Positions 1-64,000 of a stretch of DNA of 64,000 nucleotides are shown one piece after another. The notes under the pieces are model-generated. The model had not been told where the DNA came from and searched no databases. It saw only the letters and a list, made by a program, of their open reading frames with translations. The position numbers and the translations under genes were made by a program. Each line of letters opens with the position of its first letter. The first letter of the stretch is position 1. Source of the DNA: Rhizobiales bacterium 62-17 (lineage in GTDB: Bacteria; Pseudomonadota; Alphaproteobacteria; Rhizobiales; Beijerinckiaceae); contig MKVW01000003.1 in assembly GCA_001898965.1 (NCBI GenBank), positions 41,373 to 105,372 on the forward strand, in the 5' to 3' direction.

Positions 1-833
1 AGAAGCAGCGTTACCTCGGCAAGCTGATCTCAGGCGAACATGTCGGCGCGCTCGCCATGTCTGAGCCGGGCGCCGGTTCCGATGTCGTGTCGATGAAGAC
101 GCGGGCCGACAAGCGCGGCGATCGCTTCGTTCTCAATGGCAACAAGATGTGGATCACCAACGGGCCGGTGGCGGAAACCTTGATCGTCTATGCCAAGAAC
201 GATCCTGCCGCTGGGCCACGCGGCATCACCGCCTTCATCGTCGAAAAGGGGATGAAGGGTTTTGGCACGGCGCAGAAACTCGACAAGCTCGGCATGCGGG
301 GATCCGACACCTGCGAACTGGTGTTCGAGGATTGCGAAGTGCCGGAGGAGAATGTGCTCGGCAGCCTCGGCAAGGGCGTCAACGTTTTGATGTCGGGGCT
401 CGACTATGAGCGTGCCGTTCTGGCGGCGGGGCCGCTCGGCATCATGCAGGCGGCGATGGACGTGGTCATGCCCTATATCCATGACCGCAAGCAGTTCAAT
501 CAGCCGATCGGCGAGTTTCAGCTGGTGCAGGGCAAGATCGCCGACATGTATGTCGGCATGAATGCCTGCCGCGCCTATGTCTATGCGGTGGCGAAGGCCT
601 GCGACCGTGGTGAGACGACGCGTGAGGACGCCGCCGGGGCCATTCTCTATGCGGCGGAAAAGGCGACCAAGATCGCGCTCGATGCGATCCAGCTCCTCGG
701 GGGCAATGGCTATATCAACGATTATCCGACCGGGCGGCTGCTGCGCGACGCGAAACTCTACGAAATCGGCGCCGGCACAAGTGAAATCCGCCGGATGCTG
801 ATCGGCCGGGAATTGTTCATGAAAACGGGCTAA
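1..833 (+). CDS. ivd: Isovaleryl-CoA dehydrogenase, C-terminal part (cut by window edge)
   Basis: The frame is open from base 3, and 276 residues are visible; the start lies outside the window. The product is an FAD-dependent acyl-CoA dehydrogenase that should oxidise isovaleryl-CoA to 3-methylcrotonyl-CoA in leucine breakdown. The motif LDYER followed by a helix ending in GIMQAA places a glutamate where isovaleryl-CoA dehydrogenases keep their catalytic base, which differs from most acyl-CoA dehydrogenases. The C-terminal signatures [12 protein letters not shown] and [12 protein letters not shown] are intact. The two methylcrotonyl-CoA carboxylase genes that act next in the pathway lie at 4689-8293 on the same strand, which supports the substrate assignment. 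Confidence 0.9.
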
Positions 834-901
834 ACCCTGGCCTATTTCGTTACGATTGACCTTTTGCGAAGGGGCCAATACCTCTGCCTCATCCAAGGAG
901 C

Positions 902-1525
902 ATGATGATGATCAAGGTCTGGGGCCGCAACAATTCGCTCAACGTCCAGAAGGTGATCCTGACCCTGGAAGAGATCGGCCTGCCTTATGAGCGCACCGAT
1001 GCGGGCCTGCATTTTGGCGTCGTCAATACGGCGGAATATCGGGCGATCAATCCGAACGGCCGGGTGCCGACCATCGACGACATGGGATTCACCTTGTGGG
1101 AGTCCAATGCCATCGTCCGCTATCTGTGCGCGCGCTATTCGGAAGGCAAGCTCTGGCCGCTCGACGCGCGCCGCCGCGCCGATGCCGATCGCTGGATGGA
1201 CTGGCAGCAGACGACGCTGCTCGATCCGATCAATGCGATTTTCCGGCCATTGGTCCGCAAGGATGTGGAAGCAAAGCCGGGGGTGATCGAAGCCGGGATC
1301 AAGACGGCGGAAGGCAATGCGGCCGTGCTCGATGCCTTGCTGGCGGAGCGCCCGTGGGTTTCCGGTGGCACGTTCGGCATGGCCGATTGCGTGATCGCCA
1401 CCGTCGTTCACCGCTGGATGCACTTGCCGATCGAACGACAGCCGCGCCCGCATCTCGAGCGCTGGTACAAGGCGATCTGCGAGCGGCCGTGGAGCAGCAA
1501 GGTGCTGATCCTGCCGCTGAGCTGA
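902..1525 (+). CDS. Glutathione S-transferase family protein
   Basis: A cytosolic GST-fold protein of up to 207 residues. The N-terminal thioredoxin-like domain (about 1-80) has the glutathione-site pattern NGRVPTIDDMG followed by WESNAIVRYL. The C-terminal half is the all-helical GST domain with GMADCVIATVVHRW. Three consecutive ATG codons (902, 905, 908) follow AAGGAG at 895-900, and spacing favours 908. It sits 68 bases after the dehydrogenase and ends 4 bases before the next gene, so co-transcription is likely. The electrophile it handles cannot be told from sequence. Confidence 0.85.
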   Translation: MMMIKVWGRNNSLNVQKVILTLEEIGLPYERTDAGLHFGVVNTAEYRAINPNGRVPTIDDMGFTLWESNAIVRYLCARYSEGKLWPLDARRRADADRWMDWQQTTLLDPINAIFRPLVRKDVEAKPGVIEAGIKTAEGNAAVLDALLAERPWVSGGTFGMADCVIATVVHRWMHLPIERQPRPHLERWYKAICERPWSSKVLILPLS

Positions 1526-1529
1526 GCGG

Positions 1530-2327
1530 ATGTTCTTCTACCTGTCCAAAATATTGTGGTTCTTCGCCGCGCCCTCGAATCTGATGGTGGTGGCGACGGG
1601 GCTGGCCTTGGTGGCGCTCTATTTCGGCCGTCGCCGCATCGCCCGTGGCTTGCTTTGGATGGTGGTTGTTTTCGCGGTCTTTTTCGGGCTGGGGCCGGGC
1701 GGGCAGATTTTGCTGTCGCCGCTGGAGAACCGCTTTCCGCAACTGCCGGGTGATTTTCCGGCACCCACTGGCTTCATCGTGCTGGGCGGTGGCGTCGATG
1801 AAGTGGTGAGCATGGCGCGCAGCTCGGCGGAGCTGTCGGAGGCGGGCACGCGCATGACCGCCTCGGCCGCCTTTGCCTATCGCTATCCCAATGCGCGGAT
1901 CGTCTTCACCGGCGGTTCCGGGCGCATCCTCGGCGGCGATGTGAGCGAGGCGGACGTGGCGCGGCGCATCTACACCAGCCTCGGCATCGCCCCTGAGCGC
2001 ATGACCTTCGAGGAGGAATCGCGCAACACCTGGGAAAATGCGGTGTTCACCCGCGATCTCATCAAGCCGAAGCCGGGAGAGGTCTGGGTGCTCGTCACCT
2101 CGGCCTATCACATGCCTCGTTCCATGGGCCTGTTCCGCAAGGCGGGTTTTTCGGTGGTGCCGGCGCCCGTCGACTATGCGACGCGTGGCACTTGGTATGA
2201 TTTCATCCGGCCGTCGGCCGAGACGTCGCTTGGCCTGCGCCGCACCGATCGCGCCGTGCGCGAATATATCGGGCTTGTCGCTTATTACCTGTCGGGCAAG
2301 AGCGACGCGCTGTTTCCAGCGCCTTGA
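1530..2327 (+). CDS. YdcF family (DUF218) membrane-anchored protein
   Basis: 265 residues with two N-terminal hydrophobic segments (about 10-32 and 38-58), then a DUF218/YdcF domain (about 75-250), the family that includes ElyC and SanA. Typical pieces are FIVLGGGVD, VFTGGSGR, SRNTWENA and TSAYHMPRSMGLFRKAGF. Family members act in envelope biogenesis (ElyC affects undecaprenyl-phosphate metabolism), but the reaction here is unknown. The catalytic domain is probably periplasmic. The ATG lies 4 bases after the GST stop, suggesting one transcript. Confidence 0.85.
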   Translation: MFFYLSKILWFFAAPSNLMVVATGLALVALYFGRRRIARGLLWMVVVFAVFFGLGPGGQILLSPLENRFPQLPGDFPAPTGFIVLGGGVDEVVSMARSSAELSEAGTRMTASAAFAYRYPNARIVFTGGSGRILGGDVSEADVARRIYTSLGIAPERMTFEEESRNTWENAVFTRDLIKPKPGEVWVLVTSAYHMPRSMGLFRKAGFSVVPAPVDYATRGTWYDFIRPSAETSLGLRRTDRAVREYIGLVAYYLSGKSDALFPAP

Positions 2328-2350
2328 GTCCTGGACCGTCGTTGAGCTGA

Positions 2351-2728
2351 TTATTCGCTGCGCGGCAGGCCGAGGCGATAGACGCCCCGAAAATCGTCCG
2401 GGTCGGCCGGCTTGCCCTTGCGATAGATCACCAGATCGCCCTTGCGGGCCATGCCGATGGCGGCGGCGCGCACGCGGGTGAGCCAGGAGCGCCAGGCGAG
2501 ATCGTCGCCACCCTTGGCGGCGGCGATGGATTTGGCGGCATCCGTCGGGCAGATCGTCTTGCCGGGGCCGGCCTCGACGCAAAGGTCGACGATCGCGGCT
2601 TCCAGTGTTTTGTTGGGGGCCGAATCTTCGGCGACCATAACCTCGTTCATCCGGGGCCTATGCGGCGCGGAGCGTTTCGCGTCAAGCCGCTTGACGTCGG
2701 GTCGTTTGGGAGGCGGTTTACGAGGCAT
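2351..2728 (-). CDS. DUF3253 domain protein
   Basis: A small basic protein. The start at 2728 gives 125 residues and an 11-base overlap with the upstream DUF599 gene; the longer reading from 2767 would overlap by 50 bases. The N-terminus is proline and lysine rich and probably disordered. The C-terminal about 80 residues carry the DUF3253 pattern, with KTICPTDAAKSI, WLTRVRAAAIGMARKGDLVIYRKGK and a GVYRL end, which looks like a winged-helix fold. Function is unknown. It converges on the YdcF gene with a 23-base gap. Confidence 0.75.
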   Translation of the reverse strand: MPRKPPPKRPDVKRLDAKRSAPHRPRMNEVMVAEDSAPNKTLEAAIVDLCVEAGPGKTICPTDAAKSIAAAKGGDDLAWRSWLTRVRAAAIGMARKGDLVIYRKGKPADPDDFRGVYRLGLPRSE

Positions 2729-3422
2729 CGGAATCGGACATGTGTTTGGTCGGGTCGATCGCGTCATGCGCTTCGGAGCGATATTGGCGCGACCACATGA
2801 AGAACAGCACGACCGCCGTCGTCAGCATCAGCACATAGGGACCAAGGAACCAGCCAAGATAGGCGAGGGCGAAGAAAAAGGCGCGCTGGCCACGGGTGAA
2901 CTGCCGTGCGGCGGCGATGTTCATGCGGCCGGCATAGGTGGCGATGCGGCGGCGCTCGTCGTCGTTCTCCGATTTGGCCGGCGGCGTGGCGCCGATCAGG
3001 ATGGCGCAATAGTTGAACAGTCGATAGGCCCAGGCGAATTTGAAAAAGGCATAGCCGAACAGAATCAACAGGCCGACGACCTTGATTTCGAACATGGCGC
3101 GGGTCGGCACGAAGCCGAAGGGCAAATCCGTGGCGACGCGCATCATGTCGTCGCCGGAGCGCAGCAGGGCGGCGGTGCCGCCGAGCGCCAGCAGCGAGGT
3201 GGAGGCGAAAAAGGCGGTGCCGTTCTGCAAGGTGGCGATGATGGCGGAATCGACGATGCGGACATCTCGGTTGGCCATCTCCTGCATCCAGCGCAGGCGG
3301 TAGTAGGACATCTGCGCGTTCAGCGCCGTGCGCGCGTGGGTTCGGAGCATGTGGTGATAAATCACCCAGGCCGCCGCGAAGAGGCAGATGGCGATCAGAT
3401 CGGCGAGAACGAATCCGGACAT
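2718..3422 (-). CDS. DUF599 family integral membrane protein
   Basis: 234 residues with about four membrane segments (near 4-22, 66-86, 115-135 and 185-210). The DUF599 features include NRDVRIVDSAIIATLQNGTAFFASTSLL and FAWAYRLFNYCAILIGA, the latter before a charged loop. The family is widespread in alphaproteobacteria and uncharacterised. It overlaps the DUF3253 gene by 11 bases, so the two are probably translated together. The upstream region 3423-3517 is shared with the divergent acetyltransferase gene. Confidence 0.85.
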   Translation of the reverse strand: MSGFVLADLIAICLFAAAWVIYHHMLRTHARTALNAQMSYYRLRWMQEMANRDVRIVDSAIIATLQNGTAFFASTSLLALGGTAALLRSGDDMMRVATDLPFGFVPTRAMFEIKVVGLLILFGYAFFKFAWAYRLFNYCAILIGATPPAKSENDDERRRIATYAGRMNIAAARQFTRGQRAFFFALAYLGWFLGPYVLMLTTAVVLFFMWSRQYRSEAHDAIDPTKHMSDSDAS

Positions 3423-3517
3423 GGGGCAAGTCTATAACGCTTGCAAGACGGCGGGAATGTGCCAGTTCCGTCTTTGCGGCTGATTTGGTAAAGGTCGGCG
3501 TCAAACGTCGGGTTCAG

Positions 3518-3955
3518 ATGCAGATTCGTCCCCCCATTCCGCAGGATGAGGCGCGCTGGCGCGAGCTTTGGGCCGGCTATGTCGCCTTTTATCGGGGCGA
3601 CGTGCCGGAGGTGGTCACCGCCGACCTTTGGGCGCAACTGGTGCGCGGCGAGGGGCCCGTGCGCGGGCTTGTCGCGGTGGGAGACGCGGGCCTGGTCGGC
3701 TTCGCCACATTTCTGTTCCATCCCTCCACCTGGAGCCTGAAACCGAGCTGCTATCTGGAAGACCTGTTCGTCGACCCGCAGGCGCGCGGTTCAGGGGCCG
3801 GCAAGGCGCTGATCCTGGCGGTGGAAACGGTGGCGAAAAAGGCCGGGGCCTTTCGGCTCTATTGGCATACGCAGGAATTCAACGCGCCGGCGCGCTCGCT
3901 CTATGACACGCTGGTCAACCGCTCCTCCTTCATCGTTTATCGCAAGGCGCTCTGA
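3518..3955 (+). CDS. GNAT family N-acetyltransferase
   Basis: 145 residues from the ATG at 3518; an in-frame TTG at 3485 is possible but less likely. One acetyltransferase domain is visible: LEDLFVDPQARGSGAGKALI contains the acetyl-CoA pyrophosphate loop (R-x-x-G-x-G/A), followed by AFRLYWHTQEFNAPARSLYD. The substrate is unknown. It ends 3 bases before a GST gene on the same strand, so the two form a likely operon. Confidence 0.85.
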   Translation: MQIRPPIPQDEARWRELWAGYVAFYRGDVPEVVTADLWAQLVRGEGPVRGLVAVGDAGLVGFATFLFHPSTWSLKPSCYLEDLFVDPQARGSGAGKALILAVETVAKKAGAFRLYWHTQEFNAPARSLYDTLVNRSSFIVYRKAL

Positions 3956-3958
3956 CTC

Positions 3959-4609
3959 ATGCTGACCCTCGTTATCGGTAACAAGGCCTATTCGTCCTGG
4001 TCGCTCCGGCCGTGGATCCTGCTGGCGACCCTGCACATTCCGTTCGAGGAGAAGCAGGTCAATCTTTATGACGAGCCGGGCAAGAAGAAGCTGAAGCGGC
4101 TGTCGCCGACGGGCAAAGTGCCGCTGCTGATCGATGGCGAGATCGAGGTTTGGGAATCCGTCGCGATCTTCGAATATCTGGCGGAAAAATATCCGGCCAA
4201 GGGCATCTGGCCGAAGACCCGCGCCGCGCGCGCCGAGGCGCGGGCGCTGGTGGCGGAAATGCACGCGGGTTTCATGGCCATGCGCCGGCATCTGCCGACC
4301 AATTTTCGCCGCGAGGTGCGTCTACGCGAGTTGATGCCGGAAGTGGTGGCGGATGTGGCGCGGATGGAAGCGGCCTGGGCCGGCGCGCGTCGTAAATTCG
4401 GCAAGGGGGGGCCGTTCCTGTTCGGCAAATTCAGCGCGGCGGACGCCATGTTCGCGCCGGTGGTGAACCGCCTGCATATCTATGATGTGAAGGTGAAAAA
4501 GGAGACGCGGGCCTATATGGACGCGATCATGGCGCTGCCGGCCTGGCAGGCCTGGATCAAGGATGCTTTCGCCGAAAAGCAAACCCACGAGGTTTATGAC
4601 GCGATATGA
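3959..4609 (+). CDS. Glutathione S-transferase family protein
   Basis: 216 residues. The N-terminus MLTLVIGNKAYSSWSLRPWI has the Ser-Ser-Trp-Ser type active-site start seen in one bacterial GST branch. The glutathione contacts are in GKVPLLIDGEIEVWESVAI, and the helical C-terminal domain has GPFLFGKFSAADAMFAP. It is cytosolic, with unknown substrate, and differs clearly from the GST at 902-1525. It lies 79 bases before mccB. Confidence 0.85.
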   Translation: MLTLVIGNKAYSSWSLRPWILLATLHIPFEEKQVNLYDEPGKKKLKRLSPTGKVPLLIDGEIEVWESVAIFEYLAEKYPAKGIWPKTRAARAEARALVAEMHAGFMAMRRHLPTNFRREVRLRELMPEVVADVARMEAAWAGARRKFGKGGPFLFGKFSAADAMFAPVVNRLHIYDVKVKKETRAYMDAIMALPAWQAWIKDAFAEKQTHEVYDAI

Positions 4610-4688
4610 TCGCATCCGTCTAAGGGCCGGTTTGCTTCAGGAGCATTTCGCGCCATAGTCGCCGAAACGGCAGACGGGGGCGAGACAC

Positions 4689-6296
4689 GTGGCGGTCCTG
4701 AAATCGAACTTCGATCCGGTCGGACCCGATGCCACCGCCAATCGTCAATCCTGGGCGCAACTCGTCGCGCAATTGCAGGAACGCCGCGCCACGGCGGCTC
4801 TGGGCGGTCCGGAGCGGGCCCGCCAGCGCCATGTCGATCGCGGCAAGCTGTTGCCGCGCGATCGCGTGCTGGGCCTGATCGATCCCGGCTCGCCCTTTCT
4901 GGAAATCGGCGGCCTTGCGGCCTTCGGCATGTATGAGGGCGATATTCATGGCGCTGGCATGATCGCTGGCATCGGTCGCGTCGAGGGGCGCGAGGTGATG
5001 ATCGTCTGCAACGATGCGACGATCAAAGGCGGCACCTATTATCCGATCACCGTGAAGAAACATCTGCGCGCGCAGGAGATCGCGCAGGAGAACCATCTAC
5101 CTTGCGTCTATCTGGTCGATTCCGGCGGCGCCAACCTGCCGCATCAGACCGAGGTGTTTCCCGATCGCGAGCATTTCGGCCGCATCTTCTTCAACCAAGC
5201 CAATATGTCGTCGCGCGGTCTGGCGCAGGTCGCGGTGGTGATGGGCTCGTGCACGGCGGGTGGCGCCTATGTGCCGGCGATGTCGGATGAGACGATCATC
5301 GTCAAAGGGCAGGGCACGATCTTTCTCGCCGGGCCGCCGTTGGTGAAAGCAGCCACCGGCGAAATCGTCTCCGCCGAGGATCTTGGCGGTGCCGACGTGC
5401 ATACGCGCATCTCCGGCGTCGCCGATCATCTGGCGCAGAACGATGAGCATGCTCTGGCTTTGGCGCGCCGTGCCATCCGCAATCTCAACACGGCCAAGCG
5501 CGCGCCGCCGGCTTCGCGGGCACCGTCACCGCCCTTGCATGATGTCGGCGAACTCGATGCCATCGTGCCGACCGACCTGCGCAAACAATATGACATTCGC
5601 GAAGTCATCGCGCGCCTCGTCGATGGCTCCGACTTCGATGAATTCAAGGCGCGCTATGGCACCACACTCATCTGCGGCTTTGCCCATATCGAAGGCCTGC
5701 CCGTCGGCATCATCGCCAACAACGGCATTCTGTTTTCAGAAAGCGCGCTGAAGGGCGCGCATTTCGTCGAATTGTGCTGCCAGCGCGGCATACCGCTGCT
5801 GTTCTTACAAAACATCTCCGGCTTCATGGTGGGGCGCGAATATGAGACCGGCGGCATCGCCAAGGATGGCGCCAAACTGGTGACGGCGGTGGCGTGCGCA
5901 CGCGTGCCGAAGATCACCGTGATCGTCGGCGGCTCGTTCGGTGCGGGCAATTATGGCATGTGTGGCCGGGCTTATGGGCCACGCTTTCTCTTCACCTGGC
6001 CGAATGCGCGCATCAGCGTCATGGGCGGCGAACAGGCGGCCAGCGTGTTGGCGACCGTGCGGCGCGACAATATCGAAGCCGAGGGCAAACAGTGGAGCGT
6101 CGCCGAGGAAGAGGCGTTCAAGGCGCCGATCCGCGCCAAATATGAAGAGGAGGGCTCGCCCTATTACGCGACGGCGCGGCTTTGGGACGATGGCATCATC
6201 CTGCCTTCGGAGACGCGGCATGTGCTGGCATTGGCGCTGTCGGCCGCATTGAACGCGCCAGCCGAGGCGACGAAGTTCGGCGTGTTCAGGATGTAG
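4689..6296 (+). CDS. mccB: Methylcrotonyl-CoA carboxylase, beta (carboxyltransferase) subunit
   Basis: 535 residues from a GTG at 4689 preceded by GGGGGCGAG. This is the carboxyltransferase half of the biotin enzyme that turns 3-methylcrotonyl-CoA into 3-methylglutaconyl-CoA in leucine degradation. Typical stretches are [36 protein letters not shown] and [17 protein letters not shown]. In the C-domain there are [15 protein letters not shown] and [18 protein letters not shown], with the two oxyanion glycine regions. The alpha subunit follows 11 bases later. The ivd gene upstream gives the pathway context. Confidence 0.93.
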
Positions 6297-6307
6297 GGGG
6301 CGAAGCC

Positions 6308-8293
6308 ATGTTCAACTCCGTCCTCATTGCCAATCGTGGCGAAATCGCCTGCCGGATCATTCGCACCGCGCGGCGCCTCGGCATGCGCACCATCGCCGTC
6401 TATTCGCAGGCGGACAGAAACGCTTTGCATGTGCGCCTCGCCGATGAAGCGCACGAGATTGGCCCGGCGCCGGCGGCGCAGTCCTATCTGCGCGGCGACG
6501 TCATTCTCGACGTGGCGCGCGCCAGCAAGGCGGCCTGTCTGCATCCGGGCTATGGCTTCCTGTCGGAGAATGCCGAGTTCGCCGAAGCCTGTGCGGCCGC
6601 GGGTGTCGTGTTCGTCGGGCCGCCACCCAAGGCTATTCGCGCCATGGGCTTGAAGGACGAAGCCAAGGCGCTGATGCGCAAGTCGGGCGTTCCGGTGGTG
6701 CCGGGCTATGATGGGGCTGAGCAGACGGCCGATCATCTGGCGGATGAGGCAAAGCGTATCGGCTATCCCGTTCTCATCAAGGCTGTGGCCGGTGGTGGCG
6801 GCAAGGGCATGCGCAAGGTGGAGCGTGCGGCGGATTTTGCCGATGCTCTGGCCTCGGCGCAGCGCGAGGCGCAATCCTCCTTCGGCAATCCACGCGTGCT
6901 GATCGAAAAATATGTCAGCGCGCCGCGCCATATCGAGATCCAGGTTTTCGCCGACAGTCATGGCCATGCGCTGCATCTGTTCGAGCGTGACTGCACCATG
7001 CAGCGCCGGCACCAGAAGGTGATCGAGGAAGCGCCAGCGCCAGGGATGAACGATGAAACCCGCAGCGCCATGGGCGAGGCGGCGGTCGCTGCGGCCCGAG
7101 CAGTGGGTTATGTCGGCGCCGGCACGGTGGAATTCATCGCCGACGGATCGCGGCCGCTGTCGCCGGACAGTTTCTGGTTCATGGAGATGAACACGCGGTT
7201 GCAGGTGGAGCATCCGGTGACGGAAGCCGTGACCGGCCTCGATCTGGTGGAAATGCAGTTTCGCGTCGCGGCCGGTGGAGCGCTGGGGCTGCAACAGGCC
7301 GATATCAGGCTTTCAGGCCATGCGATCGAAACGCGGCTTTATGCGGAAGATCCCAACAGCGGCTTCCTGCCTTCAACAGGACGCATTCTGGCACTCGATC
7401 TGCCCGTGGCGGAGGGCGTGCGTGTCGATGCGGGTGTCGCTGCCGGTAATGACGTCACGCCGTTCTATGACCCGATGATCGCCAAGATCATCGCCCATGC
7501 GCCGATACGTGCGCAGGCGATCAAACGGCTGGCCGATGCCTTGGCGGCAACGAAAGTCTTTGGTCCGCGATCGAACGCCGGCTTTCTGCATCGACTGGTG
7601 ACGCGGCCGGAATTCGCCAGCAATAGCTACGACACCGGTTTCATCGAGCGGCATCTTGAAGACCTCGGGGCCGTGCCGCAACCTTTCGACGAAGGCGCCG
7701 TGGCCTTCGGCGCGGCTGTTGCGTTGGCGCACGCAGGACAATCGAATGCCAACCGGTTCGCCGATCCGTGGGCTGGTGGCGATGCGTTTCAGCTTGGCGC
7801 CGCGCGTCGGCAGAAAATCGCTATTGCCATCGAAGGCGAACGCGCAACGGTTGATGTCGAATGGCGTGCCGGCGAGATGGCGGCGACTTATGCGAGAATG
7901 CAGCAAGTTGTGCGCCATGAGAATAGCCGCTGGATCGCGTCCGATCCTCTGCTGAGTGCGCATGCTGATGAGAACGGGGTGTTCGTTTTGCGCGACGGGC
8001 GGCAGGTTCACATCGCCTTGTTCGATGCGCTCGATCATGCGGATGAAGCCTCCGGCAGTGATGGCAATATCGTGCGCTCGCCGATGCATGGCAAGCTGGT
8101 GACGATCTTCGTCGCGGCCGGCGACGCGGTGGAGAAAGGCCAACGCCTGGCTATTGTCGAGGCCATGAAAATGGAGCATGTGCTGATGGCGCCGGTGGCG
8201 GGCCGCGTGGGTCCGATCGGCGTTCATGCCGGCCAGCAGGTGGCGCAAAATGCCGCTCTACTTACAATCGAAACAGAAACGGGAGACGCCTGA
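6308..8293 (+). CDS. mccA: Methylcrotonyl-CoA carboxylase, alpha (biotin carboxylase/BCCP) subunit
   Basis: 661 residues from the ATG at 6308; the frame is open further upstream, but that part overlaps mccB and does not look like the family. An N-terminal biotin carboxylase domain (about 1-445) has the ATP loop AVAGGGGKGMRKV and MEMNTRLQVEHPVTE. A linker domain follows, then a C-terminal biotinyl domain with AMKM, so Lys621 should carry biotin. It carboxylates biotin with ATP and bicarbonate for the beta subunit encoded just upstream. The next gene starts right after the stop codon. Confidence 0.93.
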   Translation: MFNSVLIANRGEIACRIIRTARRLGMRTIAVYSQADRNALHVRLADEAHEIGPAPAAQSYLRGDVILDVARASKAACLHPGYGFLSENAEFAEACAAAGVVFVGPPPKAIRAMGLKDEAKALMRKSGVPVVPGYDGAEQTADHLADEAKRIGYPVLIKAVAGGGGKGMRKVERAADFADALASAQREAQSSFGNPRVLIEKYVSAPRHIEIQVFADSHGHALHLFERDCTMQRRHQKVIEEAPAPGMNDETRSAMGEAAVAAARAVGYVGAGTVEFIADGSRPLSPDSFWFMEMNTRLQVEHPVTEAVTGLDLVEMQFRVAAGGALGLQQADIRLSGHAIETRLYAEDPNSGFLPSTGRILALDLPVAEGVRVDAGVAAGNDVTPFYDPMIAKIIAHAPIRAQAIKRLADALAATKVFGPRSNAGFLHRLVTRPEFASNSYDTGFIERHLEDLGAVPQPFDEGAVAFGAAVALAHAGQSNANRFADPWAGGDAFQLGAARRQKIAIAIEGERATVDVEWRAGEMAATYARMQQVVRHENSRWIASDPLLSAHADENGVFVLRDGRQVHIALFDALDHADEASGSDGNIVRSPMHGKLVTIFVAAGDAVEKGQRLAIVEAMKMEHVLMAPVAGRVGPIGVHAGQQVAQNAALLTIETETGDA

Positions 8294-9049
8294 ATGTCAG
8301 ATCAGAAAATCGCTTTGGTGACCGGCGGCGGCACCGGCATTGGCCGCGCGGCGGCCCTGGCGCTGGCCGGTATCGGCTATACGCTGGTGGTGGCGGGACG
8401 GCGGCAGGAACCGTTGGACGAAGCGGTCGAGGCGATCAAGAAGGCTGGCGGCAAAGCCATTGCGGTGGCGTGCAATGTTGGCGATCCCAAACAGGTCGAT
8501 GCGCTGTTCGGCAAGATCAAGTCCGAATTCGGCCGTCTCGATCTGCTCTTCAACAATGCCGGCATGGGCGGTGCGCCGTCGCTGCTTGAAGACCTGCCGT
8601 TCGAGAGGTGGCAGGACGTGGTCAACGTCAATCTCAACGGCGTGTTCCTGTGCACGCAGGCGGCGTTCCGCATCATGAAGGATCAGAAGCCGCAGGGCGG
8701 CCGCATCATCAACAACGGCTCGATCTCGGCGCATACGCCACGCCCGAATTCGATCGCCTATTCGGCGACCAAACATGCGGTGACCGGCATCACCAAGACG
8801 GCGGCGCTCGACGGCCGCAAATATGACATAGCTGTCGGTCAGATAGACATCGGCAATGCGGAGAGCAGCATGGCCGACAAGATGAAGAAAGGCGTGCCGC
8901 AGCCGGACGGATCGATCCGGCCGGAGGCGACCATGGCGCTTGATCATGTCGGTCGCGCGATCGTCGCCATGGCCAATCTGCCGCTGGAGACCAATGTTTT
9001 GTTCATGACCATCAAGGCAACGAAAATGCCGTTCGAGGGCCGCGGATGA
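8294..9049 (+). CDS. SDR family oxidoreductase
   Basis: A 251-residue classical short-chain dehydrogenase/reductase. The nucleotide-binding motif TGGGTGIG is at 10-17, NNAG at 87-90, a catalytic serine in the NNGSIS stretch (about 143-145), and the Tyr156-x-x-x-Lys160 pair in YSATK. The start abuts the mccA stop, so it is very probably co-transcribed with the carboxylase. A role on a leucine-pathway intermediate or a related hydroxy-acyl compound is inference from position only. It overlaps the next gene by four bases (ATGA). Confidence 0.88.
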   Translation: MSDQKIALVTGGGTGIGRAAALALAGIGYTLVVAGRRQEPLDEAVEAIKKAGGKAIAVACNVGDPKQVDALFGKIKSEFGRLDLLFNNAGMGGAPSLLEDLPFERWQDVVNVNLNGVFLCTQAAFRIMKDQKPQGGRIINNGSISAHTPRPNSIAYSATKHAVTGITKTAALDGRKYDIAVGQIDIGNAESSMADKMKKGVPQPDGSIRPEATMALDHVGRAIVAMANLPLETNVLFMTIKATKMPFEGRG

Positions 9050-9420
9050 TCCGCTTCGCTGGTCTCGCAGCCGGCGCGGCCTGTTTGGCTTTGCTGATGG
9101 CGACGGGGCAGGCTGCGGCCTGTTCCTGCGCTAAGCAATCGCGCGAACAGGCGGCGCAACAGGCTTCGCTTGTGATCACCGGGCGCGTGCTGAACGTGCG
9201 CCGTGACGGCGCCAATAGCTATGCGCGCATCGAAACCGTGCGGATGCTGAAAGGTGCTGCGCCGCCGGTGGTGGAAGTGATGACGCCGGCTTCGTCGGCT
9301 GCCTGCGGGTTCAATTTCGAGCGGGGCAAGACATTGGCGATCGCTGCGCAATTGTCCGAACAGCAGTTCCGTACGACGAGCTGCCTGATGAACGCTATCA
9401 ACAGCCCCGGCGGCAAATAA
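9046..9420 (+). CDS. Secreted TIMP/NTR-like small cysteine protein
   Basis: 124 residues. A signal peptide (about 1-25) ends in QAAA, so cleavage would leave a mature protein beginning Cys-Ser-Cys (Cys26, Cys28). Two more cysteines occur in SAACGFNFERGK and TTSCLMN. An N-terminal CxC with two later cysteines around a beta-rich middle (ITGRVLNV, MLKGAAPPVVEVMTP) matches tissue-inhibitor-of-metalloproteinase/netrin-like domains known in some bacteria. The function is unknown. It overlaps the SDR stop by four bases. The fold call rests on cysteine layout and pattern memory. Confidence 0.6.
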   Translation: MIRFAGLAAGAACLALLMATGQAAACSCAKQSREQAAQQASLVITGRVLNVRRDGANSYARIETVRMLKGAAPPVVEVMTPASSAACGFNFERGKTLAIAAQLSEQQFRTTSCLMNAINSPGGK

Positions 9421-9556
9421 ACCCGGCGCGGGATATTCAAAATCCTGTTGATTCTGCTGGCTAAATCGCCGGGCGGATGTGGGGTCGATGCGCCGCATCC
9501 TGAGATCGTGCTGCGCGCGGCTTGTTCCGCGCGGGCAGGGGCGCCAAAATGCTTCC

Positions 9557-9994
9557 ATGGCACTGCATTTGATCAAATTATCGGTGGGCGCGGAGTCGAT
9601 CCGCGACCATGAAGAATGGGTCCAGCAACGGATGGCCGCCAAGAAAAAAGCTGGCGAGCCGCAGGAACACACGCACCGCACCCGCATGGTGCCCAAGCGC
9701 GTCGCGGAATTGCTCGACGGCGGTTCGATGTATTGGGTCATCAAGGGCCAGGTCTCGGCGCGTCAGAAACTCATCGATGTCAGGCCTTTCACCGACGATC
9801 AGGGCATCTCGCGCTGTTTCATCGTGATGGAGCCCGATGTCATACCGATCATGCCACGCCCGTGTCGGCCGTTTCAGGGCTGGCGCTATCTCAAGGACAG
9901 CGAGAAGCCGGAAGATGTGACGGCTGGCTTTGGCGAACTGGCGCAGATGCCCGAAGAGCTGCGCCGCGAATTGCGCGAACTTGGATTGCTTTAA
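9557..9994 (+). CDS. DUF1489 family protein
   Basis: 145 residues from the ATG at 9557; the longer in-frame reading from 9479 adds an atypical tail. The family pattern is clear: MALHLIKLSVG at the start, THRTRMVPKRVAELLDGGSMYWVIKG, ISRCFIVMEPDVI and RPFQGWRYLK. DUF1489 proteins are conserved in alphaproteobacteria and have no assigned function. It is cytosolic, with no signal peptide. The leucine-rich-repeat gene follows 19 bases later. Confidence 0.85.
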   Translation: MALHLIKLSVGAESIRDHEEWVQQRMAAKKKAGEPQEHTHRTRMVPKRVAELLDGGSMYWVIKGQVSARQKLIDVRPFTDDQGISRCFIVMEPDVIPIMPRPCRPFQGWRYLKDSEKPEDVTAGFGELAQMPEELRRELRELGLL

Positions 9995-10013
9995 GAGGGA
10001 TTGAGGATAGCGG

Positions 10014-10898
10014 ATGCCTGGCCAGCGCCTCGCGCCTTGGGTTATCGATCTTCCGAACGATCTGACAGTGGAACAAGGGTTGCAGCTTGCGCGCGACCGC
10101 ATCGCCTGGCGCGCGGCCGGGCGGCCCGACCCCGCCGACATGGATGAATGGTCGGATGATGATCAAATCGATTTCTATGTGGCAGGCCGTCACACGCCGG
10201 ATACGCTCGATCTCAACGCGCTGAAGCTGCGCACCATTCCCGAAGAGATCGCGACGCAAGAGGGGCTGGACTATCTCTTTCTCATGGGCAACCGCATCGA
10301 AACCATTCCGGCTGCCTTTGCGCAGACGTTTCGTTGCCTCAGCCTGCATCTCTTCGGCAATCCGTTGCGCAGTGTTCCCGCCGCGCTTTTTCATATGCAG
10401 GGCCTGACCGATCTGTATCTCGGGCGCAGCGCCTTGGTGGATTTGCCGCATCTCGATCGTCCGGCAGTCCATCTCAAAATTCTCGGGCTCGATCGCACCG
10501 AATGGTTGGATATTCCCGACGGATTTTTGCGCCAGTTTCCCAATCTGCGCACGCTCCTGCTGAACACTTCCTTCCGCGATGCGATCCCGCCCGATGTCTT
10601 CGCGCTGTCGGAGCTGATCCAGCTCGATTTCGAAGACAATCCGCTTGAAGTGCTGCCGTCGGAAATCAGTCAATTGCGCAAACTGATGATCCTCAATCTC
10701 ACGAACTGCCAGTTGAAGAGCCTGCCGAAAAGTCTCGGCTCGCTGACGGTCCTGGAGGAGAAAGCGCGCGGCGGTCCCTTCGGCCTGCGGATCGGGGGCA
10801 ATCCGTTCAAGGATAAAGAGCTGCGCCGCATCGCCAAACTGAAGAACCCGCAGATGACGATTCAAGCCCTGGAATGGGCGCGGGCTAACGGCGATTAA
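10014..10898 (+). CDS. Leucine-rich repeat protein, cytosolic
   Basis: 294 residues, no signal peptide or membrane segment. After an N-terminal region of about 60 residues rich in Asp and Arg, six to seven repeats of about 23 residues run to about 250, with units such as LDLNALKLRTIPEEI, LFLMGNRIETIPAAF and LDFEDNPLEVLPSEI. The consensus LxxLxLxxNxLxxLP is the bacterial SDS22/plant-like type. No ubiquitin-ligase (NEL) or kinase domain is attached. The likely role is protein binding, with unknown partner. The stop codon overlaps the convergent MFS gene by four bases. Confidence 0.75.
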   Translation: MPGQRLAPWVIDLPNDLTVEQGLQLARDRIAWRAAGRPDPADMDEWSDDDQIDFYVAGRHTPDTLDLNALKLRTIPEEIATQEGLDYLFLMGNRIETIPAAFAQTFRCLSLHLFGNPLRSVPAALFHMQGLTDLYLGRSALVDLPHLDRPAVHLKILGLDRTEWLDIPDGFLRQFPNLRTLLLNTSFRDAIPPDVFALSELIQLDFEDNPLEVLPSEISQLRKLMILNLTNCQLKSLPKSLGSLTVLEEKARGGPFGLRIGGNPFKDKELRRIAKLKNPQMTIQALEWARANGD

Positions 10899-12094
10899 GC
10901 TTTCGCGCGTTCCCGCATCCGCAGGATGAAGGGGATCGAGCCAAAAAACAGGCAGAGCGCGGCGCCGACGCCGGTGACGATGATCATCGGCTTCAAAGTG
11001 CCGTCGGCCATGGTGCCGTAGATCTGCGTGAAGATAGCGCCGAGAAAACTCTGCGTGAAAATCGCGACGCCGGCGGCTGTGCCGGCCAGGCGCGGCACGA
11101 TCTGCATGGCGGCGCTCTGCGCATAGGGCATGGCGATGCCCTGGGCGAAGGGATTGAAGAAGCCGGGCAGGAAAATTGCCAGCGGATGCAGGTAGCCCAG
11201 CATCAGCAACGAGAGAATGGCGACGACGGAGGCCGTCAGGATCAGCGAGCCGGCGAGCACCATGATTTCGTGGGGTGCGCGGTTGCCGATGCGGCTGGAA
11301 ATGAAATTGCCGCAGAAGAAGCCCAAGGGGAAGAGGAAGAAATACAGGCCGAACTCGGTCGAGGGCCGGTGCAGCATGTCTTTCATCACATAGGCGGAGG
11401 CGGCGGAAAGGGAAAAGAAGACGGCGGTGCTGAAGCCCGGCTGCAGCACATAGGCGATGAAGCGTGGGTGGGCGAACAGTTCGCGATAATTGCCGAGCAT
11501 GCTTTGCCCGGCTTCCAGTTTCACGCCCGGCCGCGTTTCCGGCACGAAGAAATAAGTGCCGAGCATGATGATGGCGCCGGAGGCGAAAGAGAAGATCATC
11601 ACGGCGCGCCAGGTGAAATGATCGAGCAGCAGACCTGCCACGGTCGGCGAGACCATCGGGCCTAAAGTGTAGAACATGGTGAGATAGCTGATCACCTTGA
11701 CCAGTTTCTCGGGGCCATAGGCATCCCGCGCGATGGCGCGCACCAGGGTGGTGCCGCAGCCGGCGCCGATCGCCTGGACGACGCGGGCAACGATCAGGGT
11801 GGTGATGGAATCGGCCAGCATGCCGAGCAGGCTGCCGAGGAGAAAGAGAGCCAGCCCGGAGAGCAGCACCGGCCGGCGGCCGTAACGGTCGGCCAGCGCG
11901 CCATAGACCAGATTGGCGAAAGCCATCACCAAGAGTGGCAGGCTGAAGCTGATTTGCGCCAGGGCGTCGGAAATGCCGAAGGCGCTCTTCAGGACCGGGG
12001 TGACCGGCAGGAAAAGGTGGATGGCGAAGGGCGTCAGCAGGCCGATGGAGGCAAGCGCCAGCGCAAATATTCGACCCGGTTCAAATCCCATCAT
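10895..12094 (-). CDS. MFS efflux transporter, Bcr/CflA type
   Basis: 399 residues with about 12 membrane segments. The first half contains the MFS loop motif GALADRYGRRPVLL, and ARVVQAIGAGCGTTLVRAIARDAYG, typical of the Bcr/CflA drug-resistance branch. These pumps export diverse small molecules (bicyclomycin, chloramphenicol-like compounds) by proton antiport; the natural substrate here is unknown. It reads away from the nrdAB regulatory region, so 12095-12230 may hold promoters for both directions. Confidence 0.85.
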   Translation of the reverse strand: MMGFEPGRIFALALASIGLLTPFAIHLFLPVTPVLKSAFGISDALAQISFSLPLLVMAFANLVYGALADRYGRRPVLLSGLALFLLGSLLGMLADSITTLIVARVVQAIGAGCGTTLVRAIARDAYGPEKLVKVISYLTMFYTLGPMVSPTVAGLLLDHFTWRAVMIFSFASGAIIMLGTYFFVPETRPGVKLEAGQSMLGNYRELFAHPRFIAYVLQPGFSTAVFFSLSAASAYVMKDMLHRPSTEFGLYFFLFPLGFFCGNFISSRIGNRAPHEIMVLAGSLILTASVVAILSLLMLGYLHPLAIFLPGFFNPFAQGIAMPYAQSAAMQIVPRLAGTAAGVAIFTQSFLGAIFTQIYGTMADGTLKPMIIVTGVGAALCLFFGSIPFILRMRERAKA

Positions 12095-12162
12095 CAGCCT
12101 CCGCGCGCCTTCTCACACGCGGTTGAACAGCAGGCAATCGATGCGCCCGCATGGCGGCTGTG

Positions 12163-12178
12163 CACCAATATTTTGTGT
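12163..12178 (+). promoter_or_regulatory. NrdR-box-like palindrome, upstream copy
   Basis: The 16 bases CACCAATATTTTGTGT fit the NrdR operator shape as I recall it (ACAC-wATATwTw-GTGT) at nearly every position. NrdR is the repressor of ribonucleotide reductase genes. The site lies upstream of the nrdAB leader, 55 bp centre to centre from a second copy at 12218-12233. The usual spacing of paired boxes is about 31 bp, so the arrangement is unusual. Confidence 0.55.
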
Positions 12179-12217
12179 CAAGACGCCAACCATTCGTTGA
12201 CAATCTTAGCCTTATAA

Positions 12218-12233
12218 ACACAACATATGGTGT
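12218..12233 (+). promoter_or_regulatory. NrdR-box-like palindrome, downstream copy
   Basis: ACACAACATATGGTGT is a palindrome with a central ATAT matching the NrdR box. It overlaps the first bases of the cobalamin riboswitch, so the transcription start is probably in or near it. TTGACA at 12197 and TATAAA at 12213 are present but too closely spaced (10 bases) to call as one promoter. Confidence 0.55.
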
Positions 12234-12401
12234 TCACGGTCCGCAGATTCGTCTGCGGTGAAAAGGGAACCCGGTGTGAATCCGGGGCTGCCCCCGCAGC
12301 TGTAAGTGGTGAAGCTTCGTTCGACTATGCCACTGACGCCAAAAGGCGTTGGGAAGGCCGAAGGAAGCAGTGACCCACGAGCCAGAAGACCTGCCGGGAA
12401 C
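12231..12401 (+). promoter_or_regulatory. Cobalamin (B12) riboswitch
   Basis: The aptamer core is unmistakable: GGGAACCCGGTGTGAATCCGG, then CTGCCCCCGCAGCTGTAAG, a CCACTG segment, GGGAAGGCCG, and the B12 box AGCCAGAAGACCTGCC at 12380-12395. The outer stem pairs GTTC near 12232 with GGAAC near 12397. It precedes nrdA by about 118 bases. Known systems of this kind shut off the B12-independent ribonucleotide reductase when adenosylcobalamin is present. I could not identify the expression platform; no clear terminator with a T-run is seen before the nrdA start, so translational control is more likely. Confidence 0.93.
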
Positions 12402-12519
12402 ATGGATCGACCACGGGCGGGGTGCCGCGTTGGCCGTTACGAAGTGCCGAAGGCCTAAAGGTCTCCTCGGTGCGTCGTCGCGCCAGCGTTCATCCCAGAT
12501 CGAACAGCGGGATTTTCGC

Positions 12520-14451
12520 ATGGGGCAAGCAGCATTCGACTTCGACAAACACGGCCATCTGGTTCCGCTCCCGGAGCCCGTTCAGCGCACCATCCTGCGC
12601 GAGACCGTGCGTACGGTTGAGCGTCCGCGTGAACTGCATGCCCCGCCGCCATATCCGCTGGCGCCGAAGCCGAAGCCCGCGGACCTCGCGCTCGATCGTT
12701 CGCGAGACGATCTGCTGACCGCTTTCGGCAAGGCGACCCTCGACGACCGCTATTTGATGCCGGGCGAGAGCTATCAGGACATGTTCGCCCGCGTCTCCTG
12801 TGCCTACGCCGACGATGTCGCCCATGCGCAGCGTCTCTATGATGCTATGTCGCGTCTGTGGTTCATGCCCTCGACGCCGATCCTGTCGAATGGCGGCACC
12901 ACCCGCGGCCTGCCGATTTCCTGCTTCCTCAACACCGTTCCCGACTCGCTCGATGGCATCGTCGCCACCTGGAATGAGAACGTGGCGCTGGCTTCGAACG
13001 GCGGCGGCATCGGCACCTATTGGGGCCAGGTGCGCTCGATCGGCGAACCGGTGAAGGGCAATGGCGCCACCTCGGGCATCATTCCGTTCATCCATGTGAT
13101 GGACGGTCTCACCTTGGCGATCAGCCAGGGGTCGCTGCGGCGCGGTTCGGCCGCCGTCTATCTCGACATCCACCATCCGGAGATCGAGGAATTTCTCGAA
13201 ATCCGCAAATCCTCCGGCGACTTCAATCGCAAGGGGCTCAATCTTCATCACGGCATCAATGTTACCGACGAGTTCATGGAAGCGGTGCAGGCCGGTGCCA
13301 AATTCGCGTTGAAGAGCCCGAAGGACGGCAAGGTGATGCGCCATGTGGATGCGCGCCAGCTCTGGCAGCGCATTCTCGAAACGCGCATGCAGACGGGTGA
13401 GCCCTATCTGTTGTTCATCGACGCGGTGAACCGCGCCATGCCGAAACATCAGCGCGATCTCGGCCTGAAAGTCTCGACATCCAATCTGTGCAGTGAGATC
13501 ACGCTGCCGACGGGCCGGGACCATAACGGCGAGGATCGCACGGCGGTGTGCTGCCTGGCTTCGCTCAACATCGAGACCTGGGACCAATGGGGCGACGATC
13601 CGGGTTTGGTCGAAGACGTGCTGCGCATGCTCGACAATGTGCTGACCTCGTTCATCGAAAGCGCCCCCGACAGCATGTCGCGGGCCCGCTATTCGGCCTT
13701 GCGCGAGCGCTCCGTCGGCCTTGGCGTCATGGGCTTCCACTCCTTCCTGCAGTCGCGGCGTATTCCGATGGAGAGCGCGCTCGCCAAGTCATGGAACCTG
13801 CGCATCTTCAAGAAAATTCGCCGCGAGGCGGATTCCGCTTCGGTGCTTCTGGCCAACGAGCGTGGCGCTTGCCCGGACGCGCAGGAGCGCGGCATGCGCG
13901 CACGCTTCAGCCACAAGATCGCGATCGCGCCGACGGCCTCGATCAGCATCATCGCCGGCGGCACCAGCGCCTGTATCGAGCCGATCCCGGCCAATATCTA
14001 TATGCACAAGACGCTGTCGGGCGCCTTTGCCGTGCGCAACATTCATCTTGAAAAGCTGTTCGAGGAAAAGGGCGTTAACACCACCGACACCTGGCAGTCG
14101 ATCGTCGCGCAAGAAGGTTCGGTGCAGCATCTCGACTTCCTGACCGAGGATGAAAAAGCGGTGTTCCGCACGGCCTTCGAGATCGATCAACGCTGGGTCG
14201 TCGATCTGGCCGCCGATCGCGCGCCCTATGTCTGTCAGAGCCAGTCTATCAATCTTTATCTGCCGGCCGATATCGATAAATGGGACCTGCACATGCTGCA
14301 CTGGACGGCGTGGAAGCGTGGCATGAAGAGCCTGTATTACTGCCGCTCGAAGTCGATCAGCCGCGCCGCGTTTGCCGGCGATGGTCAGCAGAAGGCTGCG
14401 TTCACCACCTCCGCCAGAACCGACTACGAGGAGTGCCTAGCATGTCAGTGA
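12520..14451 (+). CDS. nrdA: Class Ia ribonucleoside-diphosphate reductase, alpha subunit
   Basis: 643 residues from the ATG at 12520; the upstream frame is open but runs through the riboswitch. It makes dNDPs from NDPs together with NrdB. Key residues are Cys135 (GLPISC), Cys324 in SNLCSEI (thiyl radical position, with Asn322 and Glu326), Cys344/345 (TAVCCLASLN), and the C-terminal pair Cys639 and Cys642 in ECLACQ. The N-terminal 50 residues are proline rich and show no ATP-cone, so overall activity inhibition by dATP is probably missing. It is shorter than the roughly 760-residue enterobacterial enzyme. The stop overlaps the nrdB start by 10 bases. Confidence 0.93.
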   Translation: MGQAAFDFDKHGHLVPLPEPVQRTILRETVRTVERPRELHAPPPYPLAPKPKPADLALDRSRDDLLTAFGKATLDDRYLMPGESYQDMFARVSCAYADDVAHAQRLYDAMSRLWFMPSTPILSNGGTTRGLPISCFLNTVPDSLDGIVATWNENVALASNGGGIGTYWGQVRSIGEPVKGNGATSGIIPFIHVMDGLTLAISQGSLRRGSAAVYLDIHHPEIEEFLEIRKSSGDFNRKGLNLHHGINVTDEFMEAVQAGAKFALKSPKDGKVMRHVDARQLWQRILETRMQTGEPYLLFIDAVNRAMPKHQRDLGLKVSTSNLCSEITLPTGRDHNGEDRTAVCCLASLNIETWDQWGDDPGLVEDVLRMLDNVLTSFIESAPDSMSRARYSALRERSVGLGVMGFHSFLQSRRIPMESALAKSWNLRIFKKIRREADSASVLLANERGACPDAQERGMRARFSHKIAIAPTASISIIAGGTSACIEPIPANIYMHKTLSGAFAVRNIHLEKLFEEKGVNTTDTWQSIVAQEGSVQHLDFLTEDEKAVFRTAFEIDQRWVVDLAADRAPYVCQSQSINLYLPADIDKWDLHMLHWTAWKRGMKSLYYCRSKSISRAAFAGDGQQKAAFTTSARTDYEECLACQ

Positions 14452-15560
14452 TCGATCTTGCACCCCGTCTGCTCGATCTCGGCAAGACCGACCCGCGCGA
14501 CCTGATCGGCACCGGCCAGGTCGGCCTGCTGACGGCGACCGGCACCTATAATGTCGATCGTTATCCTTGGGCCTATGAGTTCTGGAAGCGCCAGCAGCAG
14601 ACCCATTGGATGGGCGAGGAAGTGCCTTTGGGCGCCGACATCAAGGATTGGGCTTCCGACCGGGTGACGGAAGGCGAGCGCAATCTGCTGACGCAGATTT
14701 TCCGCTTCTTCACCCAATCGGACGTGGAGGTCGGCGACAATTATCTGAAGCGCTACATCCCGATCTTCCAGCCGCTGGAAGTGCAAATGATGATGGCGGC
14801 CTTCTCCAACATGGAGACCGTGCATATCGACGCTTATGCGCTGCTCTTGAAGACGCTGGGCATGCCGAACACCGAATTCGCTGCCTTCCGCGACTATGCG
14901 GCGATGCGCGACAAGGCCGACTACATGCACACGTTCGGCGTCGGCACCGTGTCGGACGTGGCGCGTACGCTTGCCATGTTCGGAGCGTTCACCGAGGGCA
15001 TGGCGCTGTTCGCCAGTTTCGCCATGCTGCTCAACTTTCCGCGCCACAACAAGATGAATGGCATGGGCCAGATCGTCAGTTGGTCAGTGCGTGACGAGAG
15101 CTTGCACTGCGAAGGCGTGATCAAGCTCTATCACGAATGGAATCGCGAAACCGGTGCGGTGACGCCGGCCGTGCGCGACGACATTGTCGATGTGGCGCGC
15201 ACCATGGTCGGGCTTGAAGAGCGCTTCATCGATCTCGCTTTCGGTCTCGGCGACATCGATGGCATGACCCCGGAAGACATCAAATCCTACGTGCGCTACA
15301 TCGCCGACTGGCGGTTGTCGCAACTGCACCTGCCCGGCGTCTACGGTTATTACACTGAGACGGCCACCGGCCATAAGCAGATCAAGCCGCATCCGCTGCC
15401 CTGGCTCGTCGAAAGCTTGAACGGCGTCGAGCACGCCAATTTCTTCGAACAGCGGGCGACCGAATATTCGAAGGGCGCGACGCGCGGTGCCTGGGACGGC
15501 GAAGAGGGCGTGTGGGCGGCCTTCGATCAGCAGGTCAAGCGCGGCGAGGCGGCCCATTAG
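14442..15560 (+). CDS. nrdB: Class Ia ribonucleoside-diphosphate reductase, beta (radical) subunit
   Basis: 372 residues. The diiron site is complete: Asp94, Glu125 and His128 (NMETVHIDAY), Glu185 (FTEGMALF), Glu219 and His222 (RDESLHCEG). Tyr132 sits where the radical tyrosine belongs, which argues for a tyrosyl-radical enzyme and against the tyrosine-less class Ic type. The ATG at 14442 lies inside the last codons of nrdA, so translation is coupled. A strong terminator follows at 15585. No ATP-cone is seen at its N-terminus either. Confidence 0.93.
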   Translation: MSVIDLAPRLLDLGKTDPRDLIGTGQVGLLTATGTYNVDRYPWAYEFWKRQQQTHWMGEEVPLGADIKDWASDRVTEGERNLLTQIFRFFTQSDVEVGDNYLKRYIPIFQPLEVQMMMAAFSNMETVHIDAYALLLKTLGMPNTEFAAFRDYAAMRDKADYMHTFGVGTVSDVARTLAMFGAFTEGMALFASFAMLLNFPRHNKMNGMGQIVSWSVRDESLHCEGVIKLYHEWNRETGAVTPAVRDDIVDVARTMVGLEERFIDLAFGLGDIDGMTPEDIKSYVRYIADWRLSQLHLPGVYGYYTETATGHKQIKPHPLPWLVESLNGVEHANFFEQRATEYSKGATRGAWDGEEGVWAAFDQQVKRGEAAH

Positions 15561-15584
15561 CGCCATCGGGTTCGACAAAAAGCA

Positions 15585-15615
15585 AACCCTCGGTTCTGGG
15601 AACCGAGGGTTTTTT
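15585..15615 (+). terminator. Rho-independent terminator of nrdAB
   Basis: A perfect 11-bp stem (AACCCTCGGTT with AACCGAGGGTT), five-base loop CTGGG and a run of T. It sits 25 bases after the nrdB stop. Confidence 0.9.
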
Positions 15616-15634
15616 CATGTCGCGATGACTTCGC

Positions 15635-16879
15635 TTATCTGACGAAATAATAGCTCAGGGCGCCGCTCGAACCGGCAGCGCTGATCGTCTTGGCCGAACT
15701 GGCGAACGTCCAGTTGATCGTGTTCAGGATAAGCTGATTGACCACGATGGTGATATTCTCGGACGAGACGGTCGAGACCGAATTGAAGGTGATGTTGCGG
15801 CTCGGCAGATAGATGAGCCCGGTAAAACTATGGCCGGCCGAGCCATTGATGGAGAAGCTCGATTTCGCCAGATTGGCGGGCTCGTACATCAGCAGATTGG
15901 CATAGGTGCCGCTGGTCGGTGCGGAGATATTGAGGGCGACGCCGCTATTGATCTGAATGTACGAGTTGGAATCGGCGAAATAGAAGGTGACGCCGGTGCC
16001 CTTCACCGTCCAGCCGCTGTTGAGATTCCAGCGCGTATTCTTGAACACGTAGACGCCAGGCTGCAGGTTCAAGGTGCCCGTGCCATTGAAGTTGAAATTG
16101 CCGCAATAGACGCCGGGCGACAGGGTGTTGGTGCCGCTGTAATTCTGATTGCTGACCGTGCAGGTGGCGGAAGCCGGGGTGGGCAGGGTGCCGGCGAAAG
16201 GGTCGCTGGCGGTCGTGCAGCCGGTCGAGAGCGCGGCGACGGCACCACCGTTCTGGATGACGTTCGTGCCAGCGACGCAGATTTTCGAAACCTGGAAGCT
16301 GCTACCCGAATTGAAGATTGCCGCGGGGCTGCCTTTCGAGGCGACGTCGATCTGACAGGTCGGCGCGTTGAGGGTGACGCCGCTGTTGATCAGCAGCGAT
16401 TGGCTGGACGTCGGGTCGAGCACCAGAATGCAGACATTGTTGGCGGCGGAGCCTCTAGTGGCGACTTTCGAGGCGACCGAAATCGTCAGATTGGCGCGGT
16501 TCATGAAGCTCAGAAAGGTGGTGGTGAGCTGAGCTGTCGCCGAGCCTGTGGTCATGCCGCTGGAGTCGCGGCTCCAGGTTCCCGAAATGGCGGAGAGCCG
16601 GCTGCCGGCGGCAGCGGCGTTCAGCGAGGCCGTGCCAATCGTGGTGGCATCGCCGCTGCTTTGCGCGACCTGCATTGTCGCGCTGTCGAGCGCATTCTGC
16701 AGACTGGCTTGGGCGGCGAGGCTGGAGCTGTATTCGATGGCCACGCCCGTGGCGATCACCAGAGGCACGGCCGCCAGTGCGAAGACAGTGGCAACCGAGG
16801 CGGAGCGATCGCGTTTGAAACGGGCCGTCCATGCGGCGAGGGGGCGGAGAAGTCGACCCCCGAGTTTAGTCTTACGCAT
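15635..16879 (-). CDS. Tad-like (pilus-assembly type) envelope protein with Asn/Ser/Gly-rich C-domain
   Basis: 414 residues from the ATG at 16879, with a GGAG a little upstream. The N-terminus has Arg/Lys-rich residues and one membrane helix (about 28-50), as in the TadE/TadG (putative Flp pilus assembly) group: RDRSASVATVFALAAVPLVIA. The rest is extracytoplasmic. Residues 130-414 are rich in Asn, Ser, Thr and Gly, with turns such as LSPGVYCGNFNFNGTGTL and LQPGVYVFKN, suggesting a beta-helix-like fold. Five or six cysteines may form disulphides. No other tad gene is nearby. Surface or pilus function is inferred. Confidence 0.7.
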   Translation of the reverse strand: MRKTKLGGRLLRPLAAWTARFKRDRSASVATVFALAAVPLVIATGVAIEYSSSLAAQASLQNALDSATMQVAQSSGDATTIGTASLNAAAAGSRLSAISGTWSRDSSGMTTGSATAQLTTTFLSFMNRANLTISVASKVATRGSAANNVCILVLDPTSSQSLLINSGVTLNAPTCQIDVASKGSPAAIFNSGSSFQVSKICVAGTNVIQNGGAVAALSTGCTTASDPFAGTLPTPASATCTVSNQNYSGTNTLSPGVYCGNFNFNGTGTLNLQPGVYVFKNTRWNLNSGWTVKGTGVTFYFADSNSYIQINSGVALNISAPTSGTYANLLMYEPANLAKSSFSINGSAGHSFTGLIYLPSRNITFNSVSTVSSENITIVVNQLILNTINWTFASSAKTISAAGSSGALSYYFVR

Positions 16880-17270
16880 AGATGGCTGCTCCAGGCCCCG
16901 AGTCGAACGGGAGGAGCCTGTTGTGTACGGGAACCTGATAAAGGAGTCGTAAGCGAACGCGCTACAAAGAGCTGAAAAGACATTAATTTTTGGCGGAGGG
17001 CGGGCAGCAGGTGGCCGGCCGGCGCAATTCCGAGGAGGCCACTCCTGAATCACGACCGGCCGGCCTGCCCCACGGACCCAGGAGATGCGGCGGACCTGAG
17101 CAACCCGTAGGGTGTCTGAAAGCTGCGGCGTCAGACTCATCGCTGACGCAAAGGACGTTATCGTGACAGCCGGGTCGAGCGCAATCGCTCAAAGTTCCCG
17201 TCCTCTGTTAAACGACTGTTTACCTAAAGGAATGCGGTTAACGCTCAAGCCTTGAACTTGAGCTTATCGC
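16880..17270. other. 391-base gap between pleD and the Tad-like gene
   Basis: No gene is supported. The stretch should hold the promoter of the Tad-like gene. It contains a GC-rich palindromic segment (GACCGGCCGGCC near 17058), the inverted repeat TAAAC-N4-GTTTA at 17209-17222, and a hairpin GCTCAAG/CTTGAGC at 17243-17263 just beyond the pleD stop. That hairpin could end pleD transcription, although no T-run follows on the minus strand. Confidence 0.5.
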
Positions 17271-18641
17271 TCAGGCGGCATCCGCCGTGACGCGGTTCCG
17301 GCCCTCGTTTTTGGAGCGATAGAGCGCCCTGTCGGCCCGGCGGAACAGCATGTCGGGATCGGTGTCATCGATGGACAGGGCGAGGCCGATCGAGACGGTG
17401 ATCGGGATCAGCTTGGCGCCTTCGCCGATGCCGAACATGCTTTCCTCGACCGCGCAGCGGACGCGTTCGGCGATCCGGTGCGCGACGACCATGCCGGTAT
17501 CGGGCATGATGACCACGAATTCCTCCCCGCCGAGACGGCAGATAAGATCGGCGCTGCGGATGACGTTCTTCACGCGATGAGAGAAGCCCTTGAGGACATC
17601 GTCGCCGGCATCATGCCCGTGCGTGTCGTTGACGGCTTTGAAATGGTCGATGTCGAGGATCATGAGCGACAACGGGCGGCTGCGGGCCGTCGCCTGGTCG
17701 AGCATCTCAGCCAAGTGCATCTCGAGATAGCGGCGGTTGTAGAGGCCGGTCAGGGCATCGACCAGGGCCAGTTCTATGGAGGCCTGGACATTGTTGTTGA
17801 GCGCATCGGTGTAGCGCTTGCGGCGCACCTGGGTGCGCGAACGGGCAATGAGTTCGTTCTGGTCGACCGGGCGACTGATGTAGTCGTTGACGCCGAGATC
17901 GAGGCCGCGCAGCACTTTCGTGCGATCGTCGAGATCGGCCACCAGCAGGATCGGCAGATGGCGCGTGCGTTCCAGCGAACGAAGCTGGCTGCACAGGCGC
18001 AGACCGTCGAAATCCTTCAGCGACAGGCTGACGACCACCAATTCGAAATTGCCTTCGGCGGCGCGAAAGAGGGCATTCTGCGGCTCGTGCTCGAGTTCCA
18101 CATAATGGATCTTTTCGAACGAGCGCAGGATGCGTTCCGACGAGCTGGCCCGGTCGTCGACCACGAGGATGCGGGCGGCGGTGCCTTGATCGGCGATGGC
18201 GGCCGAGAGGCCGGTGTTGGCGCCCATGCTGGCGGCGGTGCGGGCGCGATTGCGCAATTCGTCGAGGGTGACTTTCAGACGCGCCAGCGAGCGGACGCGC
18301 GCGATCAGCGCCACTTCGTCCACCGGTTTGGTGAGGAAGTCGTCGGCGCCCATGTCCAGGCCCTTCACCCGGTCGGCGGGCTGGTCGAGCGCGGTCACCA
18401 TGATGACGGGAATATGCGCGGTCGCCGGATCGCTCTTCAGGCGGCGGCAGACTTCGAAACCGTCCATTTCGGGCATCATGACATCGAGCAAGACGATGTC
18501 GCATTGGCCGCTGGCGCAGAGAGCCAGGGCATCCAGACCGTTGGTGGCCGTGGTGACGTCGAAATACTCGGCCGTCAGCCGGGCTTCCAACAATTTGGTG
18601 TTGGCCAGAATGTCATCGACAACGAGAACGCGCGCAGTCAT
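17271..18641 (-). CDS. pleD: PleD: response regulator / diguanylate cyclase
   Basis: 456 residues with the domain order REC (1-120, phospho-acceptor Asp53 in LLDVMMPEMDG), a second degenerate REC (about 157-275) and GGDEF (about 290-455). The active-site loop is GGEEF at 371-375. RSAD at 362-365 sits five residues before it and is the RxxD product-inhibition site. In Caulobacter PleD makes cyclic di-GMP at the pole to drive the swarmer-to-stalked transition. It begins 10 bases after divK, the usual alphaproteobacterial operon. Confidence 0.95.
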   Translation of the reverse strand: MTARVLVVDDILANTKLLEARLTAEYFDVTTATNGLDALALCASGQCDIVLLDVMMPEMDGFEVCRRLKSDPATAHIPVIMVTALDQPADRVKGLDMGADDFLTKPVDEVALIARVRSLARLKVTLDELRNRARTAASMGANTGLSAAIADQGTAARILVVDDRASSSERILRSFEKIHYVELEHEPQNALFRAAEGNFELVVVSLSLKDFDGLRLCSQLRSLERTRHLPILLVADLDDRTKVLRGLDLGVNDYISRPVDQNELIARSRTQVRRKRYTDALNNNVQASIELALVDALTGLYNRRYLEMHLAEMLDQATARSRPLSLMILDIDHFKAVNDTHGHDAGDDVLKGFSHRVKNVIRSADLICRLGGEEFVVIMPDTGMVVAHRIAERVRCAVEESMFGIGEGAKLIPITVSIGLALSIDDTDPDMLFRRADRALYRSKNEGRNRVTADAA

Positions 18642-18651
18642 GCCGGGCCCC

Positions 18652-19023
18652 TTATTTGTCGCCCGTATAGTTGCGGATGGTTTCCAAAAATTTCACGACA
18701 GAAATCGGCTTCGACAGATAGGCCTCGCAGCCGCCCTGGCGAATCTTCTCCTCGTCGCCCTTCATGGCGAAGGCCGTGACGGCGATCACAGGGATGTCGC
18801 GCAGGGCCTCGTCGTCCTTGATCCACTGCGTCACCTGCAGCCCCGACACTTCCGGGAGCTGGATGTCCATGAGAATCAGGTCTGGATGATGTTTGCGAGC
18901 CAATTCAACGGCTTCCACGCCATTGCGGGTCTGAACAGTCTGATAGCCGTGGGCTTCGAGCAGATCGTTGAAGAGCTTCATATTGAGCTCGTTGTCTTCT
19001 ACGATCAGAACCGTTTTTGCCAT
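18652..19023 (-). CDS. divK: DivK: single-domain response regulator
   Basis: 123 residues forming a lone receiver domain: [14 protein letters not shown], Asp53 in [13 protein letters not shown], the switch Thr in [14 protein letters not shown], and Lys in YLSKPIS. In Caulobacter and rhizobia it relays DivJ/PleC signals to control CtrA through DivL and CckA. It lies immediately upstream of pleD. The shared upstream region to the divergent DUF3572 gene (19024-19129) shows no clear CtrA box. Confidence 0.95.
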
Positions 19024-19129
19024 GTCGGATGCGTGTCCCCAGGCGCCGGCTCGCCAGATCGCGAGGCTATAAGCACCCTTGTCATCTTGTATCCGATGAA
19101 CATTTACGAAAAGAGAATCCAACCAACAA

Positions 19130-19429
19130 ATGCCGGGGCAAATGAGTCGCCAAATCAATCACCAAGCTGCAGAATCCTTAGCTATAGAAGCACTTGCTTT
19201 CCTGGCGGCGGATGAAGAGCGGTTGTCCCGTTTCCTGGCCTTGAGCGGCATTGACCCCAGCGAAATCAGGCAGGCGGCCGCCGATCCAGGCTTTCTGGCG
19301 GCGGTGCTGGACTATTTGGCCGGAGACGAGCGCCTGCTGGTGATGTTCGCCGAGCAGGTGGCGCGCGATCCCGGTGACGTTAACAAGGCCTTAGCGGCGT
19401 TGGGCGGCAAGTCGCCGGATTGGAGCTGA
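19130..19429 (+). CDS. DUF3572 family protein
   Basis: Up to 99 residues, with ATG codons at 19130 and 19142 both possible. The family pattern is [28 protein letters not shown], then [31 protein letters not shown]. It is an all-helical cytosolic protein of unknown function, found mainly in alphaproteobacteria and usually beside divK, as here, where it is divergent from divK. Confidence 0.85.
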
Positions 19430-19653
19430 TCGGCTTGTTGAAGGCCTGAATCCAGATTTCGTCGCATTCATATGATAGTTCTCGAAAATCCCGCATATTT
19501 TTGGATACCGTCCTGGTCGTTCGGGCCAGCTTTCGGGCGGTGTGCGGGGTGAAAACGGTTGGTTTGCCAGCCGTCTGCATTGAAAAATCAGACAGCGTGG
19601 ATTAGCTCCGCGTCGTTGATGCGGTCGAGGAGACCGCGCTTATTGGAGAGCAA

Positions 19654-20043
19654 GTGAGTAGTTTTTTAGAACCGGATCTGAGACAGCGCCGGAACACGGC
19701 CGCTGCAGCGAAAAAAGCGACGCTGGATAAAATTCGTGCTTTAGCCAACGATCCCGCACTTGAGGCGCGCCGCGCTGAACGCGAAGCGATCATCAAAGCC
19801 CGTGTGGCACGCGAGGCCGAACGAGAGGCCGTCAAGAAAGCCCGCGAGGCTGAGCTTGCCGCCCAGGCCGCTCGCGATCTCGAACTGGCCAAGCAGGCTG
19901 AGGCCAAAGTCAAAGCAGAAGAGGAACAGCTGAAAGCTGAGCTGGAAGCCGCGGATGCCGCGCTGAAGGCCGAGCAGAAGGCCGCTCGCGATCGGCGCTA
20001 TGCAGAACGCAAGGCCGCCAAGAAAGAACGCCGCAAGGGCTGA
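19654..20043 (+). CDS. DUF6481 family charged coiled-coil protein
   Basis: 129 residues from a GTG at 19654 with GGAGAG just upstream. Almost the whole protein is Ala, Glu, Lys and Arg in helical heptads (RRAEREAIIKARVAREAERE and similar), ending in a basic tail KKERRKG. It is cytosolic and extended. The DUF6481 assignment rests on the start SSFLEPDLRQRRNTAAAAKK. Function is unknown; an RNA- or protein-binding helix is a guess. The 5' leader contains a GCGGTC/GACCGC hairpin (about 19621-19637). A terminator follows at 20089. Confidence 0.75.
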   Translation: MSSFLEPDLRQRRNTAAAAKKATLDKIRALANDPALEARRAEREAIIKARVAREAEREAVKKAREAELAAQAARDLELAKQAEAKVKAEEEQLKAELEAADAALKAEQKAARDRRYAERKAAKKERRKG

Positions 20044-20088
20044 AGATAAGGTGCCTTCATGGGCGCCCGAGTCGCCAGCGGGGCTATG

Positions 20089-20115
20089 AGCCCGGTGCCT
20101 CGCACCGGGCTTTTT
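20089..20115 (+). terminator. Rho-independent terminator after the DUF6481 gene
   Basis: A 10-bp stem AGCCCGGTGC / GCACCGGGCT with loop CTC, followed by TTTT. It separates the coiled-coil gene from dinB. Confidence 0.9.
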
Positions 20116-20185
20116 GTCAGGATTGGGCAGCAAGCCCGTTCTCGCCCCGGAGTGTCGGGGGAAATCTCTCGGGGCGTTCTTGCCG

Positions 20186-20200
20186 GTTCTTGCTTTGTCC
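20186..20200 (+). promoter_or_regulatory. Possible LexA (SOS) box before dinB
   Basis: GTTC-N7-GTCC at 20186-20200 is one mismatch from the alphaproteobacterial LexA operator GTTC-N7-GTTC and ends 18 bases before the dinB start. Part of it also forms a perfect 8-base direct repeat GTTCTTGC (20176-20183 and 20186-20193). SOS control of dinB would be expected, but a single mismatched site is weak evidence. Confidence 0.4.
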
Positions 20201-20218
20201 GCCAATGTTTGCGGCACG

Positions 20219-21484
20219 ATGGACAAGATGATCCTGTGCCGAGACTGTCATGCGCGAAGCCCGGCGGGCGGGCGGCGCTGCGCGGCCTGTGGTTCGCCCA
20301 GGATTATCAGCCACGACGAACTGGATCAGCTCAGCGTCGCGCATATCGATTGCGATGCTTTTTATGCCGCGATCGAGAAGCGCGACAATCCGGCCTTGCG
20401 GGACGAGCCGCTGATCGTTGGCGGCGGCAAGCGCGGCGTGGTCTCCACCTGCTGCTATATCGCGCGCACCTATGGCGTGCGATCGGCGATGCCGATGTTC
20501 AAGGCGCTGGCGCTGTGTCCGCAGGCGAAGGTCGTGCGCCCCGACATGCAGAAATATGTCACCGTGGGACATCAGGTGCGCGAGGCGATGTTGGAGCTGA
20601 CGCCGCTGGTCGAGCCGCTGTCGATCGACGAGGCGTTTCTCGATCTCGGCGGCACCGAGCGCCTGCATCAGGCGAGCGCCGCCGCCGTGCTGGCGCGCTT
20701 CGCCAGCCGGATCGAACGGGAGCTGGGCATCACCGTGTCTGTCGGTCTGTCCTATTGCAAATTCCTGGCGAAGATGGCGTCCGATCTCGACAAGCCGCGT
20801 GGCTTCGCCGTCATCGGGCAGGCGGAAGCCAAGACGTTTCTGGGCGCGCGGCCCGTGTCCGCCATCTGGGGTGTCGGCAAGGTGGCGCAGGAGCGTTTCG
20901 AGCGCGAAGGCCTGCGGATGATCAGCGACATTCAGGCACTCGAGGAAATCGACATGTTCCGCCGCTTCGGCCCGGAGGGGCGGCGGCTGTGGCGTCTTTC
21001 GCATGGACTCGACGATCGCGTCGTTTCGCCGGAGCGCGAGCGCAAGAGCGTGTCGGCGGAAACCACATTCGAGGAAGATATTTCCGATCTCACCGTCCTG
21101 TCGCAAAAGCTGTTCCTGCTCAGCGAGAAGGTCTCGTCGCGCCTGAAGGCGCAGGGCATTTCCGGCGACAGCCTGACGTTGAAATTGAAGACGGCGGATT
21201 TCCGCATTCTGACACGGGCACGCATGTTGTCTGAGCCGACGCAGCTCGCCGGCCGCATTTTCGAGACGGCGCGCGATCTTCTCGCGAAGGAAGGAAATGG
21301 CCGGCGCTATCGCTTGATCGGCGTCGGCATTTCAAATCTCGTCGAGGCGGCGCAAGCCGATCATGGCGATCTCGCCGATACGCGCGTCGTACGCGAGAAG
21401 GCAACCGAGACAGCCATCGACAGCCTGCGCGAAAAGTTCGGCCGTGCCGCCATCACCAAAGGCATTGTCTTTGGCAAACGTTAG
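20219..21484 (+). CDS. dinB: DNA polymerase IV (Y-family) with N-terminal zinc finger
   Basis: 421 residues from the ATG at 20219. The N-terminus carries Cys7, Cys10, Cys21 and Cys24, a zinc-ribbon-like extension seen in many alphaproteobacterial DinB proteins. The catalytic part follows: AHIDCDAFYAAIEKRDNP with Asp44, PLSIDEAFLDLGG, the thumb with IWGVGKVAQERF, and the little-finger domain around ETTFEEDISDL. It does translesion and error-prone synthesis. No beta-clamp consensus is obvious at the C-terminus (GIVFGKR). It converges with the AraC gene with a 4-base overlap. Confidence 0.92.
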   Translation: MDKMILCRDCHARSPAGGRRCAACGSPRIISHDELDQLSVAHIDCDAFYAAIEKRDNPALRDEPLIVGGGKRGVVSTCCYIARTYGVRSAMPMFKALALCPQAKVVRPDMQKYVTVGHQVREAMLELTPLVEPLSIDEAFLDLGGTERLHQASAAAVLARFASRIERELGITVSVGLSYCKFLAKMASDLDKPRGFAVIGQAEAKTFLGARPVSAIWGVGKVAQERFEREGLRMISDIQALEEIDMFRRFGPEGRRLWRLSHGLDDRVVSPERERKSVSAETTFEEDISDLTVLSQKLFLLSEKVSSRLKAQGISGDSLTLKLKTADFRILTRARMLSEPTQLAGRIFETARDLLAKEGNGRRYRLIGVGISNLVEAAQADHGDLADTRVVREKATETAIDSLREKFGRAAITKGIVFGKR

Positions 21485-22434
21485 AGGCTTGCGCTATTCT
21501 TGCCGCGCCGGGCGCCAGGCGATTGCCCGGTCGAACGTTTGAAAGCCCGGCTGAAGGCGGCCTGAGAAGCATAGCCAAGCCGCTCGGCGACCTTATCGAT
21601 CGACATGCGATCACGTTCGAGCCACTGCGTGGCAAGGCGCATGCGCAGGTCCGTGGCGTAACGCAAGGGCGGTTGCCCGACGATGGCCTGGAAGCGTTCG
21701 GCGAAGACCGAGCGTGAGGTGCCGGCTTCCGTGGCGAGATCGGCCACGGTCCAGTCGCGGTTGGGATTGCGATGAAGCGCCGCGATGGCGCGGCCAAGGC
21801 GCGGGTCGTGCAGGGCGACAAACCAGCCGGTGCCGTCGCGGCAGTTGCATTCGATCCAATCGCGCACGATCGAGGCGGCGACCACATCGGCGAGGCGCGC
21901 GGTGATGCCAACCGAACCGGCACGCGGCTGACAGGTTTCCCGCTCCATCGCATGGAGCATGGGCCTGATTTCAGGTTGCCGGTTCAGCAAGTCGTCGACT
22001 TGCATCACGTCGGGCATCTGATCGATGAGAGGGCGCATGCCGCCGAGATCGAAATCCATGCAGGCGCTGAAGATCAGTGCGTCGCGATGCTGACCGGTCT
22101 CGTCTGCGCAGGCCGATGTGACGCTGATGTTTCCGCATAGAGGCTTCGTGGTGAAGCTTTCGACGGGGCGGCTCGGTTCGTTCGGTGCCGAAACCAGATC
22201 ATGAGGGCCGCCGCGCGGCATGAGCAGGGCGTCGCCGCTGCGCAGAAGGATCGGTTCGCTCCCGTAACCGCGCAGAAACAGGGTGCCGTCCGCCACGAAG
22301 TGAAACTGCGCCCGTCCGGCATTGGTATTGAAGTGCAGGCCGAACGGCTTGGTCACCTGTGTGCGCCGATAGGTGACGCCCAGCAGCCGCATGCCCAACA
22401 TGATCTCGCTCACCAGGTCGTGGGCGGTATTCAT
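21481..22434 (-). CDS. AraC family transcriptional regulator with N-terminal cupin
   Basis: 317 residues. The N-terminal cupin-like sensor (about 1-185) includes GDALLMPRGGPHDLV. The C-terminal double helix-turn-helix (about 205-310) contains WTVADLATEAGTSRSVFAERF and KVAERLGYASQAAFSRAFKR. It is divergent from an MFS exporter at 22546, which it probably controls. The intergenic region holds two pairs of inverted repeats that could be its sites. The ligand is unknown. Confidence 0.88.
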   Translation of the reverse strand: MNTAHDLVSEIMLGMRLLGVTYRRTQVTKPFGLHFNTNAGRAQFHFVADGTLFLRGYGSEPILLRSGDALLMPRGGPHDLVSAPNEPSRPVESFTTKPLCGNISVTSACADETGQHRDALIFSACMDFDLGGMRPLIDQMPDVMQVDDLLNRQPEIRPMLHAMERETCQPRAGSVGITARLADVVAASIVRDWIECNCRDGTGWFVALHDPRLGRAIAALHRNPNRDWTVADLATEAGTSRSVFAERFQAIVGQPPLRYATDLRMRLATQWLERDRMSIDKVAERLGYASQAAFSRAFKRSTGQSPGARRGKNSASL

Positions 22435-22440
22435 CGCATC

Positions 22441-22490
22441 TCCGGACGAATGATCAATAGTTTGGGATTTTGTGGCATATGTCGTCCGGA
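22441..22490. promoter_or_regulatory. Inverted half-sites TCCGGACGA / TCGTCCGGA (candidate AraC operator)
   Basis: A perfect 9-bp inverted repeat (22441-22449 and 22482-22490), 41 bp centre to centre, in the araC/MFS divergent spacer. About four helical turns separate the halves, which suits a dimeric regulator binding one face of the DNA. Confidence 0.5.
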
Positions 22491-22497
22491 ATGTCGA

Positions 22498-22533
22498 TCC
22501 TATTTATGTTGCAACGCAGTAGCGCAAATAGGA
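22498..22533. promoter_or_regulatory. Inverted repeat TCCTATTT / AAATAGGA before the MFS gene
   Basis: A perfect 8-bp inverted repeat (22498-22505 and 22526-22533) with a 20-base spacer, ending 12 bases before the MFS start. It could be an operator or a leader hairpin, and is separate from the pair at 22441-22490. Confidence 0.4.
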
Positions 22534-22545
22534 ATCGGACGCGAC

Positions 22546-23742
22546 ATGAGTGCCAATACCGACATCGATATAGAGCCTTTTATGGCTGTGCCCAAGCCAT
22601 CCATATGGGCCGGCGTGGTCGCCATGATGCTAGGCGTCACGGCCCTGCTGACGGCAGAATTGCTGCCTGCGAGCATTCTGACGCCCATGGCGCAAGGCTT
22701 AGGCGTAAGCACAGGGGTAGCTGGCCAAGCGGTGACGGTGACCGCGTTTGCCGGCTTGATCGGGGCGCTGCTGAGCGCAACGGTGACGCGCCGTTTCAAC
22801 CGCAAGCCAGTTCTGCTGGCGTTCTCGCTGCTCCTGATCGTGTCGAACCTTCTGGCGGCGGCCGCTCCGAATATCGAACTTTTGCTGGCGGCGCGTATTG
22901 TGCTCGGTCTTGCCATCGGCGGCTTCTGGACCATGGCTGCGGCGACAACGATCCGCATGGTGCCCGAAGCGATGGCGGCCCGCGCCATAGCCATCGTCAT
23001 GAGCGGCATACCGGCGGCGATGATCATCGCCATTCCTGTCGGCGGTTACTTGAGCGATCTCGTCAACTGGCGCGTTATTTTCGCTTTGGCCGCAGCTCTA
23101 GGCGCTTTGGTGCTGGTGTTGCAGATGTTGTTTCTGCCGCGTGTCGCACCCAAGGGACATGCCAGTCTCGCGGTGCTCGGCGACATCATTTCGCGGCCTG
23201 GCATCGGCTTTGGATTTGCGGCGGCGATCTTGGTCTTCACCGGGCACTTCGGTTATTTCACCTATATCCGCCCTTATCTTGAAACGGTGACCACGGTGAA
23301 CGTTGGCACGATGGCGACGATTCTGTTCGTCTTCGGCGTCGGCAGCTATGTCGGCACGTTTGTGAGCGGCGCGGCGGTCGAGCGCAGCCTCAAGGGTACG
23401 TTGATCGTCGCGGCTTTGGGCATGGGGCTGCTTGGCCTGCTGCTTGCCGCATTCGGCGGTGCGCTCGTTTTCGATACGGCGATGATCGTGATCTGGGGCA
23501 TTCTCTTTGGCGCCATACCCGTGGCCTTTACCACGTGGATCACCCGCGCGGTGCCGGACGAGACCGAAAGCGCCACCGGGCTGCTCGTTGCCTTGATCTT
23601 TGTTGGTATCGCCACTGGTGCCGCCGCCGGTGGAGCGATCTTTGATCTGAACGGCGTGCGCAGTGTGTTTCTGGTGGGCGGTCTTGCTCTGCTGGGCGCA
23701 GCCGTGCTGGTGGCGGTGCGCCTGCAAACCAAGGAAGCGTAA
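22546..23742 (+). CDS. MFS transporter, NepI/AraJ-like exporter
   Basis: 398 residues with about 12 membrane segments. The sequence resembles the purine-ribonucleoside exporter NepI and its DHA1 relatives: LTAELLPASILTPMAQGLG, GVAGQAVTVTAFAGLIGALL, GLAIGGFWTMAAATTIRMVP and FTYIRPYLE. The substrate may be a nucleoside or sugar-like compound, but this is family-level inference. The start at 22546 is preferred over the open frame from 22201, which overlaps araC. A hairpin follows at 23751. Confidence 0.85.
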   Translation: MSANTDIDIEPFMAVPKPSIWAGVVAMMLGVTALLTAELLPASILTPMAQGLGVSTGVAGQAVTVTAFAGLIGALLSATVTRRFNRKPVLLAFSLLLIVSNLLAAAAPNIELLLAARIVLGLAIGGFWTMAAATTIRMVPEAMAARAIAIVMSGIPAAMIIAIPVGGYLSDLVNWRVIFALAAALGALVLVLQMLFLPRVAPKGHASLAVLGDIISRPGIGFGFAAAILVFTGHFGYFTYIRPYLETVTTVNVGTMATILFVFGVGSYVGTFVSGAAVERSLKGTLIVAALGMGLLGLLLAAFGGALVFDTAMIVIWGILFGAIPVAFTTWITRAVPDETESATGLLVALIFVGIATGAAAGGAIFDLNGVRSVFLVGGLALLGAAVLVAVRLQTKEA

Positions 23743-23750
23743 AGAACCTT

Positions 23751-23778
23751 TGTCAGGGGCAGTTCGCTGCCCCTGACA
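23751..23778. terminator. Strong hairpin between converging MFS and eipB genes
   Basis: A perfect 12-bp stem (TGTCAGGGGCAG / CTGCCCCTGACA) capped by a UUCG tetraloop. No real T-run on either side, so termination may be Rho-assisted, or the hairpin may protect 3' ends. Confidence 0.65.
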
Positions 23779-23793
23779 GATCGGGGAGAGGGG

Positions 23794-24633
23794 TTAAAGG
23801 CAGGGGCTCGCCGGCAGCATTTCCAGCTTCGACATTTTGCCCTTCAAGGCGAAGTCGCCGTAGTCGAGCGTAAGGTCGCTGGAAATGCCGTTATCCCACA
23901 TCTGGAACGCCATTTTATAATTCGGATTGGCGTCGGCCTTGGCATTGTCGAAATAGCTGACGTTGACGCGCCAGCGCGCCATGCCCTTCATCGCCTCGAC
24001 ATCCTTCGTCGGATCGTCGAGCGGATCTTGCGAGCGATGGCCGAAAATATTGAGCGTGTGATAGATTTTATCGCCGCCGTCGGTGCCGTCGTAGATTTTC
24101 ATTTCCATCGCCGTCTCGCCGGCGCGCGCCGCCGCGATGGAGCGCACCATCTGCATGGTCGGGAAGGTGACTTCCACATCCGCATCGGAGCGTTTGGGCA
24201 TCGGCTGTTTGACGTTGATCGACAGCGCGCCGTCGTCGGAGCGGGTGGCCTCGCCTTCGTTGGTGCTGACTACCCGATCGCCGATCATATTCTCGATGCG
24301 GAAGTTCAGCGTTTTGCCGTCGCCGCTCTCAAACGTGGTGGAGCGCGTATCGGTCATGCGCGGTTCGCCTTCCGACGGGGTGATCTCGGTGATCTGGCGA
24401 AACGACACTTCGTAGCCTTTGCAGGCCGAGCCGTTGAATTCGTAGACGATGCGCCCGCGCACGGCGACCGGCGCGGCGCTGCCCGTGCCGCGCAGCAGCG
24501 ACAATTCGTAAATCGCGCGATGGGGAGACAGACGCACCGGTTCGGCGGCCATGCCGACACTGGCTTGCAACAAAACCGCGGCGCCGGCCAGAGTGGCGAG
24601 CTGGGACATGCGGACGGCGCAACGCTGTATCAT
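23794..24633 (-). CDS. eipB: EipB family periplasmic envelope-integrity protein (DUF1849)
   Basis: 279 residues with a signal peptide (about 1-30, ending GMAA). The mature start RLSPHRAIYELSL and the stretch GRIVYEFNGSACKGYEVSFRQ are the DUF1849/EipB hallmarks. Cys71 and Cys278 (the penultimate residue) match the conserved disulphide pair of Brucella EipB, which forms a beta-spiral in the periplasm and supports envelope stability. Nothing nearby suggests an operon. Its promoter lies in the 24634-24786 gap shared with the RidA gene. Confidence 0.88.
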   Translation of the reverse strand: MIQRCAVRMSQLATLAGAAVLLQASVGMAAEPVRLSPHRAIYELSLLRGTGSAAPVAVRGRIVYEFNGSACKGYEVSFRQITEITPSEGEPRMTDTRSTTFESGDGKTLNFRIENMIGDRVVSTNEGEATRSDDGALSINVKQPMPKRSDADVEVTFPTMQMVRSIAAARAGETAMEMKIYDGTDGGDKIYHTLNIFGHRSQDPLDDPTKDVEAMKGMARWRVNVSYFDNAKADANPNYKMAFQMWDNGISSDLTLDYGDFALKGKMSKLEMLPASPCL

Positions 24634-24786
24634 GAAAAGCCTCTGAGCAGAATCGATGCCGGATAGGCGGCTCTCGTGGCGAAATTAGGGTTTCGGCGGG
24701 GGGCTGCAACCGGCATAATCATCAAATCGACGTGCTGTGGGCTGAACGCGGCAGTCGTCCGAAATTTCGTTTTACGAGGTCCGTCC

Positions 24787-25260
24787 ATGTCCACGGTTGA
24801 AGGGCGTTTGAAAGCATTGGGAATTGAGCTGCCGTCGCCGGCGGCACCGGTCGCCAATTATGTGCCCTGGACCATCTGCGGCTCGATTTTGACGATTTCC
24901 GGCCAATTGCCTTTTGGTGTGGACGGCAAGCTGCCGCCGCAGTTTCTCGGCCGCGTGGCGGGCGAGGTTTCGGAGGAAAATGGCCGGGCCGCCGCCCAGC
25001 AATGCGCCGTCAACGTGTTGGCGCAGGTGCGTGCGGCGCTCGGCTCCTTCGAGCGGGTCAAGCAGTGTCAGCGGCTCGGCGGTTTTATTGTCGCCGCACC
25101 GAATTTTTTCGCTCTGCCTGTGATCATGAATGGCGCCTCCGATTTGATGGTGGCGGCTCTGGGCGATGCGGGCCGACACGCCCGTTCGACGGTCGGTGTG
25201 GCGCAACTGCCGCTCAATGCCGCCGTCGAAGTGGAAGCAACGTTCGAGATCGCGGCCTGA
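24787..25260 (+). CDS. RidA/YjgF family protein
   Basis: 157 residues from the ATG at 24787. The single domain has WTICGSILTISGQLPF near the start and the C-terminal STVGVAQLPLNAAVEVEATFEI typical of the family. RidA proteins hydrolyse reactive enamine/imine intermediates from PLP enzymes, but the conserved arginine of true RidA deaminases is not obvious here, so it may belong to another Rid subfamily. The next gene begins one base after its stop, a tight operon. Confidence 0.83.
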   Translation: MSTVEGRLKALGIELPSPAAPVANYVPWTICGSILTISGQLPFGVDGKLPPQFLGRVAGEVSEENGRAAAQQCAVNVLAQVRAALGSFERVKQCQRLGGFIVAAPNFFALPVIMNGASDLMVAALGDAGRHARSTVGVAQLPLNAAVEVEATFEIAA

Positions 25261-25261
25261 A

Positions 25262-26023
25262 ATGCCGGCGCCCTCCTGGCTCGTCGCGCGCCCGATCGCC
25301 CATCGTGGCCTGCACGATCGCACCGCCGGCGTGATCGAGAATTCACTGTCGGCGGCTCGGCGCGCCGTGGCCGGTCACTATGCCGTCGAATGTGACGTGC
25401 AACTGACCGCGGACGGTGAGGTCGTCGTCTTCCATGATTTCACGCTCGATCGATTGATCGGTCGGGAAGGCCGCGTGGCTGACATATCTTCGGCTGACCT
25501 CACGCAAATGTCTTTGCGTGGCAGCACCGACAAAGTGCCGACGCTCGCGGCTTTGCTTGATGTCATGGGCACCGAGCACACGCTTGTGGTCGAGATCAAA
25601 AGTGCGTTCGACGGCGACATGCGCCTGGCCGAGCAGACGGCGCGGGTCGTCGCCCGCCATGGCGGACAAGTGGCCTTGAAGAGTTTCGATCCGCAGGTGA
25701 TGACGCATCTGCGCGCCAACAAGGATGCGCTCGGCATTGCGCAAGTGCCGCTCGGCATGGTCGCGGAAGCGCACTACGACGATGCGGAGTGGAGTTTTCT
25801 GTCCGACACGGACAAACGGACGTTGAGCCAATTTCTGCATTGGGATGCGACGCGGCCGGATTTCCTCTCCTATTACGTCAACGATTTTCCCCATGCGGTG
25901 CCGCATCTTCTGCGCCGCGCATTGGGCCTGCCGGTGATGACATGGACGGTGCGCACGCCGGCGCAGAAACAGGCGGCGGCGCAATGGGCCGATCAGATCG
26001 TCTTCGAAGGAGATATCGCGTAA
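25262..26023 (+). CDS. Glycerophosphodiester phosphodiesterase family protein
   Basis: 253 residues. The GDPD catalytic set is visible: His14-Arg15 in IAHRG, Asn28 in ENS, Glu44 and Asp46 in VECDVQL, His59 in FHDFTLDR, then EIKSAF and a C-terminal VMTWTVRTP. There is no signal peptide, so it is probably cytosolic and splits glycerophosphodiesters into glycerol-3-phosphate and an alcohol. Its ATG is one base after the RidA stop. It converges with the Mpo1-like gene with an 18-base gap. Confidence 0.88.
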   Translation: MPAPSWLVARPIAHRGLHDRTAGVIENSLSAARRAVAGHYAVECDVQLTADGEVVVFHDFTLDRLIGREGRVADISSADLTQMSLRGSTDKVPTLAALLDVMGTEHTLVVEIKSAFDGDMRLAEQTARVVARHGGQVALKSFDPQVMTHLRANKDALGIAQVPLGMVAEAHYDDAEWSFLSDTDKRTLSQFLHWDATRPDFLSYYVNDFPHAVPHLLRRALGLPVMTWTVRTPAQKQAAAQWADQIVFEGDIA

Positions 26024-26041
26024 AGGTTCAGCGTTCTGCGA

Positions 26042-26344
26042 TCACACAGCGCCGCGCATTTTCGCCAGCCACCATCGCAGACCGACGAAGAGAAACCGCC
26101 AATCGCGGAAGAATTCCGGCGGCTTGTGTTCGTAGAGATGGCCGACGAACTGCAAGACCCAGCCGAGGATGAAGAGCGCCGCGGCCCAGATCCAAAGATG
26201 GGTGACGAAGGGCGAAAGGCCGAACAGAACGATGGCGACGACGATCATCGGAATGCCGAATGTGTGGCAGATCCGATTGCGGGGATCGCGATGGCTCGTT
26301 TCATATTCGGCGATCCATTCGCTCCAGGGGCGACCGAAAAACAT
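26042..26344 (-). CDS. Mpo1-like (DUF962) small membrane protein
   Basis: 100 residues with two to three hydrophobic segments. The conserved histidines of the family are present: YETSHRDPRNRICHTFGIP near the N-terminus and GHLYEHKPPEF later. In yeast, Mpo1 is an iron-dependent dioxygenase in fatty-acid alpha-oxidation; bacterial relatives share the histidines. The exact substrate is unknown. The region 26345-26522 upstream contains two short ACTACATTT repeats but no further gene. Confidence 0.82.
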   Translation of the reverse strand: MFFGRPWSEWIAEYETSHRDPRNRICHTFGIPMIVVAIVLFGLSPFVTHLWIWAAALFILGWVLQFVGHLYEHKPPEFFRDWRFLFVGLRWWLAKMRGAV

Positions 26345-26522
26345 GACACCCTCCTCAAGCCATTGTGATCCTAGACTCTCATAGAGGCGACAAGGGGGTC
26401 AATGCGGCTTTTGGCGTGGTTCCGGCTTGCGTAAACCCGGCCCGGTACTACATTTCCAGCACTACATTTTGAGCACGGCCCGCCCTGGGCGGGACCGCCC
26501 GCCGGTTCTATATTCTTCGCTG

Positions 26523-27734
26523 ATGTCCGAGTCCGCCTTCCAGATTCGAATTGCCCGCGCCATGGCCGATATCGATGCGGCCGGCTGGAACGCGTGTGCC
26601 AATCCGCCTGATATCGACTGTGATCCGGCCGATCCGCAGCGGGAACGGTTCAACCCGTTTTTGACCCATGCCTTTCTCAACACGCTGGAGACCTCTGGGT
26701 CGGCGACATCGCGCACCGGCTGGTCGCCGGTGCATCTGGTGGTCGAGGACAAGGGTGGGGCGATCCTGGCTTGCGCGCCTTGCTATCTGAAGACCCATTC
26801 GCAGGGCGAATATGTCTTCGATTATGCCTGGGCCGATGCTTTCGAGCGGGCCGGCGGTCACTATTATCCCAAGCTGCAAGTCAGCGTGCCGTTCACGCCG
26901 GCGCAGGGGCGACGTCTGCTCGTGGCGCCAGGCACCAATGTGGCGGCAGCGCAAGCGGCGCTGGTCGAAGGGTTTCGGGCTTTGCAGGCGCGCACGGGCG
27001 CTTCCTCGACCCACATCACCTTTCCGTTGAAGCAGGAGTGGGACGCGCTCGGGCAGAGCGGTTTTCTGCGCCGCACGGGCAAGCAGTTCCATTTCTTCAA
27101 TCGCGGCTACGATGATTTCGATGGATTTCTGGCGGATCTCGCTTCGCGCAAGCGCAAGAACATTCGCAAGGAGAGGGTGGAAGCCCTGGCGCATGGCATC
27201 GAGATCGAATGGGTGACGGGGCGTGACATCACCGAAGCCCATTGGGATGCCTTCTTCGCTTTCTACATGGACACCGGCTCGCGCAAATGGGGCCGGCCTT
27301 ATCTGACGCGCAGCTATTATTCGCTGGTCGGCGAGGCGATGGCGGATCGGATCTTGCTGGTGATGGCCAAGCGTGAGGGGCGCTATATTGCTGGCGCGAT
27401 CAACTTCATCGGCGATGACGCGCTTTATGGCCGCAACTGGGGCGCGATCGAAGAGCATCCCTTCCTACATTTCGAGGTCTGCTACTATCAGGCGATCGAA
27501 TTCGCCATCGCACGCAAGCTGTCGCGTGTTGAGGCCGGCGCACAGGGCGAACATAAGCTGGCGCGTGGTTATGGGCCGGTCGAGACCTATTCGCTGCATA
27601 TGTTCGAGGATCCACGGCTGGCCCGGGCGGTGGACGGCTTCCTGCAGCAAGAACGGGAAGCGATCAGCCAATCGATCGAAATCTATGGCGAGCACGTGCC
27701 GTTTCGCCGCGATCTGGAGCGGGAACTGGAGTGA
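26523..27734 (+). CDS. FemAB-like / GNAT-fold protein (DUF482)
   Basis: 403 residues from the ATG at 26523. It belongs to the family often labelled peptidoglycan-biosynthesis-like (DUF482): FNPFLTHAFLNTLE, LKTHSQGEYVFDYAWADAFE, YYPKLQVSVPFTP, then FYMDTGSRKWGRPYLTRSYY and the C-terminal EAGAQGEHKLARGYGP. The fold is a doubled acetyltransferase as in FemX. Members probably transfer an acyl or aminoacyl group, but no reaction is proven. It is cytosolic. Confidence 0.85.
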   Translation: MSESAFQIRIARAMADIDAAGWNACANPPDIDCDPADPQRERFNPFLTHAFLNTLETSGSATSRTGWSPVHLVVEDKGGAILACAPCYLKTHSQGEYVFDYAWADAFERAGGHYYPKLQVSVPFTPAQGRRLLVAPGTNVAAAQAALVEGFRALQARTGASSTHITFPLKQEWDALGQSGFLRRTGKQFHFFNRGYDDFDGFLADLASRKRKNIRKERVEALAHGIEIEWVTGRDITEAHWDAFFAFYMDTGSRKWGRPYLTRSYYSLVGEAMADRILLVMAKREGRYIAGAINFIGDDALYGRNWGAIEEHPFLHFEVCYYQAIEFAIARKLSRVEAGAQGEHKLARGYGPVETYSLHMFEDPRLARAVDGFLQQEREAISQSIEIYGEHVPFRRDLERELE

Positions 27735-27788
27735 GCTCGTCGAATAGGGGATATTGGTCCCAGTTGAATCTTAAAGCGAGTTCCTCAC

Positions 27789-28199
27789 ATGTCCGACAAT
27801 CATCCGAGCCAGAGCGCCGATCTGATCAGCGCTAACATCATCGTCAATTTGCCGGTTGATGCACCGGTGCATGAAATATCGGACTTTGCGTTGTACAAAG
27901 AAGAAGTGGTGAATGAATTTCGCCACGTTTATTACATGAGTTCAATCGGCGACGAGGATGAGCTTCCCGTTCAGGACGGACTGGATCTCCTGGCCGAGGC
28001 GATTGAACGCGCGCGAGATGATCTCACGAAGATTCTGAAGCTTGCAGGCTCCACGGTGACGTTGGATGTCGCTATCTTTCCAAACCCTGGGTTTGCCACG
28101 ATTTCTTATGCGCTGCCGCCTGCTCTGGCGCGTCAGCTGGTTGAGCTGGGTATTATCTTCAGCGTCATGACGATCATTCCGACGGAAATGTCGGAATGA
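27789..28199 (+). CDS. Uncharacterised 136-residue protein
   Basis: I do not recognise a family. The protein is acidic, with no signal peptide or membrane helix. Features are an N-terminal polar tail, VNLPVDAPVHEISDFALY, a charged helix [18 protein letters not shown], and two short hydrophobic strands near the C-terminus (FATISYALPP, IFSVMTIIPT). The gene is less GC rich than its neighbours and uses more A/T-ending codons, which could mark a transferred or fast-evolving gene. It follows the FemAB-like gene by 54 bases. Confidence 0.65.
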   Translation: MSDNHPSQSADLISANIIVNLPVDAPVHEISDFALYKEEVVNEFRHVYYMSSIGDEDELPVQDGLDLLAEAIERARDDLTKILKLAGSTVTLDVAIFPNPGFATISYALPPALARQLVELGIIFSVMTIIPTEMSE

Positions 28200-28238
28200 C
28201 GCCATCGCTGGATTGAACGATGCCTCGGCGAACTGGCC

Positions 28239-28508
28239 TCAGTTCAGCAGGAATTCCTGATCGCACATGCGCAGCTCTGCCGGCTTGATCAGCCGGGCAT
28301 GGGCTATTCTCACCGAATAGAGGCTGCCGTCGAGCTTGGTTGTCCAGAACTCCAGGAAGCGCGTCAGTTCCGGAAAGCGCGGGTGCAGGTCGTAGTCCTG
28401 CCAGATATAGCTTTGCAGGATCGCCGGATGGTCCGGCATGCGGTACAGGATTTCCGCCGTCGTCAGACCGTAGCCAGCAAGCTGACGTACAAAATCACGA
28501 GATGCCAT
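28239..28508 (-). CDS. usg: Usg family protein
   Basis: 89 residues. The pattern LTTAEILYRMPDHPAILQSY-IWQDYDLHPRFPELTRFLEFW matches Usg, a small alphaproteobacterial protein first noted upstream of trp genes in Caulobacter and sometimes described as related to an amidotransferase subunit. Function is unknown. It is divergent from the HIT gene across an AT-rich spacer (28509-28699), likely holding both promoters. Confidence 0.85.
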   Translation of the reverse strand: MASRDFVRQLAGYGLTTAEILYRMPDHPAILQSYIWQDYDLHPRFPELTRFLEFWTTKLDGSLYSVRIAHARLIKPAELRMCDQEFLLN

Positions 28509-28699
28509 CAGGTCCTCCGCGATAAGGCCGAGGTGAAGATGATAGGGGCGATTCTGTCACAACAAAGTTAAATATTAATAAAATCCACGTGAAAACAGTT
28601 TGTTAGCAGCGCTCTCCCATGAGTGCCAAAAGTCGAATGGCAGCCATTCCCTTGACGGGCGCGAAACGACAGGTTTTTGCTGCGCGCGGAGATGCCAGC

Positions 28700-29128
28700 A
28701 TGCCTTACCGTCTTGAATATCAACCCGATAATATCTTCGCGAAGATCCTGCGCGGCGAGATGCCGTGTCATAAGGTCTTCGAGGACGACGTCGCCTTTGC
28801 GTTCATGGACATCATGCCGCGCGGCGATGGCCACACCCTGATCATACCCAAGGTCGAAGCGCGCGGTCTGTTGGATATGCCCGTCGCCGCGCTCGGTCCG
28901 TTCATGGAGCGGGTGCAGCGTGTCAGCGCGGCCGTTGTGAAGGGGATGGATGCGGAAGGCCTGACTTTGCAGCAGTTCAACGAGACGGCTGGCGGGCAGG
29001 TGGTGTTCCATCTGCATTTCCATGTCATCCCGCGCTGGGAAGGCATCCGGTTGCGTCCGCACACGGGCGAGATGGAAAAGCCCGACGTGCTGCGTCAAAA
29101 CGCCGAGCGCATTCGCGCTGCCCTTTAG
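28700..29128 (+). CDS. HIT family nucleotide-binding protein
   Basis: 142 residues from the ATG at 28700; an upstream in-frame ATG at 28619 would add 27 atypical residues. NIFAKILRGEMPCHKVFEDD and GHTLIIPK are HINT-type starts. The histidine triad is His104-x-His106-x-His108 in FHLHFHVIPRWEG. Such enzymes hydrolyse aminoacyl- or phosphoramidate adenylates. The stop overlaps the convergent azlD gene by four bases. Confidence 0.9.
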   Translation: MPYRLEYQPDNIFAKILRGEMPCHKVFEDDVAFAFMDIMPRGDGHTLIIPKVEARGLLDMPVAALGPFMERVQRVSAAVVKGMDAEGLTLQQFNETAGGQVVFHLHFHVIPRWEGIRLRPHTGEMEKPDVLRQNAERIRAAL

Positions 29129-29478
29129 CCGGCAAACCACCAGGCCGCGCTGACGATCGCTGCTTCTCCGGCGGCTACGCCGGCGATGACGGATCGGCGG
29201 GTGAGGGCGAAGACACCAAGGCCAATGACCATGGCGCCCACGCGCGCCACGAGCGGCACGGTGGCGAGCGCGCCAGATGGCGTCAGCAGAATATTGGCGA
29301 CGACACCGGCGAGTAGCGCGGTCGCCACAGCGCGCACCCATTCCAGCAGTTCCGATTTCTCGTCGATGCCGTGGCCGACAATGATCGAGAGCATGCGCCA
29401 GACCTCGCTCGGCAGGAAGCCGAAGAGGATCAGAGCGAAATAGGGCCACAGGCCGCCGCTCCAGGCCTCGGGCGTCAT
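29125..29478 (-). CDS. azlD: AzlD family branched-chain amino acid exporter subunit
   Basis: 117 residues with four hydrophobic segments, including LWPYFALILFGFLPSEVWRML, and Ala/Val-rich helices. The ATG overlaps the azlC stop (ATGA), so the pair is translationally coupled. AzlC plus AzlD form a small two-protein exporter of branched-chain amino acids or their analogues. The start at 29478 is preferred to the open frame from 29514. Confidence 0.85.
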   Translation of the reverse strand: MTPEAWSGGLWPYFALILFGFLPSEVWRMLSIIVGHGIDEKSELLEWVRAVATALLAGVVANILLTPSGALATVPLVARVGAMVIGLGVFALTRRSVIAGVAAGEAAIVSAAWWFAG

Positions 29479-30224
29479 AGATGGGCTCCGTGTCGGCGGA
29501 CGCGCTTTTGCCAAAGCCAGGCGGCGGTGCCGCCGACGAGGCCGATGATCATCAGATCAAGTCCCGCACCGACGATGCCTTTGAGCATAGGTGCCAGCAC
29601 GAAGCCGGAGGACAGAGCAATCCAATCGATCGGCTCGCGCGCGTTGCGCGCCAAAGTGGAGGTAAAGTAGATCGGCGTGATGAACAGGAGGCCGGCGGCG
29701 AAGGCATGCGGCAGGGTGGCGGCGAGGGTGTAGCCGATCCATGTGGCCAGCAGGGCGGCGATGACGAGGCTGTGCGCCAGACCCATGAACCAGGGCATGC
29801 GACCGTGCGGTGGAATCTGGCGAATGGCTTGAATCGATTCCGCCCAGACCGTCACCGCCACCTGATGCATGGCGTAAAGCAAGGTGAGGCGCGATCCGGC
29901 CGATTGGCGCAGCACCGGCAGCAAAGACACGCACATGGGCAGCAAGCGGATCGATGACAATGAGATCGACAAAGCAATCGCGGGCAGGGCGACGCCATTG
30001 ATCAGCGCGCCGAAATAGATCACCTGCGCCGGTCCGGCCCAGATCGTCACCGTGGACAGCAACGCCACACCAAGGGGAACTCCGGCTTCGCGGGCGAGGC
30101 CGCCGATGCCGAGAAAGGTGAAGGCCATCACGAAAATAGGCAGGCGGGCGGCGACCATGATGCCCCGGCGCAGCCAATAGGCCCGGCCTTGGGTTCCTGG
30201 GGTTTCGCTCTCCTGTACCGACAT
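29475..30224 (-). CDS. azlC: AzlC family branched-chain amino acid exporter subunit
   Basis: 249 residues, six to seven membrane segments. The AzlC pattern includes FTFLGIGGLAREAGVP, STVTIWAGPAQVIYFGAL, and SSIRLLPMCVSLLPVLR. It pairs with AzlD downstream. A cytoplasmic N-terminus of about 20 residues precedes the first helix. It is divergent from the exported lyase at 30310, with an 85-base spacer that probably carries both promoters. Confidence 0.88.
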   Translation of the reverse strand: MSVQESETPGTQGRAYWLRRGIMVAARLPIFVMAFTFLGIGGLAREAGVPLGVALLSTVTIWAGPAQVIYFGALINGVALPAIALSISLSSIRLLPMCVSLLPVLRQSAGSRLTLLYAMHQVAVTVWAESIQAIRQIPPHGRMPWFMGLAHSLVIAALLATWIGYTLAATLPHAFAAGLLFITPIYFTSTLARNAREPIDWIALSSGFVLAPMLKGIVGAGLDLMIIGLVGGTAAWLWQKRVRRHGAHL

Positions 30225-30309
30225 ACCGTGTTAGGTGCATAAGCGCCGCTTCATGTAAAGTCAGTCCATCGTCAAGCAACAGAGAATGGACGAAGAGGGA
30301 GGTTCGCCG

Positions 30310-31734
30310 ATGATTTCCGCACGTATTTTTTCACCGCTCCGAACGTGGATGGTCGCATTCGGTCTCGCGCTGGCTGTGATCGGGGGACATGGCGCCGCTG
30401 AGGCGCAATCGACGGCGGAGCTGTTCAGTCGGGCCAACACACAGCAGATGCTGATGCGGATGGAAGTGGCGCTGGCGCGCGTGCAGGCGCGCCGGGGCAT
30501 CATCCCGAAAGCCGCGGCCGACGAGATCGAGCGGACGGCCAGTATCGATTTTGTTTTGCCGCAACGGGTGGCGGAAGAGCAGCGCCGTGTCGGCCATCCG
30601 CTCGTCGCTCTCATCAATGTCTGGGCGAAAGTCACGCAAGGCGATGCGGGCGAATACATTCACTACGGTGCGACGACGCAGGACATTTATGACAGCGTGC
30701 AATTGGCGCAATGCCGCGAGGCCGCACGGCTCTTCATCGCCGATCTGCGGCGGGTGGAGGAGGGCCTCCTGAACCTGGCGCAGGAGCATCGCGCCACGCC
30801 GATGATTGGCCGCACCGTCGGCCGTCATGCGTTGCCGCTGACGTTTGGCGCGAAAGTCGGGAGCTGGCTCTCCGAGAACCGGCGCAGTATCGAGCGGCTG
30901 AAAGGCTGGATCGAACGGTCGAACACGGCGATGCTGTCGGGTGCTGTCGGCAGCTACGCGGCTCTGGGCCCCGATGCCTTCGCCGTTGAGGCGGAGGTTG
31001 CCAAGGAGCTTGGCGCCGGCACGCCTTTCACCGCCGACTGGAAGGGCGCACGCGACATGCACGCCGAATATGGCGAGCTGCTGGCGATCGCCGCGCGCTC
31101 TCTGGGGCGCATGGGTCAGGAAGTGTTCCTGCTGCTCGGTGATGATTTCAACGAGCTGGAAGAGCCGACGGAAAACGTCGGCTCGTCGACCATGCCGCAT
31201 AAGGTCAATCCGAGCTATTCGCGCACGGTGGTGCAGATGGCGCGCGTGGTGCCGGCGCAGGCGCAAATCCTGCTCGACTGGATGATGACCATCTATGAGC
31301 GTGACCAGATTTCCAATGCCGATACGCTGGGCGATATTTCCATCGCGATGGAACGCTCGACCAAGGCTGCGGCGCGCATGGTCGCGGTGTTGAAAGTTCA
31401 TCCGGAGAATATGGCCCGCAATATCGATCGTACCCGGGGGCTGATCATGGCCGAGGAGGCGATGTTCATTCTCGGCGAGAAGATCGGCAAGCATACGGCG
31501 CATGAGGAAGTGCGGCTGGCGGCGCGGGCCGCCTGGGAGAAGGGTACGAGTTTGATCGAGGAGATCAACGCGCGACCGCAGCTCGCGGGCGTCGCCAAGG
31601 ACATGAAGCTGGAGGAGCGTCTCGATCCCAAGAAATATATCGGCCTGTCGGCTGAGGCCACTGATCGAACCATCGCCTTCATCAAGCGGGCGCGAGAAAC
31701 AGACGCGTCGGCGTTGAAGCCGGAGCGAGGCTGA
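30310..31734 (+). CDS. Exported adenylosuccinate-lyase-like enzyme (fumarase/aspartase superfamily)
   Basis: 474 residues from the ATG at 30310, with GGAGG seven bases upstream. A clear signal peptide (1-32, basic start, hydrophobic core, cleavage after AEA) precedes a full lyase fold, which is unusual for this normally cytosolic superfamily. The signature loop GSSTMPHKVNP is at 291-301, His173 lies in GRTVGRHALPLTFG, and ATTQDIYDS at 121-129 matches the substrate-binding region. It should cleave a C-N or C-O bond, or cycloisomerise, releasing fumarate or an alkene, in the periplasm. The substrate is unknown. Confidence 0.82.
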   Translation: MISARIFSPLRTWMVAFGLALAVIGGHGAAEAQSTAELFSRANTQQMLMRMEVALARVQARRGIIPKAAADEIERTASIDFVLPQRVAEEQRRVGHPLVALINVWAKVTQGDAGEYIHYGATTQDIYDSVQLAQCREAARLFIADLRRVEEGLLNLAQEHRATPMIGRTVGRHALPLTFGAKVGSWLSENRRSIERLKGWIERSNTAMLSGAVGSYAALGPDAFAVEAEVAKELGAGTPFTADWKGARDMHAEYGELLAIAARSLGRMGQEVFLLLGDDFNELEEPTENVGSSTMPHKVNPSYSRTVVQMARVVPAQAQILLDWMMTIYERDQISNADTLGDISIAMERSTKAAARMVAVLKVHPENMARNIDRTRGLIMAEEAMFILGEKIGKHTAHEEVRLAARAAWEKGTSLIEEINARPQLAGVAKDMKLEERLDPKKYIGLSAEATDRTIAFIKRARETDASALKPERG

Positions 31735-31741
31735 AAACGCA

Positions 31742-31847
31742 AGTGGCGCAGGCATTTTCTGCCTGCGCCACTGGATTGCTTCGCTACGCTCGCAATGACG
31801 GCGTCGCTTTAGCATTTTCGGTTCTGATCTTTGATCAGAACCGAAAA
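31742..31847. repeat. Two strong intergenic hairpins (repeat-like element)
   Basis: A 13-bp perfect stem (31742-31754 with 31760-31772) is followed by the ATTGCTTCG...GCAAT palindrome (about 31775-31797). Then comes a 15-bp perfect stem TTTTCGGTTCTGATC / GATCAGAACCGAAAA (31815-31847). They lie between converging genes and probably act as bidirectional terminators. The sequence style is that of dispersed intergenic palindromes common in this order. Confidence 0.7.
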
Positions 31848-31850
31848 GCT

Positions 31851-34304
31851 CTAGCTCTTGAGCGGTTCCGGCGGGGTGACGTCGGGCTCGTCGTTATTGG
31901 TGGCGCGCTGCTTGGCGCGGCGCACTTCTGGTTCCTCGCGCGGGGTGCGCTTCTTGCGGCCGGCCTCGACCACTTCGCGGTCGGGCTTGGGCAGAACCGG
32001 GCCTTCCGGATAGATGAAGGCCAGCTTCTTCTTGCCGTTCTCGTCGTCCTGCACGACGACCTGCACCGTGCCGCCGCCTTTGAGACGGCCGAAGAGCACT
32101 TCGTCGGCCAGCGGCGTCTTGATGTGCTGCTGGATGACGCGCCCCATCGGCCGGGCACCCATCGCCTGGTCGTAACCGTTGTCGATGAGCCAGTTGCGGG
32201 CTTCGTCGGACAGTTCGATCGTGACGTTGCGGTCGCCGAGCTGGGTCTCGAGCTGGGCGATGAACTTGTCCACCACCTGCGCGATGACACTGCGCGGCAG
32301 ATGACCGAACTGCACGATCGCGTCGAGACGGTTGCGGAACTCCGGCGCGAACAACCGATTGATCGCTTCCAAATCCTCGCCTTCACGCTTGCTGCTGTTG
32401 AAGCCGAAGGCGGCACGTGCCATGTCGGCGGCGCCCGCGTTCGTCGTCATGATCAAGATGACGTTGCGGAAGTCGATCTGCTTGCCATGGTGGTCGGTCA
32501 ACTTACCGTGATCCATGATCTGCAGCAGGATGTTGAACAGGTCCGGATGGGCCTTTTCGATCTCGTCGAGCAGCAGCACACAGTAGGGATGCTGATCGAC
32601 CGCGTCGGTCAGCAGGCCGCCCTGGTCGAAGCCGACATAGCCCGGAGGCGCGCCGATCAGACGGCTGACCGTGTGGCGCTCCATATATTCGGACATGTCG
32701 AAGCGGACGAGCTCGACGCCAAGGGCGACGGAGAGCTGGCGTGCCACTTCGGTCTTGCCGACGCCGGTGGGGCCCGAGAACAGGTAGCTGCCGATCGGCT
32801 TCTCGCCGTCGCGCAGGCCGGCACGGGCCAGCTTGATCGCCGCCGACAAGGCTTCGATCGACTTGTCCTGGCCGTAGACGACGCGCTTCAGCGTCTCTTC
32901 CAGATGCTGCAACACTTCCGCATCGTCCTTCGACACGGTCTTGGCCGGGATGCGCGCCATGGTCGCGATGGTGGCTTCCACCTCCTTCGTGCCGATGGTC
33001 TTCTTGCGCTTGTTTTCGGGCAGCAGCATCTGGCTCGCGCCGGTTTCGTCGATCACGTCGATCGCCTTGTCCGGCAGCTTGCGGTCATGGATGTAGCGCG
33101 CCGACAGTTCGACGGCGGTCTTGATCGCATCGTTGGTGTAACGGACGCGATGGAATTCTTCGAAATAGGGCTTGAGGCCCTTCATGATTTCGATCGAGTC
33201 CGGGATCGACGGTTCGTTGACGTCGATCTTCTGGAAGCGACGCACGAGCGCGCGATCCTTCTCGAAATACTGGCGGTATTCCTTGTAGGTGGTCGAGCCG
33301 ATGCAGCGCAGCGCGCCCTGTGCCAGGGCGGGCTTCAACAGGTTCGACGCATCCATGGCACCGCCCGAGGTGGCGCCAGCACCGATGACGGTGTGGATCT
33401 CGTCGATGAAGAGGATGGCGTTCTTGTGCTGCTCGATTTCCTTGATCACCTGCTTGAGGCGTTCTTCGAAATCGCCGCGATAGCGCGTGCCGGCGAGCAG
33501 GGTGCCCATGTCGAGCGCGAAGACGGTGGCGCGCGCCAACACCTCAGGCACTTCGCCCTTGATGATCTTGCGGGCCAGACCTTCGGCGATCGCCGTCTTG
33601 CCGACGCCGGGATCACCGACGAGCAGCGGATTGTTCTTCTGCCGGCGGCAGAGAATCTGGATCGTGCGCTGCACTTCGGCTTCGCGGCCGATAAGCGGGT
33701 CGATACGGCCGTCACGGGCCTTTTTATTGAGGTTGACGCAATAGGCCTCGAGCGCGCCTTCCTTCTTCTTGCTGTCGCCCTGTTCGCGGGCTTCGCCGCG
33801 CTCGCGCTGGCCCTCTTCCTCGTCGGCACCGCGCGGCGCCTTGGAGGTGTCGGACATGCCGGGGCGCTTGGCGATCCCGTGGCTGATGTAGTTGACGGCG
33901 TCGTAGCGCGTCATGTCCTGCTCCTGCAGGAAGTACGCGGCATGGCTTTCGCGCTCGGCGAAAATGGCAACGAGCACGTTGGCGCCGGTCACTTCCTCGC
34001 GACCGGACGACTGCACGTGAATGACAGCACGCTGAATGACGCGCTGGAAGCCGGCGGTCGGCTTGGCTTCATCGCCACGCCCGTTGGTGGCGAGATTGGC
34101 GAGCTCGTGATCGATGTAATTGACCAGGCTCTTGCGCAGCGCTTCGAGGTCGACCGAGCAGGCACGCATGACGGCCGAGGCGTCGGAGTCCTCGATCAGG
34201 CTGAGCAGCAGATGTTCCAGCGTGGCGTATTCATGACGACGTTCGTTGGCCGTCGCCAGCGCCCGGTGCAACGTCTGTTCGAGATTTCTAGAGAACGACG
34301 GCAT
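31851..34304 (-). CDS. clpA: ClpA: ATP-dependent Clp protease, ATPase subunit
   Basis: 817 residues from the ATG at 34304, with AGGAG upstream. An N-terminal double Clp repeat (1-145) is followed by two AAA+ modules: Walker A GDPGVGKT at 230-237, with LFIDEIHT, and a second GPTGVGKT around 510, with [12 protein letters not shown]. The C-terminus is a charged, lysine/proline-rich tail of about 50 residues. It unfolds substrates for ClpP and is directed to N-degron proteins by ClpS, encoded 10 bases upstream. Confidence 0.95.
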
Positions 34305-34314
34305 TGGCGCTCCT

Positions 34315-34752
34315 TTACTTCTTTTCCATAATGCATTGCAGCGGATGCTGATGCTTGCGGGCAAAATCCATCACTTGCGTGACCTTCGTTTCGGCAACCT
34401 CGTAGGTGTAGATGCCGCATTCGCCGACGCCGTGTTGATGGACGTGCAGCATGATGCGGGTTGCCTCATCATTGCTCTTGTTGAAATAGCGGCGCAGCAC
34501 AGTGACGACGAATTCCATGGGCGTGTAGTCGTCATTGAGCAGCAGCACGCGATACATGCTGGGTTTACGCGTCTGGGTGCGGGTGCGCGTGATGACCGCC
34601 GTGCCGGTGCCGTTGTTATTGTTCGCGCCGTTGCCGTTGCTCTTGTCAGCCTCGTCCGAGGCTCGAACCGGCAGGGCTCGAACCGGAGTGGCGCGACCCT
34701 GGCCGTAAGCCAGGCCACCAGCGCGCGGGTCGGCGGTTTCGCCGTCGATCAC
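34315..34752 (-). CDS. clpS: ClpS: N-degron adaptor for ClpAP
   Basis: The adaptor core is complete: [18 protein letters not shown] with the N-degron-binding Asn-Asp-Asp, [14 protein letters not shown] with its histidine, and [16 protein letters not shown]. The start is uncertain: no ATG occurs in frame upstream of MYRV, the GTG at 34752 gives 145 residues, and GTG at 34929 would be longer. The long N-terminal part is low complexity ([16 protein letters not shown]), as expected for the flexible ClpS tail that enters the ClpA pore. It is translated just before clpA. Confidence 0.88.
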
Positions 34753-35145
34753 GGAAGCGCGGGTTGCCGATATCTGCCTCGCCGGAAAACGCAAGAAGCC
34801 CTCCAAGGGATTCGACCCTGAAAGTCTACCTTCAATCCCAGGGTCGTCTACAACAGTTATTCGATGTTCCACCCGAGTAATGTAGGAGCGATGTAGGAGT
34901 TGCGCCAGTGGGGGAGATGTTATCCGCACTATTAAGGTTGCGGTTCACAAATCCGCCCCATTCGCGGTCTTCTCGCCGACGCGAATTGTGCCGCAGCGCG
35001 CTCAGGCTGGAACAAGCAGGCTGGAATAAGAATGAAAAAAGGTCCGGCTGATGGCCGGACCTTGACGCAGATATTAACAACTCAAGCACTCATCGCGCCA
35101 CTCAAGGGCGCGATGTCGACTGCGCTACTACCTTGGTAGTGACGC
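34753..35145. other. Gap between clpS and the phasin gene
   Basis: It contains the phasin terminator at 35035-35063 and the presumed clpSA promoter. A short tandem repeat ATGTAGGAG (34880-34888 and 34891-34899) is visible. No supported gene is present, apart from the possibility that clpS starts further upstream. Confidence 0.5.
35035..35063 (-). terminator. Rho-independent terminator of the phasin gene
   Basis: On the minus strand a stem of at least 8 bp (GGTCCGGC / GCCGGACC) is followed by TTTTTT. It is 83 bases after the phasin stop. Confidence 0.88.
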
Positions 35146-35487
35146 TTACTTGGCGGAGGCCTGAACCTTGGCGACCGCGGTTTCAACCGGCTTGAAAGCG
35201 TCCTTGGCGAGGGCGGTGTAAAGTTCGCCCATCTTCGTCGACTGAGCGACGAAAGACTCGTAAGCGGACTTGGCGTATTCGCTCTGGGCCTGGAACGCAG
35301 CGTCAACCGACTTAGCGCTGATGACCTTTTCGAAAGCCGCAGTGGCAGCTTCGAGGGACTTCTTGGAATAATCGGTGACTTCAGCAGCGATCTGCTGGAA
35401 ACCCTTCGACATCGCCGAGCTGGCGGCCGAGGCGGCTTCGAACTGATCTTTGCCGAACGACTGGAAGTCTTCCACACTCTTGAACAT
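35146..35487 (-). CDS. Phasin family protein
   Basis: 113 residues, almost all amphipathic helix with no cysteines: FQSFGKDQFEAASAASSAMSKGFQQIAAEVTDYS, KSLEAATAAFEKVISAKSVDAAF and similar. Phasins coat polyhydroxyalkanoate granules. A PhaR-type operator lies about 80 bases upstream at 35568. The short length and lack of a phaC neighbour mean that a PHA role, rather than a more general amphipathic-helix role, is inferred. Confidence 0.85.
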   Translation of the reverse strand: MFKSVEDFQSFGKDQFEAASAASSAMSKGFQQIAAEVTDYSKKSLEAATAAFEKVISAKSVDAAFQAQSEYAKSAYESFVAQSTKMGELYTALAKDAFKPVETAVAKVQASAK

Positions 35488-35801
35488 GTTTGCCCCATGA
35501 AATTTGGGCCGTCATGCGACGCTGTTCGCGGGCGGCCGGGTTTTGCTGGCGTGCAGCCTCTTATATGTGCAGTGCACAATAAAAGTCAATGGAAAAATGC
35601 TGCGGCGCAAAATTTTTCCGCGCCGCCGCCGTTCCAATGCCAAGCTTTGTATTCAAAAGCGCCTCAAATGCGGCCACCGGCATCAGGAAGTGATTAACCG
35701 GCGCGTAACCGCATTCCATTACCTTCGCCTTCTGTTGTGCGGCGGCAACACGGCGAGCTGCCTCTAAAAGCGGCGGCGCCGGTAGGTAGTGGGACACTGT
35801 G
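35488..35801. other. Divergent spacer between the phasin and carboxypeptidase genes
   Basis: A 314-base stretch that carries the promoters of both flanking genes and the PhaR-like site at 35568-35579. No additional gene is supported. Confidence 0.6.
35568..35579 (+). promoter_or_regulatory. PhaR-type operator (TGCAGTGCACAA)
   Basis: It matches fully the PhaR-binding consensus TGCRNYGCASMA reported for Bradyrhizobium as I remember it. The core is TGCAGTGCA. Its position, about 80 bases upstream of the phasin start, fits repression of a granule-protein gene when no PHA is present. Confidence 0.6.
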
Positions 35802-37433
35802 ATGGCATTGCGTAGCGTTTTTTTGACGAAGCCAGCTCTTCATCTCGCTATCGGCCTTGGAATTGTGACAATTGCCGGCAGCCTCATTTCGACCGCGGAG
35901 GCCAGGCCCCGGCATCGCCGGCACGCCGCCCCCGTATCGACCTATTCGCCGCCTTATGCGGCCATCGTGGTCGATGCCAACAGTGGCCGCGTTCTGCACG
36001 CGACGAACGAAAACGCCCTGCGGCATCCTGCCTCGCTCACCAAGGTGATGACGCTCTACATGCTGTTCGAGCAGCTTGAGCGCGGCAAATATCGCCTAGA
36101 CAGCGAAATTCCGATTTCCGCTTACGCCGCCTCGCGGCCGCCGACCAAGCTTGGCCTTCGCCCGGGCCAGACGATCACCGTCGACAATGCTATCAAGGCG
36201 GTCGTGACCCGTTCGGCCAACGACATCGCCACGGCGATCGGCGAGGCGATCGGCGGCGACGAAGAGACCTTTTCCGATCTGATGACCCGCAAGGCGCGGT
36301 CGCTGGGCATGACCCGGACCCGTTTCGTCAATGCCTCCGGCCTTCCCGACGATGCGCAGGTGACCACCGCCGCTGACTTGAGCATTCTCGGCCGGGCGAT
36401 CCAGGAACGCTTCCCGCGCTACTACGGCTATTTCCAGACTCACACTTTCTATTATGGCCGCCAGGCGATCCGGAACCACAACCGTCTTCTCGGGAATGTT
36501 GAAGGCGTCGATGGCATCAAGACCGGCTACACCCGGGCGTCCGGCTTCAATCTGCTGACGTCGGTCAAGCGCGATGGCCACCGCATTATCGCCGTGGTGC
36601 TCGGCGGCAAGTCGGCCGGGGCCCGCGATCGTGTCATGGCCGGCCTGGTCGAGGATTATATCGACAGCGGTTCGCGCTCGCGGAGCGCGCCGATGATTGC
36701 GGAGCGTCCGACCGAGCGTGACTCCGGGGTGATCGCTGTTGCCGCGATGCCGCCGCCGCGTCCTGAGCCGGCTGCCGCACCGTCCGCGCCTGTTTCCATC
36801 TTGCCGCCGATGCGCGCCGAAGCGCCGGCGCCGCGTCCGGTCGGTCTCGTTACTGCTGCTTACGCGGCGGAAGAGAAGCCGCGTCCGGCTGTGATTTCTT
36901 CCAGCGTCAAGACCGATGAGCGGGTCGCGACGGCGACCATTCGCGGTGGCTCGCCGACCGTGCTCGATGGATCGACGTCGTCGCGTCAGGTTGTCGCTTC
37001 CGCGGCAACACCTTCCAACTTGCGCTGGATCGCTGGCCCGCGTGGCGTCGAAACCGATGCGCGGACGAAAGCTGCTTTCGTGGCGCCGGTGAAGCCGAAC
37101 GATACGAAGGCGGAAACCAAAGTCGCCAAGTTCGCGCCGCCGGCGGCGATCCCCACCGCGCGTGAAACGGCGTCTCGTCCGGTCGCAACGAAGGGTCTGA
37201 TGATTCAGATCGGCGCGACCGACGATCAGAACAAAGCGCAGGAGTTGCTGAGCCGCGCCAAGGCGCAAGGACGCTCGGTGCTCGGTGCCGCGCAACCGTT
37301 CACCGAAAAGGTGCAGCGGGGCAAGGACACGCTGTGGCGCGCACGGTTTGCTGGATTATCCGAAGATGGCGCGGAAGCCGCTTGCAAGACGCTGAAGCGG
37401 TCAGGCTTTGCCTGTTTCACCACGCGCAACTGA
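35802..37433 (+). CDS. D-alanyl-D-alanine carboxypeptidase (PBP5/6 type) with C-terminal SPOR domain
   Basis: 543 residues from the ATG at 35802 (a GTG directly precedes it). A signal peptide ends near 34. The peptidase domain carries Ser78-x-x-Lys81 (SLTK), Ser138-x-Asn140 (SAN) and Lys240-Thr-Gly (KTG). A long proline/alanine-rich linker (about 300-460) leads to a SPOR domain (about 466-540, starting GLMIQIGATDDQNKAQELL) that binds denuded peptidoglycan at the septum. It trims pentapeptides in the periplasm. There is no obvious C-terminal amphipathic anchor. Confidence 0.9.
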   Translation: MALRSVFLTKPALHLAIGLGIVTIAGSLISTAEARPRHRRHAAPVSTYSPPYAAIVVDANSGRVLHATNENALRHPASLTKVMTLYMLFEQLERGKYRLDSEIPISAYAASRPPTKLGLRPGQTITVDNAIKAVVTRSANDIATAIGEAIGGDEETFSDLMTRKARSLGMTRTRFVNASGLPDDAQVTTAADLSILGRAIQERFPRYYGYFQTHTFYYGRQAIRNHNRLLGNVEGVDGIKTGYTRASGFNLLTSVKRDGHRIIAVVLGGKSAGARDRVMAGLVEDYIDSGSRSRSAPMIAERPTERDSGVIAVAAMPPPRPEPAAAPSAPVSILPPMRAEAPAPRPVGLVTAAYAAEEKPRPAVISSSVKTDERVATATIRGGSPTVLDGSTSSRQVVASAATPSNLRWIAGPRGVETDARTKAAFVAPVKPNDTKAETKVAKFAPPAAIPTARETASRPVATKGLMIQIGATDDQNKAQELLSRAKAQGRSVLGAAQPFTEKVQRGKDTLWRARFAGLSEDGAEAACKTLKRSGFACFTTRN

Positions 37434-37466
37434 GATTCACTTAACCATTTTTAGCGTAACGTTGGG

Positions 37467-38207
37467 TTACGGAGTTTGGGTATGACGGCGGACCAGAACA
37501 TCCTTGGCCTCATTGACACGAGCCGCAAGGGACGTGGTGCCCCCCTGATCGGGGTGGAGCTTCTTCATCAAGTTGCGATGCGCCCGCGAAACGTCTTCGG
37601 CGCTCGCTCCCTTTTGAAGCCCAAGGACTTCGTAGGCTTCATCCTCGGTCATCGCAGCCGGCCGGAGCCCGCCGGTGCTCCGGTTGCCATTAGCGTGAAT
37701 TGCGTCACGCCAGCCGGGAAACCGGCGATCGAAATACGCTTCAAGTAACCGCGCTCCATCGGGATCGCTTTGCAGGCAGAGGCGAAACAACGCCTCCGCA
37801 TCGCTGCGTGACAGATCGGCGAGCCGCCGTCCGGCATAGGGGCCGGCTGTCACCGATCCATCGATCGCGCCCGTGTCGTGATCGAGCTGCATGGCGATCG
37901 TCGCCGACGTGACGTTCGACGTCTGGTTGGTCGATTGTCCCGCTGTCTTTCCCGACCTGCCGATATTCTTGGCCCAATCGGGCGCCTGCGCCCAACCCAT
38001 CAGCCATAGACCGACGCCGCCGACGGCAACGCCGACATCCCAGCGGCCGCGCATGATCAGCAGAGCGGCGATCGCCAGGGATCCGAGGCCGCCGATCTGC
38101 TTGACGGTTTTCTTGATATCGGCGGGTTTGGCGTTGGCGAAGCTGCGCAGCAACCAGAGACCGCCGAGAATGCCCGCGAGGACGATAAAGACAAAAGGGA
38201 GATTCAT
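37467..38207 (-). CDS. Membrane-anchored DnaJ-domain protein
   Basis: 246 residues. The N-terminal helix (2-24) and a second hydrophobic stretch (about 40-72) anchor it. A J-domain lies at the C-terminus (about 188-245), EDEAYEVLGLQKGASAEDVSRAH, with the HPD tripeptide in KKLHPDQGG that stimulates DnaK ATPase. The middle contains a polar Asn/Thr/Ser-rich linker. The layout recalls Tim14/Pam18-type co-chaperones. It follows the VWA gene by 9 bases, and the pair probably forms one operon. Confidence 0.82.
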   Translation of the reverse strand: MNLPFVFIVLAGILGGLWLLRSFANAKPADIKKTVKQIGGLGSLAIAALLIMRGRWDVGVAVGGVGLWLMGWAQAPDWAKNIGRSGKTAGQSTNQTSNVTSATIAMQLDHDTGAIDGSVTAGPYAGRRLADLSRSDAEALFRLCLQSDPDGARLLEAYFDRRFPGWRDAIHANGNRSTGGLRPAAMTEDEAYEVLGLQKGASAEDVSRAHRNLMKKLHPDQGGTTSLAARVNEAKDVLVRRHTQTP

Positions 38208-38216
38208 CGCGGCAGC

Positions 38217-38927
38217 TTACTTCATCTGTCGCAGAAGCGCTTGGGCGCTCTGGCTGCCTTGGCTGGCGATCTGTTCGAGCGCCTTGCGCCCGCCGGCTGC
38301 ATAGGCGGCGGCTGCCGCCAGCATTTCGCCGAGACGATGGGGCGCCGAAGCGTCGAAATGCGCATAGGCGCCGCCAGTGAGCCGGGCGATTTCGCGAAAG
38401 GTGGCGGCCGACGTCGGCTCGTCGCCTTCGTGGAACATGAAGGCCTTGACGCCCAGCAGGCTGAGTTCGCCGGCAAGCTGGCAGAGTTCGTCGGCATTCT
38501 CTTCCATCGCGTCGCCAACATAGATCAGCGCCGCCACGCGTTGGCGGTTGGTCTCTTCGCGGACATGGCGCAGCACTTTGGCGATCTGCGTGTTGCCGCC
38601 GGCGACGGAAATTTTCGCCATCAGTTCGGCAAGGCCAACGCCATTGGCGATGAAGCGCGAGGCGCGGCATTCGGCGAAGCCGCGAAAATAGAGCAGTTGC
38701 ACGTCCAGCCCACCCAAGCTGGAAGCGGTCTGGAACATCCGGCCCTGCAGGCTCTGGGCGAGGTCCCAGGTCGGCTGGCGGCTCATGGTGGCATCGAGCG
38801 CGAAGATCAGCCGGCCGCGCTCGGCGTCCGCATGGGCGCTGGGCAGGCGGTTTACCTTATCGAGGAAGGCGTCGACCGTGCCACTGGTCGCGCCGGGAAC
38901 GACAGGCTTCTGGTCGGAGGAGGCCAA
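38217..38927 (-). CDS. VWA-type protein
   Basis: 236 residues, starting at a TTG at 38927 because no in-frame ATG lies near. A von Willebrand factor A fold is suggested by IFALDATMSRQ (MIDAS variant Asp45-x-Thr47-x-Ser49), followed by alternating strands and helices: VQLLYFRGFAECR, VAALIYVGDAMEEN and VKAFMFHEGDE. There is no signal peptide, so it is probably cytosolic. The partner gene encodes a membrane J-protein. A metal-dependent protein-binding role is inferred. Confidence 0.75.
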   Translation of the reverse strand: MASSDQKPVVPGATSGTVDAFLDKVNRLPSAHADAERGRLIFALDATMSRQPTWDLAQSLQGRMFQTASSLGGLDVQLLYFRGFAECRASRFIANGVGLAELMAKISVAGGNTQIAKVLRHVREETNRQRVAALIYVGDAMEENADELCQLAGELSLLGVKAFMFHEGDEPTSAATFREIARLTGGAYAHFDASAPHRLGEMLAAAAAYAAGGRKALEQIASQGSQSAQALLRQMK

Positions 38928-39302
38928 AATCTCATTCTCTCTTGCTGGAAGGCGCCATGCGTTCCTTGAAAGATCGGAAGGCCGTCGCCGAATGACAAGC
39001 GTTCAGAATCACCTGTACGGCCGGCCTGCGAAATTGATTCCGATCATCAAGCTAAGGGTATGGAATAGCTTGATAAATTTGCTCTGTGAAGAGAGGGCGC
39101 CGAATGTCATCAAGTTGAGACATTGATTCAACATCTTAAAACGGTGATTCAGCTGATGGCCGCAAGGCGGTTGGAATTCTGAATCCGAAACTCTGAGCAA
39201 GTTATTGTGAAATAAGCGAATTTCTACTCAGATTGAGGTTGCCCGTGGGGCAAACAAAAACGGGGCGCCAAGCGCCCCGTTTTTCGTTCGAACCGGAAGA
39301 TC
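38928..39302. other. 375-base gap between the VWA gene and rpmG
   Basis: AT-richer than its surroundings. It contains the rpmG terminator at 39256-39284 and presumably the promoter of the VWA-DnaJ operon. No tRNA or supported ORF was found. Confidence 0.5.
39256..39284. terminator. Bidirectional-looking terminator after rpmG
   Basis: The stem AAAAACGGGGCGC / GCGCCCCGTTTTT with a three-base loop has A- and T-runs on both sides. It is 19 bases past the rpmG stop on the minus strand. Confidence 0.9.
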
Positions 39303-39470
39303 TTACTTGATCTTGGTTTCTTTGAATTCGACGTGCTTCTTCGCAACCGGGTCGTACTTCCGGTAGGAGAGCTTTTCCGTCTTGGTACGGGCGTTCTTCG
39401 ACGTGACATAGAAGAAACCGGTGTCAGCGGTCGACAGAAGCTTGATCTTGATCGAGGCGGCCTTGGCCAT
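39303..39470 (-). CDS. rpmG: 50S ribosomal protein L33
   Basis: 55 residues, found by reading the minus strand directly because it is too short for many ORF cut-offs. It runs from [20 protein letters not shown] through [20 protein letters not shown] to KETKIK. This is the cysteine-free L33 form that does not bind zinc. It is transcribed alone and followed by a strong terminator. It lies next to the Nudix/DUF983/rnr block, as is common in this order. Confidence 0.93.
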
Positions 39471-39564
39471 GGCATAAATCCTGAATTTGAATTTGGCCGC
39501 AAAATACGGATCGGGAGCCCGAAGTCAAGGAACCGACGGCAAATTCTGGAAAAAGGTCGGTGGG

Positions 39565-40329
39565 TCAGAGTTCCGTCCGCAACCAGCCTTTGGGACCGAC
39601 GCGATACCAGGGCGCGGGCAGGTGATGGCCCATGCCGGCCGCGATGCGCCGGTCCAGCTCGCAGAGGACAACGCTGGTGATCAGCGGCAGTTCGAGATCA
39701 TGGGCCTGGGACAGGGGCACCCAGACCAGTTCCACCAGCTCGCGGTCAGGGCCGATGGCGCCTTCGATGGTCGTGGCGATGTCGCTGGTCTCGGCGGCCA
39801 GAAAAACCGTGTCGAAGCGGCGCGCCTGACGCGGCGGCGTCGTGGCGCGGGCGATAAAGTGGATGTTGTCGATCAGGGGATAAAAGCCGTGGCCGGCGAA
39901 TCGCTGCCATTCGCCAGCGGGCGCGGTTTCAGGGGCGCCCATGTCGGCTGCGCCCAGCACGATGCCGGTTTCCTCGAATGTCTCGCGGATGGCGCCAAGC
40001 GCCAGCGCGCGGGGCAGGGAGTGGGATTTCGGGTCGATGCGGGCGAGCCGCTCCTCGACGGGCAGGGGCAGGGCGCCGGCGGCGTTCATCTTCCGGTCGC
40101 CAGCCTCGATGCGCCCGCCAGGAAAGACGAATTTCCCCGGCATGAACTTGCTGGCTGGATTGCGACGGCCCATCAGGATCTTGGGTTCCGGGCCGCTGCG
40201 GTCGAGCAGCATCAGGGTCGAGGCAAGCCGCGGCTTGACGCCAGTCGGTGGCTGGCGCTGCAGGCGGGACCAAATCTCTTCGTTGAGAACGGCGGTGAGG
40301 TCGGAATTGCTATCGAGAATGCGCGTCAC
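39565..40329 (-). CDS. NUDIX hydrolase with insertion in the Nudix box (NUDT19-like)
   Basis: 254 residues from the GTG at 40329, whose GTGA overlaps the DUF983 stop. The Nudix motif is split: VFPGGRIEAGDRK (about 68-80), then about 30 extra residues, then AIRETFEETGIVLG (113-126). An insertion of this kind is known in NUDT19-type enzymes that hydrolyse CoA or related nucleotides, but the substrate here is unproven. It is cytosolic and operonic with DUF983 and probably rnr. Confidence 0.83.
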   Translation of the reverse strand: MTRILDSNSDLTAVLNEEIWSRLQRQPPTGVKPRLASTLMLLDRSGPEPKILMGRRNPASKFMPGKFVFPGGRIEAGDRKMNAAGALPLPVEERLARIDPKSHSLPRALALGAIRETFEETGIVLGAADMGAPETAPAGEWQRFAGHGFYPLIDNIHFIARATTPPRQARRFDTVFLAAETSDIATTIEGAIGPDRELVELVWVPLSQAHDLELPLITSVVLCELDRRIAAGMGHHLPAPWYRVGPKGWLRTEL

Positions 40330-40748
40330 ATCTGCCCCGGACGTCGGGCCGGCATAGCGGTCCCGAATCCGTGCATTTTGAGCGCCCATTGCAGACCGAT
40401 CAAGGCACCTTTGACGGAGGGCAGAAGGATCAGGCTGAGCACGACCGACAGGGTGGTCCACATCGCCATGTGAAGCCACATGGAGAGCTCCGGATAGCGC
40501 TGGTCGACGACCATGAGCAGACCGACGACGATATGGCCGACGATGACGATGGTCACATAAGGCGGCGCGTCATCGGCGCGATGATGATGCAGTTCCTCAC
40601 CGCAGTTTGGGCAGGCATCATTGGGCTTGAGATAGGCGCGGAACATTTTGCCTTCGCCACAGTGCGGACAGCGCAGGCGCATGCCGCGCTTCATCGCCAA
40701 CCACCAATCGCGTGGCGCTTCCAAGGCCGTGTCAAAAGAAACACCCAT
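40326..40748 (-). CDS. DUF983 membrane protein with zinc-finger motif
   Basis: 140 residues from the ATG at 40748, chosen because GAGGAGG lies five bases upstream; a TTG at 40787 also opens the frame. CPHC at 27-30 and CPNC at 46-49 form a probable zinc ribbon, followed by two membrane helices (about 65-85 and 95-115). The family is uncharacterised and typically sits between rnr and a Nudix gene in alphaproteobacteria, as here. Confidence 0.85.
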   Translation of the reverse strand: MGVSFDTALEAPRDWWLAMKRGMRLRCPHCGEGKMFRAYLKPNDACPNCGEELHHHRADDAPPYVTIVIVGHIVVGLLMVVDQRYPELSMWLHMAMWTTLSVVLSLILLPSVKGALIGLQWALKMHGFGTAMPARRPGQM

Positions 40749-40787
40749 CTCAGCCTCCTCGGCTCGGTCTTGCATCTGTTCTCGCAA

Positions 40788-43115
40788 TTATCGACCGGAC
40801 CGTCGTTTATGTGAGGCTTGTGGCTTCTTTCGGGAAGGAGGCTTCTTGTCGCGCCTGGGGGTTGCGTGCGCTTTTGTCGCGCGTGAACCTCTAACGTGAC
40901 CTTTGCTGAGGATTTCAAAGCGTAAGGCGCCGGCCAAGGGAGCGGCTTCAACCAATTTCACTTCGATGTGATCGCCAAGCCTGAAGGTCTCGCCCGTGCG
41001 ATTGCCGACGAGCGCATGCAGGTTTTCAACATAGCGATAGTAGTCGGTGCCGATGGTAGCGGCAGGAACGAAGCCATCGGCACCTGTGTCGAGCAGTTTG
41101 ACGAACAGGCCAGCGCGCGTGACGCCGGAGATGCGTCCTTCGAACGTCGCGCCGATCTGCGTCGACAGGAAACTGGCGATAAGCCGCTCGGTCGTTTCAC
41201 GCTCGGCCGCCATAGCGCGACGCTCAGCCGCCGAGATGCGTGCAGCGATCTCGGCGAGCTCGTCGGGTTCCATATTTGGCAGGCCATCGGGTCCAAGCTT
41301 CAAGGCGCGGATCAAAGCGCGATGGACGATCAGATCGGCATAGCGACGGATGGGCGAGGTGAAATGCGCGTAGCGGCGCAGGTTGAGACCGAAATGGCCG
41401 TAGTTTTCCGATGAATATTCGGCCTGCGCTTGCGTGCGCAACACCACTTCGTTGACAGCGTTTTCATGTTCGCTGCCTTTCACCCGCTCCAAAATGCCGT
41501 TGAACTGTTGCGGCCGCAGCACCTGGCCCTTGGCGAGTTTGACGCCGATGGTGGCGAGGAATTCGCCCAGGCCATGCATCTTCTCGACGGAGGGTTCGTC
41601 ATGGGTGCGATAGACGAGCTGTTGTCCTTGCGCTTCCAACGTCTCGGCGGCCGCGACATTGGCGAGGATCATATATTCCTCGATCAGCCGATGCGCTTCG
41701 AGCCGCGGCGGAATGATGACGCGATCGATACGGCCGTCAGCCGTCAGCAGCAGTTTGCGCTCGGGCAGGTTGAGATCGAGCGGGCTGCGCTTGGCACGCG
41801 CTTCGTCGAGCGCGCGCCAAGCCGCCCAAAGCGGCTTGAGCACCTTTTCGAGCAAAGGCGCGGTGGTGTCATCGGGCGTGCCGTCGATGGCGGCCTGGGC
41901 TTGCGGATAAGCGAGCTTGGCGGCCGAGCGCATGAGCACGCGATGAAAGGTATGACGCAGCTTGCGGCCGTCTTTGGCGATGATCATGCGCACCGCTAGA
42001 GCGGGGCGGTCTTCCTTCGGACGCAGCGAGCATAGATCGTTGGAGATCCGCTCCGGCAGCATCGGCACGACACGATCGGGGAAGTAGACCGAATTGCCGC
42101 GTTCCAAGGCTTCGCGATCGAGCGATGAACCCGGCCGCACATAAGCGGCGACATCGGCGATGGCGACGGTGAGGATGAAGCCGCCGCTGTTGTCGGGATC
42201 ATCGTCAGCCACCGCATGCACGGCGTCGTCATGATCCTTGGCGTCGGCGGGGTCGATGGTGACGAGCGGCAGTTTGCGCCAATCCTCGCGGCCAGCCAGC
42301 GTTGCCGGCTGCGCCGCTTCCGCCTCTTTCAAGGTTTCGGGGCGGAAGACATGCGGAATGCCGTGGGCATGCAGCGCGATGGTGGTGATGGCGCGTTCGT
42401 TGTCGATGGCGCCGAGCCGTTCGCGCACGCGTGCCTGCGGCAAACCAAAGCGGCCTTCGCGTCCGGCTTCGACGGCAACGAGATCGCCGTCACGCGCCTC
42501 GCCCTGGGCGCCCTCGGGGATCGCCCATTCCTTGCCGCGGGCTTTTTTGTCGACGGGCACCAGCCGGCCGCCACCGCCCGGCAGCGAACGATAGACGCCG
42601 ATGAGTTGCGCGCGCGAGCGCGACAGCAGTTTGATGACACGGCCGCGATAGGGCGGTGCTTTCTTGCCGGCATCAGGATCGCGCTCGGCGCGGATCAGCG
42701 CGCGGTCGCCGACACCCGGCACCGGATCGCCGGGCCGGCGCTTGCGCGGCATGTGAATGGCGATGCGCGGCAGCGGACCTGCTGCCTCATCCCATTCGAC
42801 CGGCGTGGCGACGAGTTCGCCATCGCTGTCGCGCGTGATGATATCGGCCACGACGACGGAGGGCAGGTGGCCATGCTCGATGATGCGGCCGTGGCGCCGT
42901 TCGACCACGCCATCGGACTCAAGCTCCTTGAGCATCTTCTTGAGCGCGATCCGGTCAGAGCCCTTGATGTCGAAGGCGCGGGCGATCTCGCGCTTGCCGA
43001 TCTTGCCCGACGTGACCTTGCCCGCCTTGGTCGCCGCGTCGTTCTCACGGTGAATGAACGCGATAATGTCCTCGCGTGTCGGCAGGGGGGATTTCTTGTC
43101 GGGGTTTTTCGTCAA
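40788..43115 (-). CDS. rnr: Ribonuclease R
   Basis: 775 residues from a TTG at 43115; a stop two codons upstream rules out an earlier start, and no ATG is near. It has an N-terminal helix-turn-helix and cold-shock domains, then the RNB catalytic core with TIDPADAKDHDDAVHA (metal-binding aspartates) and RYAHFTSPIRRYADLIVHRA, then an S1 domain and a basic tail (KPPSRKKPQASHKRRSGR). It degrades structured RNA 3' to 5'. The stop is 39 bases before the DUF983 start. Confidence 0.93.
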   Translation of the reverse strand: MTKNPDKKSPLPTREDIIAFIHRENDAATKAGKVTSGKIGKREIARAFDIKGSDRIALKKMLKELESDGVVERRHGRIIEHGHLPSVVVADIITRDSDGELVATPVEWDEAAGPLPRIAIHMPRKRRPGDPVPGVGDRALIRAERDPDAGKKAPPYRGRVIKLLSRSRAQLIGVYRSLPGGGGRLVPVDKKARGKEWAIPEGAQGEARDGDLVAVEAGREGRFGLPQARVRERLGAIDNERAITTIALHAHGIPHVFRPETLKEAEAAQPATLAGREDWRKLPLVTIDPADAKDHDDAVHAVADDDPDNSGGFILTVAIADVAAYVRPGSSLDREALERGNSVYFPDRVVPMLPERISNDLCSLRPKEDRPALAVRMIIAKDGRKLRHTFHRVLMRSAAKLAYPQAQAAIDGTPDDTTAPLLEKVLKPLWAAWRALDEARAKRSPLDLNLPERKLLLTADGRIDRVIIPPRLEAHRLIEEYMILANVAAAETLEAQGQQLVYRTHDEPSVEKMHGLGEFLATIGVKLAKGQVLRPQQFNGILERVKGSEHENAVNEVVLRTQAQAEYSSENYGHFGLNLRRYAHFTSPIRRYADLIVHRALIRALKLGPDGLPNMEPDELAEIAARISAAERRAMAAERETTERLIASFLSTQIGATFEGRISGVTRAGLFVKLLDTGADGFVPAATIGTDYYRYVENLHALVGNRTGETFRLGDHIEVKLVEAAPLAGALRFEILSKGHVRGSRATKAHATPRRDKKPPSRKKPQASHKRRSGR

Positions 43116-43206
43116 TGCCTATTGGTTTCCATCAGGGCGGGCAGATCGGTCATTTTCCGGTCCGGTGATCCCCATATATAGTAAGGCGCGAATCTTTTCA
43201 TGGGGT

Positions 43207-43605
43207 ATGGAGAGCAAATTGCGCTCGGTTTTTGACAATCTTTTTCCGCTGGCAGGCCGTGCCCTGATCAGTTTCATCTTCATTCTGGCCGGCTACAACA
43301 AGCTGATGGGCTATGCGGGAACGGTGGCCTATATGCAGAAAGCCGGCGTTCCGGGCTATCTGCTGCCGGTCGTCATCGCGGTCGAATTGGGCGGCGGTCT
43401 GCTGCTTTTGACCGGGTTTCTAACGCGGATCGTGGCCCTTCTGCTGGCGGGTTTCACGCTGCTGGCGGCCTATTTCTTCCATCGCAATTTCGGCGATGCC
43501 GGTCAGTTCGTCCAGTTTCAGAAGAATCTGGCCATTGCCGGTGGCCTGCTGTTCGTCGTGCTCTACGGCGCCGGCCGTTGGTCGCTCGACGCCAAATTGC
43601 GCTGA
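43207..43605 (+). CDS. DoxX family membrane protein
   Basis: 132 residues with four membrane segments. The DoxX pattern includes ALISFIFILAGYNKLMGYAG, VPGYLLPVVIAVELGGGLLLL and a terminal LFVVLYGAGRWSLDA. Members belong to quinone-linked oxidoreductase-type membrane proteins or related carriers; the role here is unknown. It is divergent from rnr. A terminator follows at 43622. Confidence 0.85.
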   Translation: MESKLRSVFDNLFPLAGRALISFIFILAGYNKLMGYAGTVAYMQKAGVPGYLLPVVIAVELGGGLLLLTGFLTRIVALLLAGFTLLAAYFFHRNFGDAGQFVQFQKNLAIAGGLLFVVLYGAGRWSLDAKLR

Positions 43606-43621
43606 GGTTCCAGAATAAAAG

Positions 43622-43649
43622 AACCGGCCGCAGCGATGCGGCCGGTTTT
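43622..43649. terminator. Terminator between DoxX and tex genes
   Basis: A 10-bp perfect stem AACCGGCCGC / GCGGCCGGTT with loop AGCGAT, flanked by A- and T-runs, so it can act for both converging genes. Confidence 0.88.
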
Positions 43650-43667
43650 CTGTTGGCTTGAAGCGTA

Positions 43668-45983
43668 TTAGCGCGGGCGTGCCGCTCCGGCCCGCCGCAA
43701 GGCATCGGCCAGCGCGCCGCCGCCGTTGCTTTCCTTGCCCGAGGAGAAGTTTTTCGCGGAGGGACGTGGACCGCCTTGTGGGCGGTTGGCCGCCGGGCCA
43801 CCAGCAGGGAGTTCGTCGTCGAGACGCATGGTCAGCGAGATGCGCTTGCGCGGCTTGTCGACCTCCAGCACCTTCACGCGCACGATCTGGCCGGGCTTCA
43901 CCACATCGCGTGGATCCTTGACGAAGGTTTTCGACAAAGCCGAGATGTGCACCAGTCCATCCTGATGCACGCCGATGTCGACGAAGGCGCCGAAGGCAGC
44001 AACATTGGTGACGGCGCCTTCCAGCACCATGCCGGGCTTGAGGTCATCGAGTGTCTCGACGCCTTCCTGGAATTCGGCGGTCTTGAAGGCAGGACGCGGA
44101 TCGCGGCCGGGCTTTTCCAACTCTTTGAGGATGTCGGAAACGGTCGGCACGCCGAAGGTCTCGTCGGTGAACTTGCGCGGATCGAGGCCGCGCAGGGTCT
44201 TGGCATTGCCGACGAGAACCTTGATGTCCGACTTGGTGGCTTCGATGATCCGACGCACCACCGGATAGGCTTCCGGATGCACGCCCGAGGCATCGAGCGG
44301 ATCGTCGCCACCGAGGATGCGCAGAAAGCCGGCCGACTGTTCGAAAGCTTTCGGGCCGAGGCGCGGCACTTTCTTGATGTCGGCGCGGGTGGCGAAGGGG
44401 CCGTTGGCATCGCGATGCATGACGATGTTCTGCGCCAAACCCTCGCCGATGCCCGACACGCGGGCGAGCAGGGGGGCAGAGGCGGTGTTGACGTCAACGC
44501 CGACGGCATTAACGCAATCTTCCACCACCGCATCGAGCGAACGCGACAGTTTGAATTCGGCGATGTCGTGCTGATACTGGCCGACGCCGATCGACTTCGG
44601 ATCGATCTTGACGAGTTCCGCCAGCGGGTCCTGCAGGCGGCGCGCGATGGAGACGGCGCCGCGCAAGGTGACGTCGAGCCCCGGCAGTTCCTGCGAAGCG
44701 AACGCCGATGCGGAATAGACCGAGGCGCCGGCTTCCGAGACCACGGCCTTGGTCAGTTTCAGCTCGGGAAACTTGCGCAACATTTCGACAGCAAGCTTCT
44801 CGGTTTCGCGCGAGGCCGTGCCATTGCCGATGGCGACGAGGTCGACCTTGTGGCGCATGCAAAGCGCCGCGAGAATGGAGATCGCTTCATCCCAGCGCCG
44901 CTGCGGCTCGTGCGGATAGATGTTCGCCGTATCGACCACTTTGCCCGTCGCATCGACCACAGCGACTTTCACGCCGGTGCGGAAGCCCGGATCGAGGCCC
45001 ATGGTGGCGCGGGTGCCGGCTGGTGCAGCCAGCAAGAGATCGCGCAGATTGCCAGCGAAGACTTTCACCGCGTCGTCTTCGGCCTGCTGCCACAGGCGCA
45101 GGCGCAGATCGACGGCGAGGCTCGATGACAGACGGAAGCGCCAGGCGGCCCGCACCGTATCACTCAGCCATTTGTCGCCGGGGCGGCCGCTGGGCTGGAT
45201 GTTGAAGCGCGCGGCGATCTTGCGTTCGTAGAGGCCCGGTGTCGTCAGGTCCGTGCGGCCGGGCTCGGGATCGAAGGTGAGATCGAGAAACTCTTCTTTC
45301 TCGCCGCGAAACAGCGCCATCAGGCGATGCGATGGCATCTTGTCCATCTTCTGCGAGAGATCGAAATAGTCGGAGAATTTGGCGCCGGCTGTTTCCTTGC
45401 CGGCTTTCACCTTCGAGACAAGCTGACCTTCGTTCCAGAAGGTCTCTCTGAGGTCGCCGATCAGTTCGGCATTTTCCGAGAAGCGTTCGGTCAGGATGGC
45501 CTTGGCGCCATCAAGGGCAGCTTCCACCGTCTCGATGCCTTTGGTGGCGTCAATGAAAGCTTCGGCGACATCGCGCGGCGTGTTCTGCGGCTCGGCGAGC
45601 AGCTTGTCGGCCAAGGGCGCGAGGCCGGCTTCGATGGCGATCTGTGCCTTGGTGCGGCGCTTCGGCTTGAAGGGCAGGTAGATGTCTTCGAGGCGGGCCT
45701 TGCTGTCGGCTTCGATGATCAGGCGACGCAGCGGGTCGTCGAGCTTGCCCTGGCTGTCGATGCTTTCAAGGATCGCCTTGCGACGATCTTCCATCTCGCG
45801 CAGGTAGCGCAGACGTTCGTCCAAGGTACGCAACTGCGTGTCGTCGAGGCCGCCGGTGACTTCCTTGCGGTAGCGGGCGACGAAGGGGACGGTCGCTCCC
45901 TCATCGAGCAGTCCGACTGCCGCCGTGACCTGGCTTTCCTTGACCCCGAGTTCTTCAGCAATGCGCGCGTCGATCGATTTCAT
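43668..45983 (-). CDS. tex: Tex family RNA-binding transcription accessory protein
   Basis: 771 residues from the ATG at 45983, with AGGAAGACAG just upstream. It has an N-terminal Tex helical region, a YqgF-like RNase H-fold domain ([21 protein letters not shown]), helix-hairpin-helix segments, and a C-terminal S1 domain (about 650-725, [20 protein letters not shown]), then a Gly/Ala-rich tail. Tex binds nucleic acid and affects transcription and stress or toxin gene expression in several species. Confidence 0.92.
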
Positions 45984-46092
45984 CTGTCTTCCTGATGCAG
46001 GGTTAGGGCAAAGCCTAACCTGATGCATCTAGGGAGAACAGACCGCGTCCGTCAAAGGCTTGACAGACGCGATTCTGTGGAAACGCAGAGCG

Positions 46093-49020
46093 TTATTTTT
46101 TTGCGGCGGCTTTCTTGGCAGCCGCCTTTTTAGCCGGGGCTTTCTTGGCAGCCGCCTTTTTGGCGGGTGCCTTTTTGGCCGCGGCTTTGGGGGTCGGTTC
46201 ATCGTCGCCGAAGGGGGCTTCGTCGGAGTCCTCGACGGCGACTTTCTTCTTCGTCGTCTTGGCCGCCGCCTTCTTCTCGGTCTTGCCGCCGCTCTTCTTG
46301 GCCGCCTTTTTCGGCGCCGGGCCACCCTTCTCGTCGATCAGTTCGATCGCTTCCTCAAGGGTGACGTCCTCCAGAGAGGACGACTTGGGGATCGTCGCAT
46401 TGACCTTGCCGACGCTCACATAGGGACCGAAGCGGCCCTTGCGCGCGACGATGGTGCCGCCCTGCGGATGTTCGCCGAGCACGCGTCCATCGCCATCGCC
46501 TTGGCCCGATTGCTTGGCGGCGATCAGCGCAACAGCTTCTTCCAGCGTCACCTTCTCGGGATCGGAATCCTTCGGCAGGGTGGCGTTGACCTTGCCCCAG
46601 CTGACATAGGGGCCATAGCGGCCAGCCTTGACGTTGATGGCGCCACCTTGCGGGTGATCGCCGAGATTGCGCGCCGGCGCGGCATTGCCGAAGCGACCGC
46701 GACCGCCACCTTGCTCCTTGGTGACGATGAGATCGATGGCGCGATTGGCGCCGATCTCCAGCACGTCGTCGTCCCGCGTCAGGCTCGCATACATCTTGCC
46801 GTGCTGCACGTAAGGCCCGAAGCGGCCGATGCCGGCGACGATGGGCTCGCCACTGGTCGGATGTTTGGCGACTTCGCGCGGCAGTGACAGAAGGCCGAGC
46901 GCCTTCTCTAACGTGACCTGGTCTTTCGAGAGGCCACGGGGCAGGGAGGAACGTTTCGGTTTCTCGCCTTCACCTTGCTGCACATAGGGGCCGAAACGCC
47001 CGTCGCGCAGGGTGATTTCGTCGCCGGTGACAGGATCGGTGCCGAGCACGCGCACACCGGGGCGCGCCGCATCCTCGCCTTCCCCCTGGTCGCCGTTCGG
47101 CGGTGTCAGGGTGCGCGTGTAGCGGCATTCCGGATAGTTCGAGCAACCGATGAAGGCGCCGAACTTGCCGAGCTTCAGCGAGAGCTGGCCATTGCCGCAG
47201 GACGGACATCCTCTGGGATCGCCGCCATCGGCCTTGGCCGGGAAGATGTGCGGCCCCAGCAGATCGTTGAGATTGTCGAGCACCTCGGTCGTGCGCAGAT
47301 CCTTGGTGCCGGCGATGGCGGCGGAGAAATCCTTCCAGAAGTCACGCAGAACCTGCTTCCAGTCGATCTCCGCGTTGGAAATGCGATCGAGCTGTTCTTC
47401 CAGGCCAGCGGTGAAATCATATTCCACGTAACGGCTGAAGAAGCTTTCGAGGAAGGCGACGACTAGGCGTCCCTTGTCCTCGGGGATCAAACGCTTCTTG
47501 TCGAGGCGGACATATTCGCGGTCGCGCAGCACGGCCAATGTCGAGGCGTAGGTCGAGGGCCGGCCGATGCCGAGCTCTTCCATGCGCTTGACCAGGGTAG
47601 CCTCCGAGAAACGCGGCGGCGGCTCGGTGAAGTGCTGGCTGGCTTCGATCTTTTCTTTCGTCGCGGGATCGCCCGCCGTCATCGGCGGCAGGCGGCCACC
47701 TTCCTCATCGTCTTCGTCATCCTTGCCTTCTTGATAAAGGGTGAGGAAGCCGTCGAAGCGGACGACTTGGCCGGTGGCGCGCAGGTCGATCTTGCGCGAA
47801 CCGGCTTCCGCGAGGATTTCGACCGTGGTGCGTTCGAGCTCCGCCGATTCCATCTGGCTGGCGATGGTGCGGTTCCAGATCAGTTCGTAGAGACGCAACT
47901 GATCCTTATCGAGCACCTTGGCGAGCTGGCGCGGCAGGCGGGTGAGGTCGGTCGGGCGGATGGCTTCGTGCGCTTCCTGCGCGTTCTTCTGCTTGGTCGC
48001 GTATTTGCGCGGTATTTCCGGCACGTATTTCGCGCCGTATTCCTTCTCGATCACCTTGCGGGCAGCGGCGATCGCCTCCGGCGCCACGTCGACGCCGTCG
48101 GTACGCATATATGTAATGAGACCGACGGTCTCGCCGCCGAGATCGACGCCCTCATAAAGACGCTGGGCGAGACGCATGGTGATCGCCGGAGCAAAGCCAA
48201 GCTTACGCGAAGCTTCCTGCTGCAGGGTCGAGGTGGTGAAGGGCGCCCAAGGGTTACGGCGGGCCGGCTTGGCCTCGACCGATGTGATGGTGAACTTGGC
48301 GTTCTCCAGGGCCGCCTTGAAATCCTCGGCTTCCTTACCCGAACCGATGTCGAGACGCTGGATCTTCTTGCCGTCGGCGCCGACGAGACGGGCGATGAAC
48401 GGCGCGCCATCCTTGGTTTTCAGATGCGCGGCGATCGACCAGTATTCGCGGCTGACGAATTTCTCGATTTCGAGTTCGCGGTCGCAGACCAGACGCAGGG
48501 CGACCGATTGCACGCGGCCGGCCGAGCGGGCGCCCGGCAGCTTGCGCCACAGCACCGGCGACAGGTTGAAGCCGACCAGATAGTCGAGGGCGCGGCGCGC
48601 CATATAGGCGTCGACCAAAGCTTCATCGACTTTGCGCGGATGGCGCATGGCATCGAGAATGGCGTTCTTGGTGATGGCGTTGAAAACGACGCGCTCGACC
48701 GCCTTGTCCTTCAGGACGTGCTTGCCCTTGAGCACTTCCAGCACGTGCCAGGAAATGGCTTCACCTTCGCGGTCAGGGTCGGTCGCGAGAATGACTTTAT
48801 CGGAGTCTTTGACCGCCTTGGCGATATCGGACAGGCGTTTCGCGGCTTTGCTGTCGACTTCCCAGCGCATGGAAAAGTCGTCCTCGGGATCGACCGAGCC
48901 ATCCTTGGCCGGCAGATCGCGGACGTGACCGAACGAGGCCAGGACCTCATAGTCCTTGCCCAGATATTTGTTGATCGTCTTGGCCTTTGCCGGCGATTCG
49001 ACGATGACGACAGCACTCAT
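46093..49020 (-). CDS. topA: DNA topoisomerase I
   Basis: 975 residues. Toprim domain with VESPAKAKTINKYLG and DPDREGE (81-87), then the core with catalytic Tyr304 in GLITYMRTDG. One four-cysteine zinc finger is present (CPSCGNGQL ... CSNYPECR), followed by several GRFGPYV repeats. The last 70 residues are a lysine/alanine tail with repeated KKAAAKKAPAK units, probably binding DNA. It relaxes negative supercoils. In many rhizobia topA follows dprA on the same strand, whereas here it points away from the pyrB-dprA block. Confidence 0.95.
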   Translation of the reverse strand: MSAVVIVESPAKAKTINKYLGKDYEVLASFGHVRDLPAKDGSVDPEDDFSMRWEVDSKAAKRLSDIAKAVKDSDKVILATDPDREGEAISWHVLEVLKGKHVLKDKAVERVVFNAITKNAILDAMRHPRKVDEALVDAYMARRALDYLVGFNLSPVLWRKLPGARSAGRVQSVALRLVCDRELEIEKFVSREYWSIAAHLKTKDGAPFIARLVGADGKKIQRLDIGSGKEAEDFKAALENAKFTITSVEAKPARRNPWAPFTTSTLQQEASRKLGFAPAITMRLAQRLYEGVDLGGETVGLITYMRTDGVDVAPEAIAAARKVIEKEYGAKYVPEIPRKYATKQKNAQEAHEAIRPTDLTRLPRQLAKVLDKDQLRLYELIWNRTIASQMESAELERTTVEILAEAGSRKIDLRATGQVVRFDGFLTLYQEGKDDEDDEEGGRLPPMTAGDPATKEKIEASQHFTEPPPRFSEATLVKRMEELGIGRPSTYASTLAVLRDREYVRLDKKRLIPEDKGRLVVAFLESFFSRYVEYDFTAGLEEQLDRISNAEIDWKQVLRDFWKDFSAAIAGTKDLRTTEVLDNLNDLLGPHIFPAKADGGDPRGCPSCGNGQLSLKLGKFGAFIGCSNYPECRYTRTLTPPNGDQGEGEDAARPGVRVLGTDPVTGDEITLRDGRFGPYVQQGEGEKPKRSSLPRGLSKDQVTLEKALGLLSLPREVAKHPTSGEPIVAGIGRFGPYVQHGKMYASLTRDDDVLEIGANRAIDLIVTKEQGGGRGRFGNAAPARNLGDHPQGGAINVKAGRYGPYVSWGKVNATLPKDSDPEKVTLEEAVALIAAKQSGQGDGDGRVLGEHPQGGTIVARKGRFGPYVSVGKVNATIPKSSSLEDVTLEEAIELIDEKGGPAPKKAAKKSGGKTEKKAAAKTTKKKVAVEDSDEAPFGDDEPTPKAAAKKAPAKKAAAKKAPAKKAAAKKAAAKK

Positions 49021-49380
49021 TGCGGGGAACGCCTCGCAGGCTAAATCATTGAAATATATTGAAAGTATCTATTCGAAGAGGACCGGGCCAAAGACGCCCG
49101 GAACCGGTCCGAACAGACATTCGATCGGCCGGGAACATGGTGTAGGGTCCGCCAAGTGTCAAATAGGCCGGCCGGCCAACACCCTATTTGGGGCCGGTTT
49201 GGCGGCTTTTTAAGCCCCTCTAATAGATTGATTTTTATGCGGTTTCATATTCCTTCTCAGGGTGGCTTCGATGTTGTCCTGCTAAGGTAATGATTTCGGG
49301 GGCCAAAACCCGTCGAAGACGGTGCGCAAGTGCCGCGGATGTCTTGCGGATTCCGCAGCTTGGCCTATAGACCAGCCGAT
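49021..49380. promoter_or_regulatory. Divergent topA/pyrB spacer with leader hairpins
   Basis: This 360-base region holds both promoters. A stem CAAATAGG / CCTATTTG (49160-49167, 49183-49190) encloses the GC palindrome GGCCGGCCGGCC and can compete with a GGCCGG pairing just before GGCTTTTTA at 49204. This might be an attenuator in a pyrB leader. The evidence is structural guesswork only. Confidence 0.35.
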
Positions 49381-50325
49381 ATGACCGCCCGCGCTCCCGT
49401 CTTCCCCCATCGGCACCTGCTCGGCATCGAGGGACTTTCCCGGCCGGATATCGAAACTTTGCTCGACATGGCGGAGGAGGCTGTCAAAGTTTCCCGGCAG
49501 GTCGAGAAAAAACGAGCGGTGCTCAGCGGCCGCACACTGATCAATCTGTTCTTCGAGGCTTCGACGCGCACCCAGTCGTCGTTCGAGCTTGCCGGCAAGC
49601 GGCTCGGCGCCGACGTTATGAATATGTCGGTCGCGACGTCGTCGGTGAACAAGGGCGAGACCCTGATCGATACGGCTGCCACCTTGAACGCGATGCGCCC
49701 CGATCTCATCGTCGTGCGCCACCAGCACTCCGGCGCCGTGCAACTCCTGTCGCAAAAGGTGTCATGCTCGGTCATCAACGCGGGAGACGGCAGCCACGAA
49801 CATCCGACGCAAGCGCTGCTCGATGCTCTGACCATCCGGCGCAACAAGGGCCGGATCGAAGGGCTCACCGTGGCGATCTGCGGCGATGTCGCCCATTCGC
49901 GCGTGGCGCGTTCCAACATCATCCTGCTCACGCATCTGGGCGCGCGCGTGCGCGTCGTCGGTCCCTCGACCTTGCTGCCGGCCGGTATCGAGCGCATGGG
50001 CGTTGAAGTGCATCGCTCAATGGAAACAGGCATCCGCGATGCCGACATTGTCATGATGCTGAGACTGCAACGTGAGCGTATGCAGGGCGCGTTCATTCCC
50101 TCGCTGAAGGAGTTCGCGCGCTTCTATGGTCTCGACGAGGACAAGCTGAAATGGGCCAAGCCCGACGCGCTGGTCATGCATCCGGGGCCGATGAACCGCG
50201 GCGTCGAGATCGACTCGGCCGTGGCCGATGGGCCGCGTTCCTTGATCACCGAACAGGTCGAGATGGGTGTTGCCGTGCGCATGGCCGTGCTCGAAGCTCT
50301 GTCGCAGAACTTGCCCAATGGCTGA
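49381..50325 (+). CDS. pyrB: Aspartate carbamoyltransferase, catalytic subunit
   Basis: 314 residues from the ATG at 49381. Carbamoyl-phosphate site [25 protein letters not shown], and [11 protein letters not shown] for the aspartate side. It makes carbamoyl-aspartate in pyrimidine synthesis. No pyrI regulatory gene is present. As in Pseudomonas-type enzymes, the following pyrC-like gene probably supplies a structural partner. The stop overlaps the pyrC start by 8 bases. Confidence 0.95.
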
Positions 50326-51631
50326 CGCTATGACCTCCTCGCCCGTCGCTCTCATCAACGCGCGCCTGCTCGATCCGGCCACCGGCAAGGAGACGCCGGG
50401 CGGCGTGATGATCGAAAATGGTTTGATCGTCGACATCGGCGCGAAGGTGACGAAGGCGAATGCCGGCGAACGCACGCAGGTTGTCGATTGCGGCGGTGAC
50501 ATCGTCAGCCCTGGCCTTATCGATATGTGCGCCTTCATCGGCGAGCCGGGCGCGAGCCATCGCGAGACCATCACCACCGCGAGCCGCGCGGCGGCGGCGG
50601 GCGGTGTGACGACGATCGTGGCCGCGCCCAACACCAATCCGCCGATCGATGGTTCCGCCAGCGTCGACTATCTGATGCGGCGCGCACGCGACAATGCCAA
50701 GGTGCGCGTTCTGCCCTGCGCCGCTCTGACCAAGGGACTTGCTGGCGCCGAGATCGCTGAGATCGGTCTGCTCAAGGAAGCCGGCGCGATCGCCTTTTCC
50801 AACGGCCCGACGTCGGTGGTGTCGTCGCAGGTGATGCGGCGCGCCATGATCTATGCGCGTGACTTCGATGCGATCGTTATTCATCGCGCCGAAGATCCGG
50901 AACTGGCGCGCATGGGCGTGATGAACGAAGGCGAATTCGCCAGCCGGCTTGGCTTGCCCGGCATTCCGCGCGAGGCGGAAGCGATCATGCTGGATCGCGA
51001 CATGCGGCTTGTGGCACTGACCTTCGGCGAAGGACAGCAGGGCGGGCACTATCATGCGCAGATGGTGACGACGACCTTGTCGCTTGAGATCATCGCCAAG
51101 GCGAAGGCGGCTGGCCTGCCGGTGAGCTGCGCCACCTCGATCAATCACCTGACGCTCAATGAAAGCGACATCGGCCAGTATCGTACCTTCCTGAAACTGT
51201 CGCCGCCGCTGCGCGCCGAGGAAGAGCGCGTTGCGCTCGTCGAGGCCTTGGCCGGCGGGCTCATCGACGTGATCATCTCCGACCACAACCCGCAGGACGT
51301 TGAAGCCAAGCGCGTGCCGTTCTCGGAAGCCGAATATGGTGCCATCGGTCTGGAGACCATGCTGTCGGCGGGCCTGCGTCTGGTGCGTTCGGGGCAGGTG
51401 TCGCTAGGCCGTCTCATCAACGCCATGACGGTGCGGCCGGCTGAAATCCTCGGCCTGCCGCAGGGACGCTTGCAAAAGGGAGCGCCGGCCGATCTGATCC
51501 GTTTCGATCCCGACGAGCCCTATGTGGTCGACCCGTCGCGCCTGCAATCGCGTTCGAAGAACACGCCTTTTGACGAAGCCCGCATGGAAGGGGTCGTCAA
51601 ACTGACGATGGTGGCTGGCACGATCGTGTGA
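50318..51631 (+). CDS. pyrC: Dihydroorotase-like protein, probably non-catalytic (PyrC' / PyrX)
   Basis: 437 residues from the ATG at 50318 (a second ATG at 50330 is possible). The overall match is to type I dihydroorotase. The zinc-binding His-x-His pair after GLID is replaced by Cys71-Ala-Phe73 in [13 protein letters not shown], and later metal/substrate positions are altered (AFSNGP, SINHLTL, SDHNPQD). This pattern is known for the inactive PyrC' subunits that stabilise aspartate carbamoyltransferase. A catalytic dihydroorotase should exist elsewhere in the genome. Confidence 0.88.
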
Positions 51632-51714
51632 TGCGATTGCTCTCTCGATTTGCTCTCTTGGCGAAGCGCGTTAATGTCATCTGCACCCGTTAGGGCCTTG
51701 GACCACGAGAAGAC

Positions 51715-52314
51715 ATGATCTTTCCGGACTTGCCGCAAAATCTGATCGCGCTTGCCATCGGCTACTTGTTGGGTTCGATCCCGTTTGGGCTGGTGCTGAC
51801 GAAGCTCGCCGGCACGGAAGATCTGCGCTCGATCGGTTCGGGCAATATCGGCGCGACCAATGTGCTGCGCACCGGCCGCAAGGGTTTGGCGGCGGCGACT
51901 TTGCTGCTCGATGCCTTGAAGGGAACGGTCGCGGTCTTGATCGGCGCGCAGCTTGGCGAACATCAGGCCGTGATCGCCGGTCTTGGTGCCTTTCTTGGCC
52001 ATCTCTATCCAGTCTGGCTCAAGTTCAAGGGCGGCAAGGGCGTCGCGACGTTTCTGGGCTGTGCCCTTGGTCTCGCCTGGCCGGGCGCGCTTGTTTTCGC
52101 CGTCGTCTGGCTCGGCGTCGCCGCCGCCACGCGTTATTCGTCGGTCGCCGCACTGGCTGCGAGCTTGGCGACGCCGTTGGCGCTTTGGCTGATGGGCAAC
52201 GGCGCGGCAACCGAGCTCTTCATCGCTTTGGCCGCTCTGCTGTGGTTCAAACATTGGCCGAATATTTCGCGGCTGATGGAAGGCACCGAAACCAAGATCG
52301 GCAGCAAGCCGTGA
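51715..52314 (+). CDS. plsY: Glycerol-3-phosphate acyltransferase PlsY
   Basis: 199 residues with five to six membrane segments. The PlsY active-site loops are present: [33 protein letters not shown] and [20 protein letters not shown]. It transfers acyl from acyl-phosphate to glycerol-3-phosphate, the first step of phospholipid synthesis. The stop overlaps the GTG start of dprA by four bases (GTGA). Confidence 0.93.
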
Positions 52315-53516
52315 ACGAGCGGCGCGGCGAAAGACCGGTTCGTCTTTCTGACGCGCAGCTTTTGGATTGGCTGCAGCTCGCGCGCAGCGACAATATCGGT
52401 CCGCGTACCTTTCAATCGCTCCTTCAACGTTTCGGCAGTGCTTCGGCCGCGCTGAAAGCTCTGCCGCGTCTCATCGCCAAGCAAAATGGTGGCCGTGCCA
52501 TTCGGCTTGCAGCGCGCGAGGATTGCGAACGCGAATGGGAGGCATTGCGCCGGCAGGGCGGGCAATTCCTGACGCTTGACGATGCCGATTATCCGCAAAC
52601 CTTGCGCGCCATCGACGCGCCGCCGCCCGTGATCGCGGTGCGCGGGCGTCTCGATGTTCTGGCCCGGCCGATGGTGGCTATCGTCGGTTCGCGCAATGCT
52701 TCGGCCTATGGTGCGAAATTCGCGGCGACGGTGGCGCAGGAATTGGGTGAGGCCGGCTTCGTCATTGCTTCCGGACTGGCGCGCGGTATCGATGAGAGCG
52801 CGCATCGCGCGTCATTGGCGACGGGCACTGTCGCGGTGCTCGCCGGTGGGCTCGACAAGATCTATCCTTCCGAGAACGTGCCGTTGGCGGAGGCGCTCTG
52901 CGAGCGCGGCGCGCTCATTTCGGAAATGCCGATCGGATGGGTGCCGCGTGGCCGCGATTTTCCACGCCGCAACCGCATCGTTTCCGGGCTCGCTTATGGC
53001 ACGGTGGTTGTGGAAGCCGCGCGTCGCTCTGGCTCGTTGATCACGGCGCGTTATGCCAACGAGCAGGGGCGGGATGTGTTTGCCGTTCCTGGTTCACCGT
53101 TCGATCCGCGCGCTGAAGGCACCAACGATCTTTTGCGCCAGGGCGCGACCTTGTGCACGCGCAGCGCCGATGTGATCGAAGCTTTGACGCCCGTGATAGC
53201 GAGGGGACCGCAATATCAGAACGGGGCGCCATCAGCCGATGAAGAGGCCGACCTCTTCGATACTGTCGCGCCGCAGGATGAAGTAAACGACGCCATCGCG
53301 GTCCAACCCGTCGCGCCTGCCTTCGCGACCTCTGTCGCGCCACAGGATTTCGTCGAACGCTTGCGCGCTTTGCTCGGGCCATCACCGGTGTCGATCGACG
53401 ATCTCGTGCGCGCCACGGGCCGTCCGGTCGCGGAAGTGCAGGCGGCGATCCTCGAACTTGATCTGCAAGGCGCCATTGGCCGCCAAGGCGGCAATCGCAT
53501 CACGCTGATGCCATAG
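52311..53516 (+). CDS. dprA: DNA-processing protein DprA
   Basis: 401 residues from the GTG at 52311. An N-terminal SAM-like region is followed by the Rossmann core: [58 protein letters not shown] and [14 protein letters not shown]-terminal winged helix (about 345-401) follows a variable linker. DprA loads RecA on single-stranded DNA in natural transformation, though many bacteria with the gene are not known to be competent. Confidence 0.93.
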
Positions 53517-53635
53517 GTGTTTTGTCTTCGCTTTGACCGCTACAACCTGAGATTGCGGAAAAATCGCCGCAACTTCTTGTTTGGCGAAGCGTTCAACCTA
53601 CATTCAGGTTCATGCCGATACGTTCAGGCCCAAAT

Positions 53636-53656
53636 GGTCGGCCGAACGAGCCGACC
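53636..53656 (+). promoter_or_regulatory. Hairpin in the leader of the Gly/Tyr-rich gene
   Basis: The stem GGTCGGC / GCCGACC has a seven-base loop and is followed by TCTTTATAAAGGGG, just before the ribosome-binding site of the gene at 53679. It could be an mRNA leader element or a terminator of dprA read-through. Confidence 0.35.
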
Positions 53657-53678
53657 TCTTTATAAAGGGGATTGCGTC

Positions 53679-54359
53679 ATGTTTTCGAGCAAACCGATGA
53701 AGGTTCTGCCGGTCTTGGCCGGCGCAGCCTTCGCTATTGGACTGATCGGTCAGGCTTCGGCCTTGCCGGTGGACTCGTCGTTGCGCAAAGCGGCGGCAGA
53801 AGCTTCGCCGCTGATGCAGGACGTTCGCTATGTCGCCAAGAAGAAGCACGTCGCGAAGCGGCATGTGGTGCGCAAGAAAGGCGCGCGCCGCCATGTGCGT
53901 CGTGGCGTCGGCCCGGCTGCCGCTTTTGGCGCGGTCGCGGCTGGCATAGGCGCGGCCATCGCGGCTGATCGCTACAACGACAACTATTATTATGGACCGG
54001 GCGGCTATGGCTACGGTTATGGCCCGGGCTACTACGACTACGGCTATAATTACGGCTATTACCCGCCGGCCGCTTACTATGGCCCGCGCTATCGTCACAG
54101 ATACGGTCACCGTCCGGTCTATCCGCGGCCGAACCCGGGTTACCCGGGCCCGATCTATACCGGCCGGCCGCTCGGCGGCGCGACGACGGCGCCAATCGTG
54201 CCGCACGGCCCGATTGGGGGCGGTGTCGTTCGCCCGAATCCGGGCTTCGGCGGTGGTGGCATCGTCCGGCCGCAGGGCCTGGGCGGTGGCGGCGGCGGCG
54301 GTTTCGTCGGCGGTGGTGCAGCGCCGCTTGGCGGCGCAACGACGATGACCGTGCGTTAA
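53679..54359 (+). CDS. Secreted Gly/Tyr/Pro-rich low-complexity protein
   Basis: 226 residues from the ATG at 53679, with AAAGGGG upstream. The signal peptide ends at Ala28 (GQASA). Next is a Lys/Arg/His-rich stretch (KKKHVAKRHVVRKKGARRHVR), then a glycine-zipper-like helix (PAAAFGAVAAGIGAAIAADR), then a long Tyr/Gly/Pro region (YGPGGYGYGYGPGYYDYGYN), and a glycine-rich tail. No enzyme motif is present. Such proteins may be envelope or matrix components; function is not known. Confidence 0.7.
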   Translation: MFSSKPMKVLPVLAGAAFAIGLIGQASALPVDSSLRKAAAEASPLMQDVRYVAKKKHVAKRHVVRKKGARRHVRRGVGPAAAFGAVAAGIGAAIAADRYNDNYYYGPGGYGYGYGPGYYDYGYNYGYYPPAAYYGPRYRHRYGHRPVYPRPNPGYPGPIYTGRPLGGATTAPIVPHGPIGGGVVRPNPGFGGGGIVRPQGLGGGGGGGFVGGGAAPLGGATTMTVR

Positions 54360-54390
54360 GCCGTCTTCGCTTTCGACAGTAGAACGCTGG

Positions 54391-54419
54391 CGCCGCGGCC
54401 TTCATGGGCCGCGGCGTTT
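54391..54419 (+). terminator. Terminator between the Gly/Tyr-rich gene and ruvX
   Basis: A 10-bp perfect stem CGCCGCGGCC / GGCCGCGGCG with loop TTCATG and a short T-run. It lies 31 bases after the stop. Confidence 0.75.
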
Positions 54420-54430
54420 GCTTGCGCCGC

Positions 54431-54910
54431 TCAGCCCTGGCTGAGGTGCTGCAGTCGGTCGAGCACGCCTTGCAGAATATAAGCCGCAGCCATGCGATCG
54501 ACGACTTCGGCGCGTTTGGCGCGCGAGACGTCCTGTTCGATCAGTTGGCGCGTGACGGCGGCGGTCGAAAGGCGTTCGTCCTGCAAGACGAACGGCCTCT
54601 GATCGAGGGCCGCAAGGCTGCGGACGAAGGCGCGTGTCGATTGGACACGCGGGCCTTCGCTGCCATCCATGTTGAGCGGCAGGCCGATGACGAAGGCGGC
54701 GATATCGTAGGTGGTCGCCAGCTCGAGCAGGCGCGCGGCGTCCTTGCTGAATTTGACCCGCCGGATCGTTTCGAGCGGCGTGGCGATGCGCCGTTCCACA
54801 TCGGAAATCGCCAGGCCGATGGTTTTCGTGCCCAGATCGATGCCCATCAGACGCGATCGCGCGTGCAGACGGGGCAGAAGGGTGTCGGGGGTGACGATTT
54901 CGACGGTCAT
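54431..54910 (-). CDS. ruvX: RuvX/YqgF: putative pre-16S rRNA nuclease
   Basis: 159 residues with an RNase H-like fold: [44 protein letters not shown] and [15 protein letters not shown]. The acidic residues of the active site are kept. The family was first called a Holliday-junction resolvase, and is now considered to process the 5' end of 16S rRNA. It is divergent from gatC. Confidence 0.9.
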
Positions 54911-55062
54911 CGGGCCGGCCTATCACGGCCACGCGGGCCTGTCTTGCTGATCCCACGCCGGAATCCGGTCCAAGGAGCATATTCGGGCCGATTCAGCTTA
55001 AATTTGCCCGGTGGGTGGCGCAAATGCTATAGCCGCGCAGCTTTCAACCATATGGGGATTTC

Positions 55063-55350
55063 ATGTCGGTCGATCACGCGACCGTGCGGCGTATTGCGCA
55101 TCTGGCGCGGATCGCCGTCACTGAAGAAGAGGTGCCGCACCTCGCCGGCGAACTTAACGCCATTCTGTCTTTCGTTGCCGAACTCGACAAGGTCGATGTC
55201 GCGGGTGTCGAGCCGATGACCTCGGTCATTCCGATGCATATGCGCATGCGCGCCGATGTGGTGACCGATCAGGCTGGCGCCGACGCCGTCGTCGCCAATG
55301 CGCCGCGCAGCGAAGAACATTTCTTTGTTGTGCCGAAGGTGGTCGAATGA
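55063..55350 (+). CDS. gatC: Asp-tRNA(Asn)/Glu-tRNA(Gln) amidotransferase subunit C
   Basis: 95 residues. The GatC pattern is [40 protein letters not shown] and the C-terminal [12 protein letters not shown]. It wraps around GatA and GatB and stabilises the complex. It shares ATGA with gatA. Its presence implies that the organism makes Gln-tRNA or Asn-tRNA indirectly. Confidence 0.93.
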
Positions 55351-56867
55351 GCCAGCCGACCGACCTTACCCTCGCCGAAGCCCGCGACGCGCTCACCAAG
55401 CGCAGTCTCTCCGCGACGGAACTGACGCAAGCCCATCTCGATGCCATTGCCGGCGCGCGCGCCCTGAATGCGTTCATCGTCGAGACGCCGGAGCAGGCGT
55501 TGGCTATGGCGAAGGCCTCCGACGAGAAGATCGCGCGGGGCGATGCGGGCCCGCTCGAAGGCCTGCCGATTGGCGTCAAGGATCTCTATGCCACCAAGGG
55601 TGTGCATACCCAGGCGTGCAGTCACATCCTCGACGGCTTCAAGCCCGTCTATGAATCGACGGTCACGGCGCAGCTCTGGCGTGACGGCGCGGTGATGCTC
55701 GGCAAGCTCAACATGGATGAGTTCGCCATGGGCTCGTCGAACGAGACCTCTTTCTATGGTCCGGTCGCTTCGCCTTGGTTGCCGCCGAACTGGACGGTGG
55801 ATCAGGGCAGGGCGGCGCTCGCGGGCGACAAGCAGGGACTGCTCGTGCCCGGCGGTTCGTCGGGTGGCTCGGCGTCCGCGGTGGCGGCGCGCCTGTGCTT
55901 GGCCGCTACTGCCTCTGACACGGGCGGTTCGATCCGTCAGCCGGCGGCGTTCACCGGCACGGTTGGTATCAAGCCCACTTATGGCCGGTGCTCGCGCTGG
56001 GGCATGGTGGCCTTCGCCTCGTCGCTCGATCAGGCGGGACCGATCGCGCGCTCGGTGCGCGATTGCGCCATCCTGTTGCAGTCGATGGCGGGTTACGACG
56101 CCAAGGATTCGACCAGCGCCGATCTGCCGGTGCCCGACTATGAGAAGGCCATTGGTGCTTCCGTGCGCGGCATGCGCATCGGTATCCCGAAGGAATATCG
56201 TCTCGACGGTATGCCCGAAGAGATCGAGGCGTTGTGGCAGCAGGGCATTGCCTGGCTGAAGGAAGCCGGCGCCGAAATCGTCGACATCAGTCTGCCGCAC
56301 ACGCGCTATGCGCTGCCGGCTTATTACATCGTCGCGCCGGCGGAAGCCTCGTCCAATCTCGCCCGCTATGACGGCGTGCGTTATGGTCTGCGTGTGCCCG
56401 GCAAAGACATCATCGGCATGTACGAGAACACGCGCGCCGAAGGCTTCGGCAAGGAAGTGCGCCGGCGCGTGATGATCGGCACCTATGTACTGTCGGCGGG
56501 CTATTACGACGCCTACTACGTCAAGGCGCAGAAGATCCGCACCTTGATCAAGCGCGACTTCGAAACCGTCTTCGCCGATGGTGTCGATGCCATTCTGACG
56601 CCGGCGACGCCGTCGGCGGCTTTCGGCATCGGCGAGAAGGGCTCCGCCGATCCGATCGAGATGTACCTGAACGACATCTTCACCGTCACGGTGAACATGG
56701 CCGGCCTGCCGGGTATCGCGGTGCCTGCCGGACTGTCGCGCGAAGGCCTGCCGCTCGGTCTGCAACTGATCGGCAAGCCGTTCGAGGAGCAGACGCTGTT
56801 CACCTTGGCCGAGGCGATCGAACGGGCGGCGGGCCGCATCAGCCTGCCCGAAACGTGGTGGTCATAA
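55347..56867 (+). CDS. gatA: Asp-tRNA(Asn)/Glu-tRNA(Gln) amidotransferase subunit A
   Basis: 506 residues. Amidase-signature protein with the catalytic Lys in [10 protein letters not shown] and the Ser/cis-Ser in [14 protein letters not shown] and [15 protein letters not shown]. It hydrolyses glutamine and feeds ammonia to GatB. Overlaps gatC by four bases, and gatB follows after 19 bases. The length is normal for the family. Confidence 0.95.
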
Positions 56868-56886
56868 GTAATTTCGGAAGTCAGTC

Positions 56887-58359
56887 ATGAGCGCATCCGC
56901 AGCCAAACCATCCAAGCTCGTCAAGGGCGCCACTGGCGATTGGGAAATCGTCGTCGGCATGGAGATCCATGCGCAGGTGAATTCCCGCGCCAAACTGTTC
57001 TCCGGTGCCTCCACCGCGTTCGGCGGCGAAGCCAATACCCATGTCTCGCTGGTCGACGCGGCCATGCCGGGCATGTTGCCGGTCATCAACGAGGAATGCG
57101 TCAAGCAGGCCGTGCGTACCGGCCTCGGCCTGAAGGCTGAGATCAACCTGCGTTCGGTCTTTGATCGTAAGAATTATTTTTATCCTGATCTGCCGCAAGG
57201 CTATCAGATCAGCCAGTACAAGAGCCCCATCGTCGGCGAAGGCGAAGTCATCGTCGATGTATCGCCGACCGAACAAGTCCGCGTCGGCATCGAACGACTG
57301 CATCTGGAACAGGATGCCGGCAAGTCGGTGCATGACCAATCACCTGACGCCAGTCTGGTCGATCTCAACCGTTCCGGCGTGGCCTTGATGGAAATCGTTT
57401 CAAAACCGGACATCCGCTCGGCGGATGAGGCGCGCGCCTATGTCTCCAAGATGCGCACCATCCTGCGCTACATCGGCACCTGCGATGGCGATATGGAGAA
57501 GGGCAATCTGCGCGCCGACGTGAACGTCTCTGTCCGTCGTCCAGGCCAACCGTTCGGCACGCGTTGCGAGATCAAGAACGTCAATTCGATTCGCTTCATC
57601 GGCCAGGCCGTGGATGTGGAAGCGCGTCGCCAGATCGAAATTCTGGAAGACGGCGGCAGCATCGTACAGGAGACGCGGCTCTTCGATCCGGCACGCGGCG
57701 AAACGCGCTCCATGCGCTCCAAGGAAGAGGCGCACGACTACCGTTATTTCCCCGATCCGGATCTACTGCCGCTCGAATTCGACCAGGCCTTTGTCGATGC
57801 GCTGGCCGCGGATTTGCCCGAGCTGCCCGATGCGAAGATCGCCCGCTTTACGAGCGACTATGGCCTGCAGGCTTATGATGCCAACGTGCTCGCCAGCGAG
57901 CGGGAGTCGGCTGAATATTTCGAAGCCGTCGCGCGCGGGCGGGACGCCAAGACGGCGGCCAACTGGGTGATCAACGAACTCTTCGGACGGCTGAACCGGG
58001 AAGGGATCGAGATCACCGCGTCGCCGGTATCGGCGGAGCAGCTCGGCGCCATCCTCGACCTGCTGGCCGCCTCCACCATCTCCGGCAAGATCGCCAAGGA
58101 TGTGTTCGAGATCGTCTGGAAAGAAGGCGGCGACCCGCATGCCATCGTCGAAGCACGAGGTATGAAGCAGGTCACCGATACGGGTGCGATCGAGGCGGTG
58201 ATCGATGCCATCGTCGCCGCCAATGCGGACAAGGTCGCGCAGGTTCAGGCGAAGCCAACGATGCTTGGATGGTTCGTCGGACAGGTCATGAAGCAGAGCG
58301 GCGGTAAGGCCAATCCGCAGGTCGTGAACGACCTTCTGAAGAGCAAACTCGGACTCTGA
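56887..58359 (+). CDS. gatB: Asp-tRNA(Asn)/Glu-tRNA(Gln) amidotransferase subunit B
   Basis: 490 residues. Cradle domain with [21 protein letters not shown] and [14 protein letters not shown], then [21 protein letters not shown]. The C-terminal helical and YqeY-like tail contacts tRNA ([20 protein letters not shown]). It binds the mischarged tRNA and activates its side-chain carboxyl with ATP. It is the last gene of gatCAB. Confidence 0.95.
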
Positions 58360-59011
58360 ATCGCTCGAATCAAGCTGCCCCGATTCGGGGCAGTTGCGCG
58401 ATTTTGGGTTTCGAAGGCGATCGCAAGCGCCAAAATTTTCTCTATTCCCAAAATTTTTTTTGAGGTGTTGCCGACGTGTCGGCGACACCTTTCGGCATGG
58501 TTACGCGTTGACAGGAAACCATGCGTCGACGTCCCGCGACTCGGTGTCTTTAACCTCGTGCTTGATGTGCCGATGTCGATGTGAAGAACGGCGACGCGAT
58601 TACGAAGCGCCGCCTTTCGCCGATCATGATCAGCGGGTGGGACGCTTTTCGTCGTCAATTCAGTTTTTCAGGAGAATCAATGAGTTTCTTTATTGAATCG
58701 ATCAGCTATGCCGCCGATCGATGATCATCGCGCGCGTCGCTTGGACGTTGTGTCCATGTATAACGTGAGTGGGCTGAGAGGGGATGCGGCTCGATGCCGA
58801 TGGTGGGTTGGTGTTGTTGAATCTTGATCGACGAGTCGATGCCGCGCGTGTGCCTTTGGATGCGTTGGAAGAGGCGTCGCCGAGGCGTCGAAAGGCATCG
58901 CAACGCGCTCTCCGGCACACGGATGACTTGCACAACTAGTTAACCTCGCTAACTTATGTCTGCCTGATGCCGACGGAAGCTCGTCGGCTGTCAACTTAGA
59001 GGGGACCTCAG
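58360..59011. other. 652-base stretch mostly without genes, leader of the Lys-rich gene
   Basis: It begins with a modest hairpin CTGCCCC / GGGGCAG (58375-58393) that may end gatCAB. CCAAAATTTT then occurs twice (near 58431 and 58449). A stem AGGTGT...ACACCT lies at about 58462-58490. A tiny ORF with a good ribosome site is at 58680. The section 58725-58960 is rich in CGATG- and GTCG-type words but has no long ORF. A non-coding RNA or long leader is possible. Confidence 0.4.
58680..58724 (+). other. 14-codon ORF with strong Shine-Dalgarno (possible leader peptide)
   Basis: AGGAG at 58670-58674 precedes the ATG by five bases. The peptide is MSFFIESISYAADR. It lies 290 bases before the lysine-rich gene. 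It could be a regulatory leader peptide or chance. Confidence 0.25.
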
Positions 59012-59137
59012 ATGGCTAAGGCAGCTAAGCGTAAACCGGCCAAGAAGGCCGCGAAGAAAGCAGTGAAGAAGGCGACCGCCAAGAAGAAGGTTGCCAAGAA
59101 GAAGACCGCCAAGAAGAAAGCTTCTAAGAAGAAGTAA
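59012..59137 (+). CDS. 41-residue lysine/alanine-rich histone H1-like protein
   Basis: Found by reading the sequence; it is too short for usual ORF lists. GAGGGG lies eight to nine bases before the ATG. The product has 21 Lys, 12 Ala and 1 Arg in 41 residues and no acidic residue: MAKAAKRKPAKKAAKKAVKK, then KKVAKKKTAKKKASKKK. Tri-lysine/alanine units resemble histone H1 tails, AlgP-type proteins and the C-terminal tail of TopA encoded at 46093-49020. DNA or RNA binding, or compaction, is the likely role. Confidence 0.75.
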   Translation: MAKAAKRKPAKKAAKKAVKKATAKKKVAKKKTAKKKASKKK

Positions 59138-59163
59138 GGGGCTTTCGGGCGGACCGGCTTAGG

Positions 59164-59189
59164 CTGGTCAGGCTCGAAGCGCTGACCAG
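59164..59189. terminator. Hairpin after the lysine-rich gene
   Basis: CTGGTCAG / CTGACCAG with an inner GCT/AGC pairing. It is 27 bases past the stop. There is no T-run, so termination is uncertain. Confidence 0.4.
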
Positions 59190-59391
59190 ACTTCAGCGGT
59201 TCGGAGACATAAGCGAAATGTTTTGGTCGGTCCGTTTGCCAGGTTTTTGCCTTCAAACAGTCTAGACAATTAACAGATCGTTTCGTTCAGGTCTCATCTT
59301 CATCTCGTCCCTCGCATGGCAACATGCGGGGGACAATCGTTTTAAGGGGGGCCGTTCGAGGCCTGCCTTTGAGGGGTATCCGGACGGGCGT

Positions 59392-59775
59392 TCAGCGCTT
59401 GTCGCGCCGGTATTGCTCGGCGCAGTCCTGGGCGAAGTCGCGCCAGAGGCGCCCACTTGCTGTTCCATCGAGCTTCATCGCCTGCCAGCGGGCGGCGCAA
59501 TAGCGCAAAGCTTCGCGGCTGAGCGGCGGACGGTCCGTTTGCGTTTCGGGCTGGGGCGAAGGGGGTGGTTGTTCGGTGGGCGCGACCGGTTGGTCGAGTG
59601 TCTGCGGGCGTCGCGGCGGCAGCGGAACTTCGGCGGGCAGTGTGGTGCGGGCGCCTTGGCCGAGCGCAGGCGCCACCGCGAACACGGCAAGCGCTGATCC
59701 GATCGACAGGACAAGCGGGCAAATCGCGCTGGGGCGGTACACCAGCCACCGCCGGCTGCTTGCGTTTCCCTTCAT
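59392..59775 (-). CDS. Small exported proline-rich protein
   Basis: 127 residues from the ATG at 59775. A basic start and hydrophobic core (ICPLVLSIGSALAVFAVAP) make a signal peptide or anchor. A proline-rich linker follows (VPLPPRRPQ, PPPSPQPE), then a short helical domain with two cysteines, LRYCAARWQAMKLDG and FAQDCAEQYRR. This architecture is common in small periplasmic proteins of this order with no known function. The frame stays open to 60087, but that part lies in the divergent spacer. Confidence 0.65.
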   Translation of the reverse strand: MKGNASSRRWLVYRPSAICPLVLSIGSALAVFAVAPALGQGARTTLPAEVPLPPRRPQTLDQPVAPTEQPPPSPQPETQTDRPPLSREALRYCAARWQAMKLDGTASGRLWRDFAQDCAEQYRRDKR

Positions 59776-59897
59776 GGGTCTTTCAGGGCACAGGATGACG
59801 CCACATGCAAGGGCCGAAGGTGTATGGCGGCTTCGTGCGAATATCTTATTCCGCCCAACTTCATGGTTCCATGTGGGCAGCGCCTGCGAAGTGTCTC

Positions 59898-59925
59898 GGA
59901 TTGCAGACCTTGGGATTGCAGACCT
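59898..59925 (+). promoter_or_regulatory. Tandem direct repeat in the promoter of the MetE-like gene
   Basis: GGATTGCAGACCT occurs at 59898-59910 and again at 59913-59925 (15-base period). A small inverted repeat AGCGG/CCGCT is nearby (about 59974-59990). These are candidate regulator sites 130-160 bases before the start at 60059. Confidence 0.45.
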
Positions 59926-60058
59926 CTTGCGCCAGTCAAACGCCGGAGTACGATCCTCCGACAAGCGGCTGCAAATCCGCTGTAGGGAGAGCGCCGTATC
60001 AAAGCAAACGGAACGCGATGCGCCGGACAATCCCGCGACCGAGAAGGAGGGCGGCGAG

Positions 60059-61192
60059 ATGGTGGCTGATGTGAAGACCGCGAGCATGGCGTCGGACTAC
60101 CGATGCGATCAGGTCGGCAGCCTGTTGCGACCGCCGCATCTTCTCGATGCCCGCGATGACTTCAAGGCGGGGCGGATCGATCGTGTCGCGCTGCGTGCGG
60201 CGGAAGACACGGCCGTGCTGGACGTTTTGCAGGTGCAGAAAGAGGCCGGCATGGCGATCTTCACCGATGGCGAAATGCGACGGGATTCCTGGCAGACCGT
60301 ATTCAGCGAGGCGGTCGACGGGTTCGAGGAAAAATATCCTCTGCGCGAGTTCAAACGGCCCGATGGCACCGTGGCGCGGCTGCAAATGCACACCAAGGCG
60401 ATCACCGGCAAAGTGCGGCAGAAGAAGCGTCTGGCCGATGTCGATGCGGCATTTCTGAGCCGGCACGCGCCGGGGCCCTTCAAGATCACCATGCCGAGCC
60501 CGGCGATGATCGCGCGGCAAAGCTATCGGCGGGGCGACACCGATAAGGCCTATCCCGACGCCAACGATCTGCGTTCCGATATTGGCGGCATCGTCACCGG
60601 CGAGATGAAGGCGCTTGTCGGGGAGGGCTGCGCTTATATCCAGCTCGATGAAGGGTTCACCATCTATGCCGACCCGGCGCGCCTCACGGTGATGACCGAG
60701 GAAGGGCTCGATGCCGATCAGGCGCTGGAGGAGGACATCGCCCTGGAGAACGCCTGCTATGACGCGGTGCGCCGGCCAGGCCTCACCCTGGCGATGCATC
60801 TGTGCCGGGGCAGCCGTTCCGGCTTCATGCGCGGCAAGGGCGGCTATGACTGGCTGGCCGAGCGGCTGTTCGACCGGTTGCATGTCGATCGCTATCTGCT
60901 CGAATACGACAGCGACAAGGTGGGCGGCTTCGAGCCGCTGCGGCATCTGCCCAAGGGCAAGGTGGCGGTGCTGGGGCTGGTCAGCAGCACCAATCCTCGG
61001 CTTGAAACCCGCGATGAATTGCTGCGGCGCATCGAAAGCGCCACCCAGCATTGTCCGATCGAACGGCTTGCCATCAGCAGCCAATGCGGTTTCCAGGGCG
61101 CGGCGACGCGCGACGGGGCGCATATGAGTTTCGACGATCAGCGCCGCAAGCTGGAGCGGATCGGCGAAGTCGCCCAAGAAGTCTGGGGCTAA
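60059..61192 (+). CDS. Cobalamin-independent methionine synthase-like protein (MetE catalytic domain only)
   Basis: 377 residues from the ATG at 60059, with AGGAGGG eight bases upstream. Only the C-terminal TIM-barrel of MetE is represented. The zinc set is His247 and Cys249 (MHLCRGS), Glu282 (LLEYDSD) and Cys343 (SSQCGFQ), with the amine-binding QLDEGF. Full MetE is about 750 residues, so this is the short family often found outside methionine synthesis. It may transfer a methyl group from, or to, another thiol. It lies beside a solute-binding protein and a dioxygenase. Confidence 0.85.
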   Translation: MVADVKTASMASDYRCDQVGSLLRPPHLLDARDDFKAGRIDRVALRAAEDTAVLDVLQVQKEAGMAIFTDGEMRRDSWQTVFSEAVDGFEEKYPLREFKRPDGTVARLQMHTKAITGKVRQKKRLADVDAAFLSRHAPGPFKITMPSPAMIARQSYRRGDTDKAYPDANDLRSDIGGIVTGEMKALVGEGCAYIQLDEGFTIYADPARLTVMTEEGLDADQALEEDIALENACYDAVRRPGLTLAMHLCRGSRSGFMRGKGGYDWLAERLFDRLHVDRYLLEYDSDKVGGFEPLRHLPKGKVAVLGLVSSTNPRLETRDELLRRIESATQHCPIERLAISSQCGFQGAATRDGAHMSFDDQRRKLERIGEVAQEVWG

Positions 61193-61227
61193 ACTCAGAC
61201 GGCGGATCGGCAGAGGGAGGGCTGGTC

Positions 61228-62196
61228 ATGCGCATAAGACGTCTGCACCTATGGGTTGCCGCTGTCGCCTTAACCCTGGCGCCACGTCTGGCGCTGGCGG
61301 CCTATCCCGACCACCCGATCAAGGTGATCTGCACCTATGTGGCGGGCGGCGGGGGCGATCTGATGGTGCGCTACTATGCGCGGGCGCTCAGTGAACTGGC
61401 GGGCCAGCCGGTCATCGTCGAGAACCGCGTCGGCGCCAACGGCCATGTCGGCAATCAGGCGGCGATGGATGCCAAGCCCGACGGCTATACGCTGCTGATC
61501 ACCGGCGCGTCCGCCTATGTCGGTAATCCGCTGTTCATGAAGAGCGCCGATTATGATCCGAACACCGCGCTCAAGGCGGTCGCCACCTTGAACGAGCTGG
61601 GGCTGGCGCTGGCGGTCAATCCCAAGCTCGACGTTCATTCAGTCGCCGATCTGACCAAGTTCATCAAGGAGAAGAACGGCCGGGCGCGCTATGGCGCGCA
61701 GACTTCAAGCGCCATGGTCGCCGCCAGTCTCTTTCTGCAAAAGATCGGCGCGACGGCGACGCAGGTGAACTACAAGAGCGCCGGTGATGCCGCTGCCGAC
61801 ACGACCGCCGGCCTGATCGATTTCTTCTTTCCCGACATCACATTGGCCATGGCGCAGGCCTCGCAGGGGCGGCTGCGCCTGTTGGCGTCGACGCCGGCCA
61901 ATCCGGTGTCGGCGGCGCCCAATCTGCAAACCATGCAGCAGGCCGGCGTGCCGGATTTTTCCTATTCGGTGATCTGGGCGGCGTGGTTCCCCAAGGACAC
62001 ACCTGATCCGATCGTCAATCAGATGCACGGCTGGCTGACCGAGATCGTCAAACGGCCGGAGACGAAGAAATTCCTGTTCGATGTCGGCGCCGATCAGCGC
62101 ATCTCGCAAACCCCTGCGGACATGGCGCGGATCATTAAGAGCGAGTTCGAGAACTGGAAGAAGATCGTCGAGGCGGCGAAGATCGAGCGGCAATAG
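61228..62196 (+). CDS. Tripartite tricarboxylate transporter (Bug) family solute-binding protein
   Basis: 322 residues with a signal peptide ending in LALAA (about residue 25). The TTT/Bug pattern is YPDHPIKVICTYVAGGGGDL, GQPVIVENRVGANGHVGNQAA and PDGYTLLITG. It binds an organic acid in the periplasm. No TctA/TctB membrane genes are in view, as usual for orphan Bug proteins. GGGAGGG precedes the start, 35 bases after the MetE-like gene, so they are probably one operon. Confidence 0.88.
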   Translation: MRIRRLHLWVAAVALTLAPRLALAAYPDHPIKVICTYVAGGGGDLMVRYYARALSELAGQPVIVENRVGANGHVGNQAAMDAKPDGYTLLITGASAYVGNPLFMKSADYDPNTALKAVATLNELGLALAVNPKLDVHSVADLTKFIKEKNGRARYGAQTSSAMVAASLFLQKIGATATQVNYKSAGDAAADTTAGLIDFFFPDITLAMAQASQGRLRLLASTPANPVSAAPNLQTMQQAGVPDFSYSVIWAAWFPKDTPDPIVNQMHGWLTEIVKRPETKKFLFDVGADQRISQTPADMARIIKSEFENWKKIVEAAKIERQ

Positions 62197-62227
62197 GGGG
62201 ATCGTGATCGCTTGCCGCAACCTTGGT

Positions 62228-62375
62228 GTCATACCGGACACGCGCAGCGTGATCCGGTATCCAGGGGCAACTGGCAGGATATCAGGTCGCGGCTTCCCGT
62301 AGAGCGTCCTACGAAAGCAAACATTTTTCCCTTTGCCCTGGATCCCGGATCGCCTGCTGCGCAGGCGTCCGGGAA
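62228..62375. repeat. Intergenic palindromic repeats
   Basis: Two imperfect palindromes: TACCGGACACGC...GTGATCCGGTA (about 62230-62261) and TCCCGGATCGCCTG CTG CGCAGGCGTCCGGGA (about 62343-62375). The style is that of dispersed CCGGATC-type palindromes common between genes in this order. They lie between converging genes. Confidence 0.6.
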
Positions 62376-62399
62376 GACACGGACAGCGTGGATACGTTT

Positions 62400-63344
62400 C
62401 TAGGTCACCACGGATTCAAAGAAGCGCGGCGACAGTTCCGGTCCCCACTGCGCCAGGTTTTCTGCCGTTGCTGGATAGTCGCCGGGCGGCACGCTGGCAT
62501 TGAGCAAGTCGCCGTCGGCGTAGTGTTCGAAAATATGGCCCCAGGGGCTGCGCCAATAGTCGAAGACCTGGCTGCCGAGGAGATGGCGGCCGACGCCCCA
62601 TTCCTGCTTCCACCCTTTGCCCTGCAGCCAATAGTGGCCGATCTGAACCGCGTCCGGATCCTGCACCTCGAAAGAGACGTGGTGGACGTTGATATCGCCG
62701 GGCGCATGCAGGGCGAAGATGGTGTGATGATCGGCCGGCTTATCGCCCCGGTTGCAGCGCATGAACGTGCCTAATGTCACCTTGGGATCGTCAGGCACGT
62801 GCAGCCGGTCGGTGACCAGCATGCCGAGCGTGTTGATGAACCAGTCGCGGGCGGCGCTGCCGTCGGTGAATTTCAGCACGCAATGACCCAGCCGAATGAT
62901 CTTGGCGGATTCGTTCTTCGGCCGTTGCAATTCGAACAGGCGGTTCTTCTCGTAGCCGAAGTTGATCGCCAGTGGATCGCGGATATCGAGCCGTTCGACG
63001 GGCTTGATGCCGTGCACCAGGTCGATCCGATAGCCGTCCGGCCCCTGCATGCGCACGCGCTTGCCGCCGCCCGGCGCATCGATGGTTTCGATGGCGGACG
63101 AGCCGGGCAGGCGCGCGGCTTCATCGAGTTCCGCTTCCGAGCCCGCCAGCATGCCGACAGCGGCGAAGCCTGGCTCGCCCTTTTCCGTCACGTGGATGTA
63201 GGGATAGTCGCCGGCCCCGCGCATATAGAGCCTGTCGGGTTCACGCAGCGTCCGATACATGCCGAAATCGGTCAGAAACTGTTCCATCTTGTCGAGATCG
63301 GGCGCCCGATACACGACATAGACGATATCCTGCACCTTGATCAT
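62400..63344 (-). CDS. VOC-family protein, extradiol dioxygenase-like
   Basis: 314 residues from the ATG at 63344, with GGAGGACACC upstream. Two vicinal-oxygen-chelate modules (about 1-115 and 148-285) are seen. The second holds the ligand triad expected of catechol 2,3-dioxygenase types: His154 (RLGHCVLKF), His221/222 (NVHHVSFEV) and Glu273 (GHIFEHYADGD). It should open an aromatic diol with iron and O2, but the ring substrate is unknown. It is divergent from the lyase at 63502. Confidence 0.85.
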   Translation of the reverse strand: MIKVQDIVYVVYRAPDLDKMEQFLTDFGMYRTLREPDRLYMRGAGDYPYIHVTEKGEPGFAAVGMLAGSEAELDEAARLPGSSAIETIDAPGGGKRVRMQGPDGYRIDLVHGIKPVERLDIRDPLAINFGYEKNRLFELQRPKNESAKIIRLGHCVLKFTDGSAARDWFINTLGMLVTDRLHVPDDPKVTLGTFMRCNRGDKPADHHTIFALHAPGDINVHHVSFEVQDPDAVQIGHYWLQGKGWKQEWGVGRHLLGSQVFDYWRSPWGHIFEHYADGDLLNASVPPGDYPATAENLAQWGPELSPRFFESVVT

Positions 63345-63501
63345 CAGGTGTCCTCCCTGGTGGCCCTGTGGCCTCCCTCGCGGGGCCGTAAGCTTCCACC
63401 TTTTTCCCTGGATGTGAAGGCCCATGAATGGCAAAGCATGCCCAGACTGGCGAACGTATCTGGCAAGCGGGCGGCCGGCGGATTTTGCTGGAGGAAACGA
63501 T

Positions 63502-64000
63502 ATGACGGACCCATTCATCCATCCCGAGAAGCGCAAGCGGTTGGCGTTTCGCGCGCTTTTGGCGAAGGACGGGCTGACCGTGATGCCGGGCGGTTTCAGC
63601 CCGATGTATGCCAAGATCGCCGCCAGGGCCGGCTTCGAATGTTTCTTCGTCGCCGGATCGCAGATGTCGGCTTTTCTGCTCGGCGTTCCCGATACGGGCG
63701 TGATCGGCCTGCGCGACATTTGCGACCATGCCCGCCATGTCGCGGCGCGTTCGGACATTCCGATCCTGCTCGACGCGGATACCGGCTTCGGCAATGCGGT
63801 CAACGTCCATTTCAGCGTGCAGGAGATCGTCCGTGCTGGTGTCGCCGGCATGTCGATCGAGGATCAGGAAGCGCCGAAAAAATCCGGCACCAGCGCTGGC
63901 CGCCGGGTGATTTCGAAAGAGGAGATGGTCGGCAAGCTCAAGGCCGCGGTGGCGGCGCGCGATGCCATCGATCCGGATTTCGTCATCTGCGCGCGTTGCG
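63502..64000 (+). CDS. Isocitrate lyase/PEP mutase family protein, N-terminal part (cut by window edge)
   Basis: 166 residues are visible from the ATG at 63502, with GGAGG eight bases upstream; the gene continues past the right edge. LLDADTGFGNAVNV and SIEDQEAPKKSG are the family's metal and loop motifs. The gating-loop KKCGH of isocitrate and methylisocitrate lyases is KKSGT here (126-130), so the catalytic cysteine is a serine. This points to another reaction of the family, such as a hydrolase, decarboxylase or PEP-mutase-like activity. Confidence 0.85.
   Translation, partial: MTDPFIHPEKRKRLAFRALLAKDGLTVMPGGFSPMYAKIAARAGFECFFVAGSQMSAFLLGVPDTGVIGLRDICDHARHVAARSDIPILLDADTGFGNAVNVHFSVQEIVRAGVAGMSIEDQEAPKKSGTSAGRRVISKEEMVGKLKAAVAARDAIDPDFVICARC

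Follow-up and report, generated by a model that had tools for sequence, protein, structure and literature searches.

Putative NrdR and cobalamin riboswitch control of nrdAB in a Rhizobiales bacterium, with a second NrdR box apparently nested in the riboswitch P2 arm of related loci

In Propionibacterium (Cutibacterium) acnes, a single nrd-box lies on the nrdAB promoter together with a cobalamin riboswitch, and nrdJ is under NrdR (PMC3848588). The B12 riboswitch of Streptomyces nrdABS dates from 2006 and silences the B12-free enzyme (Borovok 2006, as cited in PMC5962746). NrdR boxes occur at both nrd operons of Streptomyces, and the NrdR-bound nrdAB fragment of S. coelicolor has two boxes in the ordinary layout (PMC9110341). 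At E. coli nrdAB, which has no riboswitch, the accepted upstream box was found to be irrelevant, and the true partner of the promoter box is downstream, at 15 bp (PMC12176259). Four tested NrdRs bound box pairs with spacers of 14–17 and 24–27 bp, which correspond to whole turns between the box centres, and bound far worse elsewhere within 12–27 bp; high-affinity binding in E. coli requires two boxes (PMC12051234).

The nrdAB locus analyzed here lies in a 64-kb stretch of DNA (G000:C3:41373-105372, hereafter the window) from a 5.66-Mb genome that is 99% complete and, judging by its relatives, alphaproteobacterial (Table 1). It resembles that of P. acnes in its class I nrdAB genes, a putative NrdR box at the predicted promoter, a leader with a B12 riboswitch, and the presence of nrdJ and nrdR in the genome. 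It differs in that the organism belongs to another phylum, the window carries a second, upstream box, and nrdR is apart from nrdJ, whereas in P. acnes it is in the nrdJ operon. As in Streptomyces, the riboswitch precedes the B12-free enzyme and NrdR boxes are found at both nrd operons, but only one box of the window is conserved. E. coli offers a close parallel in the downstream position of the promoter box's partner, except that in the window's relatives this partner is inside the aptamer, and the window has lost it. A B12-free backup reductase under NrdR and a riboswitch is therefore well supported but already known from P. acnes and Streptomyces, and the window locus alone is of a known type. 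What appears to be new is the family-level layout with an NrdR box in P2, one half of which the window's locus seems to have lost.

Table 1. Features of the nrdAB region (window coordinates)
Feature	Position	Strand	Remarks
Bcr/CflA-type transporter gene	10895-12094	-	divergent neighbour of nrdAB
NrdR-like box 1, CACCAATATTTTGTGT	12163-12178	.	16.0 bits, rank 3 of ~64,000 window positions (nrdJ-derived matrix)
Weak half-site for NrdR, fused to the -35, CAACCATTCGTTGACA	12187-12202	+	stands 31 bp before box 2 (exact) and may be its partner
Predicted -35, TTGACA	12197-12202	+	aligns with CTTGAC conserved across nrdAB relatives
NrdR box 2 (putative), ACACAACATATGGTGT	12218-12233	.	18.8 bits, rank 2 of ~64,000 window positions
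Cobalamin riboswitch aptamer (RF00174)	12220-12412	+	148.7 bits, E 1e-37, full model 1-189
Predicted -10, CAACAT	12221-12226	+	18-bp spacer; aligns with CAAGAT/CTATAT-like elements of relatives
P2 hairpin of aptamer, CCGCAGATTCGTCTGCGG	12241-12258	+	short; lacks the NrdR box present there in most relatives
nrdA	12520-14451	+	class I ribonucleotide reductase alpha; PRK09102, 1009.7 bits
nrdB	14442-15560	+	class I ribonucleotide reductase beta; PRK09614, 510.7 bits

The riboswitch described in the first-pass annotation was recovered on the plus strand over the full length of RF00174, although the limits given there (12231-12401) cover only its core. Its score against a gathering threshold of 31.5 bits places it in the family by sequence and structure. 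The gene context also fits, with the aptamer upstream of nrdAB in an NrdJ-encoding genome, where B12 makes NrdAB dispensable. From this arrangement the riboswitch would be expected to turn nrdAB off when B12 is available. An E. coli-type terminator scan found no intrinsic terminator on the plus strand, and folding gave no distinctive expression platform (z = -1.5 and -0.6), the leader being hardly better than shuffled sequences (z = -1.5). The B12-box strand GCUGCCCCCGC (~12287-12297) is complementary to AUGGGGCAAGCAGC in the nrdA start region (12520-12534), and the two pair in the predicted leader fold; this may be a coding coincidence. No ATP-cone domain was found in NrdA by Pfam search.

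NrdR-like sites were scored with a 16-bp symmetric matrix derived from 14 box-A sites that precede nrdJ in the genus, with no nrdAB sequence included. The two palindromes that the first-pass annotation had called NrdR-like were located correctly and took ranks 2 and 3 in the window under this nrdJ-only matrix. Both also pass the published core pattern (16-bp palindrome, conserved C and G; that of Shahid et al. for GTDB, PMC12051234), and the genome contains no exact match to ACACNANATNTNGTGT other than box 2. Although an E. coli-type promoter scan found no promoter, the elements aligned with those of relatives predict a transcription start at ~12230-12236, so that box 2 covers the predicted -10 and start and reaches into the 5′ end of the riboswitch.

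Box 2 is widely conserved. With 59 loci lined up on the beginning of the riboswitch, both CTTGAC and a -10 element resembling the box appeared at fixed places, and the box positions C4 (56/59), A6 (56/59), T9 (58/59), T11 (56/59) and G13 (54/59) were kept. The promoter box scored at p<1e-3 in 46 of 60 loci. In the closest relative (G022, NrdA 95% identical) it is retained as ACACAATATATGGTGT with 17.1 bits. This conservation indicates an NrdR site over the predicted -10 and start, and supports putative NrdR control through box 2; part of it is promoter conservation, given the overlap with the predicted -10.

The window shares its promoter layout, promoter box and aptamer with other alphaproteobacterial nrdAB loci and with those of Wenzhouxiangella (L013-L091), but most of these loci have a second NrdR box in P2, which the window's genus does not. 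When 42 offsets were compared, the best second 16-mer followed the promoter box at a distance of 30-33 bp, and so fell within the P2 arm, in 51 of 60 nrdAB loci (for example, L066, L074, L085 and L055). After dereplication at 75%, the same offsets were best in 38 of 45, while a mirrored-matrix control gave 5/60. Because the loci are related, binomial values for this enrichment are far too small. The mirrored control and the spread of the nested box over Oceanibaculum, Thalassobaculum, Nitrospirillum, Magnetospirillum, Pseudolabrys, Bradyrhizobium and Wenzhouxiangella nevertheless argue against an artefact of shared ancestry alone. By the published pattern on its own, 21/60 loci contained a pair spaced 30-33 bp, against a mean of 0.1 in shuffles. 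Strong P2-arm boxes occurred in 34/60 nrdAB riboswitches but in 1/45 other alphaproteobacterial B12 riboswitches (Fisher 6e-10), a control set from which 11 unanchorable riboswitches were left out and in which the anchoring of some others is approximate. Likewise, the C4-A6-T9 pattern was seen in 18/56 versus 0/45 in a fixed-offset column count from GGGAA, a count that loses sharpness because P2 comes in two lengths. Another 13 loci differed from those of the first set but were only partly independent, since some are closely related to it; the best offset was 30-33 bp in 11 of them and 5 reached p<1e-3. Aptamer background was considered as the source of a peak at +30 in the shift control and rejected, as inspection showed NrdR boxes.

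The P2 box occurs in two fold contexts, either in the L2 loop and the 3′ strand of P2 or, as in Pseudolabrys, in the apical hairpin of a longer P2. Its distance to the promoter box is 30–34 bp (SD 1.0), but that to the aptamer GGGAA is bimodal (SD 5.1). The fixed distance to the promoter box together with the variable distance to GGGAA points to a DNA operator at three helix turns rather than an RNA motif. A box pair at 31 bp is also present at some nrdAB loci in which no riboswitch was detected, indicating that the operator can exist independently of the riboswitch. With an aptamer that begins at the transcription start, the second box simply happens to fall in P2.

In the window no P2 box was found (best downstream offset 23, score -7.7), and the same holds for G022, L079 (G002), L184 (G008) and L058, where P2 is short. 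The genus appears to be without the nested half, most simply by loss. Taken together, we consider it likely that, in Alphaproteobacteria and the gammaproteobacterial Wenzhouxiangella, the downstream half of the nrdAB NrdR operator is nested in the aptamer P2 arm, so that the same nucleotides act in the DNA as operator for a dATP-sensing repressor and in the RNA as part of the structure that senses B12; that the window's genus lost this nested half; and that in the present species box 1 may have arisen upstream to replace it. A literature search, with most subscription papers beyond its reach, turned up no earlier description of a riboswitch containing an NrdR box. An operator inside an aptamer, if true, would be an overlapping code in which protein-DNA binding, helical spacing and RNA folding are selected at once. 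The nested layout suggests a place to search for a further NrdR box in seemingly single-box nrdAB promoters, and the window offers a natural test of NrdR binding after loss of the partner box. As a separate observation, the gammaproteobacterial nrdAB genes of Wenzhouxiangella and relatives (L083-L090) are 72–77% identical to those of the window and have the same riboswitch and NrdR boxes, a likeness suggesting that the operon was transferred together with its regulatory region.

The candidates for the partner of box 2 in the window are box 1, with a strong sequence but an odd distance and no conservation, the half-site over the -35, with the right distance and conservation in G022 but a weak sequence, or nothing. 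Binding of NrdR to box 2 and this half-site, at the canonical 31 bp and as at nrdJ of the genus, is a tentative possibility. The half-site retains C4, A6, T11 and G13 and, like nrdJ box B, is merged with the -35; its stretch is identical in G022 (CAACCATTCGTTGACAATCTT is unchanged there) while the flank diverges, and L079 has a comparable half-site at 32 bp. However, it scores -11.8 bits with the symmetric matrix; the 4.05 obtained with the nrdJ box-B matrix includes the -35 bases that the two have in common, and the left half of the site is unexceptional, with 3% of sites scoring equally well. The conservation may reflect the -35 alone, and L058 and L184 are without the half-site.

The first-pass annotation had instead paired boxes 1 and 2, either as an NrdR site of unusual geometry or as boxes acting separately, and this we regard as rather unlikely. 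Box 1 fits the core pattern and, as the third best NrdR-like site in 64 kb, lies near the second best; the spacing of 55 bp start to start that had been given was confirmed. This spacing, equal to a 39-bp spacer or 5.2 turns, fits none at which NrdR has been tested (39 bp is outside the range covered in PMC12051234), and whole-helix-turn pairing (14-17 or 24-27 bp spacer) was found in the window only for the weak half-site at 31 bp. In G022, box 1 is broken by a 1-bp deletion and substitutions that lower its score from 16.0 to -3.7 bits, and it is absent at the other nrdAB loci of the genus. A 55-bp pair was found in 1/60 loci, namely the window itself, while most related loci have the partner downstream, inside the riboswitch. 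Box 1 was thus rejected as a generally conserved partner; as far as seen it is private to this species, and its candidate function is uncertain. It is improbable that box 2 is mainly -10 and riboswitch P1 sequence and that NrdR control of nrdAB has been gone from the genus since the loss of the P2 box: box 2 does overlap the predicted -10 and the aptamer 5′ end, and high-affinity binding needs two boxes (PMC12051234) in a genus without a P2 box, but it matches a consensus from nrdJ sites located upstream of the -35, is kept in G022, extends its symmetry past the -10 and occurs nowhere else in the genome.

The proposal of dual control implied that nrdR and a B12-dependent reductase would be found elsewhere in the genome, and both were present. 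nrdR (C3:253575; TIGR00244, 171.8 bits, over the cut-off) lies downstream of a glyA-like gene, and NrdJ (C3:387962-391630, minus strand) is of the B12-dependent type (PRK07562, 2279 bits), so that the genome encodes both this enzyme and class I NrdAB. CbiC/CobH, which is needed for the corrin ring, is absent from this genome (a single marker, in a genome 99% complete) and present in only 2/25 genus genomes. The two other B12 riboswitches of the genome precede metE and a TonB-B12-like (btuB-like) receptor. The organism probably cannot make its own B12, and most likely imports it and keeps the B12-free MetE and NrdAB as backups. A close nrdA was found in only 4/25 genus genomes, whereas nearly all have nrdJ and most others nrdJ alone; nrdAB is an accessory backup of few species in the genus. 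The genus (G001-G024 with the source genome, G000) thus seems B12-dependent with sporadic nrdAB. Upstream of nrdJ, most genus genomes examined have a pair of boxes at a distance of 31-32 bp, and the second box of the pair runs into a CTTGACG -35; those of the source genome are CCACTACATTTTGGGT and CCACTAATCCTTGACG, 32 bp apart. The boxes at nrdJ suggest, from their layout, that NrdR determines how much reductase is made and B12 determines which of the two it is.

These results make it likely that nrdAB encodes a B12-free reserve reductase that is controlled twice, by NrdR at the DNA level and by the cobalamin riboswitch at the RNA level. The riboswitch, the boxes, nrdR, nrdJ, the lack of CbiC/CobH and the conserved box 2 are read directly from the sequences. 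NrdR loaded with dATP and ATP would bind box 2 over the -10 and start of the predicted promoter and block transcription; through its canonical box pair before nrdJ it would also set the total enzyme supply. The leader would fold as a cobalamin riboswitch from about the first nucleotide and shut off nrdAB when B12 is present, so that B12 would decide which reductase is made. With the usual second box (30-33 bp downstream, in P2) missing, NrdR might hold on in the window through box 1 or the -35 half-site. For a probable B12 non-maker, this scheme would explain a switch of DNA precursor supply between the B12-dependent and the B12-free enzyme. Of the control scheme in the first-pass annotation, the B12 logic agrees with the absence of CbiC/CobH and with the other riboswitches at metE and the btuB-like receptor, and NrdR control via box 2 agrees with its conservation; the two-box geometry is not supported.

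Several further sites were observed. The best NrdR-matrix match of the whole window, GCACTACATTTTGAGC (26459-26474, 19.7 bits), stands just before an uncharacterised ORF (26427-27734, plus strand); ACTACATTT, which repeats it partially in direct orientation, lies 17 bp upstream. Nothing seen at this site connects it with nucleotide metabolism, and it may be due to chance. An EcpR1 (Atu_C6) small RNA (RF02500, 96.9 bits) matched window positions 17008-17115 on the minus strand, within a Tad-like ORF, near its 5′ end when the ORF is taken from the most distal start. A Mn2+ riboswitch (yybP-ykoY, 63.7 bits; L268 887-990, minus strand) was detected near an nrdAB locus without a detected B12 riboswitch. 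Before the glyA-like gene upstream of nrdR are two NrdR-like sites, ACACCATGTATGGTGG and ACACTATATCTGGACG, ~123 bp apart (L007 529-544 and 650-665; G000:C3 ~252026 and ~252149), which could reflect autoregulation; the second, ACACTATATCTGGACG, is also found in G022 (L170).
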